Below are positions 1 through 38,332 of a stretch of DNA of 38,332 nucleotides, in pieces (the stretch's first letter is position 1; the number at the start of each line of letters is the position of its first letter). The DNA lies in NCBI GenBank assembly GCA_017415455.1, contig JAFQGS010000076.1, positions 1 to 38,332 on the forward strand. The letters are read 5' to 3'. Origin of the DNA: Prevotella sp. GTDB taxonomy: Bacteria; Bacteroidota; Bacteroidia; Bacteroidales; Bacteroidaceae. The notes beneath the pieces are model-generated. The model searched no databases, was not told where the DNA came from, and saw only the letters and a program-made list of their open reading frames with translations. Made by a program: the position numbers and the translations under genes.

Positions 1-1317
1 GTAGAAAATCTTAAGCAGAGATTTCCAAATGAGCCTGAATATATCCAGGCGGTTAGTCAGGTGTTAGGAACAATTGAGGAGGAGTATAACAAGCATCCTG
101 AGTTCGACAGAGCTAACCTTATTGAGCGTCTCTGTATTCCAGATCGCATTATTACATTCCGCGTAACATGGGTTGACGATAAAGGCAATGTTCAGACAAA
201 CATGGCTTATCGTGTGCAGCACAACAACGTAATTGGTCCTTACAAGGGCGGTATACGTTATCACAAGTCAGTGAATGTCAGCATCTTGAAGTTCTTGGCT
301 TTTGAGCAGACATTCAAAAACTCACTCACTACTCTTCCTATGGGTGGAGGTAAAGGAGGTTCAGACTTCTCTCCTCGCGGCAAGAGTGACGGCGAGATCA
401 TGCGATTCTGCCAGGCTTTCATAACAGAGCTTTATCGTCATATCGGTCCAGATGAGGACGTTCCTGCTGGTGACATCGGTGTTGGTGGTCGTGAGGTTGC
501 TTATATGTTCGGAATGTATAAGAAACTGACACACCAGTGGACTGGAGTATTCACAGGTAAGGGTCTGGAGTTTGGTGGCTCACTTATTCGTCCTGAGGCT
601 ACTGGTTATGGAAATGTTTATTTCCTTCTCAATATGCTGAAGACCAGAAATATTGACATCAAGGGTAAGACTGTGCTTGTCAGTGGTTCTGGTAACGTTG
701 CCCAGTACACAATAGAGAAATGTATTGAACTTGGCGCTAAGGTTGTTACCTGCTCAGACTCTGACGGTTACATCTATGATCCAGACGGTATTGACAGCGA
801 GAAACTGGCTTATATCAAGGAGTTGAAGAATATTGAGCGTGGACGTATCCGTGAATATGCTGAGACATACGGTGTGAAATATGTTGAGGGTGCTAAGCCT
901 TGGTTTGAGAAAGCAGACATCGCTCTTCCTTCTGCAACACAGAATGAAATCAATGAGGAGGCAGCAAAGGCACTTGTAGCAAATGGAGTGTTTGCTGTCA
1001 GTGAGGGAGCGAACATGCCTACAACACCAGAGGCTATCAAGGTGTTCCAGGATGCAAAGATTCTGTACTCACCAGGAAAGGCTGCTAATGCCGGTGGTGT
1101 TGCAGTGTCAGGTCTTGAGATGACACAGAACTCTGAGCGTCTCAGCTGGAGCCGTGAGGAAGTTGATGCAAAACTGAAGAACATTATGAATGACATTCAT
1201 GCTAACTGCGTGAAGTATGGTACAGAGGCTGACGGATACATCAACTATGTTAAGGGAGCAAATGTTGCCGGATTCCTCAAGGTTGCCAAGGCAATGATGG
1301 CACAAGGTATTGTATAA
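1..1317 (+). CDS. gdhA: NADP-type hexameric glutamate dehydrogenase, 5' end cut by window edge
   Basis: This enzyme interconverts 2-oxoglutarate plus ammonia and glutamate in the cytosol, the main ammonia-assimilation step. The frame is open from base 1 without a start, so the gene begins left of the window. The visible 438 codons are nearly the whole of a family of about 445 residues. Family signatures include the substrate stretch PMGGGKGGSDFSP, DVPAGDIGVGGRE and the Rossmann motif SGSGNVAQY of the coenzyme domain. The stop TAA is followed at once by an in-frame TGA. A strong hairpin terminator lies about 45 nt downstream, between this gene and the convergent mnmA. Identity is secure. The NADP preference is inferred from the hexameric small-subunit type and was not read from a residue. 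Confidence 0.96.
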   Translation, partial: VENLKQRFPNEPEYIQAVSQVLGTIEEEYNKHPEFDRANLIERLCIPDRIITFRVTWVDDKGNVQTNMAYRVQHNNVIGPYKGGIRYHKSVNVSILKFLAFEQTFKNSLTTLPMGGGKGGSDFSPRGKSDGEIMRFCQAFITELYRHIGPDEDVPAGDIGVGGREVAYMFGMYKKLTHQWTGVFTGKGLEFGGSLIRPEATGYGNVYFLLNMLKTRNIDIKGKTVLVSGSGNVAQYTIEKCIELGAKVVTCSDSDGYIYDPDGIDSEKLAYIKELKNIERGRIREYAETYGVKYVEGAKPWFEKADIALPSATQNEINEEAAKALVANGVFAVSEGANMPTTPEAIKVFQDAKILYSPGKAANAGGVAVSGLEMTQNSERLSWSREEVDAKLKNIMNDIHANCVKYGTEADGYINYVKGANVAGFLKVAKAMMAQGIV

Positions 1318-1360
1318 TGACATCAAGTGTGTTGTACTATTATACAGCACCTATAAAATA

Positions 1361-1407
1361 AAAACGAAAGACAGCGTACTTAGTTCTGCTGCCTTTCGTT
1401 TTTTTTA
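1361..1407 (+). terminator. Bidirectional rho-independent terminator between gdhA and mnmA
   Basis: The left arm AACGAAAGACAGC (1363-1375) pairs with the right arm GCTGCCTTTCGTT (1388-1400) over 13 positions with one mismatch and a 12-nt loop. A run of eight T follows on the plus strand (1399-1406). An A-rich stretch precedes the left arm, so the hairpin can also serve mnmA reading the other way. Confidence 0.9.
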
Positions 1408-1518
1408 TTGCGTAACCTTCGGATTTTGTATCGGAATGAAGACTGAATCGTGGTATAATGTCGTGTATATGCAGGCTAAGCGGAATGCCGTTGAAGCTAT
1501 TCCCGGCAGAGAATAACG

Positions 1519-2598
1519 TCAGATACCGATTTCTCCACTGCCATAACACTTATGATGCTCATCATCATATATAACACAGAACTGACCTGGTGCCACGCCA
1601 TGTATTGCTGTTTCTGACTCTATGATGAAGCTTTGTCCATTCCTGATAACCTTCGCCTTATGATGCTCTGGAGTATGTCTTATCTTGAATGTGACATGCT
1701 CAGGCAGTTCCTGTATGCCTTCTGTGAGGAAATGGAAATCGTTGACACAGAACGATTTTCTGTATGCTGTCTCTGGATCGTAGCCATGACTTACATAAAG
1801 GATATTACGTTCAATGTCTTTTTTTACAGCGAACCATGGTCCTCCTCCCAGTCCTAAGCCTTTGCGCTGTCCTATTGTGTGGAACCACAGACCTTTATGC
1901 TTGCCTATTTTGTTACCTGTCTCAAGTTCTATGATGGCACCTGGCTTCTCTCCGAGATAACGTCGCAGATAATCATTGTAGTTTATCTTTCCAAGAAAGC
2001 AAATGCCTTGAGAGTCTTTACGACGGGCATTGATGAGATGCTCGCGCTCGGCTATGGCTCTCACCTCCTCCTTTGTATAATGACCTATAGGGAAAAAGGC
2101 TTTTTTTAGTTGCCAGTCGTATATCTGAGCAAGAAAGTCCGTTTGGTCTTTTACCGGGTCCGGACTGGTTGTAAGCCATTTCTTACCTTCAATTATCTCG
2201 GTCTGGGCATAATGACCTGTGGCAATGATATCGTATTCATGTCCTTTCTTATCATGGAAAGCGCCAAACTTGATAAGACGGTTGCACATTACATCGGGAT
2301 TTGGTGTGAAGCCGTTTCGTACCTTGTCCATAGTATATTTGGTCACCTCGTCCCAATACTCCTTATGGCAGTCTATAACCTGGAGCTTGCAACCATAACG
2401 GTGTGCCATTGCCGTTGCCATCTCAATATCTTCCTCAGAAGAGCAATCCCATTCCTCATCCTCTTCCGGACCAATCTTAATATAAAAGCAGTCGGGAGTG
2501 ATGCCATTGCTTACAAGCTCGTGGAGCACTACCGAACTGTCAACACCTCCAGAGAGAAGAAGTGCGGTTTTCTTATCATTGAGTTGTGTTATTCCCAT
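1519..2598 (-). CDS. mnmA: tRNA-specific 2-thiouridylase MnmA
   Basis: MnmA adenylates and thiolates U34 of tRNAs for Lys, Glu and Gln, giving the s2U wobble base. The 359-residue protein has the PP-loop SGGVDSS at residues 16-22. The two catalytic cysteines lie in the family contexts NPDVMC (C105) and SQGICF (C200), and GHYAQ and HTIGQRKGLGLGGGPWF are also present. The ATG at 2598 leaves a normal N-terminus just ahead of the PP-loop. It converges on gdhA with a shared terminator. A second thiolation-related gene family member, tilS, lies elsewhere in the window and has a different product. Bacteroidales often carry two MnmA paralogues, so another copy may exist in the genome. Confidence 0.95.
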   Translation of the reverse strand: MGITQLNDKKTALLLSGGVDSSVVLHELVSNGITPDCFYIKIGPEEDEEWDCSSEEDIEMATAMAHRYGCKLQVIDCHKEYWDEVTKYTMDKVRNGFTPNPDVMCNRLIKFGAFHDKKGHEYDIIATGHYAQTEIIEGKKWLTTSPDPVKDQTDFLAQIYDWQLKKAFFPIGHYTKEEVRAIAEREHLINARRKDSQGICFLGKINYNDYLRRYLGEKPGAIIELETGNKIGKHKGLWFHTIGQRKGLGLGGGPWFAVKKDIERNILYVSHGYDPETAYRKSFCVNDFHFLTEGIQELPEHVTFKIRHTPEHHKAKVIRNGQSFIIESETAIHGVAPGQFCVIYDDEHHKCYGSGEIGI

Positions 2599-2684
2599 TT
2601 TGTTTATTTTAATATTTCAGGATATCAAGTAAAGTAGGACTGCGATAACAAACAAGAGTGTCTCAGGCGTATTGTGTCTATTCT

Positions 2685-4193
2685 TTAATATGAGTCAGCC
2701 TGCCGAGCATGGGCATTTCTTTTACTAATATATACACATGCCGCACAAATCAATGTCAGGACGGCTGCACCTAATATAATAATATAAGGTGTGTTATTGG
2801 TATTGGTCAACCCTGTGCTGCTACCATCAGATGTCAATACCGGACTTACTGATGCTGTGTCGGTTTTTGTCTCGGATTTCTTACTTGTATATTCCTTGTC
2901 AGAGTATGTTATCTTGTAAATATCCACAGCATTGCCACCCATCTTTCTTCTGCCCTGAGATGTGGTTATCACGTAAGCGCCATCGTCTGACACATCAAGT
3001 CCCACAGGATAAGAGTCAACGTTTGCCCTGGATATGACAGTCATAGTCTGGGTATCTACAACATACAGCTGGCTTACTGTGTTGCAGGCGGCAAAGATAT
3101 AACGGCCCGATGGCGATACTTCTATTGTGCGTGCTCCTCTGCCCACCTTACATTCTTCCCATCCTTTCAGATAGATTACCTTGTTTGTGGCATTCTGTAT
3201 TGCCTCTTTTATCTTGTCTATCTTTATGCGTTGCACATATCCCGCACCATTGATGCTAAGGTACAGATAATTGTTGCTGATAATAAGATGTCGCACATTA
3301 CTGCGCATTCCGAGTATTCGTCCGATATATTTTCTCTCCGTCATGTCAACAACGGCAATACCTCCGGAACCACCCATACATCCTACAAGAAGATATTTGC
3401 CGTCGGGGGTGAAGACTGTTCCTCTCAACGCATAGCCGCTACCGTTGTCACGGTCAACAGGCTCGGTGAGACTATAGTTCAGTTTCAGTTTGTAGTCAAC
3501 AACAAGCAGACTCTCATGATGCCATTCAGACGGATTGTCGCTGCTGATGTTAATTAGTCCGAGTGTGTTGTCACCCCAATGAGTTATCACTACATATTTG
3601 CCGTCGGGAGATGTAGCCACCATCTTTGGCAGCGGTCCTGTCTCCATGAGCTTTACAATGCTGTCGTTCTCAGTATCGATGATAGCTACTGCCGAAGGGT
3701 CTTGCGCATTAATATCATAGCTGCGTCGGTAATATGGAACCCACAAGTAACGTCCATCATGCGAGAATGTGCTTTCTACAGGCTTTCCGTAGAAGGTATT
3801 TAGGTTATCGTGATAATGAGTGAACGGATATAACGAGCTGGGCTTAGACCACAGACGGCTGTCGGCTGCAGTAAAGCGATGCTTGATGGTTTTCAGTTTG
3901 TTACGTGTCTGCATATCATATACAACTGTTACACATCCTTCGAGTGAGTTTACATAGAATTTTCTGCCGTCAGGGTGTATATTCACTGACTTCGGAGAAT
4001 ATATATCCTTGTCAAGTGTGGCTTTGTCCGACCAGTCGAAATATTGTTTCTTATCTATCAGCTCAATGCTTATTTTGTTGTCAGACGACTTCCACTTTGT
4101 ACCAACAGAAGGATGAACAACTTGCGGTGCTGGTTGCTGTGCATAGGAAGTAACGGCAAGGAGAAATAACAGTATGGCTACAGTTCTTTTCAT
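2685..4193 (-). CDS. Membrane-anchored YncE-like beta-propeller protein
   Basis: The 502-residue protein starts with a clear signal peptide (charged MKR, hydrophobic core, cleavage likely near SYAQ). It then has repeated propeller blades of the YncE/YVTN type, with recurring phrases such as VNIHPDGRKFYV, VATSPDGKYVVI, VFTPDGKYLLV and VSPSGRYIFA. A Ser/Thr-rich linker follows, and a single hydrophobic helix near residues 466-488 is followed by basic residues (SKR). The predicted topology is a periplasmic propeller held in the inner membrane by its C-terminus. Propellers of this kind usually bind partners or ligands, and no catalytic residues are evident. It lies between mnmA and rsgA on the same strand, 86 and 85 nt from them, with no functional link apparent. 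The fold is fairly sure. The role is unknown. Confidence 0.75.
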   Translation of the reverse strand: MKRTVAILLFLLAVTSYAQQPAPQVVHPSVGTKWKSSDNKISIELIDKKQYFDWSDKATLDKDIYSPKSVNIHPDGRKFYVNSLEGCVTVVYDMQTRNKLKTIKHRFTAADSRLWSKPSSLYPFTHYHDNLNTFYGKPVESTFSHDGRYLWVPYYRRSYDINAQDPSAVAIIDTENDSIVKLMETGPLPKMVATSPDGKYVVITHWGDNTLGLINISSDNPSEWHHESLLVVDYKLKLNYSLTEPVDRDNGSGYALRGTVFTPDGKYLLVGCMGGSGGIAVVDMTERKYIGRILGMRSNVRHLIISNNYLYLSINGAGYVQRIKIDKIKEAIQNATNKVIYLKGWEECKVGRGARTIEVSPSGRYIFAACNTVSQLYVVDTQTMTVISRANVDSYPVGLDVSDDGAYVITTSQGRRKMGGNAVDIYKITYSDKEYTSKKSETKTDTASVSPVLTSDGSSTGLTNTNNTPYIIILGAAVLTLICAACVYISKRNAHARQADSY

Positions 4194-4278
4194 TATGTGT
4201 TTCGTTTTAGTTAGTAGAAATATTAATGGCCTTTGTATAAATGTTTTTCTTAATTGTCATCGCTGTGTCTGCAGCTTC

Positions 4279-5211
4279 CTAATAAGACTCTCTGTATTTT
4301 GACTCATCCTTATCATTGAGCATACTCAGATAAGAGTTGTAGCGACTTAATGAGATGTAATGATTCTCAACGGCTTCAACAACAGCACAGCCCGGTTCGT
4401 GAGTGTGTGTGCAGTTATTGAACCGACAGTTCTCAGACATCTTGAATATCTCCTTGAAGTAACTGCATATCTCCTCAGGTTCCATATTGAATGTTCCGAA
4501 TCCTTTTATGCCGGGAGTGTCTATAGCCCATCCTCCGAACGGAAGGGGAAGCATTTCGCTGAATGTGGTTGTGTGAGTGCCTGTATTATGAGCATACGAG
4601 ATATCTGCCGTGCGGAGATTGGCGTCAGGTATAAGATTATTCAGCAAAGTGCTTTTACCTACACCGCTGTTCCCGCTGAAAAGAGTTATCTTGTCTTTTA
4701 GCAGTTCGGTCAGTTGTGCGATGCCTTTTCCTTCAAGGGCGGAAATCTCAACGCATTTGTAACCAATACACTCATACAGGTTTATCATCATCTTCTGTGT
4801 TTCCAAGTCATCTGCGGAAAGTATATCCGACTTGTTGAATGCCAAGACCACCGGAATGTTATAAGCTTCGGCAGTAGCTATGAAGCGGTCGATGAAGGTT
4901 GTTGATGTCTGCGGATGATTTACCGTAACAACAAGAAGAGCCAAATCAATGTTTGCGGCAATGATATGGCTTTGCTTTGACAGGTTTGACGATTTGCGTA
5001 TGATATAGTTTCTGCGGTCTTCAATGGATGATATGAACGCCGTTCCCTCTTGATTCAAGATGATAGTGACATTATCGCCAACAGCCACTGGATTTGTGCT
5101 GCGTATTCCTTTTAAGCGGAAATTGCCTTTAATCTTACATTCCACTATAGAGCCGTCATCGGTAAGAACACTATACCAACTGCCTGTGTTTTTTATTACT
5201 ACTCCTTTCAC
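4279..5211 (-). CDS. rsgA: Small ribosomal subunit biogenesis GTPase RsgA
   Basis: RsgA is a circularly permuted GTPase that checks late 30S maturation. In 310 residues it shows an N-terminal OB-fold and the permuted GTPase order: G4 NKSD at 126-129, G1 GNSGVGKS at 180-187 and G3 DTPG at 231-234. The C-terminal zinc knuckle has C262, C267, H269 and C275. Length and motif order are typical. It is downstream of frr on the same strand, but a hairpin terminator separates them, so co-transcription is probably only partial. Having rsgA, frr, rsmA and tRNA-modification genes close together gives this end of the window a translation theme. Confidence 0.95.
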
Positions 5212-5251
5212 GAGTAAAGAATGTCAAATGTTAAGTCTTTCTTTTATGCAT

Positions 5252-5303
5252 GTAAAAAATGACACAGAGACATAGTTCTTTATTTTTTATATGCCTCTGT
5301 GCC
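5252..5303 (-). terminator. Rho-independent terminator of frr
   Basis: On the minus strand a 14-bp stem (arms at 5290-5303 and 5261-5274, two G-U wobbles, 15-nt A-rich loop) is followed directly by ATTTTTTAC. It lies just after the frr stop codon and before rsgA. Confidence 0.85.
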
Positions 5304-5321
5304 GTATTCTTGTCTGTGGGT

Positions 5322-5882
5322 TTATACAGTCATTATCTCTTTCTGCTTCTCTGCCAGTAAGTCGTCAAGTTTCTTGATGTACTTATCATGAATCTTCTGA
5401 AGCTCAAGCTCTGCATCTTTCTCATTATCTTCTGAGAGACCGTCTTTTATCGCTTTCTTCAGTTTGTCCTTAATGTCACCTCTTACATTACGAACCTCAA
5501 CTTTAGCCTTCTCGCCTATTTTGTTGCATTGCTTGGCAAGCTCACGGCGCCTTTCTTCTGTTGGCTGTGGTATGCCAAGACGTATAATCTCGCCGTTGTT
5601 GTCTGGAGTAATACCAACATCAGAGTCCATGATGGCCTTCTCGATATCTCTTATCATCTTCTTGTCCCAAGGACGTATGGCAATTGTTCGTGCGTCGGGT
5701 GTTGAGACATTAGCAACCTGGTTAAGAGGAACCATAGAACCATATGAGTTTACTCTTACACCGTCAAGTATTGCAACGTTAGCCCTGCCGGCACGTATTC
5801 TTGAAAGCTGCTCTTCAAGAAACATTGCAGCCATCTCCATTCTCTCCTCGCTTTCGCTTAATGTAGCTTTTATGTCTATCAT
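5322..5882 (-). CDS. frr: Ribosome recycling factor
   Basis: Frr, with EF-G, splits the post-termination ribosome. From the ATG at 5882 the product is 186 residues, the normal length for the family. It contains the expected RAGRANVAILDGV, IRPWDK and the C-terminal basic helical region. The frame remains open nine codons further upstream to 5909, but that extension (MTLNKYIYI) is AT-rich non-family sequence and overlaps the -7 box of the promoter, so the inner ATG is chosen. Upstream lies a consensus Bacteroidetes promoter, and downstream a strong terminator, so it is probably transcribed as a single gene. Confidence 0.95.
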   Translation of the reverse strand: MIDIKATLSESEERMEMAAMFLEEQLSRIRAGRANVAILDGVRVNSYGSMVPLNQVANVSTPDARTIAIRPWDKKMIRDIEKAIMDSDVGITPDNNGEIIRLGIPQPTEERRRELAKQCNKIGEKAKVEVRNVRGDIKDKLKKAIKDGLSEDNEKDAELELQKIHDKYIKKLDDLLAEKQKEIMTV

Positions 5883-5908
5883 AATATATATGTATTTGTT
5901 TAATGTCA

Positions 5909-5939
5909 CAAAATTACAAATAAATTCTTAATACCGCAA
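5909..5939 (-). promoter_or_regulatory. Bacteroidetes-type promoter of frr
   Basis: On the minus strand the -7 box TAATTTTG (5909-5916) matches TAnnTTTG. A TTG (-33, 5937-5939) lies 20 nt upstream. The box is 26 nt before the frr start codon at 5882. Confidence 0.7.
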
Positions 5940-6084
5940 TAGTTTGTGCTAACTATTTAATTAGTAATCAATATTTAATGCCAATGTATTCTGAGCGAAT
6001 TAACGAATCTGCAATATATGATTTTTGAGAATTTAATGGGATTATAAGTTTACAAGTCTTATGCTTTTATTGTTCCTGTTAACA

Positions 6085-6114
6085 TTGTTATGTGAAATGT
6101 TTTAGTTAAATTTG
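6085..6114 (+). promoter_or_regulatory. Bacteroidetes-type promoter of the ZIP transporter gene
   Basis: TTG at 6085-6087 and -7 box TAAATTTG at 6107-6114 are 19 nt apart, a full consensus match. The start codon follows 37 nt after the box. Confidence 0.75.
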
Positions 6115-6151
6115 CATCAGAAAGTACCATTTTACCAACTTGTTTATATAG

Positions 6152-6943
6152 ATGCAAATGTATATTGGAGAATTAGCACTCAGTTTATTGCTTCCTTTTG
6201 CGGGAACGCTGATAGGGTCTTCCTTTGTGTTTTTCATGAAGGATGCCATGCCTGTTAAGACACAGAAACTATTATTGGGATTTGCCTCCGGAGTTATGAT
6301 TGCCGCTTCAGTATGGTCTTTGCTTATTCCCTCTATGAATATGTGTGAAGACATGGGCAAGTTCTCTGTTGTTCCTGCAGCCACAGGTTTTCTTTGCGGC
6401 ATCGGGTTCCTGCTTCTTATCGATCATATCATACCGCATCTCCATATAGACAACAACTCCCCGGAGGGCATGAAGAGCAAGCTCTCCAGGACAACAATGC
6501 TCTCTCTTGCCGTTACTATTCACAATCTGCCGGAGGGTATGGCAGTGGGAGTTGTTATCGCAGGAGCCTTACAGGGAGATGCGGATATCTCTTTCGCGGG
6601 CGTAACCGCAATGTCGTTGGGAATTGCCATTCAGAATATTCCAGAGGGAGCAATAATATCAATGCCATTAAAAGCGGAAGGCAATTCTCACCGCAAGTCA
6701 TTCCTCATAGGAGGTCTCAGCGGCATTGTGGAGCCAATAGGCGCAATTGCCATAATTCTCCTTGCCTCCGTACTGTCTCCCATACTTCCGTATATGTTAG
6801 CCTTTGCTGCAGGTGCAATGATTTATGTTGTAATAGAGGAACTTATTCCAGAGGCATCCACGGGTCCGCACTCTAACATAAGCACGATAGGATTTGCCTT
6901 AGGCTTCACCTTGATGATGGTACTGGATGTTGTACTGGGATGA
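6152..6943 (+). CDS. ZIP-family divalent metal transporter (ZupT-like)
   Basis: This 263-residue inner-membrane protein probably imports zinc or other divalent metals. It has about eight hydrophobic segments and the two ZIP signature helices: HNLPEGMAVG in the fourth membrane segment and QNIPEGA in the fifth. These supply the metal-binding His, Asn, Glu and Pro residues. IEELIPEA appears in a later helix. A second in-frame ATG sits two codons downstream (6158) and could equally be the start. The gene has its own consensus promoter and is divergent from frr. It converges on rsmA with a small hairpin across its stop codon. The metal actually carried cannot be read from the sequence. Confidence 0.9.
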   Translation: MQMYIGELALSLLLPFAGTLIGSSFVFFMKDAMPVKTQKLLLGFASGVMIAASVWSLLIPSMNMCEDMGKFSVVPAATGFLCGIGFLLLIDHIIPHLHIDNNSPEGMKSKLSRTTMLSLAVTIHNLPEGMAVGVVIAGALQGDADISFAGVTAMSLGIAIQNIPEGAIISMPLKAEGNSHRKSFLIGGLSGIVEPIGAIAIILLASVLSPILPYMLAFAAGAMIYVVIEELIPEASTGPHSNISTIGFALGFTLMMVLDVVLG

Positions 6944-6976
6944 TACGCACATATTCTGTTTTAATGCGTAATCATC
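6939..6976 (+). terminator. Hairpin between convergent ZIP transporter and rsmA genes
   Basis: GATGATACGCA (6939-6949) pairs with TGCGTAATCATC (6965-6976) with one bulged base and a 15-nt loop, and the left arm contains the transporter stop codon. There is no T-run on either side, so termination function is uncertain. Confidence 0.4.
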
Positions 6977-7000
6977 AGAAGAGCAGAACGTCTCTCCTAT

Positions 7001-7804
7001 CTATTTGATGTCTGTACGAAGTTGACTGCCCACAAGGTTGGTCAGCTCAACAAACTGCTGAATAGACAACTGTTCCGGTCTTTTTGTCATGATGTCATGC
7101 TCGAAGAATGCAGCGTCAGGCATTCCCGATGTGAACAGTTGCCTTAGGGAAACCCTCAGCATCTTTCTTCTCTGGTTGAAGACTGTCTTGACAACTCTTT
7201 TGAAAAGAGTCTCATCGCAACCGAGTTCCTTGACGTCGTTCCGCGTCATTCTTATGACAGCACTTTTTACTTTTGGCGGCGGATTGAAGACATTCTCGTC
7301 AACAGTGAAGAGATACTCAACATCATACCATGCCTGAATCAAAACACTAAGAATACCATACGCCTTATTGCCTGGAGCAGAAGCAATTCGCTGTGCTACC
7401 TCTCGTTGAATCATACCTGTGCAACATGGTATTAAGTGCTTGTTGTCAAGCATTTTAAAGAAAATCTGTGAAGAAATATCATAAGGGTAATTTCCTGTCA
7501 AAACGAATGGATTTCCGTCAAATACTTTAGCCAAATCCATTCTAAGGAAATCGTCTCCAATAATATTGTCTCTGAGATTAGGAAAATGTTCATTCAGGAA
7601 GGCTACAGACTCTCTGTCTATCTCAACTACTTTTGTCAGTCTTGGCTTCGTAACCAGATATTGAGTCATGACACCCATGCCCGGTCCTACCTCAAGAACA
7701 GGAATCTCCGGATATGCGTCAACTGTATCCGCTATGGCTTTCGCTATGCTAAGATCTGTCAGAAAGTGTTGTCCAAGTTGTTTTTTAGGCCTTACTAATT
7801 TCAT
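7001..7804 (-). CDS. rsmA: 16S rRNA (adenine1518/1519-N6)-dimethyltransferase RsmA (KsgA)
   Basis: RsmA dimethylates two adjacent adenines in the helix 45 loop of 16S rRNA during 30S assembly. The 267-residue protein shows QLGQHFLTD at the N-terminus, the SAM-binding VLEVGPGMGVMT and the catalytic GNYPYDISSQI (family motif N-[LI]-P-Y, here with Tyr in second place). The C-terminal domain carries NPPPKVKSAVIR. Length and architecture are normal. It converges on the ZIP transporter. Upstream is a 415-bp non-coding stretch shared with the divergent catabolic cluster, with a -7-like box for this gene at 7892-7899. Confidence 0.95.
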   Translation of the reverse strand: MKLVRPKKQLGQHFLTDLSIAKAIADTVDAYPEIPVLEVGPGMGVMTQYLVTKPRLTKVVEIDRESVAFLNEHFPNLRDNIIGDDFLRMDLAKVFDGNPFVLTGNYPYDISSQIFFKMLDNKHLIPCCTGMIQREVAQRIASAPGNKAYGILSVLIQAWYDVEYLFTVDENVFNPPPKVKSAVIRMTRNDVKELGCDETLFKRVVKTVFNQRRKMLRVSLRQLFTSGMPDAAFFEHDIMTKRPEQLSIQQFVELTNLVGSQLRTDIK

Positions 7805-7891
7805 TTTCTATCATTTATTGTTACTTGAAATCCTTTGTTTTCCCATTTGTCTGACACAGGACTTTCATGTCCTGCCTTGTAATGAGCATTG

Positions 7892-7899
7892 CAAAGATA
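7892..7899 (-). promoter_or_regulatory. -7 promoter box upstream of rsmA
   Basis: Minus-strand TATCTTTG fits TAnnTTTG, 87 nt before the rsmA start. No TTG lies at the proper distance, so this is a partial match. Confidence 0.4.
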
Positions 7900-8112
7900 C
7901 TGAAAAAATAAGAAATAATTATCACAATTCCCAAAGATTAGTTTTGTTTTTCCTTTATAAGTAGCATAGTGAGCAAAGGAGATGTTGATTATAATCGTCA
8001 AAAACTATAAGATAAACCAGCATATTATCCGATTTTAATACCAGTATGTGGAATATATTTTCAAGTTTAATAGAATTTAAAACATTTTTTAGGTTGTTTC
8101 GGATAAAATACC

Positions 8113-8120
8113 TAAATTTG
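8113..8120 (+). promoter_or_regulatory. -7 promoter box of the acid-sugar catabolic cluster
   Basis: TAAATTTG matches TAnnTTTG. A TTG lies 16 nt upstream, shorter than the usual 19-20 nt, so the -33 element is weak, as expected for a promoter needing an activator. The palindrome half TCGGATA (8099-8105) lies in the spacer. About 99 nt of leader precede the first start codon. Confidence 0.5.
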
Positions 8121-8219
8121 TAGATGTTTTGTTAATTGTTGTCAATAGCAACAGTGAGCATAATATTTATAGTTACATAATACAGGAAAATACATTAACT
8201 ACAATAAACTATCAACAAA

Positions 8220-9134
8220 ATGAAAGTACAGAAAAAATACCATGGTGTAGTAGTACCAATGGTAACTCCGGTAACAAAGGAAGGCAATATTGACGTATTG
8301 GCCGTAGAGAGAATCATTGAAAACTTCGTGAACAATGGCGTGTCTCCGCTTATCATGGGCACAACAGGCGAGGGAAACTCTGTTTCCACCAAGCAAGGTG
8401 TTGAGATGATTAGTGCCGCTGCCAAGGTTGGCAAGGGTAAGTGTGTTATATATGCAGGACTTGCCGGCAACTGTATCAGCGAGCAGATTAAAGCGGCAAA
8501 GCAGTTTGCAGAGGCTGGTGCTGACGTTATAGCAGCCACTCTCCCGTCTTACTATTCTCTTACACCAGAGCAGATGTATAATTATTACAAGACAATGGCA
8601 GATGTGATAACTATTCCTCTCATGCTTTACAACATCAATATTACTACTCACATGAGTATTCCACTTGACATCATTGAGAGATTGAGCCAGCATCCGAATA
8701 TTGTTGGTCTGAAAGACTCTGAGAACAATATTCCACGTCTTGAGGAGGCGCTGAAACTCTTCGCCGACCGTGAAGACTTCGCTTACTTCTGCGGATGTGC
8801 CGCCAACTCTGCCAAGTCTCTCGCTCATGGAGCCGACGGTATTGTTCCAAGCGTAGGCAACTATCTTCCAAAGATGTACAACGACCTTTATGAGGCTGGT
8901 GTAAACGGTGATATGGAGAAAGCTGAGGAATTACAGCAGCTGACAATAGAGATAGGCAAGATTAACACAACAGGTCTGACACTTGGTGAGTCGCTTGCCG
9001 GTTTGAAGGTTATCATGAGCGAAGTTGGACTCTGCCAGCCTTATATGCTACCTCCTCTCACCGAGCTGGATTCTGCTGTTGTTGAGCGAATAAAGGCAGA
9101 TGCAAAACCGGTTATTGAGAAATATTGCAAATAA
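8220..9134 (+). CDS. DapA/NAL-superfamily class I lyase of an acid-sugar cluster
   Basis: This 304-residue TIM-barrel enzyme belongs to the dihydrodipicolinate synthase/N-acetylneuraminate lyase superfamily, which forms a Schiff base between an active-site lysine and a 2-oxo acid such as pyruvate. Visible residues are GTTGEG (47-52), the proton-relay tyrosine Y137 in LYN, and the Schiff-base lysine K165 in GLKDSE. The residue equivalent to DapA Arg138, which holds the aspartate-semialdehyde carboxylate, is Thr142 (context YNINITTHM). Lysine biosynthesis is therefore unlikely. It is first in a cluster with a symporter, alcohol dehydrogenase, PdxA2 and DUF1537 kinase, which points to an aldolase or dehydratase acting on a 2-keto-3-deoxy sugar acid. 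The exact substrate is unknown. Confidence 0.8.
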   Translation: MKVQKKYHGVVVPMVTPVTKEGNIDVLAVERIIENFVNNGVSPLIMGTTGEGNSVSTKQGVEMISAAAKVGKGKCVIYAGLAGNCISEQIKAAKQFAEAGADVIAATLPSYYSLTPEQMYNYYKTMADVITIPLMLYNINITTHMSIPLDIIERLSQHPNIVGLKDSENNIPRLEEALKLFADREDFAYFCGCAANSAKSLAHGADGIVPSVGNYLPKMYNDLYEAGVNGDMEKAEELQQLTIEIGKINTTGLTLGESLAGLKVIMSEVGLCQPYMLPPLTELDSAVVERIKADAKPVIEKYCK

Positions 9135-9195
9135 TAATATTGAATAATCATTATCGTTAAAAAGAAAATCTATCAAACTTAACTAACCAGAAATC

Positions 9196-10770
9196 ATGGA
9201 ATTAAACACATCGCTACATTGGATTGACTATACGATTATCATAGTATCCGTGCTTGCTGCCGTGGCAGTAGGTGTATATTTCTCAAAAAAGCAAGACTCT
9301 ACCAAAGCTTATTTTGCCGCAAACGGAGCAGTTCCTACATGGGCCATTGGTATGTCTATGTTTGCAACTATCATAAGTAGTGTCACCTTCATAGCGTATC
9401 CAGGTGCAGCCTATGGTGGCAACTGGATTCTTCTTGTACAGGGACTCATGGTCCCAATCGTTCTTGTAGGTATCATTGGCTATATCGTACCTCTTTATCG
9501 CCGAATGATCAAACTAAGCTGTTATGAGTATTTTGAGCGCCGTTTCGGCTCTTTGGCACGTTATTACAGCTCTGTGGCATTCATACTTGAGCATTTTGCC
9601 AAGTCGGGTACCATCCTCTTCCTAATGGGAACAGCAGTTGCCATCTTCATGGGCTTCAATGACAACAGTACAATCTCTATGATTATCATTTTTGTTGGAA
9701 TTGTAGTTATTGCCCTGACCTATCTTGGTGGTATGGAGGCTATTATATGGATGGATGTGGCACAAGGCTTCCTTCTTATTATTGGCGGTGTCCTTGCTGT
9801 TATTATTCTTTTTATCATCACAGACGGAGGCCCCGGAGCTTTGTTGGCTGTAGCGTCTGAGCACAACAAGATAGACGTTGGCCCATATGACTGGGATTTC
9901 TGCGAGCGCACATTCTGGGTTCTTGTCATCAATGGTATATTCTATGCTGTTCAGAAATATGGTACAGACCAGACTATTGTTCAGCGTTATCTTACAGCAC
10001 GCACAGACAAGGCAGCAAAGAAAGCCTCATATATGGGTATCCTCATGAGTGTTCCTGTATGGGCTTTGTTTATGTTCGTAGGAACATGTCTGTTTGCTTA
10101 CTATCATATCAACAGCGGCGACCTTCCACAAGGCATCCGTAATGATGACGTATTCCCATTCTTTATTGCCACAGAGATGCCTATTGGTATCACTGGTCTT
10201 GTTATCGCAGCTCTTGTAGCAGGTGCCATCTCAAGTCTCGACTCTGACATCAACTGTATCTCAGCATGTGTCGTTGAGGATTATTACGTACGCGCAAGGC
10301 CAAAGGCCAGCGACAAGGAGAAACTTTACGCAGGCCGCGTGTCTGTTCTTGTTATGGGTATTGCTTGTATTGGTATCGCATTGCTTTACGTAAGCTGGGG
10401 AGGCGATGGTGTTCTTGGCACTCTCTTCGGACTTTACGCAATACTCTCAGCCGGTATCGTCGGCATCTTCCTTCTCGGATTGTTCAGCCGTCGTGCCAAC
10501 TGGCAGGGACTCTATATCGGTATTGCCGCTGCCATCATCTTCACTGCATACGCTGTTCTCACAACAACAAAGGCTGATGACGGCACACTCTTCCTCGACC
10601 TTGGCAAATACAACTTCCCGCATCACACCCTGATGCTTGGCGTATACAGCCATATCATTGTGCTTGTTGTTGGTTATGTTGCAAGTCTTTGCTTCAAGAC
10701 TCCTCTTGCTGACAAGCATCTCACCATTTACGGCTATCTTGAGGACCGTAGGAAGGAGTCACAGAAGTAA
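9196..10770 (+). CDS. Sodium:solute symporter (SSS/SLC5 family)
   Basis: This 524-residue inner-membrane protein has many hydrophobic segments, about 13 as expected for the sodium/solute symporter family. The family's early-helix pattern is present (ADH-like SKKQDSTKAYFAANGAVP, then WAIGMSMFATIISSVTFIAYPG), as is the conserved TDQTIVQRYLTA loop. It begins 61 nt after the lyase gene and is probably co-transcribed with it. In this context it is the likely importer of the sugar acid, or sugar-acid derivative, broken down by the cluster. Relatives carry sugars, sialic acid, carboxylates and amino acids, so the substrate cannot be assigned from sequence alone. A strong hairpin follows the gene. 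Confidence 0.9.
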   Translation: MELNTSLHWIDYTIIIVSVLAAVAVGVYFSKKQDSTKAYFAANGAVPTWAIGMSMFATIISSVTFIAYPGAAYGGNWILLVQGLMVPIVLVGIIGYIVPLYRRMIKLSCYEYFERRFGSLARYYSSVAFILEHFAKSGTILFLMGTAVAIFMGFNDNSTISMIIIFVGIVVIALTYLGGMEAIIWMDVAQGFLLIIGGVLAVIILFIITDGGPGALLAVASEHNKIDVGPYDWDFCERTFWVLVINGIFYAVQKYGTDQTIVQRYLTARTDKAAKKASYMGILMSVPVWALFMFVGTCLFAYYHINSGDLPQGIRNDDVFPFFIATEMPIGITGLVIAALVAGAISSLDSDINCISACVVEDYYVRARPKASDKEKLYAGRVSVLVMGIACIGIALLYVSWGGDGVLGTLFGLYAILSAGIVGIFLLGLFSRRANWQGLYIGIAAAIIFTAYAVLTTTKADDGTLFLDLGKYNFPHHTLMLGVYSHIIVLVVGYVASLCFKTPLADKHLTIYGYLEDRRKESQK

Positions 10771-10805
10771 AAACGCTTCTAAGTAATATTTTTAAATGTA
10801 TATAT

Positions 10806-10884
10806 GGAATTGTTGTGATATTGAACCAACCGCTATGAATACTACATAATATAGAGCCAGACAATATCACGACAATTCTTTTTT
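10806..10884 (+). terminator. Terminator-like hairpin inside the catabolic cluster
   Basis: GAATTGTTGTGATATTG (10807-10823) is complementary to CAATATCACGACAATTC (10862-10878) over all 17 positions, counting one G-U pair in RNA. The loop is 38 nt and TTTTTT follows (10879-10884). It resembles a rho-independent terminator with an unusually large loop and a GC-poor stem. It sits between the symporter and the alcohol dehydrogenase, so it may end a two-gene transcript or attenuate the downstream genes. Confidence 0.6.
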
Positions 10885-10930
10885 ACGATACGAGAATTAT
10901 AAACAAACAATTACAAAGCAAATTACTGCT

Positions 10931-12076
10931 ATGAAAGAAATAACATTATTACAACCCGGAAAAATCGTATTTGGAACCGGTTGTATTGATAAATTCTGCG
11001 ACGACTATCTGTCTATGGGACATAAGCGTCTGTTTCTTCTTACCGTACCCGTCATCCGTCCTATGCTTGCCGATGCCATTCAGAAACTTGAGAGCAACGG
11101 AGTGAGCATTGAGATATATGAGAACATAATGCAGGAGCCTACCGTCGCCGACTTTAAGACTACACTTAATGCCGCTCGTGAGTTCAAGGCCGACAGCGTT
11201 ATAGGTGTAGGAGGCGGAAGCGTTCTTGATGTTGCCAAACTTGTTGCTACACTTGTTAATAGCAACCAGCAGGTGGAGGACCTCTTTGGCATCGGATTTG
11301 TAAAGGAAAGAGGCAGATGGTTTGCCTGCATTCCCACAACAGCCGGCACAGGAAGCGAGGTTTCGCCTAATGCCATACTGCTTGATGAAAGCGACTCACT
11401 GAAGAAAGGCATAGTAAGTCCTTATCTTATGCCTGATGCCGCGTATATTGACCCGAAACTCACATGGAGTGTGCCTGCCAAGATAACGGCAGAGACAGGC
11501 ATGGACGCCCTTACACATTGTATTGAGGCATATACTAATAAGTTCGCGCATCCGTTAGTTGACGTATATGCCCTGCAGGGAATACGCCTTATATCAGCAA
11601 ACATTCTACGTGCTGTAAAGAACGGAAACGACGTGGAGGCAAGAGAGGCACTTGCTTTGGGTAGCATGTACGGAGGCCTGTGCTTAGGTCCAGTCAACAC
11701 AGCTGCCGTTCATGCCCTCTCCTATCCTCTGGGTGGTGAGTTCCATCTGTCGCACGGATTGTCAAATGCCATACTCCTGCCATCGGTGATGAAGTTTAAT
11801 GCCGCTGCCAATCCAGAGAAATACGCTCGTCTGGCAATAGCATGTGGCGTTGAGCCTGGTGCCAATGATGAGGAGACTGCGTTGAGAGGCGCAAACTTTA
11901 TTGCAGAATTGTCAGAGGCATGCGGCATTCCTACAAAACTGTCGGACATAGGTGTTCCTCAGACTGCGGTTGACGGAATGGCGAAAGCAGCAATGAATGT
12001 ACAGCGTCTGCTGAAGAATAATCCTCGCGAAGTGACAGAAGACGACGCTCGTGATATTTACAACAGTCTTTATTAA
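10931..12076 (+). CDS. Iron-type (group III) alcohol dehydrogenase
   Basis: This 381-residue NAD(P)-dependent oxidoreductase belongs to the FucO/AdhB iron-alcohol-dehydrogenase family. The coenzyme motif GGGSVLDVAK lies in the N-terminal domain. The metal ligands are all present: D192 and H196 (DALTH), H261 (AVHALSYP) and H275 (HLSHG). The overall length is typical. It is 160 nt after the symporter, across a terminator-like hairpin, and 197 nt before the PdxA2 gene, all on one strand. In context it may reduce an aldehyde released by the DapA-like lyase, or oxidise a hydroxy acid on the way to the tetronate step. Neither is provable here. The family is certain. The substrate is not. Confidence 0.88.
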   Translation: MKEITLLQPGKIVFGTGCIDKFCDDYLSMGHKRLFLLTVPVIRPMLADAIQKLESNGVSIEIYENIMQEPTVADFKTTLNAAREFKADSVIGVGGGSVLDVAKLVATLVNSNQQVEDLFGIGFVKERGRWFACIPTTAGTGSEVSPNAILLDESDSLKKGIVSPYLMPDAAYIDPKLTWSVPAKITAETGMDALTHCIEAYTNKFAHPLVDVYALQGIRLISANILRAVKNGNDVEAREALALGSMYGGLCLGPVNTAAVHALSYPLGGEFHLSHGLSNAILLPSVMKFNAAANPEKYARLAIACGVEPGANDEETALRGANFIAELSEACGIPTKLSDIGVPQTAVDGMAKAAMNVQRLLKNNPREVTEDDARDIYNSLY

Positions 12077-12273
12077 TTGATTCTCATTTATCACTTCTTA
12101 CATCTGTAGTGTTTATCGTGCGCAGGTTTTGCAAGCTACGAAGACACAGAATGGCAAAAATAAGATATGCCGTTTCTCAGCATCGAGGATAGAGAGCCAT
12201 ACTTTGCCTTTTGTTTCTAACAGTTGGAAGTGAATAAAAGTAATGTGAAGAAACAAACATATAAATAATTAAT

Positions 12274-13320
12274 ATGGAAGCAATAAAACCTATTTTGGCT
12301 ATTACAATGGGCGATCCTGTCGGCATCGGTCCTGAGATAATCATAAAGTCTCTCTCACAGGAAGACACTTACGCAAAGTGCCGCCCTATAGTATGTGGCG
12401 ATGCCTCTGTAATGAGATGGACAGCTCAGGCGCTTAATCCGGAGATAAAGATTAACGCCGTCAAGGATGTCAGCGAGGCGCTTTTCCAATATGGCACAAT
12501 TGACGTCTATGACCTTGAGTGCATAGATATCAACGACTTTAAGATTGGTGAGGAGGCTCCACAATGCGGCAATGCCGCCTTCGTGTCTATACGCAAGGCA
12601 ATAGAGCTTGCCATGGAGAACAAGGTGGACGGAACAGTCACCGCACCGCTAAACAAGAAGGCGCTGAACATGGCTGGCCATCACTTTGACGGTCACACCG
12701 AGATATATGCCCACTTCACAGGCACCAAGAAGTATGCGATGCTTCTGGCTGAGGAGACATTCCGTGTCATTCATGTCTCTACACATGTTTCTCTGAGAGA
12801 GGCTTGCGACAGGGTGAAGAAAGACCGCATCATGGAGGTGACAGAGCTCATAGCAGACGCATGCCGCCAGTTTGGCATAGAGAAACCGCGTATCGGCATT
12901 GCAGGACTTAACCCGCATGCCAGCGACAATGGCCTGTTCGGCTGGGAGGAAGAAAAAGAAATAAGCCCTGCCGTTGAGGAGTTGAAGAGCAAAGGCTTTG
13001 ATGTTGACGGTCCTGTGCCGCCTGACACTGTCTTCGCAAAGGCAAGAAGCGGAAAGTATGACGGATGTGTGGCGATGTATCACGACCAGGGACATATCCC
13101 GTTCAAGGTCATCGGTTTCAACTGGAACAAGGAAACTGGCAGAATGGAAAGCGCGCAGGGCGTGAACATAACGCTCGGACTGCCTATCATACGAGTCTCT
13201 GTTGACCATGGAACGGCATTCGACGTTGCCGGAAAAGGCATAGCAAGTCATAAGGGAATGCTCCTTGCAATAGACTACGCCACAAAGATGGCTATAACAA
13301 GAATTAAAGACAGAATGTAG
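12274..13320 (+). CDS. pdxA2: PdxA2-type 4-phospho-tetronate dehydrogenase
   Basis: The protein is a 348-residue PdxA-family NAD-dependent oxidative decarboxylase. It opens with TMGDPVGIGPEI and has the three divalent-metal histidines of the family: H171 (STHVSL), H215 (NPHAS) and H270 (MYHDQG), with GHTE at 140-143. True PdxA acts on 4-phospho-hydroxythreonine in vitamin B6 synthesis. The start of the next gene only 3 nt after this stop, and that gene being a DUF1537 kinase, mark it instead as the PdxA2 type, which oxidises 4-phospho-D-threonate or 4-phospho-D-erythronate. The 3-keto product decarboxylates to dihydroxyacetone phosphate. Function comes from this well-established pairing. A biosynthetic role is the less likely alternative. 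Confidence 0.85.
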   Translation: MEAIKPILAITMGDPVGIGPEIIIKSLSQEDTYAKCRPIVCGDASVMRWTAQALNPEIKINAVKDVSEALFQYGTIDVYDLECIDINDFKIGEEAPQCGNAAFVSIRKAIELAMENKVDGTVTAPLNKKALNMAGHHFDGHTEIYAHFTGTKKYAMLLAEETFRVIHVSTHVSLREACDRVKKDRIMEVTELIADACRQFGIEKPRIGIAGLNPHASDNGLFGWEEEKEISPAVEELKSKGFDVDGPVPPDTVFAKARSGKYDGCVAMYHDQGHIPFKVIGFNWNKETGRMESAQGVNITLGLPIIRVSVDHGTAFDVAGKGIASHKGMLLAIDYATKMAITRIKDRM

Positions 13321-13323
13321 ATT

Positions 13324-14445
13324 ATGCTTATAGTAATAGCCGACGATATAACCGGAGCTGCCGAGATTGCAGGTATTGCAAAGAGTTATGGCTGCGATGT
13401 GAACTTCGTAATGTGGACAGACAATAATGTTTTGACTTCCACACAAGCAGAAATAACGGTGATAGCTACAGACATGCGCTCACTTTCAGAGCAGGAGGCT
13501 GTACGCATAAGCCGGGATATCGTCGGCTGTTTTAGTAATCTTACTGGTGTAAGATTTTTCAAAAAAACCGACTCAGCCCTGCGTGGGCACATATCTGCCG
13601 AGTTGCAGGCCATGCTCTCGGAAACCAAGCTTGACAAAGCCCTTCTCCTACCCCAGAATCCATCCAAGAAGCGAGTGATATCCTCCGGGCAATACCTTAT
13701 AAACAAGGTGCCGATAGAGCAGACGGCATTCGCATCAGACCCTGAGTTTCCCGCTACAACATCATTCGTGACCGACGTGGTGGCAGGCAGCTGTTATGTC
13801 TCTGCGGATGATTCTCTTAACGTTGGTATAAACATTTGCGAGGCTGAAAGTGAGGATGACGTAAGGAAACAACTGGGCAAGGCGGATGACAATGTACTGT
13901 TAGCGGGAGCAGCAGATTTGTTTAATGCTGTCCTGAACAGATATTTTATAAAGAAAGAATGTGTTAACGAACAGACAAATATCAACGGAGTGGGTAAAAA
14001 ACTCGTCTTATGCGGCAGCACGCTCAGCCGTTCGTTGATAGGAAACGCCTATTTCGCAAACCGGGCATCCGCCGAGGAGAACATGCCGCTTGACGTATTT
14101 CACGGAGCGGCGGCATATGACTGGACGGAAAGTCTGAGAAAGACTTATATAGAAAACGAATGTCTGATAGTAAGAGTCGGACATCAGTCAACTGGCGGTG
14201 CGGATTATGCCAACAGAATTAAGAATGTATTTGCATATCTGGCAAATACCATTGTCTGCGAGAAGCAACCTTCGCTGATAGTCATAGAAGGAGGAGCAAC
14301 AGCATTTGCGGTTATCGGCAGACTGGGATGGACTTCATTCTCGGTAAAGAGAGAACTCTCGCCTGGCGTTGTATGCCTGTCCTATGGTGATACAGACATC
14401 ATTCTCAAGCCAGGCAGTTACGACTGGGGAAACCTTTTCCGCTGA
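13324..14445 (+). CDS. DUF1537 four-carbon acid-sugar kinase
   Basis: DUF1537 proteins phosphorylate C4 of tetronates (threonate, erythronate, 2-oxo-tetronate) with ATP. The N-terminal substrate domain begins IADDITGAAE and contains KKTDSALRG (80-88), the family K-x-D-S-x-L-R-G motif. The C-terminal nucleotide domain has EGGATAFAV near 322-330 and ends in the family pattern LSPGV followed by LKPGSYDWG. At 373 residues it is shorter than most members (about 420-480), and the usual GG(D/E)T reads GGAT, with A325 in place of the acid. It is translationally close to pdxA2 (3-nt gap). The kinase feeds PdxA2, yielding dihydroxyacetone phosphate and CO2 from a tetronate. D-threonate or D-erythronate are the best-known substrates of this pair. 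Confidence 0.85.
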   Translation: MLIVIADDITGAAEIAGIAKSYGCDVNFVMWTDNNVLTSTQAEITVIATDMRSLSEQEAVRISRDIVGCFSNLTGVRFFKKTDSALRGHISAELQAMLSETKLDKALLLPQNPSKKRVISSGQYLINKVPIEQTAFASDPEFPATTSFVTDVVAGSCYVSADDSLNVGINICEAESEDDVRKQLGKADDNVLLAGAADLFNAVLNRYFIKKECVNEQTNINGVGKKLVLCGSTLSRSLIGNAYFANRASAEENMPLDVFHGAAAYDWTESLRKTYIENECLIVRVGHQSTGGADYANRIKNVFAYLANTIVCEKQPSLIVIEGGATAFAVIGRLGWTSFSVKRELSPGVVCLSYGDTDIILKPGSYDWGNLFR

Positions 14446-14475
14446 ATCTAAACCCTATATACAAAGCATTATTTT

Positions 14476-14514
14476 GTAACTATAATACTTTTACTCAGAA
14501 AGTAATATAGTTAC
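14476..14514. repeat. Near-perfect 16-bp inverted repeat after the kinase gene
   Basis: The arms 14476-14491 (GTAACTATAATACTTT) and 14499-14514 (AAAGTAATATAGTTAC) pair with one mismatch around a 7-nt loop. No T-run follows, so it is not a standard terminator. The right-arm 11-mer AAAGTAATATA recurs at 33108-33118 in the other repeat locus of this window. Confidence 0.7.
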
Positions 14515-14520
14515 GACTCA

Positions 14521-14560
14521 TAAATGGCATACTTTTGAGTGCTAAATAGCATGCTTTGGT
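14521..14560 (+). repeat. Copy A of a dispersed intergenic repeat with 22-bp period
   Basis: TAAATGGCATACTT (14521-14534) recurs exactly, in reverse orientation, at 33087-33100. The core CATACTTTTGAG at 14528 is followed 22 bp later by a degenerate second unit CATGCTTTGG at 14550. The same core and period form the tandem array at 33115-33180. Confidence 0.6.
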
Positions 14561-14624
14561 ACAGACAGACGGGGGGCTATCAATCTGCCACTATGACGTT
14601 TGTATGTGTGTTCATATAACAACA

Positions 14625-14654
14625 AAATGCCTTGCGCATTGACACAAGGCATTT
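14625..14654. terminator. Bidirectional terminator between the kinase and DUF4301 genes
   Basis: AAATGCCTTG (14625-14634) and CAAGGCATTT (14645-14654) form a perfect 10-bp stem with a 10-nt loop. T-rich flanks lie on both strands (minus-strand exit TGTTGTT), so it can end the DUF4301 transcript and also read-through from the left. Confidence 0.75.
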
Positions 14655-14669
14655 CTGTTATCTCATAAT

Positions 14670-14701
14670 CTTCTGTATTTTACAAGAATGTAATACAGAA
14701 G
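14670..14701 (-). terminator. Second hairpin downstream of the DUF4301 gene
   Basis: CTTCTGTATT (14670-14679) pairs perfectly with AATACAGAAG (14692-14701) around a 12-nt loop, 13 nt past the DUF4301 stop. No T-run follows. It may stabilise the 3' end ahead of the next hairpin. Confidence 0.45.
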
Positions 14702-14714
14702 GTGTTATCTCGCT

Positions 14715-16232
14715 TTATTGATGCTGCTCTCTTAGAAGGTCGTTAACAGTCTTTACCGGGTTGAATGTAGAGAGCGGCACCTCAACGAATACTGTGTTCC
14801 AGTTGCTCATAGCACCATTCCACAAACCAGGCAACTCAAGTGCCTTCAGTTCTTTTCCGTTCTTGCTCTTTGAACTGATGAAGCCAGTTGACTTATCTAC
14901 AAATTCCGGCAGGTTGAATGCGTTGCCCTTGTAATCTCTCACGCCGCATACGAGGTCAACCGGATTGAAGTGTGTTCCTTCAGTGAACATCTTCATGTAT
15001 GCCTCATTAGACTTGTCTATCTGACTGCTCTCAAGAATTTGCAGGCTTATAGTGCCGTCGCTGTTATATGTGAGGAACGGACCGCCACCCGGCTCGCCTA
15101 CGTTCTTCACCATTCCGCAGACTCTTATAGGTCGGTTGAGTTTGCTTCTCAGATAAATAACGAGTTCAGCATCCTCAAGCTGCTTGATGTCGTTGTTGCG
15201 GCAGCAGAGATCTCTCTGCACAAAACGTATCATTTCCTCAAGCTTGTCGTGGTTATAGTTGCCTGAGTCAAGAACCTCAAGATAATCAAATGCTTTTTTC
15301 TGTAATGTAACGAGCACACCTGCAATAAGCTGCTTGTATGTCACTGTGTCGTCTTTCAGCTTGTCTGGCACTACGTTGTCGATGTTTTTGATGAAGATAA
15401 CATCCGCAGGAATCTCGTTAAGATTCTGGATAAGCGCTCCATGACCGCCTGGACGGAAGAGCAGTGAGCCGTCTTCGTTTCTGAAAGGTGTGTTGTCTGG
15501 ATTTGCGGCAACGGTGTCTGTGCTTGATTTCTGCTCAGAGAAAGAAACGTTGAAGCCTACTCCGAACTTCTCTCCGTATGCGCTCTTTGTGTCTTCCACC
15601 TTCTGCTCAAACAATGCTCTGTGCTCAGGACTAACGGTGAAATGTATATTTACCGCAGACTTACTCTCTGCATAGAGTGCTCCCTCCACAAGATGCTCCT
15701 CGATTGGAGTGCGTGATGAGTCACCATAGGTATGGAACTGAAGAAGTCCTTTTGGCAATTGTCCGTAGTTAAGGCCTTCCTTTTTGAGCATATTAGCGAC
15801 TACAGCCTTGTAATTGCCTTCTGCTATAAGTGTGTCAATATCCTTACCCTCACGCTTCAAGCACATGTCGTTTAAGAGACTGAAGAATGCAAAGTTGTGG
15901 ATATTGTCAAAATACATCTTCTCAAAATCTGTCTGAGGAGTGTCGTATTCTGCATCAAGAAAAGCAAACACGTCCTTAAACATACGGCTTGCCGCACCAC
16001 TTGCCGGTACGAACTTTACAATGTCATGGCCTTCGGCCTTGTAGCCTTCCCATGCGGCAATAAGTGCTGCCCTCTCCTCTTCTGACGGAGCGAGTATTCC
16101 ATGGCCTATACTTGCTGCAGCCTCGAGCTTAAGATATGGGAATCCGGTTTTAAACTCCTCAAGCTGTGCGTTAATTTGTGACTCGGAAATGCCTTTGTCG
16201 GCGATTTGCTTCAAATCTGTTTGTGATAACAT
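14715..16232 (-). CDS. DUF4301 family protein
   Basis: This 505-residue soluble protein is recognised as DUF4301, a family found mainly in Bacteroidota. It has no signal peptide or membrane segment. Conserved-looking stretches include FVPASGAASRMFK near the N-terminus, FRPGGHGALI in the middle and RVCGMVKNVGEPGGGPF towards the C-terminus. The glycine-rich phrases and the SGAASRM motif resemble nucleotide-sugar or phosphate-binding loops, so a nucleotidyltransferase-like fold is possible, but I do not assign a reaction. It is divergent from the RelA/SpoT homologue across 215 bp and ends at tandem hairpins. The family assignment is good. The function is unknown. Confidence 0.8.
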   Translation of the reverse strand: MLSQTDLKQIADKGISESQINAQLEEFKTGFPYLKLEAAASIGHGILAPSEEERAALIAAWEGYKAEGHDIVKFVPASGAASRMFKDVFAFLDAEYDTPQTDFEKMYFDNIHNFAFFSLLNDMCLKREGKDIDTLIAEGNYKAVVANMLKKEGLNYGQLPKGLLQFHTYGDSSRTPIEEHLVEGALYAESKSAVNIHFTVSPEHRALFEQKVEDTKSAYGEKFGVGFNVSFSEQKSSTDTVAANPDNTPFRNEDGSLLFRPGGHGALIQNLNEIPADVIFIKNIDNVVPDKLKDDTVTYKQLIAGVLVTLQKKAFDYLEVLDSGNYNHDKLEEMIRFVQRDLCCRNNDIKQLEDAELVIYLRSKLNRPIRVCGMVKNVGEPGGGPFLTYNSDGTISLQILESSQIDKSNEAYMKMFTEGTHFNPVDLVCGVRDYKGNAFNLPEFVDKSTGFISSKSKNGKELKALELPGLWNGAMSNWNTVFVEVPLSTFNPVKTVNDLLREQHQ

Positions 16233-16270
16233 ACGTGTTTGTTTTAAATTAAGGTTTCTTAAATCTGTTA

Positions 16271-16278
16271 CAAATATA
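16271..16278 (-). promoter_or_regulatory. -7 promoter box of the DUF4301 gene
   Basis: Minus-strand TATATTTG fits TAnnTTTG and lies 38 nt before the start codon. The -33 element is not clear. Confidence 0.5.
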
Positions 16279-16321
16279 GGTACTTTTTGCTAAAATAGAG
16301 AACTTTTCAGTAAAAAAAATA

Positions 16322-16329
16322 TACCTTTG
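16322..16329 (+). promoter_or_regulatory. -7 promoter box of the RelA/SpoT homologue
   Basis: TACCTTTG is a consensus TAnnTTTG box, 118 nt before the ATG at 16448. This leaves a leader long enough to hold a short ORF. No TTG lies at the right distance. Confidence 0.5.
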
Positions 16330-16361
16330 CCTGAAACAATCAAGTTTGAGGGTGTATCATA

Positions 16362-16439
16362 ATGGCCATTACTAAAAAACACATTATGCAATCTTTGAGC
16401 GAGCATTGTTATCTTACTTCCGGCAACGGTACAAAATAA
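16362..16439 (+). CDS. Putative 25-codon leader ORF upstream of the RelA/SpoT homologue
   Basis: An ATG at 16362 opens a 25-codon frame (starting MAITKKHIMQ) that stops at 16437-16439, 8 nt before the ATG of the RelA-like gene. The Shine-Dalgarno-like AAGGAG (16438-16443) of the larger gene overlaps its stop codon. It lies wholly in the leader predicted from the -7 box at 16322. It has no obvious run of one regulatory amino acid. It could be a leader peptide coupling translation to the synthetase, or chance. Confidence 0.3.
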   Translation: MAITKKHIMQSLSEHCYLTSGNGTK

Positions 16440-16447
16440 GGAGAAAA

Positions 16448-17092
16448 ATGTCAAGGAATAATATATTCACGAAAGAGGAAAAAGCAGAGATTCTTAACTT
16501 GTTGACAAGTCTTCGCAATTCATTGGATGGATTAATAACACGCGAGGATGAGTTGAGAATATTCAACTATATATATAATGCCTACAAGGAAAAACGTATA
16601 CAGCGTGACATCTTTGGAACAAATCCTGTGCTCAGTTCCTTCCATACGGCTAAGATAGCCTTTGAGGAATTATCATTGAAGAGGGATGGTATAATAGCCA
16701 TAATGTTATATAGCGTCACAGACGACACGACGTCGGCAGAGATGATTGCCGAGGACTTCGGAACAGGTGTATCCAGAATAATAAGAGGTCTGACAAAGAT
16801 TCGTGACTTATACAAGAAAAATCCCGTTGTAGAGAGCGAGAACTTCAGAAATCTCCTGCTCTCATTTGCCGAGGATATGAGAGTGATTCTTATCATGCTT
16901 TCCGACCGGTTATGCCTGATGAGACAGATTAAGGACTCTGACAAGGTGGAAGCCAAGAGAAGAGTAAGCGAGGAGGCGAGTTATCTTTATGCACCACTGG
17001 CACATAAGTTAGGTTTGTACAAGGTTAAGAGCGAGCTTGAGGATCTTAGTCTGAAGTATCTGGAGCACGATGCCTATTACATGATAAAATAA
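16448..17092 (+). CDS. N-terminal half of RelA-like protein: degenerate HD hydrolase domain
   Basis: This 214-residue piece corresponds to the hydrolase domain of long RSH enzymes. The catalytic HD pair of SpoT-type hydrolases (in HDVVEDT-like sequence) is replaced by Y88-S89 in MLYSVTDDT. The second motif, normally ADRLHNMRT, reads SDRLCLMRQ with C156-L157 in place of His-Asn. Hydrolysis of (p)ppGpp is therefore not expected, and the protein belongs to the RelA-like synthetase-only type, for which this domain is regulatory. The piece ends exactly at the nonsense codon, just before the synthetase helices. Confidence 0.7.
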   Translation: MSRNNIFTKEEKAEILNLLTSLRNSLDGLITREDELRIFNYIYNAYKEKRIQRDIFGTNPVLSSFHTAKIAFEELSLKRDGIIAIMLYSVTDDTTSAEMIAEDFGTGVSRIIRGLTKIRDLYKKNPVVESENFRNLLLSFAEDMRVILIMLSDRLCLMRQIKDSDKVEAKRRVSEEASYLYAPLAHKLGLYKVKSELEDLSLKYLEHDAYYMIK

Positions 17093-17128
17093 AAGCTTAA
17101 TGAGACTAAGGCAAGCAGAGACAAATAT

Positions 17129-18655
17129 GTGGAAAACTTCATTAAGCCTATAGATGAGAAGCTGAAAGAGGCAGGACTTATATTCCACATGAAAGGCAGG
17201 ACAAAGAGTATTCATAGTATATGGCAAAAAATGAAAAAGCAGAAATGCGAATTTGAAGGTATATACGATTTGCTTGCCATAAGGATTATACTCGACTCCG
17301 ACTATGAATATGAGAAGATGCACTGCTGGCAGACCTTTGCCATCATAACAAATATGTATCAGCCTAATCCGAAAAGGATGAGAGACTGGCTTAGTGTTCC
17401 AAAGTCTAACGGGTATGAGAGCCTGCATATAACAGTCAAAGGTCCAGAAGGCAAATGGGTGGAGGTGCAGATCAGAACGCAACGAATGGATGAGATTGCC
17501 GAGAGAGGTCTGGCTGCGCACTGGAGATATAAGGGAATAAAGGGAGAGGGAGGCATGGATGAATGGCTCAACTCCATAAGACGGGCATTGGAAAGCACCG
17601 ACGATCTTGAGGTTATGGACAATTTCAAGATGGACTTATATGAGGATGAGATATTTGTCTTCACACCCAAAGGTGAGCTCATGCGTTTCCCGCAAGGTTC
17701 AACGGTACTGGACTTCGCATATAGGATACACTCAAATGTTGGCAACAAGTGTGTCGGGGCTAAGATTAACAACAAAATCGTAACTCTCAGGAATGTACTT
17801 AAAAGTGGTGACCAGATAGAGATTATAACTTCAAACAACCAAAAGCCCAAGAGAGAGTGGCTGAGCATGGTCAAGACAAGCAAGGCAAAGGCTAAAATAA
17901 GGCAGGCTCTTAAAGAAACGCAGATAAAAGACGGAGCCTTTGCTAAGGAAATGCTTGAGCGAAGAATGCGAAACAGGAAGATTGAGCTTGAAGAAAGCAG
18001 AGTGTCACATCTGATAAAGAAGCTCGGCTTTAAGGAAACAAGTGTGTTCTACAAGCAGATTGCCGACGGTACGCTGGACATGAACCATGTCATAGACACT
18101 TATATAGAGCTGAAGGAAAATGAAAACGCAAGTAATGCTGCTGTTGCACAACGAAGTGCGGAGGAGTTCACATTTTCAAATCCAAACGAAAAGATTACGG
18201 GCATAAGTACTGACGTGCTGGTTATTGACCATAATCTTAAAGGTGTTGACTATACACTGGCAAAATGCTGCAACCCGATATACGGAGATGATGTCTTCGG
18301 CTTTGTGACTGTCAGCGGAGGTATAAAGATTCACAGGTGCGACTGCCCCAATTCATCTGAAATGCACAAACGGTTTGGATATCGCATTGTGAAGGCAAAA
18401 TGGAGCGGTAAGGGAAACTCTCAATACTCAACGACAATAAAAGTTATCGGGAATGATGACATTGGCATAATAAACAATATCACCGGCATCATATCAAAAG
18501 AAGAGAAGATAATGATGAGAAGTATAAATATTGACAGCCATGACGGGCTTTTCAGCGGCAATATTGTGGTGAATGTTGAGGATACCAGCAGGCTTGAGCA
18601 GCTTCTGAAGAAGCTAAGAACAATAAAGGGCGTAAGACAGGTTATCAGGTTATGA
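17129..18655 (+). CDS. C-terminal half of RelA-like protein: (p)ppGpp synthetase, TGS, CC and ACT domains
   Basis: After the stop the same frame continues to a TGA at 18655. It keeps the synthetase signatures GRTKSIHSIWQKM, IYDLLAIRI, VPKSNGYESLH, VEVQIRTQRMDEIAE and AAHWRYK. Then come a TGS domain (DEIFVFTPKGE), the CC motif AKCCNPIYGDD with IHRCDCPNS, and a C-terminal ACT domain. If translated on its own it would need re-initiation: GTG at 17129 is the first plausible start, and the first in-frame ATG (17189) would cut off the first synthetase helices. The 3' end overlaps the convergent TetR gene by 11 bp. Free of the N-terminal domain, the activity could be lost or unregulated. Confidence 0.75.
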   Translation: MENFIKPIDEKLKEAGLIFHMKGRTKSIHSIWQKMKKQKCEFEGIYDLLAIRIILDSDYEYEKMHCWQTFAIITNMYQPNPKRMRDWLSVPKSNGYESLHITVKGPEGKWVEVQIRTQRMDEIAERGLAAHWRYKGIKGEGGMDEWLNSIRRALESTDDLEVMDNFKMDLYEDEIFVFTPKGELMRFPQGSTVLDFAYRIHSNVGNKCVGAKINNKIVTLRNVLKSGDQIEIITSNNQKPKREWLSMVKTSKAKAKIRQALKETQIKDGAFAKEMLERRMRNRKIELEESRVSHLIKKLGFKETSVFYKQIADGTLDMNHVIDTYIELKENENASNAAVAQRSAEEFTFSNPNEKITGISTDVLVIDHNLKGVDYTLAKCCNPIYGDDVFGFVTVSGGIKIHRCDCPNSSEMHKRFGYRIVKAKWSGKGNSQYSTTIKVIGNDDIGIINNITGIISKEEKIMMRSINIDSHDGLFSGNIVVNVEDTSRLEQLLKKLRTIKGVRQVIRL

Positions 18656-19265
18656 GTGTTTTTATAACTTTCAGACCCTTGTCTGTACAATAGGCGCGAA
18701 GGGTGAAAAGAATGAAGTTACGGAATATCTCATGAAGTGTGTAATGGTTGTATAATTTATTCTCCATTACACTGGCCATGATTGAGTCGCAGAAGAAATT
18801 TGTTATCTCATAATTGATATCAGAGACAAAGTAACCATTCTCTACACCTCGGTGCAGAAACTCAACTGAGCCTCTTGTCCTTTTCTCCTTACTCTTGCGT
18901 ATATATTCAACAACAGTTGGAAACTTGTATAAATCAGAGAAGAATTTCGGACTTATTGATTTGATTTCGTCAAGCCTTGCCTTCAGGAAATAGACAAGAA
19001 TCTCCATCTCGTTGTTTGCCTTAGAGGCAAATTCTGCATACATCTTGTCCTTCTCCTCTGTATCGTGTTTTATACATTCAAATATCAATAGCTCTTTTGT
19101 CTGAAAGACTTCATACAGAGTACGTTTTGAGATTGACAGGCTTGACGCTATATCATCCATCTTAATAGCCTTGATGCCATTTGACTTGAATAGAAGCAGT
19201 GCTGTTTCTATGATTCTTTTTCTCAGTTCTTCATGCTTTGACATCATAAGTGGATATTTATTCAT
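18645..19265 (-). CDS. TetR/AcrR-family transcriptional regulator
   Basis: This 206-residue protein has an N-terminal TetR helix-turn-helix (KMDDIASSLSISKRTLYEVFQTKELL) and a helical ligand/dimer domain without recognisable specificity. The first ATG is at 19265. In-frame ATGs at 19247 and 19244 give MSKHEELRKRII, the usual beginning of the family, so the true start may be there. The gene overlaps the end of the RelA-like gene by 11 bp in convergent orientation and is divergent from the malic enzyme gene, with closely spaced promoters. It might therefore regulate itself or maeB. No classical efflux partner is adjacent. Confidence 0.88.
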   Translation of the reverse strand: MNKYPLMMSKHEELRKRIIETALLLFKSNGIKAIKMDDIASSLSISKRTLYEVFQTKELLIFECIKHDTEEKDKMYAEFASKANNEMEILVYFLKARLDEIKSISPKFFSDLYKFPTVVEYIRKSKEKRTRGSVEFLHRGVENGYFVSDINYEITNFFCDSIMASVMENKLYNHYTLHEIFRNFILFTLRAYCTDKGLKVIKTLIT

Positions 19266-19283
19266 TTGGTACTAAAATATATG

Positions 19284-19291
19284 CAAAGTTA
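19284..19291 (-). promoter_or_regulatory. -7 promoter box of the TetR gene
   Basis: Minus-strand TAACTTTG fits TAnnTTTG, 18 nt from the first ATG and about 39 nt from the inner ones. The short distance favours the inner start. The -33 element is weak. Confidence 0.45.
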
Positions 19292-19312
19292 GTAACTTTA
19301 TTTGAAGAATTA

Positions 19313-19342
19313 TTGTGTTTCGTTCATTTTTTATTACTTTTG
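19313..19342 (+). promoter_or_regulatory. Bacteroidetes-type promoter of the malic enzyme gene
   Basis: TTG at 19313-19315 and TACTTTTG at 19335-19342 are 19 nt apart, a full consensus. About 72 nt of leader precede the start codon. Confidence 0.8.
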
Positions 19343-19414
19343 CATCACCCAAAGACAGTTGTAATTACAAATTGTCATATTTTTAGGTATTAACTAATAA
19401 AGATTGTTACAAAT

Positions 19415-21706
19415 ATGGTCAAGATTTCTAAAGAGGCTGCACTTGAGTATCATCAAAGTGGCAAGCCTGGAAAAATTGAGGTGAAGCCAACAAAGCCTTA
19501 CAGTACACAAACAGATCTTAGTCTTGCCTATTCGCCAGGTGTGGCATTCCCGTGTCTGGAAATAGAGCAGAATCCTAATGACGCTTACAAATATACCGCA
19601 AAAGGTAATCTTGTTGCTGTTATAAGCAACGGAACAGCAGTGCTTGGACTCGGTGATATTGGCGCAATGAGCGGCAAACCGGTAATGGAAGGCAAGGGAT
19701 TGCTTTTCAAGATATATGGAGGCATCGATGTCTTTGATATCGAGGTGGCAGAAAAGGACCCGGAGAAGTTCTGCGAGGCAGTTGAGAGAATAGCACCTAC
19801 ATTTGGAGGTATAAATCTTGAGGATATAAAGGCACCTGAGTGTTTCTATATAGAGGAAAGACTTAAGCGCACACTCGACATACCTGTGATGCATGACGAC
19901 CAGCATGGAACAGCCATAATATCTGCTGCAGGTCTGAAAAATGCTCTTGAAGTTAACGGAAAGTCTATTGACAAGGTAAAGATTGTTGTAAATGGAGCCG
20001 GTGCGGCTGCCATCTCATGCACTAAGCTCTATGAGGCACTTGGCGCAAAGCGTGAGAATATTCTTATGCTCGACTCAAAGGGTGTTATAACAAGCGACCG
20101 CGATAACCTAAACGAGCAAAAGAAATATTTCGCAACAGACAGACGCGATGTACATACTCTTGAGGAAGCCGTTAAGGGAGCAGATGTATTTGTTGGACTT
20201 TCCAAAGGAAATGTCCTGACCAAAGACATGATACGCTCTATGGCGGACCAGCCTATAGTGTTTGCTCTGGCCAACCCTGTTCCAGAGATATCATATGAAG
20301 ACGCTATGGACAGCCGTCCAGATGTGCTGATGGGAACAGGACGTTCTGATTATCCTAATCAGATTAATAACGTAATAGGATTCCCTTATATATTCAGAGG
20401 CGCGCTGGACGTGCATGCTACAGCCATCAACGAGGAGATGAAACTTGCGGCTGTACATGCCATTGCCGACCTCGCAAAACAGCCTGTGCCTGACGTGGTG
20501 AATGATGTTTATCATGTTAACAACCTGACATTCGGACCATCATACTTTATTCCGAAGCCTGTTGACCCACGTCTCATTACTGAAGTTTCTGCGGCTGTGG
20601 CAAAAGCTGCAATAGAAAGTGGTGTGGCACGCAAGGTTATCACTGATTGGAACGCATATAAGAATGAGTTGAGACAATTGCTCGGACAAGAGACCAAACT
20701 CACTCAAAAGCTATACGACACAGCACGACAGCATCCGCAAAGAGTCGTTTTTGCAGAAGGCATCCACCCTACTATGCTGAAAGCGGCTGTTCAGGCAAAG
20801 GCAGAAGGTATATGCGAACCTATTCTCTTGGGTAATGATGAGAGAATAGAGAAACTTGCAAAAGAACTTGACCTCTCACTTGATGGAATAGAGATTGTAA
20901 ATCTCAGACATGACAACCAGAGTGAAAGACGTGAGAGATACGCAAAGATACTTTCAGAGAAGCGTCAGCGCCAGGGATATACCTATCAGGAGGCTAATGA
21001 CAAGATGTTTGAGCGCAACTATTTTGGAATGATGATGGTAGAGACAGGTGAGGCAGACGCCTTTATCACTGGTTTGTACACCAAATATTCAAATACCATT
21101 AAGGTTGCGAAAGAGGTTATCGGTATCAGAAAAGAATACAATACGTTCGGCACAATGCACATCCTGAACACCAAGAAGGGTGTTTATTATATTGCCGACA
21201 CTCTCATTAACAGACATCCTAATAAGGACATCCTTGTAGATATCGCAAAACTGAGCGACATGACTGTTCGCTTCTTCAACGAAGAGCCTAAGATTGCGAT
21301 GATCAGTTACTCTAATTTCGGAACTGACGAGGGAGGAAGTCCTGCTCAGGTGCATGCGGCTGTTGAGGAAATGCAGAGACTGTATCCGGAAATGGCAATA
21401 GATGGTGAGATGCAGATCAACTTCGCTCTTAATAAAGAGTTGAGAGACACTAAGTATCCGTTCTCACGACTGAACGGAAAAGACGTAAACACCTTGGTAT
21501 TCCCGAATCTAAGTAGTGCTAATAACGCATACAAACTCTTACAAGCACTTGACCCGGATGCGGAGATTATCGGTCCTATTCAGATGGGTCTGAACAAACC
21601 TATTCACTTCACTGACTTTGAATGTTCAGTAAGAGATGTCGTTAATATTACAGCTGTTGCTGTTATTGATGCTTACGTAGATAAGATTAAGAATAACAAG
21701 AACTAA
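19415..21706 (+). CDS. maeB: NADP-dependent malic enzyme with C-terminal phosphotransacetylase domain
   Basis: MaeB oxidatively decarboxylates malate to pyruvate, producing NADPH. The 763-residue protein has the malic-enzyme N-domain (YSPGVAFPCLEI, the metal-site HDDQHGTAII) and NAD(P)-binding domain (VNGAGAAAISC) in the first 420 residues or so. A phosphotransacetylase-like domain (from about residue 430, FAEGIHPTMLKAA onward) fills the rest. This fusion is the standard large MaeB. The C-terminal domain usually acts as an acetyl-CoA-sensing regulator and not as an enzyme. It has its own promoter and a bidirectional terminator shared with tilS. Confidence 0.95.
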   Translation: MVKISKEAALEYHQSGKPGKIEVKPTKPYSTQTDLSLAYSPGVAFPCLEIEQNPNDAYKYTAKGNLVAVISNGTAVLGLGDIGAMSGKPVMEGKGLLFKIYGGIDVFDIEVAEKDPEKFCEAVERIAPTFGGINLEDIKAPECFYIEERLKRTLDIPVMHDDQHGTAIISAAGLKNALEVNGKSIDKVKIVVNGAGAAAISCTKLYEALGAKRENILMLDSKGVITSDRDNLNEQKKYFATDRRDVHTLEEAVKGADVFVGLSKGNVLTKDMIRSMADQPIVFALANPVPEISYEDAMDSRPDVLMGTGRSDYPNQINNVIGFPYIFRGALDVHATAINEEMKLAAVHAIADLAKQPVPDVVNDVYHVNNLTFGPSYFIPKPVDPRLITEVSAAVAKAAIESGVARKVITDWNAYKNELRQLLGQETKLTQKLYDTARQHPQRVVFAEGIHPTMLKAAVQAKAEGICEPILLGNDERIEKLAKELDLSLDGIEIVNLRHDNQSERRERYAKILSEKRQRQGYTYQEANDKMFERNYFGMMMVETGEADAFITGLYTKYSNTIKVAKEVIGIRKEYNTFGTMHILNTKKGVYYIADTLINRHPNKDILVDIAKLSDMTVRFFNEEPKIAMISYSNFGTDEGGSPAQVHAAVEEMQRLYPEMAIDGEMQINFALNKELRDTKYPFSRLNGKDVNTLVFPNLSSANNAYKLLQALDPDAEIIGPIQMGLNKPIHFTDFECSVRDVVNITAVAVIDAYVDKIKNNKN

Positions 21707-21724
21707 TAAATCATGATTCAAAAA

Positions 21725-21760
21725 GAAACAGGAAGCCACAAAAGACTTCCTGTTTCGTTT
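21725..21760 (+). terminator. Bidirectional terminator between maeB and tilS
   Basis: GAAACAGGAAG (21725-21735) pairs perfectly with CTTCCTGTTTC (21746-21756) around a 10-nt loop. GTTT follows on the plus strand, and AAAAA before the left arm gives a T-run on the minus strand. Confidence 0.85.
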
Positions 21761-21836
21761 ATTATATGAGTATAAATGACAAGGAGACAGGCTTCGTCTA
21801 TAAATAGTTCGTATAGCGATTCCCTCACAATCACCA

Positions 21837-23183
21837 TTAGTGAGTGAACGATATTCTGACTATAGACTTTGTTCTTGGACTTATCTTTGTTCTCTCATCT
21901 GTTCTCTTTCCGACAATCCAGATGATTTTATCGTCGTTGTCAGAAATAACAAGCTGTTTTTCTCTGTCAAACAAAGAGATTTTATTGTCGGTGAAATAAT
22001 CACTGAGAAGTTTCTTTCCCTTCATACCAAGAGGAACAAACCAGTCACCTTCTTGTGGATAACGTAATGTCAATGGGAACTTGACCAAACTGGCATCTGC
22101 GTATAGCGCGTCTTTATGAAATTTTATCTCATCACCTGATGTGTTGTCAATAATTTCTACCCTTACTCTATATTTCTCCTTTACATATAGCCCAGGCTCT
22201 GGCATCTTGACAACTATATTATTACGAAAGTCTCTTATCTTATCTATAATCAGATAGTTCCTGTCAAATAACAAACGATGTGACTCAGATAAATATACTG
22301 TCCCTGTTTTTGCTTTTATATTGTTATAAATCTCTTCAACTTGTAACGACGTAAAAGAGTATTTCCTCAATATTGTAAAAAGGATGTATTCAGACGACTT
22401 CAGTTTCTGAAGTTTCTCTATGTCAATATATAAATTATTATCTACCGTAAATGTTATGTCATTAATGGAATTAGCGATGAAATCGTCAAAAACAGATAGC
22501 ACGTCTCCTACTCTTTGCGATAGTTTCGCCATATTCCTGTTAAAGGAGGGGTTTATCGCCTCTGCATGAGGAATGATGTTTAAGCGTATCTTGTTTCTGG
22601 TGTAATCATCTGTTAAATTTGTGCTGTCCGTAACAAAATGATAGCCAGAAAGCCTTAATGATTCTTCGATTTCATCACGTGTAACACACAAAAGAGGGCG
22701 AATGATATTGCCATTGACCGGTAATATACCCTTCAGTCCATGAATACCTGTACCTCTGATAATATTCAACAAGATAGTCTCTACAGAATCGTTCTGATGA
22801 TGCCCCACGCAAATACCATCGGCATTTATATCTTTTCTCAAGTTTTCAAAATGCTTATAACGAAGTTCTCTTGCAGCCATCTCTATACTTATTTTATGTT
22901 GCCTTGCATAAAATGTTGTATCAAAATGAACACGATGGAATGGGATGTTTTTATCCTTGCACAGGTTCTCACAAAACAGCTCGTCATTGTCTGATTCTTC
23001 ACCGCGCAGATGAAAATTACAATGAACAGCTTCTATGTCATACCCAAGGCTGTGCAAAGACAACAACAAGGCAACACTATCCGCACCACCAGATAGTGCC
23101 ACCAGATATTTGGCATTGTTTCTCAACAGCTTATGAGAAACGATGAAATCGGATATTTTAGAAAGGAATTCTTTATTCAACAT
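21837..23183 (-). CDS. tilS: tRNA(Ile)-lysidine synthetase TilS
   Basis: TilS ligates lysine to C34 of the CAU-anticodon tRNA-Ile so that it reads AUA. The 448-residue protein has the PP-loop SGGADS (31-36), CVGHHQNDSVETILLNIIRGTG and the C-terminal substrate-binding TilS_C domain ending near WIVGKRTDERTKI. It is the last gene of a three-gene minus-strand operon. Its start overlaps the end of the rlmI-like gene by 11 bp, suggesting coupled translation. Length and motifs are complete. Confidence 0.95.
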   Translation of the reverse strand: MLNKEFLSKISDFIVSHKLLRNNAKYLVALSGGADSVALLLSLHSLGYDIEAVHCNFHLRGEESDNDELFCENLCKDKNIPFHRVHFDTTFYARQHKISIEMAARELRYKHFENLRKDINADGICVGHHQNDSVETILLNIIRGTGIHGLKGILPVNGNIIRPLLCVTRDEIEESLRLSGYHFVTDSTNLTDDYTRNKIRLNIIPHAEAINPSFNRNMAKLSQRVGDVLSVFDDFIANSINDITFTVDNNLYIDIEKLQKLKSSEYILFTILRKYSFTSLQVEEIYNNIKAKTGTVYLSESHRLLFDRNYLIIDKIRDFRNNIVVKMPEPGLYVKEKYRVRVEIIDNTSGDEIKFHKDALYADASLVKFPLTLRYPQEGDWFVPLGMKGKKLLSDYFTDNKISLFDREKQLVISDNDDKIIWIVGKRTDERTKISPRTKSIVRISFTH

Positions 23184-24354
23184 ATAAGACTAATCCCTTG
23201 AGATATTCTCCCTCAGGGTGGAATATGTTTATTGGATGATCTATGGGTTGATGTAATTGGTGAAGTATTCTTACATTTCTTTTCGCCAACGCGGCGGCTG
23301 AGAAGACTGCACTTCTGAAGTTGTCTTTTGTTACAACCTGGCTACAACTAAACGTAAACAATATACCACCTGGCTCTATCTGCTCAAAAGCCTTTTGGTT
23401 CAATCTTGTATAGCCTTTCATCGCATTATGCAACGCCCCTCTGTGTTTTGCAAATGCCGGTGGATCTAATATTATAAGGTTGTATTTGTTCTTTATTTTA
23501 TCAAGATATTTGAACGCGTCCTCACAAAAAGCCTCATGACGATTGTCATCAGGGAAATTCAGGTTTACGTTAGATCGTGTAAGTTCTATTGCCTTGGCAC
23601 TGCTGTCAACAGAATGTACCAGCTCTGCGTTTCCCCTCATAGCATAAAAGGAGAATCCGCCTGTATAGCAAAACATATTAAGAACCCTTTTGCCGTTTGC
23701 GTACTTCTCCAACAAACTTCTGTTGTCTCTCTGGTCAATAAAGAAACCTGTTTTCTGCCCTTTTAGCCAGTCCACATGAAATTTAAGCCCATTCTCTGTT
23801 GCGATATTCTCATCACTGCCTCCGAAAATGAATTCATTCTCTTGTCCCAATTCAGCCTTAAAAGGCAGAGTTGTCTCACTTTTGTAATAAACATTTTTAA
23901 TTCTGTCTCCCAAAACGCTTATCAAGGCATTTGAGATTTCATATCGTGCAACATGCATACCTACGCTATGCGCCTGCATAACCGCCGTCTTTCCATAACA
24001 GTCAATAATCAATCCGGGAAGATTGTCTCCCTCACCATGTACAAGACGGAAAGTGTCGTTTTCTTCATTGTTTATAACACCTGTGCTGATTCTGACATTA
24101 TAAGCAGACTCAAGCTTGTTTTCCCAGAAAATGTTATTTATAATTTCTTTCTTGAACGACAAGACTCTTACTGCAATACTTCCAATCTGGAAATGTCCAA
24201 CAGCGATGAAATCGCCTTTTTCTGTATAAACATCTACAATATCACCTTCGTTTATTCCCTCTTCTGTGTATTTAATAGCACCGGAAAATATCCAAGGATG
24301 AAATCTTCTCAAACTGTCTTCTTTCCCTCTTCTAAGGTAAACTTTCTTGTACAT
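23173..24354 (-). CDS. rlmI: Class I SAM-dependent rRNA cytosine-C5 methyltransferase (RlmI family)
   Basis: The 393-residue protein starts with a PUA-like RNA-binding domain (LRRGKEDSLRRFHPWIFSGAI) and continues into a Rossmann methyltransferase domain. Recognisable are VLNMFCYTGGFS (SAM binding), LDPPAFAKHRG and the cysteine-containing FTFSCSQVV, which fit RlmI. RlmI makes m5C1962 in 23S rRNA. It overlaps the downstream tilS by 11 bp and the upstream exonuclease gene by 23 bp. The family is sure. The exact rRNA position is by homology. Confidence 0.88.
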   Translation of the reverse strand: MYKKVYLRRGKEDSLRRFHPWIFSGAIKYTEEGINEGDIVDVYTEKGDFIAVGHFQIGSIAVRVLSFKKEIINNIFWENKLESAYNVRISTGVINNEENDTFRLVHGEGDNLPGLIIDCYGKTAVMQAHSVGMHVARYEISNALISVLGDRIKNVYYKSETTLPFKAELGQENEFIFGGSDENIATENGLKFHVDWLKGQKTGFFIDQRDNRSLLEKYANGKRVLNMFCYTGGFSFYAMRGNAELVHSVDSSAKAIELTRSNVNLNFPDDNRHEAFCEDAFKYLDKIKNKYNLIILDPPAFAKHRGALHNAMKGYTRLNQKAFEQIEPGGILFTFSCSQVVTKDNFRSAVFSAAALAKRNVRILHQLHQPIDHPINIFHPEGEYLKGLVLYVE

Positions 24355-24982
24355 CTTCTTGAATTGTATTTGTTCTAATTAATTCGTAATCACCACTTTG
24401 CTGCAGTTTTCTCAACTCTTCATACAACATGATACAGCACCATGCATCAGTTGCCGCATAAACCTTTTGTCTGTCTGTCAGAACATCTACTTCCCAGTTC
24501 GTCAATCTTTGGTTTTTGCTTATCTTTTTTCCAAAGAAATTTGCATAGAGTTTTTGCAGACTCAAGTCTTCCACGCCGATGGAACCTACAATATCTTGCA
24601 AGTCTATGAAGTTTCCTGGCTTGAAATCAATACGCTTTCTTAGTGACATTATGTCATCGTGCAACGATAGGCCGATTTTAGGAATTTTTTTGTCCTCTAA
24701 CAACCTTAAGATATCGCTGGTAATCCCGGTCAGATTCAACCTGAAAAGGAAACATGTGTCATGTGTGGATACTTGCAGTAAAGACACAAGATTGGTGTGG
24801 CCCTTCTTAAAAGAAGGTCTCGTCTCTGTGTCAAAGCCTAATATGTCATGCGACAAAAGATAGTCAACGGCCTTGGCTGTCTCTCCGGCAGTAGTAATTA
24901 CTATGATACGTCCTTCAAAAACAGCTTGTGGCAAACTGCCGATTAACCTCTTGTCAAATTTATCATGGAGTACTCTTTTCAT
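24332..24982 (-). CDS. DEDD-type 3'-5' exonuclease domain protein (RNase D-like)
   Basis: This 216-residue protein consists almost only of the 3'-5' exonuclease fold of RNase D/WRN type. The acidic residues occur as GFDTETRPSF (ExoI), SLHDDIMSLRK (ExoII) and VYAATDAWCCIMLYEEL (ExoIII, with Tyr four residues before Asp, the DEDDy class). No HRDC domains follow, so it is a short stand-alone version. It heads an operon with rlmI-like and tilS genes, consistent with an RNA-processing job, but a DNA substrate is not excluded. It is divergent from ftsK. Confidence 0.85.
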   Translation of the reverse strand: MKRVLHDKFDKRLIGSLPQAVFEGRIIVITTAGETAKAVDYLLSHDILGFDTETRPSFKKGHTNLVSLLQVSTHDTCFLFRLNLTGITSDILRLLEDKKIPKIGLSLHDDIMSLRKRIDFKPGNFIDLQDIVGSIGVEDLSLQKLYANFFGKKISKNQRLTNWEVDVLTDRQKVYAATDAWCCIMLYEELRKLQQSGDYELIRTNTIQEDVQESLP

Positions 24983-25005
24983 TATTGCTATTTGATAAGG
25001 TTTTG

Positions 25006-25013
25006 CAAAATTA
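25006..25013 (-). promoter_or_regulatory. -7 promoter box of the exonuclease-rlmI-tilS operon
   Basis: Minus-strand TAATTTTG fits TAnnTTTG, 23 nt before the start codon. No TTG at proper spacing. Confidence 0.5.
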
Positions 25014-25056
25014 GAAAAAAAATGTGATTTTATAGTTATTTCTTACTTTTTTCATT

Positions 25057-25064
25057 TACTTTTG
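25057..25064 (+). promoter_or_regulatory. -7 promoter box of the ftsK operon
   Basis: TACTTTTG is identical to the maeB -7 box. The -33 element is weak. Because the first ATG is only 10 nt after the box, the transcript would be nearly leaderless for that start, favouring the ATG at 25087. Confidence 0.55.
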
Positions 25065-25086
25065 CATCTTATTAATGTGTAACGAA

Positions 25087-27495
25087 ATGAAAAAGAAGAA
25101 AACTACTCAAAAGAAAAGTTTTAAAGAGACTTTAGGCCTTGATAAGATTTTCCATAACGATATATTTAATTTCCTATTTGGCATATTGTTGGTTCTCGTG
25201 TCGGTATATATGATTATCGCATTTATATCATACCTCTATACCGGAGCTGCAGACCAGAGTCTTGTTATGGATTTAAGAAATGGGGAGCTTGAGAACACTA
25301 ACCAGGCCTTCCAGAACTATTGCGGCTCCATTGGTGCTGTAATATCTCATTTCTTTATTTATGATTGTTTCGGTCTCTCTGCCTTCATCGTACCGTTTTT
25401 CATCGGTTTAACAGGCTTGAAGATGACCAAAGCTTATAATATCAATCTTCTGAAATGGTTTTTCGCGTTATCCGTCATAATGATTTGGTGCTCCGTAACG
25501 TTTGCCAAGTTATTGACACCTATTCTTGGAGACAGCATATTTAATCCCGGCGGTGGGCATGGACAGTTCTGTTGCCAGTGGCTTGAAAATGTAATCGGAA
25601 CACCCGGCCTAATCGCGGTTCTGTCACTAACAGCATTGATTTTCCTTACATATCTTAGCAATGAGACAATTATTGTTGTCAGGAAGGCGCTCAATCCTAT
25701 AGGGATGATACCAAATCGTGTAAGGTTTGTCATCAACAATACCCATGAAGGTGAAGATGCTGATGACACAAATGAGCCGGCAGAGCCTGTTGTATATGAG
25801 GATCCGGAACCTGTTGTAATCACCCCCGAAGACTTTAACAACGACGAAAAGCCAGCCGTTGTTGAGCCTGCTGCTGATGACATCAACGCCGATTTGAGTG
25901 ATTTCAATATTGAAGATGTGAAAGAAGAGGAAACAGCAGACAAGAAAATTGTTGCGAATCCAACAGACATCACCACTCCGATAAATCCGAAAGAGCCATG
26001 GACAAAATATAAATATCCAACACTTGACCTCCTTCAGAAATACGACAATGACAACAAGCCGTATATTGACATGAAGGAACAAACGGCAAAGAAGAACCGC
26101 ATTGTCGAGGTGTTGAATAATTTTGGTGTTGAAGTAAGAACTATTACAGCAACCGTAGGTCCTACAATTACTCTTTACGAGATAACACTTGCAGAGGGTA
26201 TCAGAGTATCCAAAATACGAAATCTTGAAGACGACATAGCCCTTAGCCTGTCAGCATTAGGTATTCGTATCATTGCGCCAATACCAGGTAAGGGAACAAT
26301 TGGTATAGAGGTTCCTAACGCCAAGCCAAACATTGTCTCTATGGAAAGCATTCTTAACTCAAAGAAGTTCCAGGAAACGACAATGGACCTTCCAATTGCC
26401 ATTGGTAAGACTATTACGAATGAAGTGTTTATGGTGGATTTGGCCAAGATACCTCATCTTCTTGTTGCCGGTGCAACAGGTCAAGGTAAGTCAGTAGGAC
26501 TGAATGCCATCATAACATCCCTTCTTTACAAGAAGCATCCTAACGAGCTTAAGTTGGTTCTCATCGACCCGAAGAAGGTTGAGTTCACCGTTTACAGTCC
26601 TATCGTGAACCACTTCCTTGCAAAAGTGCCAGACGACAACGAAGAAGCAATCATCACCGATGTTACCAAAGTTATCAGAACGCTTAACAGTCTGTGTAAG
26701 CTGATGGATTATCGTTATGATATGCTTAAGATTGCTGGAGCAAGAAACATCAAGGAGTATAACAAGAAATTCGTGAACCACCAGCTAAATCTTACCAAAG
26801 GTCATGAGTACATGCCTTACATAGTAGTTATTATTGATGAGTTTGGTGATTTGATAATGACTGCAGGAAGGGAGATAGAGACGCCAATAGCACGTATTGC
26901 CCAGCTGGCGCGTGCTGTCGGTATCCACATGGTCATTGCCACCCAGCGTCCAACGACTACAATCATCACTGGTAACATTAAGGCCAACTTCCCAGGCCGA
27001 ATGGCATTCAGGGTTGGAGCGATGATTGACTCACGCACAATCCTTGACCGTCCTGGAGCAAACCAGCTTATTGGCCGCGGAGACTTGCTGTTCCTGAACG
27101 GCAGCGAGCCTACACGTGTACAGTGTGCCTTTGTTGACACTCCGGAAGTGGAGAGGATTAATGAGTATATTGTATCACAACCAGGACCTGTTGAGCCGAT
27201 GGAGCTGCCAGAGCCTGCAACCGATGAAGGTGGTGAGAGCAGCAACAGTTCGGTGGACATGAACTCTATAGACCCGTTGTTTGAGGAAGCGGCACGTATA
27301 ATAATCTCCACACAGCAAGGTTCCACAAGTATGATACAGCGACGTTTCTCTATTGGCTACAACAGAGCAGGACGTTTAATGGACCAGATGGAGAAGTTAG
27401 GTATCGTAGGTCCTGCACATGGCGGCAAACCGAGAGAAGTCCTCATACAGGATGAGAATGGGCTTTCAGCAATAATGCAAAACATAAGAAATTAA
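25087..27495 (+). CDS. ftsK: DNA translocase FtsK/SpoIIIE
   Basis: FtsK pumps the chromosome terminus across the closing septum and activates dimer resolution. The N-terminus is basic (MKKKKTTQKK) and leads into four membrane helices. An acidic, proline-containing linker follows, then the motor with Walker A GATGQGKS (462-469) and Walker B VVIIDE (580-585). The C-terminal gamma winged-helix domain that reads KOPS-type sites is present (RRFSIGYNRAGRLMDQME). An ATG at 25075 would add four residues (MCNE). The inner ATG is preferred for its distance from the -7 box. lolA starts 10 nt downstream, so the two are probably one operon. Confidence 0.95.
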   Translation: MKKKKTTQKKSFKETLGLDKIFHNDIFNFLFGILLVLVSVYMIIAFISYLYTGAADQSLVMDLRNGELENTNQAFQNYCGSIGAVISHFFIYDCFGLSAFIVPFFIGLTGLKMTKAYNINLLKWFFALSVIMIWCSVTFAKLLTPILGDSIFNPGGGHGQFCCQWLENVIGTPGLIAVLSLTALIFLTYLSNETIIVVRKALNPIGMIPNRVRFVINNTHEGEDADDTNEPAEPVVYEDPEPVVITPEDFNNDEKPAVVEPAADDINADLSDFNIEDVKEEETADKKIVANPTDITTPINPKEPWTKYKYPTLDLLQKYDNDNKPYIDMKEQTAKKNRIVEVLNNFGVEVRTITATVGPTITLYEITLAEGIRVSKIRNLEDDIALSLSALGIRIIAPIPGKGTIGIEVPNAKPNIVSMESILNSKKFQETTMDLPIAIGKTITNEVFMVDLAKIPHLLVAGATGQGKSVGLNAIITSLLYKKHPNELKLVLIDPKKVEFTVYSPIVNHFLAKVPDDNEEAIITDVTKVIRTLNSLCKLMDYRYDMLKIAGARNIKEYNKKFVNHQLNLTKGHEYMPYIVVIIDEFGDLIMTAGREIETPIARIAQLARAVGIHMVIATQRPTTTIITGNIKANFPGRMAFRVGAMIDSRTILDRPGANQLIGRGDLLFLNGSEPTRVQCAFVDTPEVERINEYIVSQPGPVEPMELPEPATDEGGESSNSSVDMNSIDPLFEEAARIIISTQQGSTSMIQRRFSIGYNRAGRLMDQMEKLGIVGPAHGGKPREVLIQDENGLSAIMQNIRN

Positions 27496-27505
27496 TTAGA
27501 CGAAA

Positions 27506-28111
27506 ATGAAAAGAACATTAATGATTGGCATTATCTCACTCTTTATTGTGAATATATGCCTCGGGCAAAACTCTGCACAAGCCCGTAAAATACTTGACAA
27601 GACAGCAAGTGTGTTATCTCGCAAAGGCGGCGTGAGCGCAAAGTTTAACATCACAGCATCTCAGGGTGGTGCCAACGGGACATTATATGTGAAAGGCAAC
27701 AAATTCAAAGTTGTTATGCCGGAAATGACGATATGGAATAATGGCAAGACCCAATGGGCATACATGAAATCCACAGACGAAGTCAATGTCAGCACACCCT
27801 CAGAGTCACAGCAGCAGGCGGTGAATCCTTATCATTTCATCAACCTATATAAGAGTGGATTCAATCTGAGCATGAAAACCCAGAGTAAAGGATGGCTCAT
27901 CCATCTGGTAGCACAGAACAGCAAGCGCGGCATTAAGGAGATGTATGTTTCCATAAACAAAAGCTATCAGCCCTATCAGATAAAGATGAGACAGTCCAAC
28001 GGATGGACCACAATTAATATAAACTCCATGAAAACAGCTAATCTCAGTGACAAGCTTTTCGTATTCAACAAGAAAGAATGTCCTACTGCAGAAATAATTG
28101 ATTTGAGATAA
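27506..28111 (+). CDS. lolA: LolA-like outer-membrane lipoprotein carrier protein
   Basis: LolA shuttles lipoproteins through the periplasm from the LolCDE complex to the outer membrane. This 201-residue protein has a signal peptide (MKRTLMIG..., cleavage near CLGQ) and the half-barrel family pattern, including GGVSAKFNITASQGG, GTLYVKGNKFKVVMPEMTIW and DGKTQW-like NGKTQWAYM. It lies 10 nt after ftsK, an arrangement common in Bacteroidales, and 2 nt before the next gene. Confidence is good despite the weak sequence conservation typical of LolA. Confidence 0.88.
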   Translation: MKRTLMIGIISLFIVNICLGQNSAQARKILDKTASVLSRKGGVSAKFNITASQGGANGTLYVKGNKFKVVMPEMTIWNNGKTQWAYMKSTDEVNVSTPSESQQQAVNPYHFINLYKSGFNLSMKTQSKGWLIHLVAQNSKRGIKEMYVSINKSYQPYQIKMRQSNGWTTININSMKTANLSDKLFVFNKKECPTAEIIDLR

Positions 28112-28113
28112 CC

Positions 28114-29613
28114 ATGACACGTTTACAATTATATCGTTTGTTGCGTCAGCATATCGTTCTGTCTGAGAAGCGCAGCGTCGCCTTCGAGCAGAATAAGGTT
28201 GCTAAGTTTATCATGTATCTGATGAGTTCTTTTGTCATCATTTACATGATGTTCATTTCCGTAGGCCTTGCTCTGATAGCGAACACATCCGATTCCTATA
28301 CCCAGTGTGAGTTTTTCTTCGGACTACTCCCCTTCTTCCTTGTCGCTGATTTCTTTTTCCGCTTTCTGGGCCAGCAGACACCGGCACAACTCATAAAGCC
28401 ATATCTGCTTCTGCCAATAGGCAAATATGCCTGTGTTGAGTGTTTTATCATCTCCAGCATACTTACTCCCAACAATCTTATATGGCTGACCATGACCATA
28501 CTTTATGTCATTATGACCACTCTGTTCAGTGAAGGTCTGTTGGTGTCACTTGGAGTTGTACTCGTATTCCAGTTGTTGGTAATAATAAACAGCCAGTGGT
28601 ATATGCTTGTCCGCACGCTCATAAACCATAGTATTCTTTATTGGCTTTTGCCCGCTGCCGTATATGCGGTAGGCTTCATGCCATGGATTGTGGATAAGTT
28701 TGATACTTTCTTTGATATATACTCATATTCAGGAAGTGCATGCGCACATTTTAATCCTATTGCCTTACTCATCGTATTTGCTGTTCTCGGTGCTTTCTTC
28801 CTCGTAAACAGACGCGTTCAGTACATATTCACATACAATGAGAGTGTAGGAGCAGAAAAAGAGAATATAAAAACAGTCTCAAGCTTCAGCTTCCTTGAGA
28901 GATTCGGCGAGCAAGGCGAATATCTCAAGTTGGAGGTTAAGAGTATCTTCCGCAACAAGAACATGCGCAAGAGCTTTATTTTCGGCACGTGCTTCGTTCT
29001 TATTCTCAGTCTGTTGATTTCATTTACCGACCTCTATCAGGATGAGTTCTCCAAGAAGTTCTGGATAGTATATAACTTTGTATTATACGGAGCCATGCTT
29101 CTGGTAAAGATAATGAGTGCGGAAGGCAATTATATTGACGGACTCATGGTACACAAGGAGAACATCGTTTCGTTGCTCAAGGCAAAATACTTCTTCTATT
29201 CTGCCCTTTTGCTGTTCCCCTTCCTTCTTATGCTGCCAACAGTTTTCATGGGGAAATATACTATCCTGTCGTTGTTGTCAATGATGATATTCACAGCCGG
29301 CCCTGTTTATTTCCTTCTTATGCAGATGGCTATATACAACCGTCAGACAATACCGCTAAACTCTAAGTTTGTAAGCAAGGGAAATATTGAGACCAACTAT
29401 TTCCAGATTGTCGTAGAGCTTGTCGTAATGTTTGTGCCGGTGATACTAATATCTGTGTTAATGGCGATATTTGATGAGACAATAGCCTACATCTGCCTTA
29501 TGGTCATTGGCTTAGGTTTTATATTAACATATAAGATATGGATTCGCAATATTTATGACCGGTTCATGCAGCGCCGATATAAGAATATGGAGAGTTTCAG
29601 AGCTACACGATAA
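28114..29613 (+). CDS. DUF5687 multi-pass membrane protein, ABC-permease-like
   Basis: This 499-residue integral membrane protein is recognised as DUF5687, a Bacteroidota family. It has roughly 10-12 hydrophobic segments, an N-terminal cytoplasmic stretch (RLLRQHIVLSEKRS) and a central cytoplasmic loop (FLERFGEQGEYLKLEVKSIFRNKNMRKS). That loop resembles the coupling region of ABC-2-type exporter permeases. Such proteins usually pair with an ABC ATPase, but none is next to it here: the gene follows lolA by 2 nt and precedes the small sorting-tail protein by 38 nt. Its partner and substrate are unknown. Confidence 0.75.
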   Translation: MTRLQLYRLLRQHIVLSEKRSVAFEQNKVAKFIMYLMSSFVIIYMMFISVGLALIANTSDSYTQCEFFFGLLPFFLVADFFFRFLGQQTPAQLIKPYLLLPIGKYACVECFIISSILTPNNLIWLTMTILYVIMTTLFSEGLLVSLGVVLVFQLLVIINSQWYMLVRTLINHSILYWLLPAAVYAVGFMPWIVDKFDTFFDIYSYSGSACAHFNPIALLIVFAVLGAFFLVNRRVQYIFTYNESVGAEKENIKTVSSFSFLERFGEQGEYLKLEVKSIFRNKNMRKSFIFGTCFVLILSLLISFTDLYQDEFSKKFWIVYNFVLYGAMLLVKIMSAEGNYIDGLMVHKENIVSLLKAKYFFYSALLLFPFLLMLPTVFMGKYTILSLLSMMIFTAGPVYFLLMQMAIYNRQTIPLNSKFVSKGNIETNYFQIVVELVVMFVPVILISVLMAIFDETIAYICLMVIGLGFILTYKIWIRNIYDRFMQRRYKNMESFRATR

Positions 29614-29651
29614 ACATCAACAGAATTGATTAATATTTATAACAAATAAAA

Positions 29652-30098
29652 ATGAGAAAAACTATTTTACTATTATTGTTATTAACAGCGTCATTCAGCC
29701 TGCACGCCCAGGCAATACAGACGCTGACAGTCAATGGGCAGACCATTGATAAGGTGGTAACACAGATTACATTTGAAGGCGATAATGTAATTCTGCATTT
29801 CGGAACAGAGACAGCGTTCTATGATATGAACACTGTGGTACTTTCATTATCTAAGAGTGATGCTACCGGCATAAACCTTATGGAGAACACATTCTCACTA
29901 AGTGGTTTGGTTGATGGGAATCTGAACCTGCAGAACATCCCGGAGAACACTCCTATTGTCATATATGACACAACAGGCAAGTCGCTTATCCAGACAAAGG
30001 CAAATGCCATAAGCACCACTGTTGACGTCAATGGACTTTCTTCAGGAGTTTATCTTCTGAAAGCAGGAAAGCAAATTGTCAAGTTTGTAAAACGTTAA
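29652..30098 (+). CDS. Small secreted protein with type IX secretion C-terminal tail
   Basis: The 148-residue protein has a signal peptide (MRKTILLLLLLTAS..., cleavage near LHAQ), a short beta-rich region (residues 20-95) and a C-terminal module of T9SS type A sorting-domain form. In that module VIYDTTGKSL is followed by VDVNGLSSGVYLLKAG and a basic end KFVKR. In the type IX system such tails direct proteins through the outer membrane and are usually fused to a large effector. Here there is almost nothing but the tail. It starts 13 nt before the pectate lyase gene and is likely co-transcribed. It could be a surface adaptor, or a remnant of a larger protein. Confidence 0.7.
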   Translation: MRKTILLLLLLTASFSLHAQAIQTLTVNGQTIDKVVTQITFEGDNVILHFGTETAFYDMNTVVLSLSKSDATGINLMENTFSLSGLVDGNLNLQNIPENTPIVIYDTTGKSLIQTKANAISTTVDVNGLSSGVYLLKAGKQIVKFVKR

Positions 30099-30111
30099 AT
30101 AATTTGATATC

Positions 30112-32946
30112 ATGAGAAAGTTATATTTATATATACTCATACTGCTATTGACATTCATAGGCAGTAAGTCTTTTGCCCAGACCTGGGACTTTAATGTGAT
30201 AAGTACTGCCGATATCGCTAATCTCACAGCAGATACTCAGAACTGGACTCACGAAGAGACTTCATCAAACAACAGATTCAAGAACGAGACAACATATAGT
30301 GTCGCACCTCTCATGGCGAATGGAACAGAACTGGAAACAACCAAAGGACTGTTGTTCAGCGTATCAGTTGCCGATGGTGTCAGAATTGATGTCGGCGGAC
30401 AAAGAGTTGCACTTAACAAGACATCCACAATCACAGTTCAGAACGTGAAGGCTGGTTCTGTGGTTACTATGGTGTGCAAGACATCAAGCAAATCAGAGGC
30501 AAGAGGTATTGACGTGACAAATATCACTCCTGTGTCTGGCTCATTCAACGCAACAAGCATGGACCAAGTGACAAATGTTGGAACTGTCATTGCCGACGGA
30601 GACATCACATTCACAAACTCACAAGGTGGAATGTACCTGTACAGCATAAAGATTGCTGATGCCTCAGAGAGTGAAGGCAGCGGTGCTACCGACAAGACAG
30701 GTAACGCAGTATCACTTGACCCAACAAAGAATCAGGTTAAGCTGTCACTCAACAACAATGACGTGAAGTATTACAACACATCAAACATCACAAGCATCGA
30801 TATTGATGAGGCTAACAATGTAAAGGTTAACTCAGCAGATGCCGCAGAAAGTGATGAGTATAACGGCACAGTAACATCAATCTCTTTCGCCAAAGCCGCT
30901 GATACAGGCACTGGCGGTGACATAGACAACCAGGCTGGATGTGTGGTTATCAATGAGGCTAAAGGATGGAAAGAGTCTGCATACATAGAGTGGACTCCTT
31001 TTGAGAATGCCACGTCATATAATGTATATATCAAGGGCGGACAGTATTCTGAATACACAAAGCTGGATGATCAGTTAGTGCGCGACTATGGAACATACGG
31101 AAGAGCCGACGCTGTTGGTCTTATGGCTGGCAGTAATTACGCGTTTAAGGTGGTTCCTGTAATCAACGAGTCAGAGGCTGCGGCAAGTGCAAGTGAGGCA
31201 ACAGCCCTGGAGGTTGTGAACTATGACCGTGGCGGTTTCGCGCACTTCAACCGTACAGAGGGTGTTGGTGCCTATAATAACGACGGAACATTGAAAGCCG
31301 GTGCACACGTTGTATATGTTACGGCAAAGACAGCCAAGACCGTTTCTCTGCAATTGACAACCGGTACATACACAGGTTTCCAAGACATCATCTATGGATA
31401 TCAGAAAGGCAAGGGCAATGAGAAACCACTTGCTGTGCGCATTGTGGGCAAGATATCCGATACGGACATGGATGAGTTTGGAAGTTCTGCAGAAGGATTG
31501 CAGGTGAAAGGCAGCAACAGCTACAGCAATATGAACATCACCATTGAGGGAATCGGCGAGGATGCCACAATCTCTGGTTTCGGTATCCTTACACGAAACT
31601 GCTCAAGCGTAGAATATCGTAACTTTGCCGTAATGCTTTGCATGGACGACTGCATATCTCTTGACACAGACAACTCACACATCTGGGTTCACAATATCGA
31701 CTTCTTCTACGGCAAGACAGGCGGAGACAGCGACCAGGCTAAGGGCGACGGTACTGTTGACATGAAGGGCGGCACAAAGAACGTAACAATATCATACAAC
31801 CACTTCTGGGACAGCGGCAAGGCTTCACTCTGCGGTATGGGTGGTGATGGTGACGGTATCTACAATACATATCATCACAACTGGTTTGACCACAGCGACT
31901 CACGTCACCCACGTGTTCGTGAGATGAGCATACATGTGTACAACAATTATTTTGACGGTGTCTCAAAGTATGGCGTAGGTGTCACAACAGGTTCAAGCAC
32001 ATTTGTGGAGAACAATTATTTCCGCGGAACAAAACGCCCGATGATGAGTTCTAAGCAAGGTACAGACGCTACCGGCGACGGTACTTTCTCTGGTGAGGCC
32101 GGCGGTATGATAAAGTCATTCGGTAATATCTTCACAGAAAGAACATCAAAGTTCAGCTATATCACTCATAAGGACAACGCCACAAGCTTTGACGCATACG
32201 AGGCAGAAAGCCGCAACGAGCAGGTTCCTTCTACATATAAGACACTTTCAGGAGGTACCACATATAATAATTTCGACACAAACAGCGGTCTTATTTATGC
32301 TTACACTCCAGACGACGCGGCAGACGTGCCAGCTAATGTGACTGGCTACTTCGGTGCTGGACGTCTCAATCATGGTGATTTCACATGGGACTTCACAGGT
32401 ACTGATGAGAATTATGATGTTGACACAGAGTTGAAGAATGCGCTCATCAACTACAAGAGCTCGCTTGTTAAAATCTTCGGCGACGAGAATGCCACAAGTG
32501 GTGAGACCGGCAGCGAAGGCAGCGGAGACAACACTGGTGGCGAATCAGGTGACAACACTGGTGGAGAGAGTGGCGGCAACACCGGCGGCTCTGATATAAG
32601 CGGTGAGATAGCATGTCATTTCCAGGACAAGGCACCTTCAAATGCGGCGTTCACCGTAAGCGGAAATTATTCTGACTCCAAAGGAAGCGCAACAGTTAAT
32701 GGAACTACCTACACCACCTGTCTGAAGATTGAGAGCAAGACAGAGATTAGATTCAGTGTTTCAAAGCCAATGCTGCTTACTCTCGTATTCGGCGACGGCG
32801 AGGTAGCGTCTATTAAAATCAACGGAACTGCATATACATCTACCTCAAGCATACTGACACAGACAGTTGAGGCTGGAGAAATTGTTCTTACCAAGAAGAA
32901 TACGGGCAACCTCTATTATATAAGTCTCTCAGAGGTTAGTCAATAA
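30112..32946 (+). CDS. Secreted multidomain PL1 pectate lyase
   Basis: This 944-residue enzyme cleaves polygalacturonate by beta-elimination. It has, in order, a signal peptide (cleavage near SFAQ), an N-terminal beta domain (about 24-190), a linker region, and a fibronectin-III-like domain (about 280-370: YIEWTPFENATSYNVYIKGG). The PL1 parallel beta-helix (about 375-790) and a Gly/Ser/Asn linker with three 8-residue repeats (805-828) follow, then a C-terminal beta domain that resembles the N-terminal one. The PL1 RxPxxR motif is R598-H-P-R-V-R603, with R598 as the catalytic base. D546 and D550 in DGTVDMKGG are the calcium ligands. No lipobox and no sorting tail of its own are seen. Confidence 0.92.
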   Translation: MRKLYLYILILLLTFIGSKSFAQTWDFNVISTADIANLTADTQNWTHEETSSNNRFKNETTYSVAPLMANGTELETTKGLLFSVSVADGVRIDVGGQRVALNKTSTITVQNVKAGSVVTMVCKTSSKSEARGIDVTNITPVSGSFNATSMDQVTNVGTVIADGDITFTNSQGGMYLYSIKIADASESEGSGATDKTGNAVSLDPTKNQVKLSLNNNDVKYYNTSNITSIDIDEANNVKVNSADAAESDEYNGTVTSISFAKAADTGTGGDIDNQAGCVVINEAKGWKESAYIEWTPFENATSYNVYIKGGQYSEYTKLDDQLVRDYGTYGRADAVGLMAGSNYAFKVVPVINESEAAASASEATALEVVNYDRGGFAHFNRTEGVGAYNNDGTLKAGAHVVYVTAKTAKTVSLQLTTGTYTGFQDIIYGYQKGKGNEKPLAVRIVGKISDTDMDEFGSSAEGLQVKGSNSYSNMNITIEGIGEDATISGFGILTRNCSSVEYRNFAVMLCMDDCISLDTDNSHIWVHNIDFFYGKTGGDSDQAKGDGTVDMKGGTKNVTISYNHFWDSGKASLCGMGGDGDGIYNTYHHNWFDHSDSRHPRVREMSIHVYNNYFDGVSKYGVGVTTGSSTFVENNYFRGTKRPMMSSKQGTDATGDGTFSGEAGGMIKSFGNIFTERTSKFSYITHKDNATSFDAYEAESRNEQVPSTYKTLSGGTTYNNFDTNSGLIYAYTPDDAADVPANVTGYFGAGRLNHGDFTWDFTGTDENYDVDTELKNALINYKSSLVKIFGDENATSGETGSEGSGDNTGGESGDNTGGESGGNTGGSDISGEIACHFQDKAPSNAAFTVSGNYSDSKGSATVNGTTYTTCLKIESKTEIRFSVSKPMLLTLVFGDGEVASIKINGTAYTSTSSILTQTVEAGEIVLTKKNTGNLYYISLSEVSQ
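32524..32595 (+). repeat. Three 24-bp tandem repeats coding the lyase linker
   Basis: Units at 32524-32547, 32548-32571 and 32572-32595 encode GDNTGGES-like octapeptides. The first two are nearly identical at DNA level, the third has drifted. They form the flexible hinge before the C-terminal domain. Confidence 0.8.
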
Positions 32947-32966
32947 AAATACATTCTTTAAACACA

Positions 32967-33004
32967 GAAAGCCCCGGAAGTAACGAAAAACTCCCGGGGC
33001 TTTT
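32967..33004 (+). terminator. Rho-independent terminator of the pectate lyase gene
   Basis: AAAGCCCCGG (32968-32977) pairs with CCGGGGCTTT (32994-33003), a GC-rich 10-bp stem, followed by a short T-run, 21 nt after the stop codon. Confidence 0.85.
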
Positions 33005-33073
33005 CATATCTTCTCAGCCCAGTATCCGTAAAAGACTGCATACGCATTTCATGCTTACGAATACAGTAGTAGT

Positions 33074-33180
33074 GCTCTCAAAAGCCAAGTATGCCATTTA
33101 CGCATCAAAAGTAATATACTTTTGAAGTGTAAGTCATATACTTTTGAGGTGTTAGTCATATACTTTTGAAATGCAAACAA
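33074..33180 (+). repeat. Copy B of the dispersed intergenic repeat: 22-bp tandem array with inverted flank
   Basis: Three direct 22-bp units lie head to tail at 33115-33136, 33137-33158 and 33159-33180. Each begins TATACTTTTGA and then diverges. Just upstream, 33104-33125 is an imperfect palindrome (TCAAAAGTA with TACTTTTGA), and 33074-33113 carries further units in opposite orientation, including AAGTATGCCATTTA, the exact reverse complement of 14521-14534. The array ends at the base before the stop codon of the minus-strand gene at 33181. Confidence 0.75.
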
Positions 33181-33855
33181 TCACTCTGTAGCGAGCAACA
33201 TATATTTTCCGTATCCTTTATAGTATAACACCGGCAACAACTTGTCGGGAATACTCTCATTCACCATGCAGAAATCCACCTTGTGCGGTATCGCAAACGC
33301 CTCCTTAAGGTCTGACCCAGCAATTGGACTCCTGCGGAAGATAATATTCTGATACATCCGTCTGTCCTTGTAATCCGAACTGTCAAAGACAGGATACATC
33401 TCATACACCATACCTACATGAACATCCGTATCATTGCCTTTGCCGTCATTACGATATGTCTCAAATCCGAACAAGTTGTCCCTGCCCTTCATCTCACAAT
33501 GCTCCAGGATATCTTTCAATCCATTGAACGTATGTCCATATATGGTTATCTTGTCTTCAACATTAACACACTGAATATTATAATCAGCCAGACCGCCCGT
33601 CATATTCCACCAGTCGTACAGATACTCCACTACCCTCTTGTCCATACTTGTCAGCGGAATCTCCACGGACAGCCGTTCAACAAGCATATCCATGCCATTC
33701 TCCCGCAGGAAATCCCTATAGCATTTATTATAACGTATGATATCCACTAATATATACTCAAAGCAATCCATACTTTTATTCTTGAAGAACTTATAAACAT
33801 CCTCCAGCGAATCAAACTCCCCTCTTTCGTAATGTGGAAAACAAATCTTCTGCAT
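33181..33855 (-). CDS. Hypothetical protein
   Basis: I do not recognise this 224-residue protein. It has no signal peptide, membrane segment or clear motif, and it is rich in Tyr, Asp and Arg. An N-terminal helical part (FDSLEDVYKFFKNKSMDCFEYILVD) is followed by a likely mixed alpha/beta part with IYGHTFNGLKDILEHC and YQNIIFRRSPIAGSDL. It looks like a genuine soluble gene: it is long and continuous, has an ATG start, and has no better frame opposite. Its stop codon abuts the repeat array on one side, and the tRNA-Lys promoter lies 145 nt upstream of its start on the other. No partner gene is evident. It could be an accessory or immunity-type gene, but this is only a guess from position. Confidence 0.6.
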   Translation of the reverse strand: MQKICFPHYERGEFDSLEDVYKFFKNKSMDCFEYILVDIIRYNKCYRDFLRENGMDMLVERLSVEIPLTSMDKRVVEYLYDWWNMTGGLADYNIQCVNVEDKITIYGHTFNGLKDILEHCEMKGRDNLFGFETYRNDGKGNDTDVHVGMVYEMYPVFDSSDYKDRRMYQNIIFRRSPIAGSDLKEAFAIPHKVDFCMVNESIPDKLLPVLYYKGYGKYMLLATE

Positions 33856-34000
33856 CTTAATTAATTTAATGTATCTATTTTTATGACACGAAAAACCTAT
33901 AAAGGTTTAAACTTGAAGTATATATTTCAACGATTCACTTGACATAAATCATTAACAATACTTCTTTTTATAGAAAAAACAACAAAAAACACTTTAAAAG

Positions 34001-34032
34001 TTTGGAGGTTTAAAGTAAAAGAGTTACCTTTG
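34001..34032 (+). promoter_or_regulatory. Bacteroidetes-type promoter of tRNA-Lys
   Basis: TTTG at 34001-34004 and TACCTTTG at 34025-34032 are 20 nt apart, a full consensus, 31 nt before the tRNA. Confidence 0.8.
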
Positions 34033-34063
34033 CACTCGCAATTAAGAAATAATGCATAGCGAT

Positions 34064-34136
34064 GCGCTTGTAGCTCAGTTGGTAGAGCACCTGACTCTTA
34101 ATCAGGGTGTCCAGGGTTCGAGCCCCTGCAGGCGTA
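34064..34136 (+). tRNA. tRNA-Lys (anticodon CTT)
   Basis: A complete 73-nt cloverleaf can be drawn. The acceptor is GCGCTTG with CAGGCGT, the D stem GCTC/GAGC, the anticodon stem CCTGA/TCAGG around the CTCTTAA loop (anticodon CTT), the T stem CAGGG/CCCTG with the TTCGAGC loop, and the discriminator A. The 3' CCA is not encoded. It has its own promoter and terminator. Confidence 0.97.
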
Positions 34137-34137
34137 C

Positions 34138-34170
34138 AAAGGTCAACTTTTATGTTGACCTTTTTTATTT
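34138..34170 (+). terminator. Rho-independent terminator of tRNA-Lys
   Basis: AAAGGTCAAC (34138-34147) pairs perfectly with GTTGACCTTT (34154-34163) around a 6-nt loop, followed by T-rich TTTTTTATTTT, directly after the tRNA. Confidence 0.9.
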
Positions 34171-34217
34171 TAAGAACATACTGGTTTCGTAAGTACTAAT
34201 TATAGTCTGACATCATT

Positions 34218-35591
34218 ATGAAAAACTATTTCAGTAAATATCTCAACCACTATAAGTCTCTTGTGATGCTTGGCATGCCTATTGTCATAGGCCAGATAGG
34301 TGTCATCGTAGTAAGCTTTGCCGATACGCTGATGGTAGGACATCACAGCACATTGGAGTTGGCCGCCGCAAGCTTTGTAAACACTTTGTTCATGCTTGTC
34401 ATCGTCTTTGCCCTGGGCTTCTCTTACGCCCTGACTCCTATCGTGGGAAATCTGTTCGGCAAGAACGATCACAAAGGAATAGGCATCGCGTTAATAAACA
34501 ACGTTGTCGCCAACATAAGCCTTTCTCTTCTGCTGATGCTGATACTTACGGTGGTTTATTTTAATATCAGTCTTCTTGGACAGCCGGAAGAGCTTTATCC
34601 TTACATAAGGCCATACTTCATAATCAATCTGGTGTCGTTGCCGTTCATATTATGGTTTAACAGCTTCAGGCAGTTTTCCGACGGTATAACAGACACAAAG
34701 ACATCTATGTGGATAATGCTGTCCGGCAATATCCTGAACATTATTTGCAACTGGCTGCTTATATATGGTGTGGGATTCTTCCCTGAACTCGGTCTTCTTG
34801 GTGCCGGCCTGTCCACTCTCCTGTCCCGTATCTTCATGGCTGTGATGTTTAGCTGCCTGTTCTTGCGCAAATCCAAATACATAAGATTCCGCGAGGGATT
34901 CAAGATAAGCGAGATAAAAAGGTCAGAGCTTGCGGCGCATAACAAACTGGGATGGCCGCTTGCCTTGCAGATGGGAATGGAGACGGCGGCATTCAGCCTT
35001 ACGGGCATAATGGTTGGATGGCTCGGTGTTATGGAGTTAGCCGCTCATCAGATTCTGCTTACAATATCACAATTGTTCTATATGGTATATTATGGTATGG
35101 GGGCTGCCGTCGCTGTACGTGTCAGTTACTTTGCCGGACAGAACGACCATAAGCAACTTTACGACTGCAGCAAGGCGGGTTTGCATATAATACTGTTCAT
35201 AGCCGTGTGCGTGGCTGTTCCTATCTGGATGTTATCCGACAATATAGGATATCTCTTCACCGACAACTCTGAAGTGTGTCTTTTAGTAAGTGCCGTCATA
35301 TTGCCGATGGTGTTATATCAGTTCGGAGACGGTATGCAATGCAATTACGCCAATGCCCTGAGAGGAATAAGAGTTGTGAAACCGCTGATGACAAATGCCT
35401 TTATCGCATATTTTGTTGTGTCTCTTCCACTGAGTTATATCTTTGGATTCGTCTTCAACTGGAGACTTCTTGGTATATGGTTCGCATTCCCGTTCGGACT
35501 TACATGCGCGGGAATACTTTATTATATATGTTTCAGGAGAAGTTTAAAGCGGGCGTATAACTCTGACTCCGGTCATGGTCTTTCTGCCTGA
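34218..35591 (+). CDS. MATE-family multidrug efflux transporter
   Basis: This 457-residue inner-membrane protein of the MATE family would export cationic drugs or metabolites using a sodium or proton gradient. It shows the expected twelve or so membrane helices. The N-terminal signature is MLGMPIVIGQIGVIVVSFADTLMVGHHS, and the second half repeats the pattern (KLGWPLALQMGMETAAFSLTGIMVGWLG). The C-terminus is basic. No clear promoter lies between it and the tRNA terminator. Its last 48 bp overlap the end of the convergent DUF1460 gene. The substrate is not predictable. Confidence 0.92.
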   Translation: MKNYFSKYLNHYKSLVMLGMPIVIGQIGVIVVSFADTLMVGHHSTLELAAASFVNTLFMLVIVFALGFSYALTPIVGNLFGKNDHKGIGIALINNVVANISLSLLLMLILTVVYFNISLLGQPEELYPYIRPYFIINLVSLPFILWFNSFRQFSDGITDTKTSMWIMLSGNILNIICNWLLIYGVGFFPELGLLGAGLSTLLSRIFMAVMFSCLFLRKSKYIRFREGFKISEIKRSELAAHNKLGWPLALQMGMETAAFSLTGIMVGWLGVMELAAHQILLTISQLFYMVYYGMGAAVAVRVSYFAGQNDHKQLYDCSKAGLHIILFIAVCVAVPIWMLSDNIGYLFTDNSEVCLLVSAVILPMVLYQFGDGMQCNYANALRGIRVVKPLMTNAFIAYFVVSLPLSYIFGFVFNWRLLGIWFAFPFGLTCAGILYYICFRRSLKRAYNSDSGHGLSA

Positions 35592-36404
35592 GAGATAGCG
35601 GTATAATGTCTGCGGCTCTTCCACAACCATCTTCCTGATACTTGACGCGTTAAGCAGATGCAGACCGTCTGCATGCCATACGGCAATGCCTATATGCTGT
35701 ACGTCAAGTCCCTTTATATTTGTTGTAAGCGCCAATATGTCACCATCTTTTACGGCTTTTCTCATCATTTCATTATTGCCAACAGACGTTTTAGGGATAT
35801 ATCTGTACCTCTTGCCTGTCAGTTCTTTCTCTGTCTCACGGATTATCCCGATGGCTTTATTATTGCCTTTCAGCATGCGGTAACTTGCCGTATGGGCAGT
35901 CATGAAATCAATGTTCAGAGTCTGGACAGCCGTAAACGGAGGTGTCGGACTTTGTATCTCCTTGCAATACCCCATCATGCTGTTATCTTCAATCCACGAC
36001 GTGAAATAATGCAACCTGTTGGTATAGCTCGGAGCACTACCCTCTTTATATCTTATGCTCCTCAGCATATTGCAAAATCCCTGAAAGTCGTATATTTTGT
36101 TTTGCACACATAGTGAAAGACAAAGTACATTCTCCACAAATGTAGTGCAGTCGAGCTGTCTGAGATTTACAACAAGCCTCTCTCTGTCATTCACTTCAAG
36201 TGTATATGCGACATAAGGTATTCCTATGAGTTTGCGCCCGAAGTGAATCATCAGGTTTGTGTCCTCAGGAAGTTGCCTTGCCTCCCTGAGAAGTTTCACA
36301 ACCTTTATGCTGTCTTCCTTTTTATAATGTACATTGTCGGCAGAACAAACGACTGGGGTGATGACAATCAGTGTGACTGCTATAAGAAAAAGTCTGATAT
36401 TCAT
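35544..36404 (-). CDS. DUF1460 NlpC/P60-like cell-wall hydrolase
   Basis: This 286-residue exported protein (signal peptide, cleavage near VVCSA) belongs to DUF1460, a Bacteroidota branch of the NlpC/P60 papain-like fold. The family probably cleaves peptidoglycan peptides. The likely catalytic cysteine is C86 in LDCTTFVEN and the histidine is H237 in DVQHIGIAV, preceded by the typical GDILAL strand. A cysteine at position 20 does not sit in a convincing lipobox. It is 6 nt downstream of the DUF4421 gene, so the two are co-transcribed. It overlaps the MATE gene by 48 bp in convergent orientation. Confidence 0.85.
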   Translation of the reverse strand: MNIRLFLIAVTLIVITPVVCSADNVHYKKEDSIKVVKLLREARQLPEDTNLMIHFGRKLIGIPYVAYTLEVNDRERLVVNLRQLDCTTFVENVLCLSLCVQNKIYDFQGFCNMLRSIRYKEGSAPSYTNRLHYFTSWIEDNSMMGYCKEIQSPTPPFTAVQTLNIDFMTAHTASYRMLKGNNKAIGIIRETEKELTGKRYRYIPKTSVGNNEMMRKAVKDGDILALTTNIKGLDVQHIGIAVWHADGLHLLNASSIRKMVVEEPQTLYRYLSGRKTMTGVRVIRPL

Positions 36405-36410
36405 ATCTGT

Positions 36411-37604
36411 TTATCGTTTTCTTCCAAAGTTAAATCCTACATATATATTCAACGACCCAAAGACATTAGTCGTTGAGAACTGACTCTTATTATACGAGTA
36501 CGAATGCAATATGGTACTTGCTCCGGCATACCACTTCATATTATTATATACAATACCGAAACGACCGATTCCATCGAAGTTAAAATCGTCAAAATTAAAA
36601 TCCTTCAAGAAAAACGAGTCGTCCTTTCTGAGATTACCGTCAGACTTCTTGTATCCTATTCCCACAGACAGCGACGCTGCGAAAAGCCAGTTTTTTGCAA
36701 ACACCCAGTTGTAAGCGTATCCGCCAGATAAAGAGTAGGATGTGTATTTTATCTTGTTGAACATAAGACCGCTGTCAAGCTTCAGCTCAAAGTTCTCAAA
36801 CCTGTTGTCAAGATGCTGATTCATTCTTTCCTGAAGACTCTCATGGTCAAGAGTGATATGATGCGACTGGTATCCTATTCCTATCAGTGGCGAGCCGCAG
36901 CTCCGTTTCTGACATGTACTCTGACTGAATGCCGCAGGATATGAGAATCTCTTATGGTTAAAGATATAATACAAGTCGAATCCTTTAATATTCACATTCA
37001 GTCCGGAGAACTCCATATCCTTCAAGGCCTTGTTTACCTCGCTTGAGCCGACATCCGCACGCCGTATGCGATAGTTGTTGCCTGCCTTCCGGTAATAAAG
37101 GTCAATGCCAAGCATGGAGCTATAAAGACTCAGGTCAAACTGTTTCTTGTTATGACCTTCATTCATGTGTCCAACGTCTATGGTGTATCCAAGAAATATC
37201 CATCGCCATCCTATATACGGACCTATCTTCACCGTAGGACGTGGAGCGAAGGTTATTGATTGTCCCGACTTGCTCTTTATCTTATAAATCTCGTAAGTAT
37301 TGGTGTTTTGTACCATGAAAGTGTAATTGTACTTCTGTGGTACAATATAGTTTGTGTCCGGGTCATTAAAATCCTTGAATACTTTTGTAAACGCCCTTCC
37401 AATGCGTCGGAAGATGGTATTCTTCTTCACTCTTACCTCTGATGTGTCGTTTGTCAGCGCTGACACGGGTTGTTTGCCCGTTGTCGCTATTGAGTCAGAG
37501 CACAAGAGCTGCTGCTCCGAAGCGTTTGCCAGAGAGTCTGTTGACGCATAAGCCGCAAGGACTGATGCGAGCAAGGCTGATATGATAACACTTCTGAGCG
37601 ACAT
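36411..37604 (-). CDS. DUF4421 family outer-membrane beta-barrel protein
   Basis: This 397-residue protein is recognised as DUF4421, known from Bacteroidales. It has a signal peptide (MSLRSVIISALLASVLAAYA), a polar N-terminal segment and then many amphipathic strands of alternating aromatic residues. It ends in YVGFNFGRKR, as expected for a small outer-membrane barrel. KIGPYIGWRWIFLGYTIDVGH and GFDLYYIFNHKRFSYPAAFSQ are family-like stretches. It lies between the Gfo/Idh/MocA gene (26-nt gap) and the DUF1460 gene (6-nt gap). An envelope function together with DUF1460 is plausible, but the role is unknown. Confidence 0.8.
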   Translation of the reverse strand: MSLRSVIISALLASVLAAYASTDSLANASEQQLLCSDSIATTGKQPVSALTNDTSEVRVKKNTIFRRIGRAFTKVFKDFNDPDTNYIVPQKYNYTFMVQNTNTYEIYKIKSKSGQSITFAPRPTVKIGPYIGWRWIFLGYTIDVGHMNEGHNKKQFDLSLYSSMLGIDLYYRKAGNNYRIRRADVGSSEVNKALKDMEFSGLNVNIKGFDLYYIFNHKRFSYPAAFSQSTCQKRSCGSPLIGIGYQSHHITLDHESLQERMNQHLDNRFENFELKLDSGLMFNKIKYTSYSLSGGYAYNWVFAKNWLFAASLSVGIGYKKSDGNLRKDDSFFLKDFNFDDFNFDGIGRFGIVYNNMKWYAGASTILHSYSYNKSQFSTTNVFGSLNIYVGFNFGRKR

Positions 37605-37630
37605 GACAGATAGTTGAATATTTCAGATAG

Positions 37631-38332
37631 TTAAAACTTACCAAGTATTCTGTCAAGAACCCAGTTTACTGGTGTTGCAGACGTGCTGGTACATGTACAT
37701 TTCCCAATACCCTGCAAATCCTCCACTACAGACTTGATTATTGGCAACTGCACATAAGGAGGATTGGGTACAGTAAGTGATTTTGTCCCTTCGTTGGTTA
37801 TCAACGTTATAGGCTCATAGTCATATACAGAGAAACTGAGTATTCCCATGTCGCCGACAATCTCTATACGGTCATCCCTTGCCTCTTCATGACAGACGAA
37901 ACACCAGGAGCCACTCCCCGGGATGCCACTTTCAAACTTGAAGCAGGCGCTGACACTGTCTTCCGCATCATACAAGTTAGCCCTGTTGGCATGCATGCCA
38001 TGAGCTTCTGTTATGACGCCAAACAGCTCCTGAAGGAAGTCGAGCTGATGCGGTGCCAAATCATAGAAATATCCACCTCCGGCAATATCCGGTTGCAGTC
38101 TCCAAGGCAGCTCTTTCTTGTTGTAGTCAAGGTCTCTCGGCGGGCATGCCAGTCTTATCTGCACGTTAAGCACCTTGCCAATGACGCCATCCTCAATTAT
38201 TGATTTCACATGCTGAAAGTATGGAAGATATCTCCTGTAGTAGGCAACAAAGCAGGGAACGCCCGTCTGCTCGCTTACTCTATTGATACGAATACAGTCA
38301 TCATAGTTAGCCGCCAGCGGCTTCTCCACATA
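37631..38332 (-). CDS. Gfo/Idh/MocA-family oxidoreductase, N-terminus cut by window edge
   Basis: This frame is open to the last base of the window, so the gene starts to the right. The visible 233 codons begin with YVEKPLAANYDDC, the EKP motif that closes the NAD(P)-binding Rossmann domain of the family (about residue 95 of some 325). They continue through the substrate domain (AGGGYFYDLAPHQLDFLQELFG, with the conserved D-x-x-x-H pattern). Members oxidise or reduce sugars and cyclitols. The substrate cannot be told. It is the promoter-proximal visible gene of the minus-strand operon with DUF4421 and DUF1460. Confidence 0.9.
   Translation of the reverse strand, partial: YVEKPLAANYDDCIRINRVSEQTGVPCFVAYYRRYLPYFQHVKSIIEDGVIGKVLNVQIRLACPPRDLDYNKKELPWRLQPDIAGGGYFYDLAPHQLDFLQELFGVITEAHGMHANRANLYDAEDSVSACFKFESGIPGSGSWCFVCHEEARDDRIEIVGDMGILSFSVYDYEPITLITNEGTKSLTVPNPPYVQLPIIKSVVEDLQGIGKCTCTSTSATPVNWVLDRILGKF

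Follow-up and report, generated by a model that had tools for sequence, protein, structure and literature searches.

Does a stop codon in an otherwise unbroken gene for a long RelA/SpoT homologue (RSH) tell us about the strain that carries it, or about the sequence in which it was read? We have explored this question in a stretch of 38,332 nucleotides from Prevotella sp. (the window; GenBank assembly GCA_017415455.1, contig JAFQGS010000076.1). From the ATG at 16448 to the end of its natural terminator TGA (18653-18655), the forward strand holds an RSH frame of 735 codons in which codon 215 is TAA (17090-17092, + strand; context DAYYMIK*KLNETK). A first-pass annotation of this DNA had described this stop as the only lesion of the frame, and frame reading, Pfam and TIGR00691 all bear this out: no second stop and no frameshift was found elsewhere in the 735 codons. 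The stop separates an N-terminal piece of 214 codons (16448-17089, + strand), which contains HD_4 (Pfam) at residues 52-190 and the first part of the synthetase domain, from a C-terminal piece of 520 codons (17093-18652, + strand) with the remaining synthetase domain and all the Pfam matches to RelA_SpoT, TGS, AH/RIS and ACT. The stop aside, the domain set of a long RSH (HD, synthetase, TGS and C-terminal ACT) is present by Pfam and TIGR00691. When read through with X at codon 215, the frame scores 524 bits against the NCBIfam model TIGR00691, compared with 108 bits for the N-terminal and 398 bits for the C-terminal piece, and the cut-off of 499 bits is passed by the read-through frame only. 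The intact domains and this read-through score argue that the frame is that of a genuine long RSH carrying one stop, and that its arrangement is not due to chance. In the present sequence the TAA keeps this frame from specifying the single continuous polypeptide of a long RSH; the decay beyond a first lesion that is expected of a pseudogene is also missing, the frame being otherwise unbroken over its 735 codons.

The motifs of the frame indicate what kind of RSH the stop affects. The place that we take to be that of the usual HDxxED hydrolase motif reads YSVTDD, and the HD domain of the N-terminal piece is therefore probably degenerate and non-hydrolytic, whereas the stretches GRTKSIHSIWQKM, SNGYESLH and VEVQIRT, aligned to E. 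coli RelA, mark a putative synthetase. By its degenerate hydrolase motif, the window RSH belongs to a synthetase-only type as far as sequence can tell. The genome also encodes a second long RSH (contig C62), 36% identical to the first and unbroken, which keeps HDVVED at the same place and looks bifunctional. Loss of the hydrolase motif residues is likewise a property of the synthase-only Rel of Bacteroidia, represented by Pg_Rel (PGN_0465) and BT_0700 (PMC6994654). As described there, these proteins have HD, synthetase, TGS and ACT domains, miss the key hydrolase residues and occur alongside a second RSH with hydrolase residues (PMC6994654), which is the arrangement we found; this likeness concerns the domain state and the two-gene arrangement and not a direct sequence comparison. 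Unlike them, the window RSH has an in-frame stop at codon 215 in the present assembly. E. coli RelA matches the window RSH over residues 74-729 (phmmer, 1e-113 class), and its inactive pseudo-hydrolase domain regulates the synthetase (PMC8012599). The difference is that E. coli RelA is one chain, while the window frame is interrupted within the counterpart of the synthetase domain.

Comparing the locus with relatives had been proposed as a check on the stop, and the outcome is clear: of the 122 distinct rows (137 loci) in our alignment of RSH orthologues, none has a stop in the column of codon 215, nor anywhere else in the aligned RSH. The first-pass annotation had given AAA and CAA as examples of a sense codon that reads might show, which does not agree with the relatives, since acidic residues prevail in this column (79 rows with E, 40 with D, 1 with N and 2 with a gap; 122 distinct rows). 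The search turned up no other genome of the species, the best RSH orthologue being 73% identical. In a survey of the genus, the C-terminal half of the RSH was matched in 348 of 398 genomes (E <= 1e-150), and open frames were read across these 348, many of the matches being short and lying at contig ends; 20 of the 50 genomes with no match were inspected, and some partial matches (e.g. G146, G147, G259, G350, G410) stayed outside the count of breaks. No stop at codon 215 was reported in this survey outside the window, and nearly all the surveyed orthologues are one chain. Partial matches aside, breaks other than contig ends and runs of N were seen in the window and in three further genomes only (G017, G214 and G234).

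These three genomes differ in the nature of their lesions. The RSH of G017 (L034) is frameshifted near residue 229, where there is a short A run; that of G214 (L223) has two frameshifts, near 221 (an A run) and near 364; and that of G234 (L222) has a stop at 652, beyond which no ACT-domain match is seen. The frameshifts of G017 and G214, which are located in A runs or next to a missing base, may be errors too. Runs of N were seen in or near the RSH gene of three other genomes, G340 (L132), G347 (L224) and G205 (L227), the run of G340 being 10 bases long and mimicking a frameshift. A recurrent split in the region between HD and synthetase (residues 193-229 in G017, G340 and the window) had been considered, and was dropped because the break in G340 is a run of N and what remains are the frameshifts of G017 and G214 and the stop at 652 of G234.

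Could the two pieces nevertheless be expressed separately? This possibility, raised by the first-pass annotation, would have the N-terminal piece end at the TAA and the C-terminal piece restart at GTG (Val228; 17129-17131, + strand), the earliest in-frame ATG, GTG or TTG past the stop, or at a later ATG, to give a split or deregulated synthetase. The domains are intact in both pieces, and E. coli offers a parallel in relA1, whose fragments complement each other. In relA1, IS2 is inserted between codons 85 and 86 and low (p)ppGpp synthesis is retained (PMC7563162), so a split RelA is able to keep some activity and the idea of two pieces is not absurd, only unsupported. Like relA1, the window RSH gene is of the long type and is broken within its N-terminal third; it differs in that relA1 is a verified insertion at codons 85/86, whereas here we have a single stop codon further downstream in an unverified draft. 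The position of this stop is unfavourable to two working pieces: by alignment count, codon 215 falls at residue 216 of E. coli RelA, within the synthetase domain, which spans residues 182-372 (PMC8012599), and on these boundaries a restart at 228 or 248 would leave the domain short of its first 45 or more residues. Furthermore, the start at 228 is not conserved. In all 120 distinct orthologue rows that have this column it is an isoleucine codon (ATC, ATA or ATT), so that GTG is confined to the window lineage among the rows examined; the next ATG, at codon 248, is ATG in 86 of the 120 rows. With the stop inside the synthetase domain, no conserved restart and almost all relatives encoding one chain, we consider two-piece expression very improbable.

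The main evidence, in our view, comes from the state of other genes in the same assembly. The source assembly has 2.50 Mb in 135 contigs, is 91.4% complete with 0.06% contamination, and appears to be a metagenome assembly. We scanned 64 stretches of it (944,651 bases including 5,746 N; 38% of the genome) for stops flanked on both sides by coding sequence in the same frame, with no ATG within 12 codons. This gave 9 candidates in 695 accepted frames. An interrupted gene was supported in four of them: the window RSH, gyrB, a carboxynorspermidine synthase gene and a MORN-repeat gene. One candidate (L266) was rejected, as it comprises a thymidylate synthase gene and a dihydrofolate reductase gene, neighbours that are both whole. 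The other four of the nine, in L198, L234, L256 and L263, are candidate same-frame stops, and a candidate from a separate pass of the scan (L251) is without a known family; three of the sampled contigs (C18, C23 and C75) are N throughout.

The gyrB gene is the most telling of the four. It has a single in-frame TGA (contig C70, 16501-16503, - strand; L149) in a frame that is otherwise intact, and against TIGR01059 it scores 927 bits when read through with X, compared with 566 and 343 bits for its pieces. The column of the stop is Gly in 26 of 26 relatives, none of 254 other conserved positions departs, and an internal stop is absent from 25 of 26 other matching genomes, the exception (G014) having it at residue 647 of 657. 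No second copy of gyrB was found in the assembly, the sole other match being 38% identical, although one in the missing 9% or so of the genome is conceivable. As gyrB is an essential gene and is present once in the assembly, a true stop in it would hardly be viable, and since a mid-gene stop in a single-copy gyrB is hardly compatible with life, at least one of the stops in this assembly is best read as a sequence error. The other two genes present the same picture. The carboxynorspermidine synthase gene carries a single in-frame TGA (contig C15, 6389-6391, - strand; L245) inside Sacchrp_dh_C, a domain that scores 140 bits when read through and 57 and 77 bits in pieces; no internal stop was found in the gene of 21 other matching genomes, among which the stop column is variable (G 9, D 3, N 2, gap 7). 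The MORN-repeat gene carries a single in-frame TAG (contig C68, 1783-1785, - strand; L259), is continuous in relatives and has no internal stop in 11 other matching genomes. Isolated lesions of a lethal type are thus found in several intact genes of this assembly, and a shared cause, sequence error, would account for all four stops; under two-piece expression of the RSH, the stops of gyrB and the two other genes would be left needing a separate explanation.

In-frame stops in more than one gene might also be expected if TAA (and TGA) were read as sense at some places, through a changed code or a suppressor tRNA. The tRNAs of the assembly do not favour this: ARAGORN gave 32 anticodons in stretches with 39 tRNA places, and none is complementary to TAA, TAG or TGA. 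Nor do the stops in ordinary use, as the 28 main frames of the window terminate with TAA (17), TGA (7) and TAG (4), and all three stop types occur among the four interrupted genes. We regard recoding as the least probable of the explanations considered here, and next to negligible.

Returning to sequence error, its expected frequency can be estimated from the scan. With equal rates assumed for all substitutions, four stops in 945 kb correspond to about 1e-4 substitutions per base, and three or four stops to some 0.9-1.2 errors per 10,000 bases. About 1e-4 per base is an ordinary level of error for a low-coverage draft and would be enough to explain the RSH stop without any special cause. A control scan of a relative (G053; 288 frames in 400 kb) yielded a single candidate, made up of two whole genes, and thus no confirmed interruption where about 1.7 would be expected at the rate of our assembly; this difference is not significant and the control is weak. 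Stops of this kind, isolated, spread across unrelated intact genes and hitting one that is essential, resemble the consensus base errors of draft and metagenome assemblies, a likeness that at the TAA itself is extrapolated from the other genes. That the RSH frame has no further lesion is likewise consistent with an unbroken gene. Based on these results, with gyrB and two other intact genes carrying single in-frame stops, we infer that the TAA is most likely a single-base consensus error of the draft, to which we give a probability of roughly 70%; the stop is probably not a real feature. The gene in the living cell would then encode a long RSH of the synthetase-only type as one unbroken chain, which would work alongside the second, bifunctional-looking RSH of the same genome. 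Assembly error is thus the best supported of the three readings that the first-pass annotation had offered, a fresh mutation is possible, and two-piece expression is disfavoured by a stop inside the synthetase domain and by a GTG that is an Ile codon in relatives.

Under the fresh-mutation reading, a nonsense mutation that is both real and recent would have become fixed, or reached high frequency, in the sampled strain and would inactivate the synthetase-only RSH, while the second RSH keeps basal ppGpp metabolism. We consider this unlikely, if by no means negligible. The second long RSH would make such a loss tolerable in principle, and P. gingivalis offers a comparison: its synthase-only Rel and bifunctional RshB both feed ppGpp, the rel and rshB single mutants have no pigmentation phenotype, and ppGpp goes undetected in the double mutant only (PMC6994654). 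Rare RSH lesions do occur in the genus (G017, G214 and G234), but those of G017 and G214 are possibly errors themselves, and a like stop in gyrB would be impossible in a viable cell, barring another copy. The lack of a second disabling change also means that a real mutation must be young, with neutral divergence bounded at about 1% (assuming 0.1 disabling indels per substitution). The first-pass annotation had taken the absence of secondary decay as a sign that the event is very recent or that the halves are still used; this reasoning is sound, but it has no power against a sequence error, which predicts the same absence, and so lack of decay is unable to separate the readings.

The divergence of the window RSH bears on the same point and gives mixed results. 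Among 238 positions with at least 98% conservation, the protein departs from its relatives at 9, where the leave-one-out median is 1 and 9 is reached by 2 of 119 relatives; these departures are mostly conservative. Its divergence ratio to the Rel-B paralogue is 1.47, compared with 1.18 +/- 0.12 for 20 relatives, which places it first of 21; relative to the neighbouring malic enzyme it also ranks first (of 24), and this excess speaks for a real mutation. Relative to the DUF4301 protein (Pfam; 14715-16232, - strand), the upstream neighbour, which adjoins the RSH gene in 55 of 80 relative loci (coverage at least 85% in 54 of these), the window ranks 22 of 50, so that no excess is seen, which speaks against the nonsense reading. 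With an excess against two of three controls the results are mixed, and we kept these rates out of the verdict. Rather than decay, the excess points to a working protein that changes faster, or to a mixed signal, because neutral decay with such an excess would bring further stops. The nine departures, together with the excess against two controls, could hint at a real relaxation of this RSH. The raised divergence might also be seen as adaptation to a split, if the stop were real and the pseudo-hydrolase fragment and a GTG-restarted synthetase fragment associated in trans, forming a natural split alarmone synthetase; we find this as far-fetched as two-piece expression in general.

Our preferred reading, a consensus error, carries a caution for work on this assembly: intact genes in it, gyrB included, carry isolated stops, and "splits" of a single gene read from it need read support before they are interpreted. 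If the stop were real, it would mean that a gut-type member of the Bacteroidales can lose or split its synthetase-only RSH and retain the bifunctional one. As Rel and RshB of P. gingivalis both supply ppGpp (PMC6994654), such a loss would, by analogy across genera, bring a modest weakening, and not a loss, of the stringent response.
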